In this document: piece by piece, positions 1 to 64,000 of the stretch
Layout: the number at the start of each line of letters is the position of its first letter
How positions within the stretch are numbered: the first letter of the stretch is position 1
Source: Prostheceraeus crozeri
Lineage: Eukaryota; Platyhelminthes; Polycladida; Euryleptidae
Reading direction: 5' to 3'
Length of the DNA stretch: 64,000 nt
Assembly: GCA_907163375.1 (NCBI GenBank)
Contig: CAJQUW010005278.1
Location: 186,001 to 250,000 of the forward strand
The notes under the pieces: generated by a model
Seen by the model: only the letters and a program-made list of their open reading frames with translations
Database searches by the model: none
What the model was told of the DNA's origin: nothing
Program-made: the position numbers and the translations under genes

Positions 1-3000
1 TATTTTAGGAGACAATAGCGAGAAAACTTTAACAACCATTTTAATTTATTTTGATGATGAAGATATTGGATATTGTTAATCACCTACGAAGACCTTTCGA
101 ATTTTTGTGATGCTTTATTTATTTGTCTTTTGAAGTCATACAAATTATGTCTTGAGATTATAGCCCATGAATAAGAATAACACTAATACCCATTTTTGAT
201 AAATGAGACGATAAATAGATATCAATTATTGGGAAACCAAGTGGCTGTGATTGCATGCATTTGATTGATACAGATTTTTTAGTAATGTCAGTGCAAGGTT
301 TGGCATTGTAAAAACAAGCAGATCACGCATTTTTGTGTTTACTTTCATGCTATGTAGGTTGCAAAATAAAATGATGTCAGACAAAACCACCGGTGTTTCG
401 TGTCACAGATGCATCCTACAATGGGAGTGTGCAGTCTTCCTTCAATATATCTCAATAAATAGCAGTGACACCGAGATCTGTGTTAAATTTAAAATTAAAA
501 AATTAAAAGACCGTATTAAATATACGGTTCGAAGTTCTGTATTTCGTGCCTGCGAGACATTGCGGGTTTTAATCTGTCGACGAGCTTCACAAATTCTACA
601 GCAGACAGCTTGTCCCATGATATCCACGATATCCATGCTGTCCATGATATCTACGTGCTTGTTCAAATATCCGATTGACATAGCTTGCTCATGCGCGTGA
701 AATTAACTGAGATGTTCATACAAAACATCACCTTTGTTTTGTGATATCGCGCTGGTGCTCTTTGTACCAACTATCGAGCAGTCTGTTAGTTCGTCCGATG
801 TAGAAATTGCCATACAGCTAACAGGTAGGTTTGTAGCTAAAAACCGGTCAGAGCAAGAATGCTTGTCAGGCAGCTTAGCGCACATGTTACAATATTTGTG
901 TTTTTTGCTTTCTTTTGTAGCATTTGTAGATGTGGTAGGCCCTGTCCTTTTGACCACTTGAATCAGCAGGTCACATTGCTTGGCCAGTTTACTCAATTTA
1001 CAATTACAGCGGTTGCTGACGCAAGTCAGTGTACACAGACGACGATGTTTTGACTGACATTCTTATGTTTGTTTATTTTTTTGTTTACTTTAGAAATATC
1101 TCTTGCAAGAACCTTTTAGTCTGAAACGGTGGTTATTAGATGAATAACGCTTGTGATTCATTATGGCTAGAGCATTCTTGATAAGCATGGAATCAAATGT
1201 CAAAACTCGTTGAAAATGAACACAGGCTCCGGCACTTGTACCAACGTATTTGATATTTTGTGCCAATAAATGTCGAGATTTTTTACACCATTGAGTAATG
1301 AGATGGCATACTCGGTATTTTGTGTGGTTGACATGACCTACTTAGTTTTCAGCCATAGCCTCTTGCTGAGTTGCCTTGAATTTAGAACTTTTGGCGTTGA
1401 TTTTAGGACTTACGAATTTTCTAGATAGTATATCATTATTTATTCATGTATCATATTGCTATGTGTTACTAATATTCGTTGATAGAGTGCTTCTGAATTG
1501 TGTTTAACATGTTCAACTTAAGATCATGCAAAACTGTACCGCTACTATTTTGTATTGTTTAATTTATTACGGTTCATGAAGTTGTACTTCATTTTGAAGA
1601 TAAAGCTTCATGCCGCAGGATTTTGATGATCTTGTTCTACTTATTGTATCTTTATTTCGTCACCGCTTGAATTCCAATTTTCCTTGATATTAATCGATGC
1701 ATTTCTATCTATTTTTTCAAAGAAGACAGGTCTTCTGGTATCAAAATATGGCAGTGGACGGCACCGACCAAGATAAGTATTCTCACAAAGATAATAGCTA
1801 ACTTTCGCTTACAAGCTATCTAATATCATTTTCTAATGATATCTTAATTTCATAGATGCATAGCGATTGTATGATGTGATTGCTTTGCTGATTTTTGCTT
1901 CCAATCTATATTTTCTTCAGAAGGTGTAGTTCGGTTAATTTCCCACATAATTTCATTTGCTTGTTACGGCAATGGTTTATTCGTTTAGTGCATGACATCT
2001 TTCTGCAATTTGTTGGAGCTGCATAAGTTTCGAAGTGGCTTAATTGACGATATACTTGTATTTGTTGATTCTATCAGTACTCATCCTACCATACTTGAAC
2101 CTAGGTGACTTGTATTTATTCATCTGATAGAACCAAAACAGAATTTTCAATCTAAATCAGCCCACTGATTTTATGATAGATGACAGGTCTTAATTGGATT
2201 TCTTACAATATTTCAACTATTGCAGATGTAAAAACAGAGACCTTAGTCAACTATAATAATTTGCTTCTTTGCAATTGAAGACAAGTGGACTTATCCTTAT
2301 TGTGAAATGCTTATCCTCATAAGCGCCGCAGCTGTTCATATGCGAAAAATTAGGCACCGCCGCAGTTATTCTAGAAAACGCGGAATGTTATTTACAAAAA
2401 TCATACGTTCAAAAAAGTTTAATCTTAAAATTCGCAAAGCATGTTTAATTGATCAATATGCGAGTGAGAAATGCGGCTTTGGAGAGGCGTATAACACCAA
2501 TATCATATCGAATGCATTCCGTTGCCTAAAGTTAAATAATAGTGATTAATATTTAAGTTTTTCATTTGATGATTTCATTTCCTGCTTCCAACACCACCTC
2601 CTGGCTGTAGTTTTCCAATCTTTTTCTGCATGGTTATCAAGGACTGACGACCTTCACATATGAACTGTTTCAGATATATGACGACAAAGAAAACCAGAAT
2701 TCTTGAATAACATGAATATATCAAATTTAATGAATTTTTACATGAACAACGTGGTGAAATGTAGTCAAATGGATGCATGTATGTGCAAAGAATAGGTTGT
2801 TTGAAGATACTCAAGACATTTTTTCCACTCGGTTTGCGCAAATTTTAGTATGAGTCGTGTTGTGTTTCCAATGAAGTTTAAATCTTCCTCTTATCGTTTA
2901 AATCTTTACTTTAATGCCTTGTGAAACCGTGGTTAAACGAGTTGAGCCATTTATAAGTTTTTAAGTATTATTGACCGGGCTACACCTTCAAATTAATACG

Positions 3001-3185
3001 GACTGCAACAGACTACCACATTTTGTGCTGTTTGTGTTCATGTGATTAACCACATTTGTTGAATTATCGCCATTGAAGTGTTAATTGAGTAGCTCGGAAA
3101 AAACGTTGAAGCTGTTATGCTATCACATGATGAAATATGTTCCTAATGGCATAGTAGTCCTAATTAAAGTTGGACAATATACGAT
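1..3185. other. Non-coding AT-rich stretch
   Basis: No recognisable gene, RNA gene or transposon was seen. The open frames here are short, of atypical composition, and resemble no family known to me. The stretch is probably intergenic or intronic. Confidence 0.6.
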
Positions 3186-3278
3186 TCACATACTTGTTTT
3201 TTTATGAAGTTTGGCATTGGCCGTTACATACGTGCATAAATAACGGCCAATGCCAAAATTTATAAAATATGTGAGCAT
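3186..3278. repeat. Small palindrome (hairpin element)
   Basis: Two perfectly complementary 17-base arms (3210-3226 and 3241-3257, centred on GGCATTGGCCGTTA and its complement) enclose a 14-base loop. Weaker complementarity continues outward to about 3186 and 3278. It could be a small foldback or MITE relic. No target duplication is obvious and no coding capacity is present. Confidence 0.6.
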
Positions 3279-4093
3279 ATTTAAGCATGCTGGACACATA
3301 CTGTATATATCTGTTCCTGAAATCTTGAATTATGCCCTGCTTGCCCAACTTTAACGGTGAACACAAATATAGAAAAATATAGTAATATGTATTGAAAAGA
3401 TTTTAAAAAACGAATGAAGCATATTTTAGATGTAATCAGCAAATAATAATTTTTTTTGCAACCCTTTTCACCATACAATGTCGTAAATGTGACCAAGCGC
3501 GTTCTATGTGCACTGCTCTGCAGTGAGGGTTGCTGAAAAGTATGGGTGTCATTCATGCACACATCCTTGTTTCGGCATTTTCCAGTATGCATTTAGCAGT
3601 GTTTTTAAGGTGTTCCACTGGTCAAATTCTGCACCGTGGAATTTTCGACTTGTACCGTGGATTTCGAGCGTTCATCCGTTACATGTAGTGAGCCATGGCC
3701 AACACTATCAATGCCCAAAATTCATCTCAAGATAGCTCATTAACATGCAGAATCGCGAGTAAAATTCACTGCTAAATGCTAAATGTCATACTGCATTCAT
3801 GACTTCTGTTTTTGCTTATAAATCCTGAGTGCGTTAGACGTAAACTAATGAAAGTCGATCTTGAGACGATTTGAGTGTGACCTGTAGCAAAAATCTTAAA
3901 AAAACCCTGCATTTAGCATTTATCATCAGTGATTATGAAATTAGAGACTCTCCTTCTACAGTGCATAGATATCGCTATAATTATCTTCAAATTAATTTCA
4001 TCCTTATCACATTTTTGAAAAGTAAACTCAACGTCTACTTTTTAAATCAATGAAGGAATTTGTTCTCTTGGCTATTTTATAAATTAAAGTATG
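3279..4093. other. Non-coding stretch
   Basis: Nothing recognisable on either strand. The open frames present look random. Confidence 0.55.
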
Positions 4094-4357
4094 AAACCGC
4101 ATTCATATTGGCGTTCAATTGTATTCGTGTTCAACAAAACGTTTTGACATGTTTCGCCCGTTCTCAGTCAGGCTAGACAAGCTAAGTGTGCAATACAGAG
4201 GATGGCAGTTCACATAGATATCGATGACGCAACATTGCGTCGGGACAACTTAGCTTGTCAGTCCCGTGTCTAACGTGACTGAGAACGGGCGAAACATGTC
4301 ATTAAAGACGTTTTGTTGTACACGAATACAAATTGAACACCAATATGAATGCGGTTT
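4094..4357. repeat. 264-bp foldback element with GAAACATGTC motif
   Basis: The two outer arms of over 85 bases (about 4094-4180 and 4262-4357) are nearly complementary. The core is a second perfect small hairpin, GACGCAA/TTGCGTC (4226-4241). Each arm carries CTGAGAACGGGCGAAACATGTC-like sequence reading outward (4279-4300 on +, complement at 4146-4167). The GAAACATGTC part also occurs in the Penelope-like palindrome at 37.75-38.72 kb and in the foldback at 31 kb. No coding capacity. It is probably a non-autonomous or rearranged retroelement-terminus derivative; the family assignment is an inference. Confidence 0.7.
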
Positions 4358-7328
4358 TATTTTTTCTTTTTAAATCAATGTCATTTTACCTAGTAATCAA
4401 TGTTGAGTAGTGGTAGAACTTGAGACATCTTCGTGGTATGGAGTGGAGAATTGATTCGAAAACTATCGCAAGCAGCTCTAAAGAAATCATTAGAGTCTTA
4501 ATATGGACTGAAAGTCCGTATCCACACGTTCTCTTCTTGTTTTTGGTTCTAATGATTTCTATATCACTTTGACAAAATGCCTCCATATATGACACATTTC
4601 CCTTCTACTTTATTGAAATTATTTATTCGAGTATTGTGATATGCCGACTTTCGAACTCTTGCAATAAATCATCTATATAATTGACATTATTCATCATCAG
4701 GTGTTGTGCCCGCTACGGGCATCTCGGTTTATGCGGGCACGGGCATGTACAATAATGGCTTAATCTTCGAATTCATTCAACAGCTATAAGTAACCATCTA
4801 TGCCATTTCTCATCAATTGTGACAAAATTTATCTGCTTCTCTGATTGTCGATAAAGCGATGAATTTGAAATATAGATGAATATCTATAATTGGTGTCGGA
4901 GCAAAATGATTCAATTAAGCGACTTCTACAATATCAACTGCTGTATGCTATCACGAATCACTTGATAAAATAATGAGGTAGACAAACTCCTCCCTTTCAA
5001 ATGTCTGGGACAGAAAAAGCTAGCGTGAACATGTTGATGAATCCATTAGTCAGAAGCTGATTTTCGAGTAACCATATCATCTTAACACATCATCGTCTCT
5101 CAAATAATTGATGACATTTGTGTCCCAGCGATACTGTCATCTACATTTTGTCATTTATCCATAACTATACATCTGAGTAAAGAGATCTTAGACAACCCGC
5201 TCCTAATGCACTGACATTTTTCAACAACTTGAATTCTAATAAGAAAGTATGTGTAGATGAAATGGAGCAACATTTCCTTACGCTATGCGGGAAAGCAATA
5301 TATTCAAAAACGATGAAAGAACGACGGCATCTTTACATGTGATTCAATTAACCTCCTTCATGCATCTGCAAGATGTTGTTAAAAGATTGCATTGGTGGTA
5401 GCCAAGAGCCTCTAAAGTCAGTCATCTTTCTGCGAGAGTTGAGTACCTTAAGTTGACAGAAGCTAAGTAAAAATCCATGGATCAATTTAAATGTAATAAA
5501 GGAATCACAATCAGACTTGAAAAATGATAAATATAAAATTAACGTTTTTAAACGAAGTATGTTCAATTCGTATTTACCTTGTTCAGTTGTAATATTGATG
5601 GCGTTGGTTGTCATTTACCCGTTTTTAGGTTTTTAAAATATTTTGATTTCGTGTGTAATAGTAGAATGCTATGCAATATCAAATACAACAAGCCGAGAGA
5701 TCTCGTTTCTCAAGGATGATTATGAATAACACAGAATCTTTCACATGGAAGTGTTTTATTGTTGATGTTCATTTCACCCGTAAAAAGGTTTTCTCCAAGA
5801 AAGGTATTCCATAAGCTCTTGGTTCCTTTGTCACAATCATTTTTTTGTGGATGAAACGGGTATTATCACTTATAGCATACAGCTTGATAATCTTAGAATA
5901 TTTTAGGAACTTGTTTCAAAGTAGAGCATATTTGTTTAAAAACATAATGGAATTTGCTCTGAAATCTATTTATTTTAGAAATCTTAAAAATAGGGATTCA
6001 AGGAAACATAAAATTGCAATCAATAAAGGTCTTCGAATAATCAGTCTGCTTAAAATTATACAATTTTTTTAAATTTACATCATAGACGTAGCAAATGTGA
6101 TTAATACCTAACCTGAATCATTTCTCTTCGTAAGCAGGGTCACTATTGCCTCGCTATTTACTAAGTGTTATTTGCTACATGTAATATGTAATATCTTATA
6201 CTTAGTAATAGTAATTATGTGACATTTGCATGAGTATAAGATTATTGCAAAACATTCTTTCGTCAGTCACATCATACTTACTTTCGTACTTGCCCCACAA
6301 CCAGGACTCCTCAACCCTTGATGTCAGTTATGTTATTGAATCGAAGTTGAGTATAACACAGCTGCGCTATTATTTTCAAACAAGATTAAAGGTTTTAATT
6401 GCTGATAGGAAGTCAGGATACGAAATGACGGGTGCAACACACAAAATAGGCCAACGATGTATCACGCAAGCGACGACGGCTTCTGTGTTGCATTTCAAGA
6501 GATGATAATACAGAGGCGTAAAATGCAATTTCTGTTTTTTGTAACTTCAGTTGAAATTGAATTAATATCAAGTTGATTTGAAAATCTCTTATATGCCGCA
6601 AATTTAGCTAATTAGGAATCTCATATTTCCCCACTCGTCACTACCATAATAAATTGGACATATTTAGGGCCTACTTGATGAAGCTCTTCCTGATGAAGCC
6701 TACCTGATGAAGTGTTGTGGTGAACCTTCGCTGAATACGCTTTGTCGTTTGTGAAAATTGTTGAAAATGTCATGAATTTCACCGATGTAAATTGTCGTGA
6801 ATCTTAATACAGTTGCTTGTTATTTGATCACATCCCTGTTGGTAGATTGATAAATATTCCTAACCAGTCTCACATGCACTGTTTTATTTTGTGCATAAGT
6901 TCCAAGAATGTTAGTAAACTCCTGTGCGAAGTGTCTTGATTTATTCAATAAAAAGATATTTGATTTTTTATCTTTTGATCTTTTTATTCATTTTAGGCAT
7001 ATGGACTATAAAGGAGGAAGATTTTTATGTCTAATTTTGTTCATGTTTGAACTTTAACTTAGTTGATTTAGAAATTAACTCAAAGGTTTAGAAATAGAAA
7101 ATAATTGAATTATTTTGAAAGACATCATTACATAAACTAGGTAATATATACTACGTAATATTAGTAATGGTTGTTTCTCAACGATGCGTTGCTATTTTGT
7201 GAGCAAGTATAGTTCATCTTATTTACATATTCCATCTACTTATTTCTCTATAGTTACAATAAATAGTTTAACATTTTGTCTACTTTGCTGTCAATAGAAC
7301 AGTACAGAATTTGAATTATTAACAACAT
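4358..7328. other. Non-coding stretch with a short CTGATGAAG triplication
   Basis: No gene recognised. At about 6671-6710 the 9-mer (C/T)TGATGAAG occurs three times in tandem at about 14-15 base spacing. The rest is unremarkable AT-rich sequence. Confidence 0.55.
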
Positions 7329-9012
7329 CAGGGGTGTGATTACTCCTAAAATTCCTAAAATTTCAAAACTCTCCTAAAATTCCTAAAATTTTCCTAAAAT
7401 TTGGTGAAAAATGAAAAATTCCTAAAATTTCGTATTACAAAAGTTGGGTTTTTTCATCTTACCTACATATTGATATTACAGCCATTCTGATTGCAGAGAG
7501 GTTAGCGTTCATGCCCTCAGAATACTTGGTATTCACACCAAGTTTGAATAAATTTGTTTTCACACTAAAGTGTTCATTGATTTTTACGGAGACTGTTCGT
7601 ATCAGCGATTGCTACTGTTCACTGATATCATTGATTTGTTTCTCTCGCTTTTTGATAGCAAAGCTGAACAGCATATTCGCAGTATATTACTTGTTAGAGA
7701 TAGTTTTTACATTGTTTTTATACGTTGTTGCACTTTTGTTTAGGAATGGCTATAAGGGGTGAAGAGGAGGCCATTAGTGAAAAAAAATAAAAATAATGTA
7801 ATTCATGATTGTTTTCATGTATTTATACAGGTTTTGAAGAGTCAAATCAAGCAATAAAATAGCGTTTTTTTAGCATACTGAATTCAATAATGACTTAAGC
7901 AAGCCATAAGAAACAATTTGTAGGAATAATTAGCTTCGTTACATTATATCAGTCATAATTATACAATTAATTATAAGAGGTGCTAGATGTTAGAGAGAAT
8001 ATTATAGCAAGTAATTCACCTCCCCGGCGGCATTCGACAGTGATCTATGTTTGAACCCAGGACTCTCCATGATATGAAAAATCCATAGATCACTATCGAA
8101 TTGCCGTCGGGGAGGTGAATTACCGGTACTTGCTATATTATTCTCTCTTTCATCCAGCACCTCTTATAATTTATAAAAACACGGAGGCCTTGTGTATGAC
8201 GTATATCCGAATATTATTTTAACTTTAGATCAGTGTCGATCAACAAAACGACTTCGTAATCCAAATATGTATACAGTGTGCAATCATTACGACATGTAAT
8301 GTCTTAATTTCAGAGTTTAAACAGTTTTGAGGGATAATTTCGTTTAAATTTGTTAGGCGATCTGCGCTAGATGTGCATGTTTTTGCTGGAGAAATTGTCC
8401 TTTTATTTGATGATATCATACCTCAGTAATCATCACCGTTAACGTAGACATAACTGTACACTACATATCCTGTTCAGAAACTCGTTTACGAGGCATTTTT
8501 AAAATCATCTCTTTGTCAAGCGTTATCTGCTCCCCCATCCAAGTCTAGTTTACTGGAATCATTGGACGATTCCTATATGCTGCAGTCTTTCCAACATTAA
8601 GGAAGGTGGGCGTTTGAAGGTAATCATCATCATTAACGTAGGCATACTTATACGACGCATGTCCTGTTCAGAAACTCGATTACGAGGCTTTTCATTATTT
8701 CAATTCAACAAATCAACATTTGACCAACTCATAAATCAGTATGACTGTTGTATTTTTTATTACTGTTGAAATCTCAACGTCACTACATGTAATAAAAACA
8801 AAATATATTTTCAAAACAGCATTATGTCTGAGTTGAATAGGCTTTGTCTCTCGTGAAATCTGTTCGTCTGCCATGAAAGCACTATGTCTTATGAGATGTG
8901 GGATATTAAGTCAATGTTATATCAATTGCAGAGTATTCTAATTTTTCACTGAAATTCCTAAAAATTGTCTGTTAAATTCCTAAAATTTTAAAAGGGGTCA
9001 ATCACAGGGCTG
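7329..9012. mobile_element. Non-autonomous hAT-like DNA transposon
   Basis: The left end reads CAGGGGTGTGATT and the right end, on the complement, CAGCCCTGTGATT, giving a short terminal inverted repeat of hAT style (CAG start). The hexamer CAACAT flanks both sides exactly (7323-7328 and 9013-9018) and is taken as the target-site duplication. Classical hAT elements make 8-bp duplications, so this would be a 6-bp variant. Inside each end are clustered subterminal copies of TTCCTAAAATT (about six at 7343-7432, two at 8950-8990), as expected of transposase-binding repeats. No transposase frame is visible in the 1684 bp. A separate hairpin element (7971-8169) is inserted within it. Confidence 0.55.
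7971..8169. mobile_element. Nested 199-bp MITE-like hairpin element
   Basis: It begins TTATAAGAGGTGCTAGATG and ends with the near-perfect complement of that. The arms of about 80 bases (7971-8048 and 8084-8169) are complementary with a few mismatches and one 4-base indel. The loop holds GGGTTCAAAC on the minus strand (8049-8058), which resembles a pol III B box but has no convincing A box. It sits inside the larger hAT-like element, so it is the younger insertion. TTAA or TA target choice cannot be resolved. Confidence 0.65.
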
Positions 9013-9045
9013 CAACATTTGCTGACAAGTACTAAATATAATCAG

Positions 9046-9599
9046 GTCGTCAGTTCGAGTTTCAGCAGGCATCGAGGCCGAAGATGAGACTTTTACAGAA
9101 TGATGTGCATTTCATGACTTCTACGAATCTGCGCGTCTGCCGTATTCTACCCGGTTCCTTGTCTTGTCAGATGAGACAAAAAATACGAATCATGCAAATC
9201 CAATGGGAAGCAGATAGAAATTTCTCAGTTAAATGAGATTTATATGTTTTTTCTGATTAAGAGAACCATAACTTTTGCTGTGCAATGTCTTCAGAATGCT
9301 TCAGTAAGCTCTAAAAGTTTATGAATGCATCGTGGTGTAACCTGAAGACATTCCATGCCAAATATTATGCCTTAAGATATTCTACTTCTCATTTAATTAT
9401 AGAAAACACATAAATGTGATTTTGCAGAAAACCTGTCTAGCTCCCATTGGATATGTGAGTGCATGCGTGTTTCTCATCCTGTCTAGCAAGAACCGGAGCC
9501 TGGTAGAACTCGGCAGACGCGCAAATTCGAAAAAGCCATAAGATCATTCTGTGAGTCTCATCTTGAGCCTCGTTCTCTACAGGCCGGACTAGTACCACA
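9046..9599. mobile_element. Decayed copy of long-TIR foldback family (copy 1 of 3)
   Basis: The sequence matches both arms of the intact elements at 31310-32032 and 45480-46209: the shared landmarks are CGAGTTTC, GAGGCCGAA, TCTGCGCGTCTGCCG, CCAATGGGAAGCAGAT and GACATTCCATGCCAAA. The right terminus CCGGAC followed by TA is preserved at 9594-9601. The left terminus is eroded, so the start is approximate. The arms are clearly more diverged than in the other two copies, and the centre is shorter, so this is an older or internally deleted copy. Confidence 0.7.
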
Positions 9600-11541
9600 A
9601 CTCCATTTATACCGAAAAACGTTACATTTTGTCGTGACTAAAGTCCGTCGCAACTGAATACCACAATGCTTAAACAATGCACTGAGAATGTATGTACAGT
9701 GCGTGTAGTTGTTTTTTCTGCTACAAGAGGGAAGAATAACTGAAGCATCGCAATCACACACATGTAATTATCTTTTTAATGATTTAAAAAATAATTCAAT
9801 GTAATGATTGTTTGGCATGTTAGACTAACTCATAAAATGCTGACGCCGTGGATTTTTTTATGGAAAATATCGGGGATATAATAAAGAAATACTCAAACGA
9901 ATTTTGATAAGTTACTTATCAGGACTGGAGAAGGCACGATGAAATCAGTCACGGTCTAGTGACCTTTACTAATATTTACACAATATTCATGATCGACATT
10001 GTTTGTTTAGTGATAGGAAAGGTAAATGGTTATTGTCACAAATCCCTATGATGACAATTAAATGTCTTTTTGATACTAAATCTGTGTATCAATTTTGAAT
10101 CGTGCATCAGGAGAGAATGCACTAGACTTTTGTGAATAGTGAAAGTGAATGAAGAAAGTAGTTCACTGACAGTTTCGATTTACTATAGTTATTGAAGTAG
10201 ACGAGGTAATTAAAATCATGACGAAAATTATTGTATCCAAGATTGTTTGTCAGAGTATTCAGAAAATATAGTATTTATCCTCTGTTATTCTAATGTATCT
10301 GATACATATATTTTATTTCTGAATTATCATATTTATGGAAGGTTACAACGTTAAATGCTAGCCAATAGATCAAAATTCATTATGTTGACGAGATATTACT
10401 CCATGTAAAGTGTATCCTCTAATCAGCACAATGCAATTTCAATATATACTATTGCTGTAGTAGGGAAAAATTGATGCGACCGAAAATACTTTAAGAAATA
10501 CTAAGAAATGCAAGTTAGTTGCAAATCTAGATGTCCAGCAAAATTAAGCTTTCTCAGGAATGAATGATACAGCTTACTCTCGTATATGTCGTTCATGTTT
10601 TCATGGCATGGAATATTCATACTCATGCTTTATGGACGTCTCGTAGAATCACCTACATGTATACATGTATAACATTTACTCTAGTTGAGCCCGCAACTCA
10701 ACCTTGAAAAGTTAGCATACAACCCACCTATAATAGAAGTCGGATGATCAGGCTCATATTATCATGTTTATCAGCACTTATTTATAGGTAGAATTTCCGT
10801 ACTTTACTTGATATAAACATTGGGACACATTCAGGTTTGGATTCATAGTCAGTGTATAAATGCATGCGACTCGAACTGCCAATGATAAATTCATCAAAAA
10901 ATTATTGTGAGCGCTTTTGCCCGACTTTCTACGCAACACCAATTAGGCAAACAAACAAAAGAAAGAACAATATCGCGCTAGACTTTGCAATTATTTCCAG
11001 TTCCTAAATTTCTAAATTATCACAGCCGTCTAATGTTCTTGAGAGCCTAAATGGCAAGAAAGAACAAAGCGTTACAACTACAAATAATGTGGTGGTTCCT
11101 TTTTGCCCTTTAAAGTCAAATCATTCACACATTGCTGTCATTAGATGGTTTGTACTCGTAGTTGCGACATAATGTGTAGCCAAAAAGTAAAGTTGGCAAG
11201 AGATCAAGCACAAACTTCATTTTTCTATACAATCCACTCTCAAACAAAAGCTACTCAAAAATATGTAAAAATGATTTAACCCCCTTGATTGGTTTTGCGT
11301 ACATACTGTAGTAAAGAATGCTAGACAGAAAATTCCCGCCATGTACACATTTCTGTCATAAAAATATATAAAGTAAGAGAAACATTAAATTAAAAAAGTG
11401 AAAGGATTTGGATTGCCAAGATACTGTCGACAAAGCTATATAGCGCCACGTTTTTGTTAGGCCGGTACAACTTCTTTTTGGGTGGGTAATCCGTATTATT
11501 CTCCTCTATAATATTTGTCAAGTAACCAGCCGCTGATGGTT
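9600..11541. other. Non-coding stretch
   Basis: No gene recognised. On the minus strand at about 9911-9936 there is CCTGATAAGTAACTTATCA, a compact stem-loop with a hammerhead-like first core (see findings); it may be a relic of a retroelement terminus. Confidence 0.5.
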
Positions 11542-12060
11542 TTACCACATGGGACCGGTCTTACCACTATATACACGCACACAATGCCCATAGTATTTTG
11601 ACAGAATTGAGAACAATTCGAGTTTAGAGCGTACGACATGCCTCTCGGTCATTTTCACAATGCCATCTTCAGGTGAACAACAGTATGCACAGCATAAAAT
11701 TCTCTCAAATATAAAATCCACAGTTGCATCGGATGATATGATCACATTTCAAGGCTAAAATCATTCGCTAAAATCAATGGATTAGTCATCACAGCAGTCA
11801 CAGTAGAAGATACTCGTAGAATCATGAAATAAAATCAATGCTATTTACAGCTACAAATTTAGGAATAGATTCATGCAGCTTCCCCTTTCAGTAGGCGTTG
11901 GATAGTCTTTCAAATGTTCATTCATCCTAATGATGAAATGCCTGACCGAGCTACCGATGTAGCACTTGTCAAAATCCTCACAGTAATACTTGTAGACAAT
12001 GTTTAACTTGAGCTCGGCAGGCACTTTGTCTTTGTTAGCAAGGAACACACTGGTCATAAG
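11542..12060 (-). mobile_element. Penelope-like element 3' fragment (copy A)
   Basis: On the minus strand, 12057 to 11854 encodes a piece of a GIY-YIG endonuclease of the kind found at the C-terminus of Penelope-like reverse transcriptases. It has IVYKYYCEDFDKCYIGSS, then R and RMNEH, with conserved YIG, Arg and His. The second Cys of the usual CxxC is Phe here. It is followed by a short tail (MNLFL) similar to the 38-kb copy, but the intervening HPPH segment is deleted. Further downstream (11720-11590) is the non-coding terminus shared with the 38-kb palindrome, including CTGAAGATGGC and CATGTCGTACGC. It is 5'-truncated, with no reverse transcriptase domain, and is inactive. Confidence 0.75.
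11620..11682 (-). ncRNA. Degenerate hammerhead-like motif in PLE fragment A
   Basis: It is the homologue of the better-preserved motif at 38641-38692. The CTGAAGA core (11672-11666 on minus) and CATGTC site are kept, but the invariant GAAA is replaced by GAGA and the middle stem has diverged. It is expected to be non-functional. Confidence 0.35.
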
Positions 12061-15000
12061 AGTCTAGAAGACAGGGCGAACTTTGAAATTCTATATTTTA
12101 TAATGTTCTACATAACCTTGGATTCTAGGAATAACAATGCTGCATCTACTGAAAATATTGCATATTAATATTGAATATATATTCTGATCGATTTATACAA
12201 TAGAAAGGAATTTTATGAAATCACCTTAGAATTTAGAGCCTTAAATCTTGTCGTCACACGTTTTATATTACGAACATAATGCTGGTAGTCCGCATTGTAT
12301 CATCATTTTTATTTCATTTGATGTGATTAATTGCCGTTTACACATGCGGTGCTGAAGCTTGCTTGTATGTACTGTAGTTGCATAATGAATGATGTGTGCT
12401 TTATGTGCAATATTCTACATGTCATGATGATGATGAAGTATACTAGTTATGCTTTTATCTCTAATCTATGGCTTCAGTGGTTATGGTTCAATTTCATTTT
12501 ACTTTAGGCATCTGCTTTCAATGCCAACAGATAGCGCGCATTTTAAGGATAGTGCTACATTATTTGAATTGTACTTCATTTAATATCTACAACTACAATT
12601 TTTTGGTAACCTGGCGCGCGCACCATAAATTACATGCATGTCCAGTTAACACATAATTAGATGATTGATGAAATGACTAGAGCAAGCAAATTTAAATAAA
12701 TGATGCGATTGGAATACTTTTTATACGTGAACATGTTGATGCTTTCTGATCCATGAATTTGAGCAGTATTTTTTAACACGCTGAACCAAAGACTCAAATT
12801 ATGTACATATATTTGTTTTGACCTTACTTTGAAATGCGACTCTTCATTTCCATATGTTGGCGTGTGAAAATAATCAGGTTCGACATTACTTGCATTTCAA
12901 TTATATATTTACGTACGTACTTTTGATACTTGAAATATCTATGCTTTAAAGATTATACGTAGTTAGTTTCAGTGCTTCAGCTTTACCATGTGACACATGG
13001 TGCATATTGTTTTGCAAACAAATGATTACAGAATTGGTTGCAATAGCAGGGACTGTATTAGAAGGATATTCTACGGATATCGTAATTACTTATGGTTTGT
13101 CGAAATTTTCAACTTAGAACTTGGTTAAGGTACACGTATGTTCAGGATCCAATCATTTAGAGCAGTAATCCTGATGACTATTCTGTTCTCCAACAGCTTT
13201 GTTTTTTATCAGTTTTTCACATATGAATATAATGTATACGAGGAGACTGCTGACGAAGAGAGAAAAAGTGTCAACATTTGCTGTTCGTACTAAATTCGAT
13301 TGTATTCATTTTCAACATGATAACCTCGATAAGTATTGACAGACGAACTGAACAATTATTCAACCATTATTGGGCGCCCGACGAAAATATCTACTTGAAT
13401 ATCAAGGTCGTTTCCTTTCGAAATGTTTGATTCAATACTTAGCTCTATGACTTATGAAAGTGGTTTTTATTTCGAATTGCATGAGATAATGCTTTCATTC
13501 AAATGCCAATTTGATTTCACAATATGATAAGCATATAATTTGTTGGATGCAAGCCTTTTCCTTTTGATTGACCACATCAGAGATAATTTCATTAGCAATT
13601 AATTACAGAAAGTTGTAAGAGATCTAGAAAAGAAAGGTAATATTGACACAAGGGAAATCTTAGTACCTAGTGGAACCTATTGTTTGCAGAGGTAAATGTC
13701 ATTTTTGATATAATTAAGAAAATATTTTCTATCTAGACAGTTTTCGAAAACAAATTTTGCGAAAAATAATGCTTTTCTTAAATTTCTTATTTTGGTCTAC
13801 AAAACTTACAGTAGTTAGTGAATAAATGTGTACCTGTGATTAATGTTAGCTGACGTGAATATTCATGCTTCAACTCTTCGATGCAGTTTCACTTCATTTT
13901 TATTATCGCATAGAGTGATTGGTAGATAGATATTCCCGGAAATCTGAATGAATTTTTTGTCACGCATGCTCTTGATTCTGCTGATCAAATGCTTCATCCT
14001 TTAAGCAAATATTTAACGACTCAAACCATTTCGTCGCAGATGTCTGTTTGAAAACTTAAATTTTGCTCGTGATGCTTCTATATAGAACAGAAATGATTCA
14101 TTTTTACGAGCTTATGCATTTTGATAATATGTAGGATGTTTAATTGAGTGACAGATATTGACTGCGATAAATAGACAGTGACAAAAATGCTGGACTAATT
14201 ATAAATATTTTTGCAGTTTTTGTGCTTTTTTTACTCAAACACGATTTTAATGTTTGATATATAACCGGACATAGTACACCAATAGCTGAAAATATTCAAA
14301 CGAATCCTTTAATCTAAATGAAAAAATAGAAATAAAAACTTCAAATACACAAGCTTGACAAAATTTGTGACCAAAAGTCGTGTCGCAGTCGAACCAGAGT
14401 GGTCGGGCTGGAGTACTTACATGCAATGATTATACTAAAGCTCGAAAGATTTTATCAGATTTGTGAGGGTGTTGGCTTCCCCACGTCGTCTGTGGTAATG
14501 TAACGTCATAATTGTTAGGTTGTACAGCCACTATAATCATCTTACCGTGGGAAGAATGTCTTGATAGCTATTCAGATGTCTTAAAATTGAAAATATGAAA
14601 TTTTGAAGTGCATTGAAATGTTTCTGCAATTTGCAGTCATTATTGACATACGTTATAGCCATTATTTTGACAAGAATTGGTTATGCATATTTTTGAAACT
14701 GTGCAAGTGGGAATTAATCATGGAAATATTCTACACGAGCTCATAAGCTTTATTGGTTTATCAATAATACGTTACAGTATTCAGTTTTGAGCTTGGAATA
14801 TCTATATTTTCTGAAACCTACAGCGAATAGTTTGCCTCATGCAAAACACAAAAATAGTCATTGATTTTGTTACGTTTGTTATGACTGACGCAAGAGTTAG
14901 CTTGATATAAATCAGATAGCATGATAGACAGTATCTATTTAAGTCTCACTCTGAACGTCTGATTTGAATGCCACTAAACCGACTGCTGGGTTCAATGGAA

Positions 15001-18000
15001 TCGATCGCAAGATCAGTTGTTTAATTATAGATTCAGATACTTCTTCGTGGATTAAGCAGAACATTGTAAATCATGGTGGAGCACTAAGTTGCTAGGAAAT
15101 TTTACGACGTCATTGTTGAGGATTGTGAAAAGTCTCAGCTCATAGAATTTTTATTCGAATTTTCACACAGTCACGGTTTTGGTCAACGCGCACATAATTC
15201 AAACTTTTCCACATGACTACCATTGATTTTATCGTCCTTTTATCTACTTTTGGTCATGACTTAGCAGATACCCTAACATAGTCAAATAGGTCGCTTTTGA
15301 AAAATATTCATCAAGTAATGTTGAAAGCATCTCCTCATTTTTCACATGCGTTCTTACGAAATGTAGATTGCAATTAGATGATCAAAGCTATTGACTTGTA
15401 ATTGATATAAAAACTGAGTAGGATTTGATGAAGCTACTTACAACCTTCCTCGTCAACGTAGCATTATAATTATGCTTCGACTGGTTTTCGATATAATAAA
15501 CAATTATGTGTTAATTTTGATAAGCGTGCATGTAGGATGTGATCAATAGCTGATTATTCCGTCAGTTTAGGTATCATAGGATATATTTAGGTTCCAAATC
15601 CCCGCCGAATATTAAATCAACATCCTTTCAGCCGCCCAAATTTTTGCCGAATTTAGCTTGTGAATTGTTAATGAATAAGGTCAACAGCAAATTTCATTAT
15701 CGATAGACACTACATTCACGAATTGTATTCTCCCTCGATTTGAAGCCGCAGCCGAAAACGACAGTTTTTCATATTCAGTTATGCAATTCATCTGTGGATC
15801 TCCGCTGAACCCCTCTTATTGTAAGTGACATGATAGATAGTATCATATCATATCTATAAAGGCTTACTCCAGGGGTCACATAACTATAAAACTTGCCTCA
15901 TGTTATACAGCCCCTGATAAACAGTAAAACAACATTGATTAGAAGGGTTCTATGTTAAGCTAGCTTGATGGGAAGAGTTCCGTCGGCAACAAGCATGATG
16001 AGAAGCGCGCTTTTCTAATGTAAAAGTCTCGCATCAATTTACATGTAGGCTTATGTAGATTTCAAAATGATATTTTTTAGACTTAACATGTCTGATTGAT
16101 CAGAAGCATCTATTCTATGCGAAATTTAGTGGTAAAACAAATGAATATATAAGAACCGTTCACTCAATAAAACACACTCAGTGTTTTGTTGGATAATTCA
16201 AAACGTGTTTGTTGATGATTTCAAAACGGCCTCAATGCTTCTTGGCGTACTATGTGACAATATTGCGCAGGCCTCTGATGTCGTTATCAGCATCAAATCA
16301 GACATTGCATAATTGTGCATTTGCTTTGCTCGATTTTTGCTTTTATCTGCTGCATTATTTTTTCATAAGATTAATGATAGGATTATTGCCTGACCTGCAT
16401 GGAAGTACTTTATGTCGTTTTCCCTTATTTAAAAAGTCATCTCTCTTCTGAAGGCTGGACAGGGTGCCTTGTCCTGTTGAACGATGCTTCAATGGCAAAT
16501 GTAAAAGAATCAAACATTTCTTTGTCTTCCAGAATCGACCCGTTTTGTTCACTATTCATGGTTTGTTCCATCTCCATCATTATTTTCATCCGAATCAATC
16601 AAGTATCATATTTCCCATATGATATTTCCTTTTGTGATTACCTCAAGCTTTATGTGTCGCTATTTCCGAACACAACAAGTGCAACGTTCCTCTGGTTATA
16701 TAGCATGAGATAACATAAGATATTTGATCTAAAATTTTCAAGATAGTTTTCTGCTAGATTGTGATGGAATGAAAGTTTGGGACTGATGTAAATGAAACCA
16801 AATTTCTATTGTTATGGACAATAGAATCCAGTGAAGTGTCTTACCATAAGCATGTCGTATAAATTTGATTTCTACTTTGAAATTGATGCGGCATGATTTG
16901 GCTTCCATATTTTGTTCTAGTCGCATTAACTTAAAAAAACGGCGGTTAGCACTGAAGTTGGATTTTAGAGGCTCATAGACCACATAGATCCAGTTTTTTT
17001 GTATTGCCTGGTATTTCTAGCCATATAACTTAATCATTCAAAGTCTCTAAGAATAGGTGCCCGAAGGTGATTAAATCTGCTTCAATTGCTTGTCTGAATA
17101 CTAGCCACGGTTACTATTCGAAGAAATACAACATGATGATATGGAAATAAATTGACAAAATTGTTCAAAGTACGTTATTATTTTAGTAATATTATTGACT
17201 TTAACAAAGAATGATTGCGATATCATATTAATGGATATACATGTACATTGTTGAAATTAATAGTTTTTGGTTTATTTGACGCCCGTCAACCTGACAAGCC
17301 TTCAAATCATAGTAAATGGGGGGGATCGAAATAGCAAGTATCCTTCAATCGAATCAAATCGAAAAATTTATTCTTCAACATCTAATGAAACACCTAGTTG
17401 ATCTTATGACACTTATATTTACGAGTATTTGATCTTATTCATAAGGTAATGTATGTAAGACGATAAGTTTCACAAATGTTAGCATTTTACTCAGTTCTTG
17501 GATTCTATTTTCGGAAGAACAAACAGACGAATTGTATTATGTTGCCCTTCATAGACGATGCGCCAAGTCTTGAGAGATGACAATCGTTCTCAGACTACTC
17601 ATTCTTACATTCTGTTACTACGATGAGGAAACTGAAGAGCATCATATTTTGCTTTGTGAAGAAACATCAATAAGAAATGCTAAGATTGTTCGTTTTGTGT
17701 TTCTGTTCCTCATCTTTACTTCGGAATGTTAGGGGATGAATGTGATTTTATTTTACATTGTCTTTGCAGTGCTCACACCAACTTTCTAATGATTTTGATA
17801 CTACAGCATATCATGGTTGTGACTCGAATTTTCAGCGGAAATTTTAGGTGAAAGCTAAAATCCATCGCATTAATTATAAACACATTACATATGCGACATG
17901 AAGACATGTGCACACATGTAGTATAATATACATAAGATTTATTTTTTAACATGACGAATACATGCGAAATATTAACAGACCGTTTTACTGGTCAACAAAG

Positions 18001-19147
18001 TCATATTAGCGCATTTTACAAATTAGCTCAACGTGAAAATCAATCATAAGCAGATTGCTAATTTGAAATCCTTGATTGAAAAAAGTCATCAAGGATGGAG
18101 CGATTTCGCCATCTAGCAATTTTTAGATTTCATCATTATCTGTTGTCACTCGTTGGACGGGCTTAGTTCATTGAAAAAACTTTTCATAACTCATGCGATT
18201 GATCGCACGATGAAAAGAGTCACACGACTTCTCTTACTTGACTATATTCTTATTCATGTGATTGAATTCTTACTGTATTGATGTGCTGGATCTACTTTGT
18301 GATAAGAAGACGTCACGTAATAAATTTTCTAGGAGACTAAAATCCAACCTTATATACACCACATCACACATTCTCAGGAAATTTTTGTATTGGTGACTCA
18401 CATCAATAATTTGGTTTTAGTTGTTTGAACTTGCCAATCTAAATTTTCCGATGATTTATACGAATATCTAAGCTAGTAAAAAATCACACAGGCATGCTTC
18501 ATTTTTTGATTTTCTGACTTCGGTATTCGGATAAAAATGCTGAAGATTAGTTAAGCCAAGGAATCAATTGAACCGACGTCTGCGGAAAAATTATTGTAAA
18601 GTCTTTTGAAGAAGTCTCTACAATAAACAGGGTGACAGGTGCAACAAATGGACCAATCTTTCAATTTGACTATCACTATTTGATCAAATTTACATGTGGT
18701 ATGTTCAATCAAACTTGGTGCTAAATAACATTCCAATATCTGCAATGTAGAGTCACACCCTCATTTTGCTTATCTTATTAACTGCATTTAGCTAGTCTCC
18801 TACATGCAAACAGGTTAAATCATGCTCACGGCCAATTTGACATACTTTCAGTAACAACACTGACCATGATTCATTAGAAGTGAGACTTATGCAAATAGTC
18901 TTATCTTAATTGGGAAAGGTTGCTCGGGTGCCCATTGTATTGTTTCACTGCAGATAACGGATTATAACTCATATCCCACAAATGATATTGATATCGTACA
19001 GTATCATAATTTGAGTTCATTTACCAATTTTCTTTCAAAACTTCCTTGCTCATCATGCGTACTCTTGCTGATGCATGTTGAAAGCAATAATAAGCGATAA
19101 TTAAGCATGTGCTTTTCAATCATTCGCAAACATTGCCCTGTTTACAG
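12061..19147. other. Long stretch with no recognisable gene
   Basis: About 7 kb of AT-rich sequence with only short random-looking frames. It may contain the 5' UTR exon, promoter or first intron of the Kir gene, but no specific element can be pointed to. The final bases form the acceptor of the Kir exon. Confidence 0.5.
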
Positions 19148-19148
19148 G
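19130..19148 (+). other. Probable 3' splice acceptor of the Kir exon
   Basis: A moderately pyrimidine-rich tract ends in TTTACAG followed by GTG at 19148. The frame is also open further upstream to a stop at 19091-19093. An intronless 5' end cannot be excluded, because the first good ATG (19169) lies 21 bases inside. Confidence 0.5.
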
Positions 19149-20188
19149 TGTACCGACGTCTCCTGGATATGTCCGAAGCAGATTTAAGTCTTCCGTCGAA
19201 GGACGAACCTCGTCTCAATGTCACTGAAGCGGACATCGATATTGAGCGAGGACTCATCTCCAACTCCTCTGATCCATGCGGTACCACTGATGATGACGAG
19301 GATGAGCACAACAGCGACAAAGGAGCCCCAGACGAGGAGACATCGAAGGGAGCAGATTCGGAAAAATCAGCTCCCGACGAATCAACGAATCCACTTCAAA
19401 ATGAGCCACATGATCCTGCCGCAACGATGCTGAGTGCCATTTCCGAGCCTGTATCTGTTCTTCCAGATCCTCCAACCCCTAAGTGGACTTTAGGTAACCG
19501 ACCTGAGACCATTCGCAACACCTTCAGCGTAAGTCCAGTAGCGCCGAATGAAAGCTCCAATCTCGGTGGATCCAGTTCTTTTCTTGGCAACACTGCGTCC
19601 CAACCTTCAAGCGCTGCTGTGAACGGCGTAAGTGGCGGTGATGGCCGAAGAGGTCAATCACCTGGTCGTCCATTGCAGCATACTCTATCAGGTGCTGAGG
19701 AATTCGACGATATTGGACAGGGACGTGGGGGATCATTTATCACCGGACGTGTTTGGAATGAAAGTCGTCGACGATTTCATTCCAGCAAAAGGAGTTATCG
19801 ACGATTAGTGTTTAAAAACGGCGAGTGCAACATATCTCATGTAAATATCAAGAAACGTAAACGTCGATTTTTAGCTGATATTTTTACAACGCTTGTTGAC
19901 GTTAAGTGGAGATACACGCTCCTACTCTTTATTTGCGCCTTCATTATGACCTGGGTGCTATTTGCCCTGGTGTGGTGGTTGATAGGCTTTGCACACGAGG
20001 ACTTTGCCCCAAATCGACCATCGAATTGGCGTCCGTGCGTGAAACATGTAACTGGATTCACAACAGCGTTGCTCTTCAGTATTGAAACGCAACACACAAT
20101 CGGTTATGGACATCGTGTTGTCACACAAGAATGCCCTGAAGCCGTATTCATGGTTATGATGCAAAGTTGTCTTGGAGTCATCATTCAG
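19148..20188 (+). CDS. Inward-rectifier potassium channel (Kir), N-terminal/pore exon
   Basis: This exon encodes the first 340 residues of a Kir channel subunit, a plasma-membrane protein that assembles as tetramers and passes K+ inward. Counting from ATG 19169: residues 1-215 form a long tail rich in acidic residues (DDDEDE near 41-46), Ser and Pro. Then come RRLVFKNGECN (about 211-221), the slide-helix motif LADIFTTLVD (235-244), TM1 (about 249-274), the pore helix FTTALLFSIETQ (297-308), the filter TIGYG (310-314), and the start of TM2 ending at Gln340. The conserved Cys pair (290, 322) and the Glu306/Arg316 salt-bridge residues are present. The tail before TM1 is about three times that of vertebrate Kir2 proteins. 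The exon ends in phase 0 at CAG|GTGAGA. The cytoplasmic C-terminal domain was not found in the window. Family is certain; the subtype is closest to Kir2/Irk by eye. Confidence 0.93.
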
Positions 20189-20195
20189 GTGAGAA
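20187..20195 (+). other. 5' splice donor of the Kir exon
   Basis: AG|GTGAGAA matches the donor consensus, with the break after 20188 in phase 0. Reading on gives VRTSFAFIFVFSH and a stop, with no Kir similarity. This confirms the exon end. Confidence 0.9.
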
Positions 20196-23100
20196 CATCT
20201 TTCGCATTTATTTTTGTATTCAGTCATTAATATTTGTAGCTATAAAGATAGTTGATCGATGATTAAGGAGTGCCTGTATAATACAGGACAAGCTTGACAG
20301 AAACTAAATGGTCACCTTCCAATAAAAGCAGCATGGTCATTTGTCGGCATCGTCAGATGTGCTGAGGGGCCTCCGCGGTCCTCTAAGATTGCTCAACCGC
20401 AGTAATACATGATATACAGGAAGATGCACTAGATTTTAATTTGATTAAAAGATAATGCGATAGTTTGGGATGCAATCTGTAGATAGGTTGTACATGTATA
20501 GTGCCATATCCGTATAAAGCATACATTAACTTTCATATTGTGCTGCACATACACACATTGTGGATGTGATGGCTTGGTTACATTGTAGGAAAGTCAAGTG
20601 ATTACTATATTAGTATCTTCAATTTTTATCAATATCGGATAATTTCGATAATGATAATATCAATAAATTTTCGACCAGTGTTACTTGTGTTGCTTGTCGG
20701 AAGCCAGGAAATTGAACGATAGTCAAGTTTCATATTTACTATCATCAATATTAATAATAATCTTTTTATTTAGAACAACAGGAAAATAGGATGGTGCAAA
20801 AGTATAAAAATGAACGTATAAAAGAAAGTTATGAAATTATTAAAAGTCACGCATTACTGCATGGCGCCTTATACGGCAAGCCCGAAAATTTCAATATTTA
20901 TGATGAAAATCGGATTTGAAAAGGAATCAAAATAGTGTACTATGAATAAACTTGTTTACAGGTGAGAAATCAGGAAACATTTTCCAATGCACAGTGGTTA
21001 AGTGTGTTCACTGCAGTCATACTTTGAGGAATACTATATGCTATCAAAGGACGTGAATGATCGTTCATACATATCTTGAATTTAGTTATGTGTTAAAGCA
21101 TTGGCTGAACGTTGAAATTGTTCAACGCATAATAGTACTGCTTTGAGCACATCGACCAAGGCTTCAGATATCTTTCCGTTTATCTTGCGCTCCTTGTCCC
21201 GCTTCCTTGACTTGATCAATAAGGAGATAGCTTAGTATTGATGGTTAAGAGATAATTAAGTAGAGAACTTGTAAATTTCCAGTGAATGAAAATTGATGGC
21301 TTGTCTGAGAGAATCAGCAGTGTAGGATAGCTTCACTTACGTATCTATTGATAATATTCTCTCCGCAATTATTCTCGACTCATGAGATAATCGGTCGAAG
21401 CACCTTCTGCAAACTCATGCGGAATCTAATTCATCGGGATATGTTATAGATCACGACAACTGGTCAGTGTAAAATAGTTTTTTTTTCTATAGAATGACAT
21501 CATGCGACAGACGAATTACTAGGATAGTTTATATCAAAAGCTAAAAAAATTCCTTTTTATGTTAAGGTTGAATTTCTATTATTAGAAGGAAAGATAAATT
21601 GGAACGGACCTTTACAGAACAACGGAAATTAGTTGAATGTTCACTGACGCTTATTTGCAATCTATCTGTGAAGTATGTTGCTTTCTATTTCTTGGATTTC
21701 TGCTACTTTTAATGGTCTTATGATCGTCATTAGTCGCTTGTCTGCCGTAGATCCTTCGCTTCTAGTATTCAGTCCATGAACCTTCAGAGCTTTATCCGAC
21801 CGCTGGGTTTCGTCACATCCGACAATCAACAGCAGTATCCAGGGACCTACCTGAAAGTGCTACCAAGCCCGCAGTCCCTAAGACAGTCGCACAACTCTGT
21901 CACCTAGCTTATTTCTGGGGTAAGAATATTTCGCAAGTGATGATAACCTTACTTTGTCATCATCATAAATCTCATGGCGTGAACCAAATGTGCAATATTG
22001 TATTCTGGACATTTAATCTAATAACATGGAATAGTATGCAGTTGGTATTACAACAAGGAATTTAGGCCAGAAAAGTAGTCGTACAATTTTAAGGCACAAC
22101 ACGGACGAGGAGTTTACAACTTATTTATCGACTTGTTTATTTCAGTGTTTATGCAATTTTTTTATCTTGATCTCTCGACCAACCTCTGTCATGTTTTTAA
22201 CTAATTGATTCTATTGATTTCATTATTTTCTTAAATTGATTTACCAAAGCTATTCATTCCATGCTTGTATGATTATTTTCTTCAATTGATAAGAGTTATA
22301 ACTTATGCAAATATTGTTGACATCTTGGACTCTGTTAGATAAATTGAGATAGAAAAAATATTCCTTCAGTTCCCTCGTAAGTGAATAATTCAATAAAATA
22401 ATTAGGTTATGATACGTTATTCCGCACTTAGTCGACCTCTTACGCATGTGACTGTTTTTACAAACTCGAGTATATTTCGCAATTAGTACATTCATGCTTA
22501 TCTGTTGACAAGATACCTGTGTGCAGTCCTTGGAAATATGATATGTTGCAATTACGATGACGAATCTTAAGGATTTCAGGTTTTCAAGATACCGGATAAT
22601 GATTTTTACCAGTATCATGATGCCTGATTATAAGCAAAGTCGCAAAGTTGAATGAAAACCGCACCGAAATAGAGTTTTTGAATAAAGCTTACCGGCATTC
22701 ATAAAACCTCTGAGACTGTCTCATTTTCTTATTAGTCTTCGTACAATTTTGTTTTCACAATTTTCATATTGTAATCATTCTTTAATCGTAGTTTGCTTAC
22801 CTGATGTGTTTTTTTGCCGCAGAATATAATATTTCTTAGAAAACTATTTGTTTCTATTATCTGATCAGTATTCAAATCACAAATATTTATAACATGATTG
22901 TGGGTCATTAAGTCAGTTATTGTTCTTTCAGTACACCTGCGAGTAGATACAACTTTAACGTGTATGACGATTAATTGATAAAATTATATCTCTATCAACT
23001 GCACTCGCTTGTTATATATTCTGTCGTTGCTCATTTTACTCGTATAATGGAAAAATATGGAAAATGATGTCATTTAATTTTGCCTGACTCAGCATATAGT

Positions 23101-23264
23101 TCGGATTCAAGATCGAGCCTTTTTTGTTCTATCCAATATTACGAAAACAGACCAACAGAAATACACATTTGCATTACGCTCTTCAAAATGTTACAAGCAT
23201 GATGGCTTTCTCTTTTCGCCACGAATTAGGTGCGAGGATTGTCTCCAAAATCCTCGAGGTTTTA
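20189..23264. other. Probable Kir intron
   Basis: AT-rich sequence downstream of the Kir donor. I looked for the expected continuation (end of TM2, a KLARPKKR-like linker, and the C-terminal immunoglobulin-like domain) and did not see it. One coding-like island stands out at 21734-21920 (separate entry); the rest shows nothing. Confidence 0.6.
21734..21907 (+). other. Coding-like island, possible alternative terminal exon
   Basis: A GC-richer patch in an AT-rich intron. After CATTAG (21728-21733) an open frame of 57 codons ends at TAG 21905-21907. Its phase (0) matches the Kir donor, so splicing would add a short polar tail (including SFIRPLGFVTSD and VLPSPQSLRQS). A second frame is open from 21764, after CTTCTAG, and runs past a donor-like GG|GTAAGA (21919-21924). 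Neither resembles the Kir cytoplasmic domain or any family I recognise. It could equally be part of an unrelated gene or a transposon relic. Confidence 0.2.
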
Positions 23265-23342
23265 CAAGTTGGTTGCAACTTATACAACTTATATATATAC
23301 AACTATATACAACTATACCACTTATACATACAACTTTCTTAT
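23265..23342. repeat. TATACAACT microsatellite-like repeat
   Basis: Irregular tandem copies of TACAACTTA/TATACAACT. It lies close to the end of the RTE-like relic; such tails are common at the 3' ends of RTE elements, but it is not directly adjacent. Confidence 0.6.
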
Positions 23343-23429
23343 AGGGATGGATTTCGGAATGGTCTGATTTGTAGGAAGAAGAAGATTAGTTCAAAAAGTG
23401 GCACGCAAAGCACATACATTTTATTGCTA

Positions 23430-23889
23430 CAGATTTGCCAAGTTTTCCTCGGACGACCTCGACTCATTTTGCCCTCCACTCTCATACAAGATAACTTTCT
23501 AAGGGGATGCCTTTCCTCACGACGCAGCACATGTCCGAACCATGTTAGTCCTTTCGATCTCGCCACATCTTGAATCCACATTAGCTCTAATCTCATCGTT
23601 GGTCTTGCGATCCAACCGTGTGTAGCCTTGCATCCACCTTAGCATCCACATCTCAGCAGCGTGTACTCTTTTGATGCGCCTCAGGAGGGTGCCCTACTTT
23701 CAGAACTGTACAGGATGGGTGGTCGAATAATTGAAGAATACGCATCACTCTTGATCTTGAGGGCATTCTTTTATCACACAGTATTGGGGTCAGTTTCTTT
23801 CAACCGTTCCATCCACATCTCACACGGTGTCTGATATCATTTGCGCTGGTCGCCGCCGCATTCACCATGAAACCCAAATACTTGATATG
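23430..23889 (-). pseudogene. RTE-like LINE reverse transcriptase relic (C-terminal part)
   Basis: On the minus strand, reading down from 23889 through several frames, one finds IKYLGFMVNAAATSANDIRH, then KKLTPILCDKRMP. Next come RRIKRVHAAEMWMLRWMQGY followed by TRLDRKTNDEIRANV, and finally LTWFGHVLRREERHPLRK with GRPRKTW. This ordered block is the post-palm/thumb and C-terminal region typical of RTE-type non-LTR retrotransposon polyproteins, as known from the family. There are at least two frameshifts and internal stops, and the 5' two thirds (endonuclease and catalytic RT motifs) are missing. It is a dead, 5'-truncated copy inside the presumed Kir intron. Confidence 0.85.
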
Positions 23890-24529
23890 TGAAACCCGAA
23901 TATGCAAAAGTAAAAAAATTCATATCATATCACTACATCAGCATCAGCCTATAAACACCTTTCTTATCTCTTCACTTTCAACAGCGAATTAATCAATACT
24001 AATCTTACCTTCTTGTACACCGAGAGATTATCTTGTTAGAATTGTTAGGGTCAGAAAATGAGAATTGAATTATCTTTGGGATTGCGATCAGTTGAATTAT
24101 TTAATAGATTTCCTTACATTTGTTTTTATTGAATAGTTTCTTTCAAGACAAGCCATTGTAAATGATAAAATTAAAGTGAACAGCCAATATTTCAGGTCAC
24201 TGCCTTGCTCGCAGTCAGGGTTAGTAAGCGGCCAACATCAAGTGAATGACTCTCATTTGCATGCACTCAGAACTCAGAAGTCTAATACACTGGATAACGA
24301 TTGATGACAGGAAGCTATGATACGTAAATTAAAGTGCAAGGATGAGTTAAAAGAGAAGTTTAAAGACATAATTGGAAAGAAGGTAGAAAAATGAGATGTG
24401 AAGTTGTTCAACGTGCCAAACATTTTGTCATGCGACTGCGTCTCAAAGTATGATCTAGCCCGGCGTTCATAGCTCTATGCATGTATTGAATGAAAAGGTA
24501 GCGTCTTGTGTGGGTGGACTGCAAGGCCA

Positions 24530-24690
24530 CTGAACAAATAATTAGGAAAAAGTTAGTTTTTGCTTTATGGCTTGTTTGAAGCAGCTCAGGGGCATCTCTG
24601 ACAATCAAGGGAAAGTGATTCCATGCTCGAGCAGCGGCGACAGAAAAAGCTCTGAATCCTCTTCCAGTGCTCCATATCCTCTTTCTCACC
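24530..24690 (-). pseudogene. CR1/L2-like LINE C-terminal relic
   Basis: The minus-strand frame from 24689 contains RGFRAFSVAAARAWNHFPL followed by VRDAPELLQ and KAKTNFFLI. This is the signature C-terminal end of CR1/L2-clade reverse transcriptase ORFs (usual form GDRAFSVAAPRLWNSLP...FKSKLKTHLF). Only the last ~55 codons are recognisable, as expected for extreme 5' truncation. Downstream on the same strand to about 24408 may be its 3' UTR. Confidence 0.8.
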
Positions 24691-25669
24691 TCTTTTAACT
24701 ATCTTCTAACTTTCTCGTAAAATTAAAAGCGTGTGTCATTTTGTTAATTAAACTTGTGTTGTATCATTTCTTGCTATCTTTACTATAGAAACTTTCGTGA
24801 AAGTTTTAAGAACACATCTAGAAATATTATGCGTAAACCTAGAGAAGAGTTCCATGTACACAGACCTCTGAGACGTCACTGCTTGAGTTTCCAGCACGCA
24901 TGCACTATTTCCAATTTGCAATTTCCGTTCAATTGATAACTTAACATACTTAGTTCAATACTCCGGTTTTAAAATGACAAGACGCTCCATGTGGTCAAGT
25001 TCAAAGGCAACTTGATTTCGGAAGACCACTGATGTAACTTGTAAATATCCGTTTTAAAATCCCTTTTGCAACTTACAAGTTGTTTATGTTTGTGCATAAT
25101 GTTTACCAATGCTCTCTTGACCAACCTCACTCATGTTTACAACTGATTGATTATATGAGTTTTTATTTCATTGCGTAGATTTTACTTCCCATGACCAGTC
25201 ATTTTCTATGTCATCCTCAAAATGAATATCTTAATCAATTGATAGAAGCTGCAGCATAGGAAAGCATTGAAGTCTTTCGATATGTATTAGATGTATTTTT
25301 GGATTGAAAAATGCTCCTTCTGAATTACCTGAAGTACTTAATGGAATATGCAAATAAAATCATGTTCTGATTCTCTTCAAATATTCGTCGCGCTCTTTAA
25401 CACTTTATGCTGTTCAAATTATGATGGATAAACTTAACAAGCATCATAGGATTTAAAGTTCAGTATGAAATTACTCAGCAATATACTATTTCTTATTTCT
25501 GTATGAACTTCGTGATTGAATTCGGATAAAGTGCTTATACATATGTAGTTTTTGAAGAAATCATTTTTTGATAAAATGCTTGTTATTTTATTGCTTGCAT
25601 ATCTGTTGATTAAGAGAGCAACTGATACATGATCAAATGTGAATGTCTTCTAGCCAAGCAAAACGATCT
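24691..25669. other. Non-coding stretch
   Basis: Nothing recognisable. Confidence 0.55.
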
Positions 25670-25747
25670 TATTATTATATATTGTATATTATATTATTAT
25701 TATTATATATTATCATATATATATAATAACGCGGTAAACATACCGCG
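25670..25747. repeat. AT-rich microsatellite followed by a short perfect hairpin
   Basis: ATT/AT tandem sequence (25670-25729) is followed by CGCGGTA AACA TACCGCG (25730-25747), a perfect 7-bp stem with a 4-base loop. The isolated GC-rich stem beside pure AT sequence could be a cruciform or the tip of a small inverted-repeat element. Confidence 0.6.
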
Positions 25748-28700
25748 ATGAATCCAAAGCAATCAGCAGTGTCGGCATATCACTGTTAGGTTTTTTGTGC
25801 AATGTGTACATTTCCTCTACTATTACAAAGTTCAAAAAAGATTCTAAATGGTTCGAAATTAGTTAATATTCAAGTAATTTATACTTGATTATAGCAATTC
25901 TTTGATTCTTGGAATTAAATATATCAATTAACCTAAGTCTCTCCAATCTGAAAAATATGGTCTGCCAATTTCGTAACTCCATCACATTGCGCCCTATAGG
26001 TGCCTATTTATCAAATCGGCGTGTTTCATTTACAACTCATCTTTTTGGGTTTGACGATTGTCTTGTCAACCTATCAACGTTGCTTTCTACTATAGGAAAT
26101 TATCAATAACTAGTCGTAATTACAGTATCGTTGTTTTCAACTCCGTCGATAAAGAAAGCTGATCATTCTTAGAGTACTTCTTATTTATGAATCGCACGAG
26201 TGTAAATTAACAATGTCTTCATATTCATAATAACCGTCTATTGCTAATCTCCCCTTTTTTATAACCGGATCTTGTGAAGCTAAATTTTCCCAATTCTTAA
26301 TCATATTTCGTGCACTTACATTTGTTGTCAAGGCAGGGTATTGTCTTGTACAGAAAGTCTAGCTGAATATGTATTAATACATACCGCTGCTACTTTAGCA
26401 AAGGATTTTCGGAGTTTGCATTTGCTCAGTGTACTGAGTATTCGGCTGTGATATTGTTGTTGGAATCCGTTGAGTCACGTGCATTGGCATGATCACTATG
26501 TTTACTTACTGGTTTTTAGTTTATTCGAGATTATTTGTCTCGTGTTCCCGAATGGATATATAATTCAGGTAATGTTGGGAAACTTACCGCTCACGCATTG
26601 AAAAACAGGATCAGGAAATGAGTTTCAACATAAATTAAAAGATGCTGATGAAAGAGCGCATCTTTCACTTGGCCCTTGTTTAACTTTTAATCTGCATAAT
26701 AGCGCCATAAACACCGATCGAGAAACTAATGGCAAACTGACAAGTGAGCGCGCTGCGGAAGCGCGTTGATCCTCTTGACTTCAATCATAGTATACACTTC
26801 AGGGTGCTTAGAATGATTCCGGAGTCTTATCCAAACCTCGATCCCGATTCCGAACCTCAATTCCATAATAAATCTCAGTCTCGTCTCAAACCTCGGTCCC
26901 GAACATTGTTATTATGCCCTTGACTTTTCAGATAACAGATTTGAAGATCCAGCATTTAGCTGAGAGTTGGTTCTAATGTCTAACAGCCTCGTCAATTGAA
27001 AAACTTCGGTCTGTAAACATGATGATGATGAGATATCGTCATGAACGGTTTAAATGAGTCACAGCGTTCGGTTCGGACCTATTGGAAAGTAAAAAGGGAA
27101 GTCATACTGCGTTGAATTTTGTAAAGCAATATTCGTCTTTATCGTAACTGTAAGCGACCAATTGACAGCGGCAGAAGTGATGATTTATGCAATCGATTTT
27201 TACACTACACTTGATAAAGGTTCGGGGAAAGACGTGTGAAACATTTCTCTACACGTTCAAAATAGACATATGGTAGTCTCTGAAAATGGGGAGACCAAGT
27301 GATGTTTCTGAATTCAATGTTCAACAGATCGAACATTAGAGGTACATAAGAAGTATTTGACTTGGAATGCTTTCATCATGAGATTAAGGCTAGCTTTGCG
27401 ACTATAGCAGATACAAATGCATGCTTTTCGTATGACATTGGACGGTTTATTATATACCCAGATCTTTTTAAGTGTCAACTTGCTCACTGTGATTGTTATT
27501 AACAAAACATTGGGCACAACTGCTTCTTGAAAATGTGTGGATTTATACTTGCAAGTTACTACTGTTGTGACATAATTCTTTTCTCGGAAAATATGATTTT
27601 ATAATTAAAATTGAATTTTAGGGACCCACGACAGCAGAGTTTGCCAATTGTATTTTCGAACGAATGCGATTGATATTTCTCTTCATTATTGCAGACAACT
27701 GAATCCGTGCGTTTAGGTTGGCAGCTGTCTAATTTTAGGCAAATTGATGACACCTGTGACATTTCTTCTTTCGATTGTGAAAAGGTTGACCTGGTATCGT
27801 GTTATCATTGCATTTCAGATATTTTTAGCTCCTTTATATGAATAGCACTAATTTATAAGAAATGGTAAGCGGGACTGAAGTGTACTAGAGTTATAAGAAG
27901 TTCTAACTCATCACTATGCTCATAGTGTGACAAATCAGTTCCCTTGACAAACATGCACGCGATTTTTGTCACCCTCGTGCGGCCACCCTGGTTAAGTTTG
28001 ATATTTGTTTGAAAAATGACAGGCCAATTATCAAGTTTCATCGATGCTTTATTTCCTATACATACAACTGAATCTTATATATCATTTTCTGACCTTGATT
28101 TTATTTCATTGCATTTTAAATTATCGGATCACAATATGTGTGTATAGAACAGTTTCTTACCAGTCCTCAGCTGGTTTTCTAACGAAATCGAAAATAGAGC
28201 AAGCCTTCGATCCGTCGATCATTCCAAACACTTTTCTCCGTTACAAAGTTTCCCTAATAACAAAAGCATTACATTAAGACGCGTGTAGATGCACTCGGCT
28301 GAGCAAAATGTAAAGCCGTTGCAATCAATGAGCGCTACTTCAAAGACTCGTATGAGATGCCAAACACAGTTTCCAATATTGCTACGGAGAATCGAGTTTG
28401 TCCTGCGAAATGAGAACAGAGGCCCAATTTGTCAATTTCTTGTTGAGTAGGTAGGGAGCCAATTTGACGAAGGATCTTCCTATCTTTCAAGATAAGTAAG
28501 CACCGCTCAACTTCAGTCAACGCTTGTTTCTGAAAATTTTCTCGTCTCTAGTATACATTATTGTCAGATTTTGCAATGTGCTTGCCGCCACGTGTTCGTC
28601 CGTCCATTGTGTAAGTTTTCAAACTTTGATTTTTGACTGTTTGATAAAGTGCATATAATTTCAGAATGAAATACGACACACGTCATGGCTATTATTGTTT

Positions 28701-29199
28701 GTTAATCGTGCAATTGTGACCCATATTGTCCCAATACACCAGCCTGATGGCAATTTAAAACGTATCAGAATGGGTAGGGATTATCATGACGTAGTTGTGG
28801 GGAGAACGGAAAATTCTATTCCAGTTTCCATGTGGAGGATAGGATTCTCGATTCTGACCTAGCGTCGGTTGTCACTGTAGTTGTGAACATTCAGTTAAAA
28901 TGTTGTACTAGCTATCATTGAAAGGCAGAGGCTGAAAGTTGGAGTGAGATTTAAAAATAAGACTGTGGTTCTGTGTTTAGTAGATTTTCAGTGAGAAGGA
29001 CGGATCTATGTAAACTAATTTTCAACAGCGCATCGCATTAATTGTGTTCATCGGCTCACATGAACAAAAAGAGACAAGAAAAATCTTAAATGTACGCTTA
29101 TCTGTTATCTCCATCACTTCATATTCGAGATTTTATGAGAATTGCTACACAAGCATTTTTAAATCAAACTTTTTCTTTAAAGCTTCATGTTAGATCAGT
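25748..29199. other. Non-coding stretch
   Basis: No gene recognised. At 26836-26912 there is a degenerate repeat of CCTCGATCCCGA-type units just inside CAGGGTGCTTAGAATGATTC (26800-26819), which could be one end of an hAT-like element, but no partner end was found. At 27217-27255 GTGTGAAACATTTC sits in a stem-loop context resembling retroelement termini; too weak to call. Confidence 0.45.
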
Positions 29200-29339
29200 G
29201 CGGAGACTAAGGCATGTGGTGGAATGAGTGTTCGCTCTGCGTTCGGGAGATCTGGGTTCAAACCTGGTTCCAGTGAAACCTATGACATTCAAATATATAC
29301 ACTTTGCAATGCACTCTTGGTAAACGCCCAGCGCCTAAG
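29200..29339 (+). mobile_element. Possible tRNA-derived SINE head
   Basis: TGGTGGAATGAG (29217-29228) fits a pol III A box, and GGTTCAAACC (29255-29264) fits a B box with spacing typical of a tRNA. The flanking GTTCGCTCTGCG and GGAGATCTGGGTTC resemble tRNA-derived SINE heads seen in many animals. It is not a tRNA: the acceptor and anticodon stems do not pair well. The 3' limit is unclear; it runs up to the start of a tandem duplication. Confidence 0.5.
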
Positions 29340-30233
29340 ATGTGTGATTTCATGAAGCTCAGTCACACCAAAAAAATGGCGTCTCGTTTGTATTTCCTGC
29401 TAGAAACGAGGCTCATTTATATATTTTTGTTTGCATGGGTACTTATGCAAAAAAACTAACGCTGACTAGTTTCCTACATAATTAATTGTTGTCAAAAATG
29501 TATTTATGATAATATGAAATGTTCAATCAACCGGTACATACGAGTAAGAGAATTTATGAGGAAATTACTGACCTTTTCAAAATATTGTCACGATGATTGT
29601 GACGATTTATGGTGCAATCAGCTTCTTAAATCGCACAATAAACGCGATTGAAACATTTTTGGTGACAGCGCCTTAAATTTTACAAGTTGGTTATAAGTTG
29701 GTTACCACTCGAGTAAGTGTTGCGATGAGCGGGGAGGCGTTCGTTCGATTTTAAGACTGATTAATCATTCATAATTATACTCTATTATATGTGTGATTTC
29801 ATGAAGCTCAGTCACACCAAAAAATGGCGTCTCGTTTGTATTTCCTGCTAGAAACGAGGCTCATTTATATATTTTTGTTTGCATGGGTACTTATGCAAAA
29901 AAACTAACGCTGACTAGTTTCCTACATAATTAATTGTTGTCAAAAATGTATTTATGATAATATGAAATGTTCAATCAACCGGTACATACGAGTAAGAGAA
30001 TTTATGGGGAAATTACTGACCTTTTCAAAATATTGTCACGATGATTGTGACGATTTATGGTGCAATCAGCTTCTTAAATCGCACAATAAACGCGATTGAA
30101 ACATTTTTGGTGACAGCGCCTTAAATTTTACAAGTTGGTTATAAGTTGGTTACCACTCGAGTAAGTGTTGCGATGAGCGGGGAGGCGTTCGTTCGATTTT
30201 AAGACTGATTAATCATTCATAATTATACTCTAA
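29340..30233. repeat. Near-identical 449-bp tandem duplication
   Basis: Unit 1 (29340-29788) and unit 2 (29789-30233) are almost identical: one A-run differs by one base (7 versus 6 A after CACACC) and one substitution was seen (TTTATGAGG versus TTTATGGGG), plus junction bases. No coding capacity is visible. Each unit contains paired TACAAGTTGG/TATAAGTTGG motifs. It is either a very recent duplication or an assembly artefact from unresolved haplotypes. Confidence 0.9.
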
Positions 30234-30913
30234 CAGCGGTATGAAAAAATCAAATTTCATGATCTGCTCACTGTGTTCCCAAATTGAAAAGGATAAATTA
30301 ATCTTAATCTATGTAAGGATACTGATCGAATATATGTAACATCTTCCGATAAATCCGATGATAATGTCTTCACCAACAATCATGCATGGCTGCCGACTTT
30401 CTTTAGCAAAGAGTTACATATTCTCAAATTGTTTCAAATTTGTAGGTTAGCGCTTGAAAAGTATATTTCCTGGCAGTTCTGCAACCTGAATACCTTTTAT
30501 AGTCAATTAATCAACATAACCATGGATGGAACTGAAAATATTATCTCTAAGTCAACAGTAACGATGCCCTGTCTGCGGGAATGAGTGGTCATCACTTTCC
30601 ATTTCGTGACCACATCTTGCAGAATTGAAGGAGGTACCATAATGCGGCTGCGACATTGCCCAATACACTATTAAAGTTGACAGCCGCTTGTCGCATTAGT
30701 TTCCGTAACCTTGTCCCTATTTTGAATCTGCGCGTGCATGAATGAAGATTCGCATCCTCCTGAAGTTAGAAATTAGTCGTTTATCAACCTGATCCGCAGA
30801 ATGTGTTTGCTGTGATCGAATTGTTGGAGATTATTGCTACTTTTAACTAAGTAGATAATATCGATAAAAAGATAGATTTATAAAATAGATAGTGTCGATC
30901 AATGTCACCATTC
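30234..30913. other. Non-coding stretch
   Basis: Nothing recognisable. Confidence 0.5.
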
Positions 30914-31263
30914 TCTTGAAGAAAATTGAAGAAAGATAAATTGATTTAAACCTCGACATGTTTCGGCTTGTCTTCACTAGAGGAACACAGCAAGTGATTT
31001 GAACACGGCATGTACATCAACGTTCATAACATTCATGAAAAGTGGGACAGCCACAGGCTACGCCACGCGTGCGACCAGACCTACCATGGCCGCACATGGG
31101 ACGTAGCCTGTGTCAGTCTGTTAGTCTGTTTCACTTTTCATGAATGTCATTCACGTTGATATACATGTACATGCCATGTGCAAATCACTTGTAAAGTCCC
31201 TCTCGTAAAGACTAGCCGAACCATGTCGAGGTTTTAATCAATTTGTCTTCAATTTTCTTCAAT
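30914..31263. repeat. 350-bp foldback element with GAAACATGTCGAGG motif
   Basis: The arms at about 30914-31050 and 31124-31263 are complementary with scattered mismatches. The centre holds a second inverted pair, CACAGGCTACG (31052-31062) and CGTAGCCTGTG (31102-31112). The outward-reading end of the left arm (minus strand) has GTGAAGACAAGCCGAAACAT then GTCGAGG; the right arm has the diverged AGACTAGCCGAACCATGTCG. The GAAACATGTC core is shared with the 4.1-kb foldback and the PLE palindrome. No protein-coding capacity. Confidence 0.7.
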
Positions 31264-31309
31264 AAATTTCACCTGATGTTCTTCACGCTATTCTTATTCA
31301 AAAAATTTA

Positions 31310-32032
31310 GTCCGGCAGCCAGAGCGAGTTTCTGCAGGGAACGAGGCCGAAAGTGAGACTTCCACAGAATGTTGTACACCCTATGCCTACTATGAATCGT
31401 CACGTCTGCCGAGTCCTAGTGAGTTCCTCTTCTTGTCAGACAGAATCAAAGAAAAACGCATGTAAATCCAATGGGACGCAGATTGCAGTTTTTGGCTAAA
31501 ATGAAATTTTCTATGTTTTCTCTGATTAAGCAAAAAGTACTAGGTCTAGGGTCATAATTTTTGGCATGGAATATCTTCAGGTCATTTCCTATGATGGGCA
31601 TGTGCTTTTATCATGCATCTAATCGGAAATGTATATGAGAATGTGGTTGAATGTGGATAAAGTTGCTCAAAATTTTAGTGTTTGATGACATTAAGAGGCT
31701 CGCCAAATCTGAATGTGTTTAGCTTCATAGACAGAAGTGCATGAACATGAAAGGAAATGACCTGAAGACATTCCATGCCAAAAATTATGACCCTAGACCT
31801 AGTACTTTTTGCTTAATCAGAGAAAACATAGAAAATTTCATTTTAGCCAAAAACTGCAATCTGCGTCCCATTGGATTTACATGCGTTTTTCTTTGATTCT
31901 GTCTGATAAGAAGAGGAACTCACTAGGACTCGGCAGACGTGACGATTCGTAGTAGGCATAGGATGTACAACATTCTGCGAAAGTCTCATTTTCGGCCTCG
32001 TTCCCTGCAGAAACTCGCTCTGGCTGCCGGAC
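31310..32032. mobile_element. Intact long-TIR foldback DNA element (copy 2 of 3)
   Basis: A 723-bp element starting GTCCGGCAGCCAGAGCGAG and ending with its complement. The terminal inverted repeats run about 285 bases and are about 97% identical by eye, so the copy is young. TA flanks both ends (31308-31309 and 32033-32034), consistent with TA target duplication. The central 150 bases (about 31600-31750) are unique, and match the centre of the 45.5-kb copy. No transposase frame, so it is non-autonomous; TA targets suggest Tc1/mariner-type mobilisation, but this is inference. Confidence 0.85.
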
Positions 32033-32034
32033 TA

Positions 32035-33487
32035 ATTATTCTTCCGTTTAATTATCAGCTTTAGTTAGCCGAAAGCTTTCTGATATTCCGCAAATTGTGT
32101 GATATAAATTGGCTTGCATGATAAGTTCAACTTTCTAGACCTCAACGAGGCTATTTTCAATGGATAAAAGCCAGTGAGTAGATAATTCGAGGAACCATTA
32201 TTGGTTCGGTTTGAATGTTGGTCTGGATTGATGTGGGTCCTTAAATTAGCATTCACGAGTTAACCTTCATATTGCCAAAACGGTTCATTCATTGTCAATG
32301 CTAGTGGCGATGACTCATTCACTGAATGGCGTTTTTGTTGTAGGTTGCTGGTCACTCAATTCAGAAATAGTTGCCATTCTGCTGTGACAGCGCACTCAGC
32401 GCCAACTTTCAGACTATCTACCTGCACCGGGTTATATATATATAAGTCTTGGGAGTAGGATTGAACTTGACGAGCGGATTATTAAGGCTGCCGATTCTCC
32501 TAGGCTCTTTATACCTATGAGTCAGTGTGTGATTTTTACATCATTTAGGAATCAGCCAAATCTTTAAATTGTCTTAGATATTTGATAGGATATCGATGTA
32601 CTGCCTGCAGTTTTGTTCGATTTGTTTTGTGTAGTTCTCGTTGAATTATACCAAATGGCTCTACCTATGCATTTTCAGAGGAAGTTCTAGTTGTAGGTCG
32701 TTGGAAATTACCGAAGAAAATAGTTGAAAATAGAAAATAATACGCAGTGGTAGATGGTAAGAATATTAGCAAGAGCTTCCCTTGTAGATGATATTGTCTG
32801 AGAGATTACTGGTGCGTATTTCTACTTAATAAATGCAGTTTTGACAAATTCAGCTATTTTTTTAAAAAAGTAATTTAAGTTAGAAAAGCAATATTGCACT
32901 GTTTTTCTGCAAGTGTTACACAAAATTTCGTTAAATCAGAGAGCAGAGTGTTCAACTGAAAAGTTCGCGGAAAGGAAATCACTTGATTTAAGCTTTGATT
33001 AAGTGCTTTTTTTACTCTCATAGTCTACATGTACAGTCTGTTTTGGATACTTGACCATACCTTTTATTCTACTATTTTATTTTTATTTTTTTCGAAAAAT
33101 GAAGTACATGTACAGTAATTCAAACTTGAAAAAATCAAATAATTGAAGTAGCCTACCAAGGAACTAAAGCAATTTTGTTGCATTTAATCTACCTGATGCT
33201 ACAATCTAGTTAAATATTGGAAAACTTAGCAATGTAAGTGTAGAAAAAAGATAACTAGAATTTGGAAGCATCATCCCCTATCATGGCAGTCAAAGCTCAA
33301 TGCTTATTTATTGCTCCTACTAAAGTTAAGCAGAGAAAACTTGAGTCAAAGGTCACCGAGTCACCGTCTAAGTAATGTTGGTGGTTCTGAGTGATTTTTT
33401 CGTGAATAAGGCTACTTCTACTCTTCCCCCCCCACATTTGCAGAAGCGCTGAGTGTTTAAAGTTCCTCTGGGTTGTAGAAATTTACA
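32035..33487. other. Non-coding stretch
   Basis: No recognisable gene or repeat. Confidence 0.5.
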
Positions 33488-35835
33488 GTTGGAAGCAGGG
33501 CTGTGGAGCCGATGCGTTATCTCATCGGCTCCGGCTCCACGACACTGATGTGAAAGGCTCCGGCTCCGACTTCAAATTCAGGTTTTATCTATGCTGGTTA
33601 TCCTGGATCCGTTGAACGGGTTTTTTGGATAACGGTGTGGCCTTTAGAGTCTTGCTACAATCATCAAATTAGTTTTCATTAACAAGCAACGACTTAAGTT
33701 AATAATAAGAATGATAATAGCCTCATATAATGACAAATAACATACTTGTCATATATTTTTGCATGAATGGACTATCTCTGAAAGATAAAATAAAGTTATA
33801 GCCAGGATTGGTTAAATTAGATAAAGATCTCCCGCACTGGCTAAATATAAATTGGCCTAGCCTGCAACCAGTCTACTACGAGGCTACATTAAATAAGACC
33901 ACATGAGTGATGATGATATACCTAATTAGCCGTCACAGGGGCCGAATAGTAGTATAAGCTTTTTAACAAAGCTTGAATATGAAACTGGATAGCGTATGCC
34001 TCTAAATAGCTTATAGGGCCTGTATCTACTCGAACATGGAAAGGGTATCGGTTATATAGCCAAATATACCGTATCAATAAAGATATCAATTGCTTTATTG
34101 AATATTAAAGTGTATATAGGCTAGCTTAGGTTGTTATTGTTATTTGTTATTGCCTTTATTCAATAGTTTGTTGGTCCATGAATAATATGATCGGTGGGTA
34201 GCCCACGACTCATCATCTGTAGAAATTGTAATTTAGATAGCCTCATTGCAATGTAGGCTAGAAATGTACAATTGAAAATTATACTTAAAAAATTAAAAAT
34301 ATCTAATTTAGGACAAGTTTTGTAATTCTATGCAGCATACTTAATAAGTTAAGGCCTAACTTACATTATATTAATTTCGTATTTTTCATTATGGCATAAA
34401 GTTGCACTAAATAATTCATCAATGATTCATGTATATTATTATATTCAATTTATGTATAACACATTACCACTATTCCTCTGATGATGGCTAGGCTGATGAA
34501 ACTGAACTCGGAGTATCACACAGTATGTTGCAGGGTGCTATGCATAATAAAAATTTGACTGCGAGCACCGAGCAGAAATCCCATCTACTTTGCTAGCTTT
34601 CGAATGCGCGTGCGGTTTAATGTCACAGACAATAGGAAAGGGAGGTCAAAAGGCGCCTTTATTGAGAGCGTCTCAGTCTTTTTTTATTGTTTACATATAA
34701 GTCAGCATGATATCAGCATAAAGTGTTGACAGACGGAAAAAATAATAATGAAAATTCTTGAAATCCACAGGTCTATGACATTTGGGGAAATATTATTACA
34801 CGATACGGCTCTTGTGCAGTCCTCCCCCCCCCCATTTTTTCTCTGGTCAAAAGATGCAGCACCATTGGATGTCCGTTTCAGCATCATCGGTTTGAGTGAA
34901 GCATTCCGTGTTGTTGTAAAAATCTACGTGGGTAATTGCGATGTCATGGTCGCAAACTTCGTCAGCAAGTCAACATTGTAATTTGCCTTCGGGTTTTTCG
35001 CATTGAAATATACCCTTTGAATTTTGAAGTCAAAGGAAATTCATTGTGAATGAGATACCTTTAAAATAATAGGGCGCTACTAGAAGTGGCTGGGTCGCTT
35101 ATTGCTATAGCCATGTGAGGACTTGTAGTCAGGTCATTCGTGTGAGTGTGAAGAGTTATCCCTCCAATCAAAATTGATCAAATTGAATAATCGATTGTTT
35201 TGAAAAATGTAGGTGGGGGGACTGCACAAGAACCTACAATACAATCCAAGGAAATTGGCATTGTCACAGATGCCAGTAGCTTCTGCCAGTAGCCATACCG
35301 ATAGATATGATAGCCTACATAGTAACCGTATTAGATTTAAGACATTGCGCAAGAAATGTAGCTATATTATCTTTGCTGACTGAACTGGAAATGTGTACAT
35401 AAATGACTGGCGACTTGTCTCTAGGAATCTACAATCATCTAGTTAGCATGCATATAACAAGTCTTCAAATTAATGGATTTTGGAGAATACGTTGTCAATA
35501 TGGAAATTAGTCTTACGAAACATATGCAATAAAAAAATATTACACATGCGTGTAAATATATAATAAATATAATACAAAAGAAGGCGGCAACTGCAAAGAA
35601 AGATATCGTGGAGGACAGATCATTGGTATACTTAAAAGACATATCTTTAGATTTCAAATGATTTAATTTTTTTATGACGCCAATTAATAACTTTCAAAAT
35701 TCTAGATTTATATCAAAGCTCAAACTATCGGAGCCGGAGCCTTTGTGATAAATCGGCTCCGGCTCCGACCAAAACCATCGGCTCCTTAAGGCTCCGGCTC
35801 CGGCTCGGCTCCGGCTCCACAGCCCTGGTTGGAAG
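33488..35835. mobile_element. Non-autonomous hAT transposon with 8-bp target duplication
   Basis: The element proper is 33496-35827 (2332 bp). Both ends carry CAGGGCTGTGGAGCCG in inverted orientation, and the perfect octamer GTTGGAAG flanks it on both sides (33488-33495, 35828-35835). CAGGG termini plus an 8-bp duplication are diagnostic of the hAT superfamily. Subterminal GGCTCCGGCTCC repeats (three or more on the left to 33570, about six on the right from 35730) fit hAT transposase-binding sites. No transposase frame is visible inside, so it depends on another element. The perfect duplication points to a fairly recent insertion. Confidence 0.9.
34810..35238. repeat. Inverted repeat within the hAT element
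   Basis: TCTTGTGCAGTCCTCCCCCC (34810-34829) is complementary to GGGGGGACTGCACAAGA (35216-35232) apart from one C/T-run change. The pair could mark the ends of a nested small element about 430 bp long, or a structural repeat of the host transposon. No target duplication is clear. Confidence 0.45.
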
Positions 35836-36370
35836 AAATACAGCCTTCGTATACCAGCACTTTTGCCATTTAGACTTAGCTTATGCTACACCGGATGGTA
35901 ATGCATTGTGTCATTCGGTACATGTTTTGTATTTTCTCGAATACAACCCGCGGGTTTGCATGATTTTATTTGCAATTTAGGTGTGCATTTTATTCAAGGG
36001 TCTCTTCTATTTGAGGCTGGTTGCATGAATGAATTTATAGTTTGTGACTTAACTTCTTATTTTTAATGGTTAAGTATTGTCATTGCATACATTGATGATG
36101 AGGTGGACAACGAAAAGAAAGAAATCTAAGAGAAAAATGCTCATTGCAGTGACGACGAATATGAGACGCAAGATTTTCAAGGCGCAGAGCCAGAAGCTTA
36201 GAAGAACGGCACAGAATTTACTATTTTGTTTTTATCGAACATTTTTTTCGATTTTTATAGGTGCTAAATTTTATTAAAATCTAAATTAGATTATTAAATA
36301 GATTCTTTATGTAGATTTCTTTATTAAAGAGATTTAATTAAATTAATCGATGAACTCAAGATTTTATAGT

Positions 36371-36437
36371 TAGGTCAACTGTTGAACAATATTATTTATT
36401 GAAAGCTATTGTTCGACAATATATTACGATTGACCTA
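36371..36437. repeat. Small imperfect palindrome
   Basis: TAGGTCAA and TTGACCTA at the ends enclose a second complementary pair, TTGAACAATA and TATTGTTCGA. About 67 bp in all, with no coding content. Confidence 0.55.
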
Positions 36438-37261
36438 TATGTAGTCACACTCCAATTGCGGCGGTTTTGTTATGAAACTCCTAAAACCTCTTCATTGATA
36501 CATTTAGGTGCGGGACCTATTTTTGGGCGGGTTATATGATTGTCCTTTCAATTCGTGTGCAGTTTGTATTCGAGGACGGGTTGTATTCGAGAAATTCCGG
36601 TAGCTGAATTATACTACAGCCGATATGCGATTGAACCGGATATTCTCATTTTTCCCGCTCTGAAGTTTGCAGGTGGCTAGATCAAGCAGAAATGAGATTT
36701 AATTCAATACGTGAAGTAATATAAGAAACTTCATGAAGGTAGGACTAATGTAAGGGGTAAGTACTTCATGAAGTGAAGTCAATGTGTGGTTATCCGAAAT
36801 CAGTCGCATCGACGGGGTCAACCAGATTAGAAGCATCTGCTGTTCGAATATTTCTATAATTTTTTATTATCATCTTCAACACTTTAATGTCACTCAAGGT
36901 TTCAATTATCAAATGGATCAGCTTGCTTGCCATTAAAGTTATTATCCAATGACAGTCTTTAATGCATTGTGCGATCTTTGGTGAAATTCTTTGTCATTGT
37001 AAAATTCTTTGAAATCGGTCTTGCAGTCTCTTTGATTTCATGTCTCACGTTGAATCTTCTTTTCCGCATGAAGTAAGGTTAGAGCTCCTTTCTGATCACG
37101 GAACAGGACCAAATTTACCAAATCAACTGTCGTTGAATCGTGAGATGAGAAATTCTCGTGTGCTCCATGAAGTGAGTGGAAGGGCTCCATCTTGTTGATT
37201 TTACTTTTTTCATAGTTCGTCCGTACGGGAGGTCAGTCATATTCGTCGAAAAGATAAACTT

Positions 37262-37361
37262 AAATCGCTCCCTTTGTTCGACGTAATTCGTCATTACGCG
37301 TCGGGCGAGTTTTTTGACTATTTTAAAATAAAGAATTGCGTCAAACAAAGGGAGCGATTTT
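37262..37361. repeat. 100-bp hairpin with 28-base arms
   Basis: AATCGCTCCCTTTGTTCGAC (37263-37282) and its near complement GTCAAACAAAGGGAGCGATT (37340-37359) lie within arms of about 28 bases with two mismatches. The arms enclose a 43-base loop. Confidence 0.7.
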
Positions 37362-37753
37362 ATTTTATCTTTATAACTAATATGATTTTACTCTCCTCGT
37401 TTCTAAGAAACGGCATGAATATAGCTTCCTGCATTTGGAGATGAGAGTTCACTCGAACTTCAATAGAAGAGAACCAATTAAATATTACTCTGACATCCTC
37501 GCCCATACGAACACATTGTGGACGGCATGGTATCCTAAAAGTGAAGATTCGCATGACCACGTAACCATATTTTGACTTTTGATGTCGCACAAACTGCACA
37601 TTCATCAAGGTACATTCAACACGAATCTACGATCTTCATTTAAATATTCAATAAATGTTGGTTTGAAGGTTAATGAGGAATGAATCTCATTCCATTGTGT
37701 AGATCTTGCATCATTACAATATAACATAATTTAAGGAAATAGTGCCCATAGTA

Positions 37754-38330
37754 TTGAAAATCGAAAAGAATTGAAAACAATCCGTGTTCAGGCGCACGAC
37801 ATGTTTCAGCTTTACAAAGCCATCCTCAGGTGAACAAAGATATGTACAGGATAAAATTCTCTTAATTATAAAATTCGTGGTTACATCGGATGGTATGATC
37901 ACATTTCAACGCTAAAATCAAGGTCATTCACAACAGTCAAAAATACAAAGAATAATGAAATAAAATCAATTCTAAATTTACAGTTCTACACATTTAGGCA
38001 TAGATTCATGGAGCTTTCCCGTTCATTCATCAGGCTTTTGTTCGATTTCTTTAATAGAATAGATTCCAGATGTCTAGGGTACCTCGTCTGAGAAACGACC
38101 TTGAAATTATCTTTGTGAGGAGGATGAACATGCAAGCTAATTTTAGAAGACGTTGGGTAGCCTTTCAAGTGTTCATTCATCCTAGTAATGAAATGCCTGA
38201 CCGAGCTGCCGATGTAGCACTTGTCACAGTGCTCACAAGAATACTTGTAGACAATGTTTGACTTGAGCTCGGCAGGACATTTGTCTTTGTTAGCAAAGAA
38301 CATACTGGTCTTGAGAGTCTGGAATTAGCC
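37754..38330 (-). pseudogene. Penelope-like element 3' fragment with GIY-YIG endonuclease (copy B)
   Basis: The minus-strand frame 38303-37986 encodes 105 residues of a GIY-YIG endonuclease domain as fused to Penelope-like reverse transcriptases. It has VYKYSCEHCDKCYIGSSVRH (residues 18-37) with the Zn-type Cys pair (C23, C26) between the VYK (GIY) and YIG halves. Conserved R36/R41 and N43-E44-H45 follow, then HVHPPHKDNFKV and a conserved tail ending MNLCLNV. The domain would nick target DNA for retrotransposition. No reverse transcriptase lies upstream, so the copy is 5'-truncated. The 3' non-coding part (to 37754) carries a hammerhead-like motif. Bases 37754-38148 are repeated inverted at 38331-38723, making a near-perfect palindrome around the endonuclease segment. 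Confidence 0.85.
37787..37840 (-). ncRNA. Hammerhead-like self-cleaving ribozyme motif (PLE terminus, - copy)
   Basis: It is the mirror copy of the motif at 38641-38692 on the opposite arm of the palindrome: CTGAGGA at 37829-37823, GAAACATGTC following on the minus strand, and the same stem I halves. No base differs in the core. Transcripts from either strand of this locus would therefore each contain one forward motif. Confidence 0.55.
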
Positions 38331-38723
38331 TTCTGAAATTAGCTTGCATGTTCATCCTCCTCACAAAGATAATTTCAAGGTCGTTTCTCAGACGAGGTAC
38401 CCTAGACATCTGGAATCTATTCTATTAAAGAAATCGAACAATAGCCTGATGAATGAACGGAAAAGCTCCATGAATCTGTGCCTAAATGTGTAGAACTGTA
38501 AATAGAATTGATTTTATTTCATTATTCTTTGTATTTTTGACTGTTGTGAATGACCTTGATTTTAGCGTTGAAATGTGATCATACCATCCGATGTAACCAC
38601 GAATTTTATATTTAAGAGAATTTTATCCTGTACATATCTTTGTTCACCTGAGGATGGCTTTGTAAAGCTGAAACATGTCGTGCGCCTGAACACGGATTGT
38701 TTTCAATTCTTTTCGATTTTCAA
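38331..38723 (+). mobile_element. Inverted partner copy of the PLE 3' end (copy C)
   Basis: This + strand segment repeats the complement of 37754-38148 at roughly 97-98% identity by eye. It encodes the tail of the same protein (SLHVHPPHKDNFKV to MNLCLNV, stop at about 38490) and the same 3' terminus with the hammerhead-like motif. It starts inside the endonuclease sequence, so it lacks the GIY-YIG core. Inverted 5'-truncated pieces joined to a main copy are a known habit of Penelope-like elements. Confidence 0.8.
38641..38692 (+). ncRNA. Hammerhead-like self-cleaving ribozyme motif (PLE terminus, + copy)
   Basis: Seen: core 1 CTGAGGA (38648-38654, fits CUGANGA); stem II GGCUU/AAGCU with a short loop (38656-38669) after one unpaired U; core 2 GAA (38670-38672). 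Stem III is a minimal two pairs (A38673-U38678, C38674-G38677), followed by C38679 as the cleavage-site residue. Stem I is CAC/GUG next to the core, a 6-base bulge, then UGUU/AACA (38641-38644 with 38689-38692). This is a type I layout. Minimal type I hammerheads with very short stem III are known from Penelope-like terminal repeats. The unpaired U and two-pair stem III make activity as a monomer uncertain; cleavage would fall after 38679. Confidence 0.55.
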
Positions 38724-41700
38724 CAACATAATTTGTTTATTATGTATACTATTTCATAAATCATTCTTATTTATTATTTACTAATCGTTTTCTATAGACT
38801 TCTATTTAATTGGAAAAGTAAGCATTTAATTCCCATCAAAATATTGGGGTTCTGTAAGTGAGAAAGATTGTTCATAATATTGAACGCAGTCGCTTCTAGC
38901 TCAGCCCTCCCTGCAAATACCTACGGTTTTAATCTTCACAATTAGTAGGCCCACGTCCCATCACATTTTGTCCTAACCGAGCATTCAAGAAGATACATGA
39001 CCAATATACAGGGAAGATGATTAAATTTTCTTAAAATGATCTCTACTTGATCACGTGGTTCATTCGTGGTTATGAACATGACTGAGAATGTTTGATGCTG
39101 ATTACAATACATGTATTCAACTCCTTGTTATCTTCTTCGCCAGAAAATAGCAAATATAGGATAATTGTTCTTAGCGCATGTAAACAGTCATCTAAGGCTG
39201 CGTTTCCAAAATCCAACATGAGAAATCATTGCGATGCTATCAACGGATGTGAGTCGTTCTCGAATATCAAAGGTTTTTCGCATTAACTGCAATAAAGCGA
39301 TAGTTCTTTGCGATAATTGTCCTTTCAATAAGGAGTTTCATTTCTCATGTCTTCTATTAATCACATTTTATTGATTGTCAGAGGTCTGAAATAAGGTTGC
39401 AATGAAGCAATATTCTAAATTCGAATGATAATGACAAAATTCTTTTTACATCTCTATTTCAATGTCATACGTTTTCATTCAATGATTATACATGTGGATG
39501 TATTTCAATAGCTTATCAGAATATATTTATCGAAATCATCGACTTAAACATAGTAGTTATAGATATTTAATTATTTGATGTGATTGAAGTACTTCTATAT
39601 TCACTTTGTGTAGATATGTTCATTCTAGATTTTATTGTTTTGTTATTTCGTATCTCGTAATTGCTTCATCGTAAGATGTACCATATGGCCTTAAAATAAC
39701 GGCTCAAAAATGAAGAACATTGAATCATTGTATAGGGGCCTCAATTATGCAGATTTAGCTGCTGTTACTAATGAGACAAGTTATTCACTCCTTAGCAAGC
39801 AACACGTAGACAAAATAAGACAATAATTGACTATTTGTTTAGTGAAAAATTTCGTGTTAGTCGGATAATGCATGCGTATGGTGTTGATGCGCTGATGAAT
39901 GTATCAATTGTAACAATTAAGGCTGTTGGTCTTAACTGCTTTAACAAGATTATGCCATACTTAGACCCATGCTAAGTATCAGATTCGACAGGAACTCAGT
40001 GACCGATTTCAAAGTAACGCTTTGCTTTTGTCCAGTGACCTATTACTTGATTTAAGCTAATCAATTATAACAATTTCAAAGCACAGTTTACGTAAAAGTA
40101 TCCCATGATCAGAAAGAACCTTCCACGTGCTTGCTAAGTTCACAGAATGAGGCCTGGTTCAGTTAGCCTTCAAATTCTCTCGTTTAATAAATAATCTCAA
40201 CTGATCGCTAATGTTCTGCACGTACATGTATATAAGAACAGAACAGTCCTGAGTCCAAGTGTTGTGATTTTATTACACTATGATGAATGAGTATCTTCGA
40301 ATTGCTTGTGTCAAGGTGTAAAAAAGAATATGTATGACTATTGCAGACGGACTGAGAACATCGATTATCAAAACTTCTCTCTTCATTCTTTTAGCCTACA
40401 AAATGTTATATGTTGATTCTTGCTCATGAATTAGATCTATTACATACCCAATACTTTCATATCAATATCATGTTGATGTGGATGTGCTTAAAGATACTTT
40501 CCTAAAAGAGTCAATGGACAATTAAAAAAAAACTAGCAGTGAAGGCGGAGTTCTCTCTGTATATCAAGCTAGGTAGGGAATTCAAATAATTGATGGCTTA
40601 GAGATAAAAGTCAGTTGCATCTTTCTAATGAGTTACGTATATTGGTTTTTTAAAGAGCAGTACTCATAATGAGATCATTTTGAAGTAAAAATTTAAAATT
40701 CTAGGTTTCAATGCCTACAGAGTACCACACAGTAATACCTACATTTCAAGGTCAGAATTCACTTAGACATGAATTGAACTCATGAGTTTCATATCCATGA
40801 GTTTTATATTGACAAGTATAATCTTATTATATAATTCTCATTCTAAAACTTGCTAATAGCAATTTCTCAGTATAGAAATTTTTCTATCTCGACTTACTTG
40901 AACAGTGATATATATTTAATTACGTTAATTTTTTCTTTTTGTCTCGGCTTTCCGAACTTGACTCATCGTTTGACAGTGTTATAATTGTACCAGTCGCTTG
41001 ATTACTGCTATTGAGGCGTGTGAATTTTATGCACGTTATTCTGGTATCAAGTTTTGACTGCTGCGTGTGCGCTGTTAATGTGATCGGTCGGAGCTGCTCA
41101 GGCGCTTAATTGTGTGTAATTCACGTAGAGCAATTTATTCACGTGAAAATGCAAAAGTGGTTTTGATTGTAAAATGAGGATTGTGAATGAGTTGATTCCA
41201 ATAATTGTAGCCCAGGTTTAACCCATGGTTGTTTGACCTCAGTCTTGATGACGCGATCCAAGATGATCGATCTTGACGTATTGATGTCCAATGCTGTAAT
41301 ACGTCGTGGAACCTCATGTTTTGAGAATGCTGCAATCTGAATTCACTTTTAGGAACACATTGCAATGATTTAAATGTTTTAAGATCAATATTTTTGCTAC
41401 TCCCGTTATTATGCAGCGTCCTCGCTACACAATATCAAAAATCTAAAATCGAATGAAATACTATCACCACTGAAACTCGATGTCTTACATATCAGTAAAA
41501 AGCAACAACTAGCAAGTAGCAAGAAGATCTGCAAATTAGTAAATCGCTAGCATAGCGTCACAGGCATGGATTTGATCCCTGTGGTTATCGATAAAGGCAA
41601 AATATGAAAACAGTTTTATAAACTTCAAGTACAGTGTGTATTGAATGCAACAATACGAACAGTCCTATTTGCGCCTATTAACATACCTGCAGTGAAAGAG

Positions 41701-44700
41701 CTAGAAACGATGGGCTGCTGTTTATTAAGTCAGCACTGCTAACAGAGCAGATTCTAATGTATTTCATTTTTCTAAACCTTGTCATATCTTTCATAATATA
41801 TAATTACATTTGTTACATAACCTGCCACATTTTAGGGCGTGGCTGTAGCTTGTATTGTTCATGTCTGCTTTTGTAGATAATCCTTTTTCGTTTAACCTGA
41901 TTTTAAATACTTCATTTGTTTCTTTCGAATTGTTGAATTGCTCAATGTGTCATTGCCTCATACTTTGATTGTTATTATAGACTAGGGTGGTTTGAACTAA
42001 GAATAATATAAAATAGGGGTATGCAACTATCAATAACAAAATGTGAAAAGGGCATGGAAATGACTTTGAGAAAAAAATTCATTTGTCATTATGTTAAAGC
42101 AAGTTACTAAATATCAGTTTAATTTGAAACTCCAGCATACTTTATCGTCAGATAAATCGGCTACAGGTTGTCATTAATTGCTTAATGCAATGAATGTAGG
42201 GGTATTCGCAATCTTCTTGCAGATTTTCACATGCGGCTATTTTGACAAAAATACTAAGTTTTCAGGTTCTAGGAAGCACAAGTCGTATTCCTCTGATTAC
42301 TTCTATTTCAAAATTGACAGGAAGTATTCCAGATGTCCTCCATCACTGCGCATGTAAAGATCACAGCGGTTAGTAAAGTGATGAGCTAGAGTAATACCAT
42401 ATGTGGTTATGTTGTTCATTAAAAAGGTTGGTCTTTGTTTTGATTCGTCTTAAGCTTTTGGACCTGGTGCTTTAATGTTTTGTAAAAATATTTTTTCACC
42501 AGGCCTTATAGCCAAAATTACAACATTGACAAATTTCAGCTTCAAAGGCCTGGAAAGAGCCTGTCTACAACCAGTCCACAACGATTCAGTTTGATATTGA
42601 GTTCTCGTACATGAAGAACGGCTCCGCCTCGCGTTGCAAACGAGTTCGATTTTGTCGCGGTGTCATAAGTGGAAGTTCTTTGTTCAATAAGATATCCTTG
42701 TCGAATTTAGCATTGACTATTTCTTTCATCACTTGGAAGAAAGCTCCATCGCAATGCAACAAATCGACCCGGAAAAATATTGACGGTGACTGCATAGGCT
42801 TCTCGTCAATTGCAAGCATGCAGGAAAAAAATTGTGTCGGTTGCCTCATATAACTGAAACTAGTATTTAAGGTCGAATTAGGATCCTGTGCGTCAATCAA
42901 TCAATTATCAAAAGAAAAAGTTGAAGTCGCTTTGGTGCATCTTTAGGCTTCATACTTGTACAACTCTATGCTTCAATGCTCGAGGATTGCATTCTCTCTT
43001 CCTAGGCTATTTTGTTTGAGGAGGATAGAGTAAGTCAGACTTCTAACGAAGCTTCCTCTGCGATTTGCCTCGATCATCGAATGCTACAATAACCTCTTCC
43101 TTCTCGTCATTCGAAAGTTTCAACGTGATAACCTACTCGTTTATTCGAAACAACAGAAAAGGCTTCCATAAATCTTTTTGCCGGTGAAGCCATGTTCTTG
43201 CCGGAAGACTGTCGAACTTCACACTAAACAAGCATCTGGATTTATCACAATCACCATAAAGCAGTCTCTCGTTTGTTAAGTCACAATGATGCATGATAAG
43301 TTCAAATCATGGACAGTTAGTAATGCTTGGCAAACGTTTAGCAAATCAATACATGCGCTCCAACGCATATGAATGATTTTTTTTGCATAGCCGATGTAAT
43401 AAAATCCCATTTTATCCGATTAAAACGCATTTTGTTCGACAAGTGTACACATACACGTAGTTAGCATCTGTAATCAGTCCACTGTTTGAATAACCAAGTT
43501 TAATAAGCGATATTATGTACCATAATGGTAGTGACAAAAATCCGCAAGAAGATCGCGAACACCCTGTATATATGAACTGTGCATCTTTCTTATTCACTTA
43601 GAATGAATAGTGACGAACACAATTATGAAAGTAGATTTATCCTCGTTATCCTGCCTTCTCTCCCACTCACGCATTATCACTCGGATGTGTTCTTTTTAGC
43701 CAGTAGACATTTTTACACTTATTAATAATACCATGCTATTTCAATTTACAATGCTTCAGAGTTGCAGCATCCTTTTCCTGCATCGGAAGTTTTGGCAACT
43801 TTTGGCATCCTTAAGTAACTATTTGTTACATATCCCAAGCTATGGAACGCAACACTATGAAAATCTATAGCGAAAAAAGTAGATTGAGAGATGATATATC
43901 AGTTGTTTCATGTTCGACATCTGGAACATCTTGACTCCCATAATGATTTCAGATTTGCGGAACATTCACAAATATTAAGCCTATTTAATTTTTTACAAAA
44001 TAGAGCAAATCTCCCATTAATTTTTAGGGGGCTCCTGGGGCTTTTTGATGTCATGAGATTTGCTTTGGGATTATGCAGAGTTTTTATAACTGGTGCAACG
44101 CACACACAGGGTTAAACTTTTACTTCCCTTCTTGAAACTAGCTTCAATGTATATGTCTAAACAATATGTAGGACATTGAAAATTGGCGTATTAAAAAGAA
44201 AAAGCTGTTGGAATGTATCGGAAATTTCTCTTTTTTGATAGTGTTTAATTACTGATGATTTCGAAATCCGGTGGAGCCTGGCTAACAGATCCCGTCCAGC
44301 AGTGCAAAAGTTATTTGCTGCCAACGTTTAGGTTTGTTTTGTTCAGTAGCTTTATCATGGTTCTACATCAGTTGATCTTTATAAGGTTGACCTGACAGCA
44401 GCATCTATTCTACGTCATTAGGTCTACACGCAATAAAATGTGAAGACAATGGGTTTAATCGTCAAAAATCTGCAGACAGATGATAAAGATAATTGACTGT
44501 TGTCAGAAAATGTATAGAAAATTTTATTGCAGTAAAAGAGTCTTTTCAATGGAGCATTTATCAGTAATTATGTCTTATTGATGAAGTTGGTTCATTTGGA
44601 AAATAACTGATTAGTTCATGACTTCATGAAGCCGTAAGCAATCTCATACTTTTTCAATGCACCGTCATTATGTGTAACATTGGTGACTTACCTTACTCAG

Positions 44701-45477
44701 ATTGATTTTGACCGTTGGTTGGTAGATAATAGCTATATAATATTATAAGGCTTCATATTAGTTTATGTATGATTTGAAATATACTCAGCAAATAGTTACC
44801 TGAAGAGCTTTTAAGTGCTATCGGATAATCACTGCGTAAATTTATAATCTTACGAAATATATTTTCTGATAAAGCTTGTATCACTTATGTGTTTCTTAGC
44901 ATTTTTCTTCCGTGTCATGTAGGCATATTAGATGTTTATTGATGTTGTAATAGATCTTACAGCCACATTAAAGCTCTTTCATTTACATTTGTTTTGATTA
45001 TCTCATTGACTTCTTATGGTAGTGTAAATCGATTGATTTAATGTTATAGCAAATAATTGTCCAATTTTTGATTTTCTTGGCAGTCTAATCAAGTTTTCAC
45101 AAATACCATTTTCGTCTTGGCATTGTCATAATACATAACAACCGTTTCTCATAAGTCAGTTGCGTGATGTAATAGACAAGCAAGCTTCAGCGATAAAAAG
45201 CAGTTTATAGTCTATCAGAAATGTTTAAGCCCCTCTCCCTGTCTAGTAACCTAGCGTGCTTTATCGATAAAGAGCATAAATCATCAATTTTATGACAACA
45301 TGAGGTACAATTGATTTGAGCAACATCTTAACAAGTAAATAATATGAAGTTTTCAGTAATCATTTGATTAATAGCACCTATGTCACGATGATGAGCTAGC
45401 AAAGTACTCGTGATAGCTACTGCGGTGGACTGAGCCTTTCACATGCAACATGTGCAAGACTTTTATGTAAGGGGTTA
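38724..45477. other. Long stretch with no recognisable gene
   Basis: About 6.7 kb. A 104-codon minus-strand frame at 42586-42900 has no ATG at its start, matches no family known to me and overlaps an open + frame; it is not called. A short palindrome-like or tRNA-like sequence was not convincing. Nothing else stands out. Confidence 0.5.
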
Positions 45478-45479
45478 TA

Positions 45480-46209
45480 GTTCGGCAGCCAGAACGAGTT
45501 TCTGCTGGGAGCTAGGCCGAAAATGAGACTTTCACAGAATGATGCATACCCTATGCCTAATACGAATCTGCGCGTCTGCCGGGTTCGACGTGGTTCTCTT
45601 CTTGTCAGCCAGTATCAAAGAAAAACACATGTCATTCCAGTGGGACGCAGATTGCAGCTTTTTTGTTTAAAATGAAATTTTCTATGTTTTCTCTGATTGA
45701 CCGAATGACAATAAGTCTAGAACCATAATTATTGACGTGGAATGTCTTCAGGTCATTTTCTATGATGCTCATGTGTTCTTTTTTCTGATCGACAATGTTT
45801 TCTTTACGGGAATGCGGGTAAATGTGGATTAAATTGCGCAAAATAGGCCTACTTGTGAGAGGCCTAGTTGCCGACATTGAGAGGCGTGCCAAATCTGAAT
45901 GTGTTGGAATTCATAGACAGGGGTGCATGAACATGATAGGAAATGACCTGAAGATATTCCATGTCAAGAAACTCAGGGCTTAGTACTTTTCGATTAATTC
46001 AAGAAAACAGAAAATTTCATTCTTGCCAATATCTGCAATCTGTTTCCCATTGGATTAACATGTGTTTTTATTTGATCGTGTCTGACAAGAGGAGAACTCA
46101 CTAGAACTCGGCGGACGCACAGCCGCGCAGTAAGGATAGGGTGTGCATCATGCTGTGAAAGTCTCATTTTCGGCTACGTTCCCTCAGAAATTCGCTCCGG
46201 CTGCCGTAC
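45480..46209. mobile_element. Long-TIR foldback DNA element (copy 3 of 3)
   Basis: A 730-bp element starting GTTCGGCAGCCAGAACGAG and ending ATTCGCTCCGGCTGCCGTAC, with TA on both sides (45478-45479, 46210-46211). It matches the 31.3-kb copy along its full length, including the unique centre (GCCAAATCTGAATGTGTT near 45886-45904). Its two arms are more diverged from each other (many substitutions and small indels), so it is older. No coding capacity of its own. Confidence 0.85.
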
Positions 46210-46211
46210 TA

Positions 46212-49200
46212 TTAGCAAATGTAAGACAGATATTCATTTCGATTTCCTATTCTGCAGGTGACCTAAACGTCTAAGCATAGCGCACTGCAATGGCAGTGCA
46301 GTGCTGATATCCAAAATTTGAATTAGAACTATGTTGTGCGTTAATAAAAGACGAGCATATCTCGAAAGCTACGCGCCTAGCAGTGCATCAGTAATATTTT
46401 TTGATTATTTTTCTGCACCAGAGTCAATGACAATGACAAAGCTTCTGACGCAACTAATCGATTAAAAAAAACAGCTTACTAATCAGTCATCCTTTATAAC
46501 AAAATATGATTCGTCAATCATCTTTCAAAACCATCTAGCAGAATGATGTCGATTCATCGCAAGAAGTAATTTTGGCATTCCATGAGGGTTATTTGTGTTA
46601 GTTACATAAACAGACGCATCTGCAGATAATGGGAGTAATTTACATGTCACTCAAGTAAGTGACAAAGACAAATGCTCCTTGTACATTAATTATTGATTAA
46701 TTCTTCAAGACGGTATTAAATGCTCTTCAAGTATAATTAAGATCATTTTCATGTTTCAATCTAAATTGAACAGATTCAACTTGAACTTTCTGGCATCTCC
46801 ATAAAATACTGGCCTTCTATTGTTTGTTTTAAATAGAGATTTTTTCTCATCTCACGCATTTCACGTTTTAAATTGTTAGTCCTTTTCCAAACATTGGCTA
46901 GTAAAACTGGTTGAGGCATTTCTTTACGAAGAAAGTCAATTATTTATCTTCTGATGATGTGGAAAGCAAAGGTAGCATTTACATTTGAGTGAGTCCAACT
47001 CTTTGAAAATGCTAGTAATCAGAGCATCTTTACGTAACAGTATTTGAATGCGATTAAGTGAGAATTCTTCGCTGCTCACGTCAGCTATGTTTACAACGAT
47101 TGACTCATCATTTCCCCTTTGTGCAAGATAATTGTTCGCTATTGATAGAGGTGGGCTATGCAGGGTCGAAAAAGGTCACATGTTCAAATCCATTTGAACT
47201 ACAGCTTATTTCAATCAGTAGTGTCTCCTGATCATTTTGGCACTAATTATATTGAAATCCGTGCGAAATTGAGTAGGTGCGGACGAAAACAAACATAGTA
47301 AGTCATTCTGTCAAAATTTTCGCGATTGCTGCAGTGTGCGACAATTTTTGCCAAGCAATGGCTTCAACAGGAAGCAGCTGGGACTTTCATTTGGTTGACT
47401 ATAAATAGATCTGCGGATTCCTAACGTCATTCGTGTTTTCTTTGATTAAGGATATGAATGGGTCCCAGAATTACTAAAATTTCCCAAAGGTTGCCATTTT
47501 CATTTTCTGTAGATGCCTCAGCTGATGCCCGTGTGTATGTCAGAGCATGAATTTTTCTCAACCTCAGTGCAATATCTAATTACTGCATCATAGTCTTAAA
47601 ATTTAGTTTCTGAAATCAAATTTGTGCTTATTTCTAATTACGTGATGATATACGTATACATAGGCCTATTATAGGTTAGTGGTCAAAATGGACCCAAAAC
47701 TCTGTACAAGGGTAAGACTAGAAGTAATATTTGAATAACAGGTACGTTTGCAGCAACATTAGAAACGCATTTTTATGTCCCAAAAAATCAACTGGGAAAT
47801 CGATTGATTTTCTTTGCAGATCATCGAAGTAGATCATCCAGAAGAATGCGATCTTTGAATTTGTACTCGTACAGAGTAATAAATTTACAAATGACCATTT
47901 TATATGCTTGTCAGAAATTTAAAGATACCAGATGAGCTCTCCTATGAGTACCGATCTGAAGTGCAGAAGAAACAGGGAAGAAAAGAACAAATCCTTAGAA
48001 TTGGCCAGTCAAACACTTAATTTTCTTTTTCAATGCCCGATTCCAACATCTTCGATAATAATGAAAGGATTTCTGCTTCGTCAGTCAATCGGGAACCAGT
48101 AAAGTCAGTATTGTTGACATATTTAACGGAAACTTCGGGGTAGCATTGCAAGCTGCATTTCATAAGCTTCTAATCTTTTCAGAAGAGGCATAAGATGTTC
48201 GACTGAAAGTGCTGCATAAGTTATGAGCAAGCCCACTCTGTAAGACTATATCGGTAGCCTAATATAAAAATCGAGCTACACATAGCACCAATGAGTATTG
48301 AGATGACCAAAAGCGGCAGTAGACATAAGAAAATATTTTTTTTCAAGTAATCACCTCAAGAGGTTGTGTTAACACTGGCATGAAAGCTGAAGAATATATC
48401 TGATACGTATTGGTGTGCAAATGCAAGACATGGGAGGTTCCTAAATCACTATTGATCTGATGAAATAGAGAAGAGTAGACCCTTTGGTGTAGATGTCAAG
48501 CTTAAATTCTGAACCGAAGTAGCATATCGAACCATTCATCCGCGAATAATTACCAACCACTCCATCTTATACAGACTGAACCGAAATTCGACATTATAAT
48601 TTTGGCCCAATATTCTATTTATGACGACAATTGACACAAGCGATGGGCATTTTCTTTCGGAGATGTCCAGCGAAGACCTATGCAGATACTCGTGCAATGA
48701 ATGAAATAAGTCTTTCATTTAGTATGAAGCAAAAGGGGTCTTCGTACAAAACGATATCATGAGAAATAGTTCCCACCAGCACCTCAACCTCTGCAGCTTA
48801 CTGATTTTTTAACTGGATAATCAGATGCCTCTTACAGTTACAAAATATTTGGAAGATGCCCTGGCTAGTCATGGTGTAATATTGCGAATTGGAAAGAGTC
48901 AAATATTTCTACGATTTTAAATGATCATTTATCTAGATGTGCAAAATTTTGTACAAAAATGCCATCCAGCAATCATACTCAGGGACAAAATAATAAGGTT
49001 AGGAGAAGTTGAAAATGCGAGGAATTCGATGATATTTATAATGAGATGATATGACATGGTGCAAAATAGGCCTACTTAAGCCTGCCTCCACATAGTTCCA
49101 CTATCCCGCAAGTGGTAATTGATTTTCCGGCGATAATTTTCAGACGCATGGATTTTGGATGTTGCTGAGATAGTTCTTGCGACATCAAATAAATTTCGTT

Positions 49201-52200
49201 TCATGACTTTCTCTATGAGTTTCATTAGAAACTGAGTTTCAGGAACATCTTGTTAGAAGACTATTTTGGAAAGAAATCTTGTTTTGCCGAGTGGGATACT
49301 AATGAAAGGCGTCGATGGAAAGTAGTCACAGAACGGGTAACTGGATCAGTGACCAAACGGACGAATCATTTACAGCAGAGCACATTGAGTTGTGTGACCC
49401 ATTCGATGACATGTTGAGATGGAGACATCTTAAGCTCACTACATTTCAGAATGTGAGCAATGTTCAGATTATCCCATAGGCTATTATAGGAGTATTTGAC
49501 CTTAGTGAACAGGTCTTGACGTTTATTCCTGATATAAGTTGTTTGTGACTGATGCTTTATGTGTCCTATTTATTGAGCTTTGACTCTCCATAAGTCTGGT
49601 GCAAATAATTAGCACTTTCATATTGGGCATTATGTAGCTATTCTTAGTAACTTCACCGTAATTTTTAAATGGGCCGCACCAACTCATTTTTGGGTCAATT
49701 TTGATCAAATTAGTGCCATAGTGCTCAAAGAAGTCAGCTTTACAAAATGAGATGGTGCTGAAAGCGATTTGAAATACTTCGATTTTATAGCCCAACGCTG
49801 CTATTAACAGCAATCGAAGCATCTTGCCAGTTGTAATATTCATCCTACCTTGAAGTTGAAAAGTTATTTTTCATGTTTATCTCGAGAAGAACTTTCCAAC
49901 ACTCTCAACACTCGATAATAGGCCATATTTTGTAAGATGGTTCTGTATGGATGAGATTCATGACTCTTTCACAATGATCCATCGCTTTTGCAAAAAATTT
50001 GGTCTCTTTGGCACAGTGGTTTAGGGATTTGGCTAACGATGATCGGTCCAGTGGTAGAGCCCGAATTGTTAAACTATCATTTTTTTGCAAAGAAAAGCAG
50101 TATGTGTGGCGCCAGCACAAGACGCCAAAGGAAGAAGAAAGATCTGAAGTATGGATGGAATTTTCAGGAAGTATCCGAATTCTCACACGGCTCAATAAAA
50201 TAGTGATAGAGTAATTTTAACGTTTATAGTAGTGGAACCCGCTTTATGTAGTGAATTGCTGTGGAACCAAATCATTTCTCATTACTATGATAATTAAATT
50301 GACCGCATATTCTCATGTTTTTTGACGATCCCGCTTAAAGTCATTATTTTTGGAAGAAAAGAGAATTATATTTTAAAATATGAGATTGATCTGACACTTA
50401 TTAGGGGCTAACAAATGCATTAGAGCAAAACTGCCGTCAAACAATGCCGATAACATTGAATTGAAGCTGATAAATGATACTGTGAGTGTCACTGCTTCTG
50501 TGAAGGCAGCACTCAAATTACGACAACTTGTGAAAGCTTTTCCTCCTCAGAGCGACCCCTTTGTTGATTGGGTAACATTCACGAAATTCGAAAACTCTAT
50601 TCATTCATCAATACGTCAAAAGAGAATCAGGCCTTCAAGGCGAACAAGGATAAGTGATTTTTTAGTAGATCATTGGGAATGTACAGTTCATCACGTGCAC
50701 TTTTTGCCATCGGACTAAACATCGTGTAAGTCAAATGCTTAGAAATGTATTTTTTCTTTCAACAAATTGGTGTTTATTTGCACACCGACTAATTGCATTC
50801 ATCTAGCTTGTGCGATAAGTATTGAGGTTAGTCGTCTTAAATTATCATTGATCTCATAAAATTAAGTCATTCAATTTATCACAATGGTATGTTCGGTTAA
50901 TATAATGACCCAGTTATTATAACGTTTTTATAAAATTATCTCTCTCAGACTATCTAAATTGCCTCTAGCTCGTCTTATGAGATACAAGTAAATTTCTCTG
51001 TTGCAAATCTGAGCCGGATGGACCTGTCTGAATTCGCAACATTTCTTTTACGATATCTACGACAACCGACAAATTAGCAAGGCAATCCATGCTGATTTAT
51101 CAAACCGCTATTCCTTCACGCGTATCTTCCAGAAATGTTTATTTTTGACACCACGTTTTTACAGCACTTTGACCGCCGCAAAGACCAGTGCTTGTTCTGT
51201 TAATCAGTTTAGAAGTGATATACGTGTTTTTCTTCTTCAAAGTGATCTGTAATATTACTTTTTCCGAGCAGATGTCGACTGCTCATCATGTGAGCTCGAC
51301 AACAGAATTTCGACATGAATGCTGCTGTTTGCTTTACCCAACAGGTGATAGTACGATTTGTTATAGTTATGCTTACATGCATCATTTCTACTTCTTCTTT
51401 CTATTATAAATATCATTTACTTTATATTTTCTTTAGCTATCTTCATCATTTGCGTATATGTATATTCTGTTTTCTTTAGCTATTTTTATAAATTATATGT
51501 ATTCTTCAGTTATTACTGTCACTATTTTTGTCATTTTGCGAGTGAATTCTGTGAAATAATTGTCCATTACTCTTTTCTGAAGAATTCATCACGTAAAGGA
51601 TATTATTTTTCACGTGACGATGTTGTAGTTTTGCAATGATCCACTTCTAATTACTTCGAGATATATCGAAGTCATCTTCGCAAATGTTCCCATTTTATCG
51701 CTTCATCGATGACTTGAGCAAGATCTTCAACGGACGACGTGTGAGAATATCAAAATAGCATACTAGAGTGCATCCAAGTTGAAATCATAGCAATGACATT
51801 TTCAAAGTGTATATGAGCGATGAAAAATGATTTCATAGACCTTGTAAAATTGCGAATCCTTTCAAAGATTTCACAGATATTATTGTATTATTAATCATGA
51901 GCTACTATTAACTCACATTTCATAGCTTGACATTGGGCTTGTTTTTTTTTTATATAAAATTTTTTCCATACATTTTTGGCTTTAATTGAAAATGTGATTT
52001 TAATATGATGTGCACATCAAAGAAAGTGAACCGGCTTATTTTTTGCAAAGCTTTCCTCAAATTAGATGGCATTAACAAAACTGACTTCTTGTGAAAGATA
52101 ATTGTGAATCAACCAAATAAAATAATTAAGTATTTGGCTAGCATCAAATTGTCGGAGGTAAATGCTCACTTTTCATCGCAATCACACCAGCTAAACTAAT

Positions 52201-54439
52201 TAATTAGCTACTTCAAAATTGTCTGATGCTACTAGGTTAACTCAAGCATACATCACCGCAGTTGCTTTTTCAGTGAATGCTGTAGATATTTTTACAGACA
52301 TCTTTCGGTCGGAGCCTGCTGGGTTCTTGTTAAGTTGATCATTGTCTCGTAGCTCCTCGTCTTGACGAAGTATTTTTGAGTTCAAGTAGCTCGTTCAAGA
52401 TCTCTTCTTCAAGGTTTTTAAAGAGAGGAGGTTTCGATCAATAGAATTTCTTGTAAAATGATATGTTTGTAAAAGGATATTTTGCGCAAATTTGGATGAC
52501 TCGTCAGCCTAAGAATTATCATGCTATTTGAAACATGCTTTGCATTCAATCTCATTTTTACTGATGGCTTATGTTGAATGATCCTTCGTATCCATGGCGG
52601 AATTTGAAATATGAACAGTCAGACTCGATCAAAAATGTGCATTACTCAATCGAGCTTTCGGTCCAAGAGTCTTCGCCGCGTGTAACAAAAACGAATTTTT
52701 CTCGAAAAACCTTATCAAAAATTAACTGTTTAAAGGACGTGTTTTTATTTTCCAGCGACCAAATGGAAGGGTTATTGTATGTTCTTTTCACAAGATGTTT
52801 CTCAAATTACCAATCTCTTGCTGGAATAGTTGGTACTCTTAGCTCAAGTGGCCAAATATCATCGATTCAACATCCTAAGGGTACTCAGTGCTTCTTTTTA
52901 ATTTTCCAGAATTCTACGAGGTTATTGCAATGTCAAGCTCAAGTCTAAGCAAAGTCTAAGGAAGTCGCTATTACTATAGTTTTGTCTTCAGCAAGTCAAA
53001 CAAGATGAGCTTGTTTCGGATCGAAGGGGAAAATCTGAGTAGCTATTTTCTCAGCCGAACCGAACAGCTTCGATTTTTATTTTCCCATCGAATCGAATCT
53101 CGTAGCCTCGTAGGTCCACATCACTTACAAATGGAGAAATGTATTTCATCATATCTAAGTTGTCTAAGATAAATCTTGATTTATGGAAAATAGCTCTTTA
53201 GCAGAAGTCTTCCATAGTTGCATCAATTATATGCGAATAGAATCATGAAATTCTCGATATAGCATCATTTACATACTTTAATGTTACATGGAGGTGTGTT
53301 GACTGCATGGAATTCAAAATGTTGCAGCCTGTTTTCCCACCACTGATAAAGTAAAGCCATACGGAACAAACTACAGCTTTAATTATTGATTTAGTCAAAT
53401 TTTACTGTAGAGCAAACATGGACTTGTATTTGCTGAAGCTCCACGTGTGCCGTGTTTGCAAATTATATTTGTCATCTGATACAATAGCTTGTATTTATTT
53501 AGCTAAGTTTTATGAAGGCGAAAGGTGTGAAGTCAAACCGACCTCTAATAAAAATTGAATGCTTCACAAGCGATCAAATATCAAAAACAGTGCATATCAA
53601 ATATGCCCTCATCAATTATAGCATTTCCTTCTATTACTCGAACAGATAAAAATTAACGTTTATATCACAAAACCTATGTTTGCATGTGAAGAGCAATATC
53701 GTAAACTAATGAATGACGTCGCATTATTTCTTTTAATTCCGCATAGAATCCCATCAATAATCTTCCTTGCCAAATACATCAGAATCAAACAAAGTTGAAA
53801 CTTCAGCCTCGTTTTATTCATTTGTTTGTCATATTATTGTTTAATAATTTGGAATTTCTTAAGCGTTCTGGCACTAGACTGTGAACATGTCATCTTGAAA
53901 TCTGTCATCAAGATATTAATGGGGGAAATATTTTCTAGTTATTTTCATTTTAATTTTATATGTAAAACTACTGCTTGCTGTTTGTTACATGTTTATCAGT
54001 TTTAGACAAATCTAAGCTTCTTTGGCATCATAATACATCTTGATCATCATGCACGCAGTTAGAGACTATTACGTATCTTGAGTCACACAATGTGTGAAAG
54101 AATGCTAAATTAATTCATTAAAGAAAGATAATAGATGATACGTGTGAAATATACAGTAGACAAATACCAGAATAACTTCTTGCAACTTAAATTTCGTGTA
54201 TTTACCTCGTGCATGTATGAAGGATAAGAGGGCATTCTTCATTTAATTCCCGAAATGTTTAAAACTCTCCTCAAAGACCTGAAAATTTGAAAACTGTCTT
54301 CCGATGCATTCTTTAGTTTTCCTTGCAGTTTGACAAGCATTTCAGTTTTGGGGGAAATTTTCTTGATAAATGTAGTAATAATTGGTTTGATAATTTCTTA
54401 TATGCTTGTCCGGTTTTTTAAATCTTTGAAAACATACAA
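46212..54439. other. Long stretch with no recognisable gene
   Basis: About 8.2 kb of AT-rich sequence. Frames such as 49523-49843 (-), 50461-50718 (+) and 52571-52948 (+) have no family resemblance and no clear splice context. A compact self-complementary CACTGCA/TGCAGTG lies near 46279-46301. Nothing else found. Confidence 0.5.
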
Positions 54440-54960
54440 CTTTTTCTCCGGTAAGTATAAAGTTGTGCCCGATTTGAAAGCTAACGTTGTATACAAATGC
54501 ATCTGTGATCACTGTGACAGGTGTTGAGTGGGTATCTCTAGACATAATTTTACTACCAGAGTCAACGAGCATTTGAAAGCCTATCCGACCCCAACAGAAA
54601 TATAAGTAGGCATATTCCCTCGCCGAAGGTAGGGAACTTCAAAATCGCTGCATGTACATGTACTGAATGCCCTGCATTTCTGGAATCAGTTTTAATTTAG
54701 AAGTTTGACTTTAACAGTCATGAATGAAAGGACAAGCTCCGTCAACATAGCATTAGATATGTAGTTTGCGATCTCAATGTTCAGATTTTACAGCTATCTT
54801 CTATGCAAGTGGTTTTCCAATTAATTTTGACCCTTAGCGGCCAGTGATTTTAATTCGATGACTTTCCCGATTATATATTGAAAAACTTCCCCTACCCACT
54901 TTGTTCAGTTACCTCTGAAGATGGCAAGAAATTATGGAAGTATGTAGTGTGCACTTAAGA
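54440..54960 (+). pseudogene. Penelope-like element 3' fragment (copy D)
   Basis: The + strand reads KVVPDLKANVVYKCICDHCD then RC, a stop, and VGISRHNFTTRVNEHLKAYP in the same frame. It is therefore the GIY-YIG endonuclease segment with an in-frame stop replacing the YIG tyrosine. A decayed tail follows (MNERTSS at about 54720-54740), and at 54912-54960 a diverged terminus with CTGAAGATGGC and GTATGTAGTGTGCAC corresponds to the hammerhead-like region of the 38-kb copies. It is the most decayed of the PLE fragments and lies in the opposite orientation to copy A. Confidence 0.75.
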
Positions 54961-57900
54961 AGAACTTGGCTTTTCATTCAAAATTCTCTGGCCTATCTCC
55001 AAAAGAGACATTCGAATATGCACTCCATTATAAGATCATATCTATTGACCGCGCTATCGTTATTTCAAAAAGCAAATTTACTTGGTCTTTGGCGAAAATT
55101 ATTAATAAACAAATTTATATGCAGGACACAGATCGTAACATTTTAAAGCGGTGCTTGCTACTTATCCTTTTTTTGGTTGCACAATCTGACACATTTATTT
55201 CTGATTGCTTTAATTTCTTATTGAGGAGATGGATTATCGCAATGGTCATCCTTCAGAAATATCTATGATGCAGATAATCTAGATTACTATGAATATCAGG
55301 CTTAGCTTTTAACTTCGTCTTCTCATTTTACCGAGAACTGATAAGTTATCCTGATTCAATTACTTTCACAGTCACATGCGTCCATCCTTCTATATATTTG
55401 CAAGCGATGGCTTTGAGTATACCGAGGCGCAGATGAGGGTCTTCGGTCTTCGGTTGACAGCATCTTTTACGTATACTGACTTCTACATTTTATTATTGTT
55501 TATTTTATTATTTTTATTATTGTCCATTAATTATTGTTTGAAATATCTCAGCAAATAATCACTATCGAAAAATGATGATATTATCCAACGTAATTGATGT
55601 TAGCGAAATGCGCCATTTTCTCAATTTAGTTGACTTGATCCAGAAGCATGTTAATGCAGTTTTCAATTTACAAAGCAAATCCCAATAATTTTTGAAATTA
55701 CTCGACAATCTGGCAATTTGTTTCTCGTGCAATCCAAATCCACGAAAACGAATTTTCCATCGATAGCTAACCGGTTCGAAGCCTGTACAGTCTGTGAGAC
55801 TGTCAGCATCATCGCAATTTTGACCGTGTTGATCTAAATGGTTGAACAGACAAGGATTTCCATAGAACAGAAAATTATTTGTAGATCATGTTACTTGTGT
55901 GAGTCAGCAGTGTAATTGTACTGCTGGTTTGTTGTGGCATGGATACATCTACATCCCCTTACATCTAGCTATCCATGGTTGTGGCTTCTGACTCACGTAC
56001 TGGTGTGTCATTTCACTGTGTTTACATGCATCACCCATGAACTTTCATTGCCACTAATGGCCCTCTTACATCATACAATGGTTGTATTTAATACTTCGAG
56101 AAATTGACATTTTTGTCAACTGAAGATGAAGTTCAGACGCACGTATTATCTGAAATTTCGTTCTTTGTTTTTATTGAATTTTCTGCTGAATTTACTGACT
56201 TATGCATGATGTCTTGTAAACAACTAGCTCATATTCAACAATGTTTTTGAAGACGGCTACTTATAGGTGAACAACTTGGCCTATCATGCAGTAAATATAC
56301 AAATCGTTAATTGTCACTTTTCGTTGGATCACATAACCATGCTTTTATATCAGAGAAGAAGGACGGTTAATTGATTTTTCTCGGATGAACAATCCAGATA
56401 AAAGTAAATTATCTCCAATCTTGCTATCAATTTTTCAGTTCAGTGAGTGTTTCAAGACCGAGCGGGAGTGTAGCTGTACCTGTACAACGTCAATCAAAAT
56501 TTATCGCATGCAGTTTGTTTATCAAACAATTATCCACGATCTATTGTCAAATGTTCTGGTAGTAGGCCCTAGGTTGCATTGAAATCCATTACTCATTGCA
56601 CTTCTAAGCTCCAGATGTTATATAGACTATCCCATGTAGTGAAATTATTCAACATCTGGAATAATTTTACAATAGATAGCCTAAGGAATATGGAATGCTT
56701 CCAAAACTCATACAAGCTAGAATACAGGATTCTGGAACTTCATTTCAGATGAAGTAGGGTTTGAACTACATGTATAAGTTGCTTGAAATCATTTTTTAAA
56801 CTGTTTAAAGAGCAGTTCGCATTATTTTAACACAAAACATGCGTGTAGATGCTCTCAACTTGTGTTGCATTTCCATGCTCTTAATGTTGTAAAGGTTGAC
56901 GAAGCAATTCATTCCAGACTGAATGTAGTCAACGATCGACGTGGGTCTAATTAAATTAGCAGGCCGGCCGTTCTTCAAAATTTGTGGCTGGGTCCAACCA
57001 TGGAGAACAGGTTTAAAGATTCATGGGGACCTAAGTAGCATATCTTTTGCAGTCTCAATATTGGGTTTGACACCTCAAACTGACCCAAAATCAAATATTC
57101 AATCTTTCGTCAGGTTTTCGTTAGAAAGTTTCATGCAATAAATCACAACCTGATAAATGTCTTCACAGCCAACAATCCTTTATCTCCTGAACCGATTGTA
57201 CCATACATAGATAGTTCTGTGATCCTAGCTATTGCACTAGTAATTATTACTTGTGACAAAGAATAATGGGTTGTGGAAGCTATCATAATTAATGTGGAAA
57301 ACTCGTCTCAGTATTACTTCAGGATGTTTGGTTGAACCATCGTAAAATTTAGATAATTGTGACATCATTATATTTTAGTTATTGCAATTTGTGGTTTTGC
57401 AAATAATGAAATTCTCTTTTATGTTAGTTATGATCTCTTTCTGTTGTTGGAGATTATCAAAAATATATTTTCATTGTATTGTTTGGATAACAACACTGAA
57501 TGGACTAATTCAAAAGAAATGCCCTACACGATCTTAAAAATTATTTTCATCCATGAACAAGTTAATTAGATTGATGACAATGTCGGCATTCTATCAAGTA
57601 TGCCCACAATCAATTTTTATTTTTCCTTATGTTCCGTCACTATCGTTAGTATAGAAGAAAAATCAAAATTAATTATGCTGTCACGGCGAACTCTCTCTCC
57701 CATCCCGTTCGTGCCGTCCTTTTATTAAGAATTATATGTCTTATCTTATTTTGATAAAGTAAAGATAATTTCTTATCCAAGTTATGGAGCATGAACTGAG
57801 GGTGTTTTTGGAGTTTAAGGTAAAGCAATCAGTTGTTATTGAATGCAAAGCACTCTGACGATAAAATGCGCAATCATGTTAATGCTCATAATAACATTCT

Positions 57901-60900
57901 GTACTTTTGCGCTAAATACAATGTGATTCTTACGCATTACAGTTTTGATTATCATCTTTCTGACGCATTCAATGCCAATAGCTTCAACCATAGAAGGGCA
58001 AGTAGGAATTTATTTCTATAGTTTCAAAGAAGTCAAATAAGTATAGTAGCTGCCTTCTACGCACGTACTGCTCGATTTAACGTTCTCGGTTGGACAGCAG
58101 GTTCTCATTCAGTCACTTTTTCGCGATATCTCCGCCGCATCGTCCCTACCACAGTTAGACCATTGATAAAGACATTCATGAATGCACACAGGGTCTCGTC
58201 TGACAGTCTGGAAGCGGAACTGTGATGTGTTTTGATTTTTTTCAATTGTGACGCACCATGTCAGGATCATTAATGTAATTGTCACTTAGACATCTGTGAT
58301 CTCTCTGACAGCATCAGTGGCTCTTTTGCCCCCATTTGAAATGTAAACATGCTGTGGCAGTTAGGGAAGTTCGCTTCACTTTCTCGCTTTCCCCTCTACA
58401 TCATTGGTCAGGATCTACACTTTTCAGATGCATGGTTAACGCAATCTTGCAGGCCACGCACAGATGGCTGATTGCACAATCACCGAAGATGTTATTCTCA
58501 TAGCAATTGTAGTTATGTAGCTGATAACTATCGAATTAATACAAGTGATCAGAGTTCGAATTCTGAACAGACATCAACTGACATTGCGTGAGAAATTTTG
58601 ATGCTGCATGAATTTAAATCCATATGCTATCTCTGACCACGGATAGGAAAAATTTGGTGTTTGAAAAGTAATTGCTTTTACTTGGACCATTTAATTCATT
58701 GGAAGGATCTGTCCAATTAGAAATTGATTTCTGGATTAAAAACTAATTGCGATTGATTGACAGTTAATTGGCGGAAGCGATGAAATCTCTGCTTCTACAT
58801 TTTTTTCTGTTTTTCAACGTCCAACTTGCATCAACGAAATGTGTTGTTCACTAAACTACAATTGACACATGAACATGACTGATACACGTACATTCTATTC
58901 ATCATGCATGCTTATATTGACACTTGAATTCAGCGTTGTTCATTTTATGACCGAATCTCAAAAACAAGAGCCAAGTGGTTGTAGTTGTACATGCATATCC
59001 GTGAACTGCTAACTTAATAGAAGATGGTACAAAGCGTCTTCCTCAGCAGGTGTCGATAAAGATAAATCATATGTAGTGTCTTCACTTACTGTTATTTCAA
59101 TAACAGAGATGAAAAGTGGATATCACCGGCACATCATTAAGGTACATCATACTGTCAATCCAGTACGCCAGCTAGCATAGAGATAATATGAAATTAATGC
59201 AAGTTTTTCCTCTTTTATGCAGTCCATAAATGTACATAAACTTGAATTAAGAATTTTCCAATTCATTGGACTGTAAATGATTGTTCCAATAATCAAAATT
59301 CAGCATTCCAACCTGGTTGTGATAAAATCAATTAATTGACAACAAATTGTTGCTATTGCAATGAATTGATTGTTAAAGTCACCAATTGAAACTAATTGAT
59401 CGGTTATCATACAGTCACTTTTATTTCTTGCTCTTAATATTCTCAATAGTCTCTGCTCTCAATAATTCAATGCTACAAGTTAAACTAAGGGTCTAGCTAG
59501 CTTATCTAGTTTATGCGGCACACTCGACTTTCTACGCATTTTAGTGGCATGCCGCACCTTAGAAGGCACTGCTTTTTTAGAGAACTCATTTGCAAATTTT
59601 TTCTTATACTTCATTGATCTCTGATGATGATATTTGATGCACGCAATAATTACTCTGCCTTCACATGGCTATGTTTGCTAATTACAAGTGCTGAAACAAT
59701 AGAAATGGGGCAGTTGATTGGAGAAGCCACAATCAAAGAATCTCGTAGAGTTTATATGGTTATTTGCATTTGACTCGGAAAGCTCCGTAAAAATATGAAT
59801 CAAAGCCAACGCTGTTTTCTTAGTTGCTGATTTCCTATGTCTCCATCCATTCAAGCAATTTGTTAATTCGAATGTCAATTGAGGAAATTGTTATCTGACG
59901 ATTCCTTAATCAACATATCCAGGGGTTAGTTTTTTCAGATAGATGTCGACAATATCAGTGTATTTTGCATCTGATAATTGACTCGTTTTCCGAGTGACTT
60001 GACTGGTTCAGGGATGAGGAAATGAGATTCAACTCGCAAAAATCATAAAAAATGTTCTGTTGTTCGATAATTTTGAATGATATCGTAATGCAATGTCTTA
60101 ACTATGTACTACTTAGTTTTATAATCATACTCATGGCAACATCGATATTTTTGGACTTGTGGCATATACAATGATATTCACTAATTTATCTCATTCCCGA
60201 TGGTGTCAACAAATATTTACTCTTACCCGTTATGTAAATCAAGGCACCCGTTATTTTCTACTACAGGAATGCTGCTCTCAAAGTTAATTCCGGCGCCATT
60301 CGGTTTATCATAACAAACTTCACTGCATGAACTACACAGCTACTTGTGAATATTCTCAGTATGACGAGAACTCAAACGACATTAGGAACGTCAATAACTG
60401 CTTGTATATTTAGAAAGTTCTCATCATTCCTCTTTCATAAGAATCTGAGGAAAATTCAAGCAAGTGTGGATTTTCTCTGCCGGATAGTCGATATAATCGA
60501 CACACCCCTCAGTCCAGAGCGTTCGTTTGTCATGATGCAATATTGATTGATGCGTTATGTTGAACCTCTCCTCTCATATGTTATTTAACCTCTCCTCTTG
60601 ATCTTACATATTACCAACCAATATTCTACATCACATTATGAAATTTATAATTAATAAATATTTTACTGTGCTGCTAGTAGTATTCTCATATTACAAAAGT
60701 AAGTCATGTTTTCAAAAATTCACAGGATGTTGTTCAACCTCCAATTTTTCTTTGAATAGGAGAATTCCTCTGTTTGATTTAAGTTTGATTGCACTTTTTA
60801 AAGCTACCAAGAAAATGAAATCTGACTCACTTTATTATCATATCCGATACTTTTCGGAGCAGTATGCGAAAGTCTTGAAAACAGTTAAAAGAAAATCTAC

Positions 60901-61237
60901 TTTTTGATTGACATGCTTATAGAGGTATGAGGGAACATGAATTGGGGGTATCAGAGAAAAACACAATTTTCACACACAACTATCAGTTTTTAAAGAATGT
61001 TTCGTCGTTGTCGCGACAATATCTCATATGTGATTTCAAGGTCATTGGTTAATGCCTACTATGTGTCAAATTACAAGCTTTTCAGGAGAAGCAAAAAACT
61101 GTCTGTAGACTGCAATTCTTATTGAAAATGGAAACCATCTTAGCATGTGGGTTCTAACATCCTTTTACTGTTGACAAGATATTTTCAAGTACAAATTGAA
61201 TCCAAGAAGGGGCTGCAATTGGGTGTAATTCATTTAT
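54961..61237. other. Long stretch with no recognisable gene
   Basis: About 6.3 kb. Only short, non-conserved frames; no repeats of note were seen by eye. Confidence 0.5.
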
Positions 61238-61420
61238 GAATGCACATGTGCGATATTACTCGTACTTGCTAAAACACATGTGCGGTATTAACCAAGAATG
61301 CATTATATGACATAGCAATACTTGTTGCTACCGCACATTTGAGATAGCCTATTAACCAAGAATGCACATGTGAGACACTACTTGCTAAAACGCATGCACA
61401 TGTGCGATATTACTCGCTAA
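61238..61420. repeat. Degenerate three-unit tandem repeat
   Basis: Three units of about 58-64 bases start at 61238, 61296 and 61360. Each begins GAATGCA and contains ACTTGCTAAAAC- or TGTTGCTACC-like and CACATGTGCG motifs; the first two end ATTAACCAA. CACATGTG itself is a palindrome. The middle unit is the most diverged. Probably a minisatellite relic. Confidence 0.6.
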
Positions 61421-62035
61421 CATTCCACGGCCTAGCTTTTAACTGACTTTTCCTTAAGATTTATATTGCAATAGTCGCTGAAATTTTGACACAGGATCCG
61501 GGTAAGCATTGATATAGCTTTTATCGCAAAAAACGAACGAGGGTTTTGTCGCTGCTTTCGAGGATTCTTATAAAAAGCAATATTATCTTAACTTGCAAAC
61601 TAACCTTGAACTGACAGCTCTCTACATTTGGACTTTTTATAGTGAAAAATAACTTTACATTGAAAATGGCAAGTTTTGAAAAGTAACAACTATACACACT
61701 TGCACAATGACATAAAGTTTTCAACCAGCATATTTTAGAGGTTTCCTCAATTAAAAACTATAAATTTTACGAGCCTTGATGAGCACTTATTAATCAGCTA
61801 TGCTTTGCAGCTATCGGCTTAACCGCTTTACAGAAACATACATGTAACTTAACTTCCATTTAAGATGCACAAAGTCATGGTTTTCGCAGTTTTTGTAAAT
61901 GTATTTAGCTACATTTATGAGAGTAAATAGTATGATCTATATCGCACACAGTTAAGAGGTTACAGGGCACTTCCTTGTACCACAGAAGTTTTTTCAGCAA
62001 CCAGCGAAAAGTGGGAAGTATCAGATAATTGTCGC
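61421..62035. other. Non-coding stretch
   Basis: Nothing recognisable. Confidence 0.5.
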
Positions 62036-62354
62036 TTAGATGCGAAGGGACTTAGGGACTCCATAACTGCGATGAAGCAGCGGGTCGTTCTCCCAGGGAG
62101 TGCGCGTTCGACTCACACTGCATGTTGTGACATCATTTGATCGAAGATCATGAAAACTATGACGGCCTGTGAGATGACCCACCTCAATCAGATGCTTCGC
62201 TGACATCTCATGAAGGGACATGTGCCGCAATCCGAAATGCAATTCTCTGTCGCAATGGGAGTCAATGCAGCAGTGCAAGATCGGAGTGATGTGCTCACTT
62301 CTGCGAATTCATGTTAAAAGCTGTGCAGCGGCATTCTGCACAGTTAGTTTGACC
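62036..62354 (-). pseudogene. CR1/L2-like LINE reverse transcriptase relic
   Basis: On the minus strand from 62354: VKLTVQNAAAQLLT, a stop, then RRSEHITPILHC, DSHCDRELHFGL, and further on HDLRSNDVTTCSVSRTRTPW. The order matches the family-typical VQNAAARLLT - HITPILKSLHWLPVRQRI - SLRSSD...VPRTRT block of CR1/L2-clade reverse transcriptases, with the WLPV segment degraded. One internal stop and several losses show it is inactive. It covers a region just upstream of that preserved at 24.5-24.7 kb, and the two are separate insertions. Confidence 0.8.
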
Positions 62355-62997
62355 AGAGTGTTTGCTAATGTCTAATGTATAATGCTGGCATCCTGACATG
62401 TTGGACATTTGGATATTCTCACCAGCAGAGTCATTCTTATTTTGTGTCGTAAACGAAACCTGCATTGCACTTGATTTAACGACTTTTCATGATGTTGTCG
62501 GGTATCATTGCCTGAAAGTGGAGTTTTCAGAGAATGCCCCGACTACCTGTCATTCATGGTATGTGTCATTTCGGAATAGGCTCTGTTATTATTTAAAAAT
62601 GTTGCTTATGATATCATGATTATGATTATGTTATGATATCTTAATAAATATGCATAATTCCGTCTCGAAACAAATGAAACGTGCAGTTCGAATTATTAAT
62701 GTTATACCCATTCAACAACTATTATTGTTATTATGCGTCATCCTTATGAATTCATAGTTTTGCCAATTACTGGTAGTCGCTTCAAAAGTGGTTAGTCATG
62801 GTGGCTATTTCGATAAAATCCTTTTAAGCGGCATCGTATTTTATGGTTGCCATAATAAAAACAATTTGTAAAAGCAATAGTTCCAATGATTTTCAAGGCA
62901 TTAAAAGTATATGCAAATATAGCAACCATAACCAACTGGTCGATGAGACGATGTAGCTAATCACTTCAACCGCTTCATTGAAACAGACCACCCAGAC
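62355..62997. other. Non-coding stretch
   Basis: Nothing recognisable. Confidence 0.5.
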
Positions 62998-63086
62998 ATT
63001 CGCTTTTTTCGCTTTTATTCGCTTTTTCAAAAATATGCCTGAATTTTCGCTTTTATCGAGTAGAATTCGTTTTTTTCGCTTTTTTG
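62998..63086. repeat. TTCGCTTTT-type short repeats
   Basis: At least six copies of (A)TTCGCTTTT with variable T runs, mostly tandem. Clusters like this occur just inside the ends of hAT-like elements (compare 7343-7432), but no terminal sequence or target duplication was found here. Confidence 0.6.
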
Positions 63087-64000
63087 GTAGAGCAGGAAAA
63101 AAGTGTTTCGTAATACAGGCCTTTTTTTACATGTTGACAACGCAACGTGACTTTTCGTCATGTTGCCATTTACTTTAGTCATGACATCATTCATGTGTTG
63201 ACAATTGAATGCATATCTTGACGATTGCATAATCCTATGTAATAATCATATTATATAGGGGAATTGCAGAATGTGCCCTTATTAGCAAAAAGTCATGCAG
63301 CAATTCTTGAAGTCAAAGCCTTGTCGCACTGCGTTCCGGTGAATGCACAACTTTCTACAGTAACTTTCAGGCCATGGTGCTATAGCTTTTACACGAGTCT
63401 GAATTGATGCATGTTGAAAGTACATGCGGGTTACATGCTACAAATGAATGTCATCGAATTTATCAGTCAAGGAATTCGAGACATCAATCAATGCTGGCTT
63501 GCCAGAGACACACGGGAGGCCTACTATCGAGTTTTCTTAGAAGATTGATGTTGGATTAGTGAAACAAGCGGATCAGTTTATGCGAATAAGTGAGATGCAT
63601 TGCATATCTATCAACATTATATAATGTTGATAAATAGGCCTTAGAAATTGAGATGATAATATACACAATGGAATATTTTCTGTTGAATTTTACCAGGTAT
63701 TATACTAGGCTATTTATTTATGTCACTTTCACTGTGATTTTCGTGAAGTACGTATAACTGGGCAAAAAGCTGATGTGTATAATAATCATTTTGCATCTAC
63801 TGATAAAGACATTGATATGATACTGATATGATCGGATATGTGTGGCCTATTTTCTTATAATCACCTGAAACTTTCTGAGTTATAGATTGAAGAATAGATG
63901 TGCCAGTAGGCCTAATGCACTATTTTGTTAATAATTTGACTACCGTTTGCATTACTGCAGTCATGCTGATTACGTCATGCTTCACCAGCTATATAGCCTA
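63087..64000. other. Non-coding stretch to window end
   Basis: Nothing recognisable. Confidence 0.5.

Follow-up and report, generated by a model that had tools for sequence, protein, structure and literature searches.

A minimal type I hammerhead motif within a probable fold-back Penelope-like insertion of the flatworm Prostheceraeus crozeri

A 64,000-nt stretch of contig CAJQUW010005278.1 of Prostheceraeus crozeri (hereafter the window) holds a 52-nt motif that was proposed, from its letters, to be a hammerhead ribozyme in the end of a Penelope-like element. Its stem III has only two pairs and an unpaired U precedes stem II, raising the question of whether it cuts only as a dimer or when both arms are present. 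Our analysis indicates that it is very probably a Penelope-like hammerhead of the minimal type I form, surviving in a pseudo-LTR of a fold-back insertion that is 5'-truncated and dead (Table 1). The letters, a covariance model and the inverted pseudo-LTR arms all support this reading. As was also anticipated, hammerheads in Penelope ends are an established kind in the consulted sections of three reviews (PMC6155905, PMC7761336, PMC6466107).

Table 1. Features of the hammerhead, the fold-back unit and the older copies (positions in the window), and of three viral contigs with repeated motifs (positions in each contig)
Feature	Positions	Strand	Basis or remark
Minimal type I hammerhead motif	38641..38692	+	sequence, strict descriptor, covariance model
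Core C3-A9, CUGAGGA, N7 = G	38648..38654	+	sequence
Extra U, unpaired, after A9 and before stem II (U of AUG 38654-38656)	38655..38655	+	
Stem II with loop UGUA	38656..38669	+	5 pairs, one G-U
GAA	38670-38672	+	
A15.1; U16.1; C17	38673; 38678; 38679	+	
Stem III letters ACAUGU, perfect 6-nt palindrome	38673..38678	+	
Second hammerhead, identical over 52 nt	37785..37836	-	arm alignment, strict descriptor, R1
Longer of the two inverted arms, with GIY-YIG fragment, pseudo-LTR, hammerhead and tail	37733..38329 (inner end approximate)	-	
Shorter of the two inverted arms, with C-terminal part of the endonuclease, pseudo-LTR and hammerhead; untailed	38330..38724	+	
21-nt tail, long arm only	37733..37753	-	
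C-terminal GIY-YIG endonuclease fragment, 112 codons, stop to stop	37986..38324	-	Pfam
Left target-site duplication copy, AACATAATTT	37723..37732	+	
Right target-site duplication copy, AACATAATTT	38725..38734	+	
Older decayed copy of element end, broken hammerhead	11585..12069	-	
Highly decayed third copy	about 54453..55000	+	local alignment
Viral contig L024, 6 R1 matches	between 204 and 3664	+	
Viral contig L112, 3 R1 matches	between 881 and 2519	-	
Viral contig L195, 3 R1 matches	between 778 and 4144	+	

Re-reading the sequence confirmed the place and letters of the motif, and every invariant hammerhead letter claimed for it was found (CUGANGA, GAA, the A15.1-U16.1 pair and H17, here a C). 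We number it by the hammerhead scheme, with positions 38648-38679 assigned as C3 to C17. The arms of stem II (38656-38660 with 38665-38669) pair in the order G-U, G-C, C-G, U-A, U-A. Stem I has the bulged type I form that was predicted for it, with an inner part of 3 bp (38645-38647 with 38680-38682) that a one-sided bulge of 6 nt separates from an outer part of 4 bp (38641-38644 with 38689-38692). Stems I and II are able to form. The two pairs claimed for stem III can be drawn, but they enclose 2 nt, which is an unrealistic hairpin within a monomer, so that a stem III could form only between two copies; the ACAUGU palindrome could pair in this way, which would suit the dimer mode reported for Penelope hammerheads. 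Cleavage is predicted between 38679 and 38680, in agreement with the original prediction and with the assignment of C17.

We searched with a strict descriptor consisting of the core letters, an optional extra base, a stem II of at least 4 pairs, A15.1-U16.1, H17 and a stem I of at least 3 pairs. It matched the window at two sites, the motif and its minus-strand mirror, and detected no second same-strand copy of the motif within the window. That the core letters arose by accident in AT-rich 64-kb animal sequence appears extremely improbable. The descriptor does match by accident, with 3 matches in 300 first-order simulated 64-kb sequences, and the loose pattern CTGANGA..GAAA occurs 17 times in the window against 7.2 expected, 4 of these 17 lying inside the fold-back; against chance, the motif sits in a Penelope pseudo-LTR with the geometry of an anole element, and its core outlasts the background identity in an old copy near 54.9 kb (both described below). 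The descriptor also gave two matches, among the matches listed, in 120 viral loci (1,053,979 bases), which were preselected by a related pattern. These two matches, in L024 and L071, look like intact hammerheads and so were not counted as background.

The identical minus-strand hammerhead, absent from the original prediction, is carried by an inverted copy of the element end. The two arms align over 37754-37974 and 38503-38723 (221 nt, 1 mismatch, at 38611) and over 37976-38149 and 38330-38503 (174 nt, 4 mismatches), with a small gap between both parts. Both copies of AACATAATTT, 10 bp long, directly flank the fold-back unit; when pairs of stretches of equal sizes were drawn at random from the window, 18 of 20,000 had a word of at least 10 nt in common. 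The start of the tail is also present in the copy at 11.6 kb, and the copy at 54.9 kb aligns through it; because its start recurs in both older copies, the tail is element sequence. Thus the arms show what is looked for in pseudo-LTRs: they are inverted, one of them is tailed and a target-site duplication surrounds them. The simplest reading of this arrangement would be that a 5'-truncated Penelope-like element, now dead, inserted here once.

A GIY-YIG endonuclease tail had been described just 5' of the motif. The plus arm contains only the C-terminal part, and the part with the YIG motif lies in the minus-strand mirror arm, at 37986-38324. This fragment matched the Pfam GIY-YIG family with E=0.0013 and 19.4 bits, under the cut-off of 22.6, and the older copy matched with E=0.026. 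No relatives of the endonuclease fragment were confirmed in the viral_contigs and genome_contigs sets.

The same architecture has been described in rotifers. In the consulted sections of PMC3846280, rotifer Penelope elements have inverted pseudo-LTRs, one of which may bear a 31-bp tail, and duplications of 9 bp, 10 bp or 8 bp, the inverted arrangement being the typical structure; some elements lack duplications or have their pseudo-LTRs in direct orientation only, and self-priming is discussed for inverted structures with palindromic junctions. Pen2a_Av and its relatives from Adineta vaga, as presented there, resemble the fold-back in that their pseudo-LTRs are inverted, one is tailed and a 9-10-bp duplication is present; they have in addition a direct pseudo-LTR and the reading frame, and their tail measures 31 bp versus 21 nt here.

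Mirrored arms could also come from an error of assembly or from an inverted duplication at a later time, rather than from a single insertion, and an identity of 98.2% is what one would expect of chimeric reads or of a duplication that is recent. We nevertheless consider this origin highly unlikely: the arms differ at 5 positions and by one gap over the 396 aligned, only one of them is tailed, the 10-bp duplication encloses the whole unit, and the rotifer elements share its plan (PMC3846280, sections consulted). Elsewhere in the window, we observed a separate inverted repeat of 59 nt and 83% identity (37237-37295 / 37327-37385), approximately 340 nt from the element, and an inward rectifier potassium channel exon (19094-20227, plus strand; Pfam IRK, E=2e-53), which together with the Penelope copies points to animal DNA.

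Two of the 13 loose matches outside the fold-back fall in decayed copies of the element (11653, score 445; 54915, score 151), the latter being a local alignment score, where none of 375 control regions (400 drawn, 25 overlapping known copies removed) exceeded 84. A further loose match, at 34478, was rejected as a copy, with a score of 46 versus a 95% level of 45 and the same maximum of 84 in the controls.

The 11.6-kb copy is 87.5% and 73.5% identical to the fold-back in two pieces, and in its hammerhead GAA is changed to GAG, A15.1 to G, and 6 nt are inserted. With a background identity of 78%, it retains 10 of 12 core letters, and CTGAGGATGGC is unremarkable there, 84 of 232 pseudo-LTR windows matching as well. 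The 54.9-kb copy has a pseudo-LTR background identity of 44%, yet 10 of the 12 hammerhead core letters match; the two that differ are N7, where G has become A, and C17, which is also A, and hammerheads permit either change. Of the 232 pseudo-LTR 11-mers compared with this copy, none but CTGAGGATGGC reaches such a match; over the entire arm, 15 of 587 do. Stem II is lost in the 54.9-kb copy, and A15.1, which lies outside the twelve counted letters, is a G in both older copies. Reading the alignment by eye, we found no compensatory stem change in these two copies.

The position of the motif can be compared with that of PAc, the Poseidon/Penelope element of Anolis carolinensis, whose hammerhead lies at the pLTR-ORF junction (PMC11167929). 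The PAc reading frame begins where stem II starts, with C3 and G8 preceding it, and the cut falls 26 bp past the start codon (PMC11167929). The window motif would likewise sit at the pLTR-ORF junction; its C3 and G8 lie before an AUG, whose A is A9, and from 38654 to 38679, both counted, there are 26 nt, so that the AUG at A9 and a predicted cut 26 nt on reproduce the PAc geometry. Conversely, the reading frame of PAc is complete and its copies stand in tandem (PMC11167929), whereas the window holds inverted fragments only and the frame from its AUG closes at codon four. This early stop occurs in the motif copy (38654-38665) and in the 11.6-kb copy, with different stop codons; as far as these sequences suggest, the element reading frame in this family may start elsewhere than at the core AUG.

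These data bear on whether the letters were kept for another reason, such as a start codon, coding or a reverse-transcription start signal, with RNA cleavage being incidental. The overlap of the AUG with the core would agree with this, as would the one other frame that is open through the motif in both the fold-back and the 11.6-kb copies, and PAc RNA with a dead ribozyme inserted normally in vitro (PMC11167929). We regard this explanation as unlikely, however, since the AUG frame closes so early, hammerhead letters outside ATGGC are also kept in comparison with the 54.9-kb copy, and single mutants of C3 and G8 in PAc lost cleavage while the double mutant partly regained it (PMC11167929).

The original prediction suggested an Rfam covariance-model search. 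We ran it and obtained no hammerhead, either in the whole window at the gathering threshold or in two window stretches at E up to 10. Likewise, at the gathering threshold Rfam found none in 13 viral loci with intact hammerheads (L024, L071 and 11 chosen loci), nor did it find any in L024 and L071 at E up to 5. Because intact viral controls were missed too, the silence of Rfam on the window carries no weight.

We therefore rely on a covariance model of our own, R1, built without the window. Its 35 training sequences, all of them viral hammerheads that carry the extra U, were picked from 63 among the matches listed. Their stems covary strongly: 92.3% of stem cells are paired and 152 cells are changed on both sides, versus 47 in shuffles, a covariation that is partly built in since the sequences were preselected for pairing in stems I and III. 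With filters off, R1 gave its highest score in the window to the motif and its mirror copy (27.6 bits, E=9e-07). The next-best site reached 12.2 bits (E=0.14), and the decayed copy at 11.6 kb reached 11.5 bits (E=0.26). In ten loci with intact viral hammerheads, which include six chosen for lack of the extra base, the best match per locus scored 31 to 65 bits, placing the window motif below all ten; intact viral hammerheads mostly outscore it under R1.

The R1 selection pattern shares letters with the window motif, and we thus used letter-matched controls. Among the matches listed, 122 CCTGANGATGGC..GAAAC sites comprised 27 with both stems of at least 4 pairs, 89 stemless sites and 6 that were intermediate or near an end. 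The controls were the 89 viral loci, out of 120, whose site lacks even a 3-bp stem I and a 2-bp stem III. With default filters, R1 reached 27.6 bits in 2 of these 89 stemless sites (L053, 31 bits; L009, 28.2) and not in the other 87, although some of the controls may be real hammerheads with imperfect stems. Because two letter-matched stemless sites score as high as the motif, its E-value is too optimistic; the match itself is good.

The unpaired U at 38655 had been considered a weakness of the motif, a concern that comparison with other hammerheads did not bear out. We surveyed 318 viral stretches for the pattern CTGANGA-N-GGC..GCC-GAAAC, calling a site well-formed when stems I and III had at least 4 pairs. 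The pattern occurred in at least 124 distinct viral sites, at least 64 of them well-formed (0.12% with shuffled flanks); without the extra base, the same pattern was well-formed in 104 of 131 sites among the matches listed (0.38% when shuffled). Among the matches listed, the extra base was T in 61 of the 64 well-formed sites (A in 2, G in 1) and, over all 124, T in 103, A in 12, G in 6 and C in 3. One of the viral scans required a T and another left the extra base free; among the matches listed, loci new in the latter had T in 35 of 37 well-formed sites (A in 2) and in 63 of 83 overall, indicating that the preference for U is not made by the query.

These viral-contig hammerheads (IMG/VR) resemble the window motif in their core with the extra U, but differ from it in having a strong stem III and in being mostly GC-rich. 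Viral contig L127 has two similar hammerheads, at 11756-11808 on the minus strand and approximately 1.9 kb away, of which one contains the extra U and the other lacks it, so that nature itself offers a comparison differing in one base. Others have several hammerhead-like motifs along a few kb (L024, L112 and L195; Table 1), with R1 matches of at least 43 bits each and no Rfam match at the gathering threshold; these repeated hammerheads might trim viral transcripts stepwise.

The plus hammerhead of chrysanthemum chlorotic mottle viroid (CChMVd), a plant circular RNA, has, like the window motif, one extra base between A9 and stem II, but there it is an A instead of U. According to the consulted sections of PMC3705267, the extra A makes trans-cleavage moderately slower, its change to U increases the rate 3-4-fold, and C or G are very harmful. 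The hammerhead literature that we searched names an extra U at this place only for this viroid A10-to-U change (PMC3705267), and the consulted sections of PMC3088659, PMC11014351 and PMC6155905 do not name one at this place. The unpaired U is probably no defect, and the viral and viroid comparisons suggest that U38655 is compatible with catalysis and perhaps beneficial. A bolder and doubtful possibility is that selection has made the extra U, rather than being noise, an additional residue of the core in a hammerhead subclass of its own, common to Penelope elements and many viral-contig hammerheads, which in Penelope elements would also make the AUG of the ORF start, with the result that cleavage and translation of one RNA would be mutually exclusive.

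How such a motif might cut is best considered for the active element and for this locus separately. Penelope hammerheads are characterized in the consulted sections of PMC6155905, PMC7761336 and PMC6466107 as minimal, without helix III, and may cut as double hammerheads; by these descriptions (PMC7761336, PMC6466107), they are type I with a nearly absent stem III, like the window motif. In folding calculations, which leave tertiary contacts and Mg outside, the hammerhead fold of the 52-mer reached -2.2 kcal/mol versus -10.7 for the best fold, and that of a two-copy form -10.0 versus -30.9. The folding energy of the isolated 52-mer was no better than that of shuffles (z -0.16). Because the hammerhead fold loses to the best fold both in the monomer and in the two-copy form, cutting likely needs help. 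In PAc, the ribozyme showed no cleavage without protein, and an endonuclease-dead protein still supported it (PMC11167929).

In an active element, the ribozyme would straddle the junction of pseudo-LTR and reading frame, and thus a tandem transcript could be cut at 38679/38680, perhaps aided by two copies pairing through the ACAUGU palindrome or by the protein of the element, as in the anole. The insertion itself probably arose when reverse transcription started at two neighbouring RNA positions, with one cDNA made from each target strand, which would leave a tail on one arm only. PAc reverse transcription in vitro used two neighbouring start sites and was primed on both target strands (PMC11167929), which would explain the one-armed tail; the tailed and untailed outward ends with a short duplication would fit two-strand, two-start priming.

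At this locus, conversely, the two copies lie on opposite strands, and the dimer question thus belongs to tandem copies elsewhere. A monomer that works here and cleaves host read-through transcripts appears very improbable. All invariant letters are intact in both copies and the extra U outpaces A in the viroid hammerhead (PMC3705267, sections consulted), but the monomer fold is unfavourable, with stem III absent, and in a 992-nt transcript of the whole unit all 52 motif bases pair with the mirror copy, whichever strand is transcribed. This burial in a mirror hairpin, together with the lack of a second same-strand copy in the window, suggests that the copy is most likely an inert, dead fossil of a known type.

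The motif kind is already known, and what this locus adds is the mirror copy, the insertion anatomy, the failure of Rfam on intact controls and the recurring extra U. Since the Rfam gathering thresholds passed over every hammerhead of the 13 loci examined, surveys that depend on these thresholds may count too few hammerheads. The recurrence of the extra U in natural hammerheads agrees with older viroid mutagenesis, and the question raised by the small stem III is met by known biology, a weak stem III with help from a dimer or protein being the reported state of Penelope hammerheads. Finally, the fold-back with its one-armed tail is a natural record that fits the two-strand, two-start reverse transcription seen in vitro for PAc.
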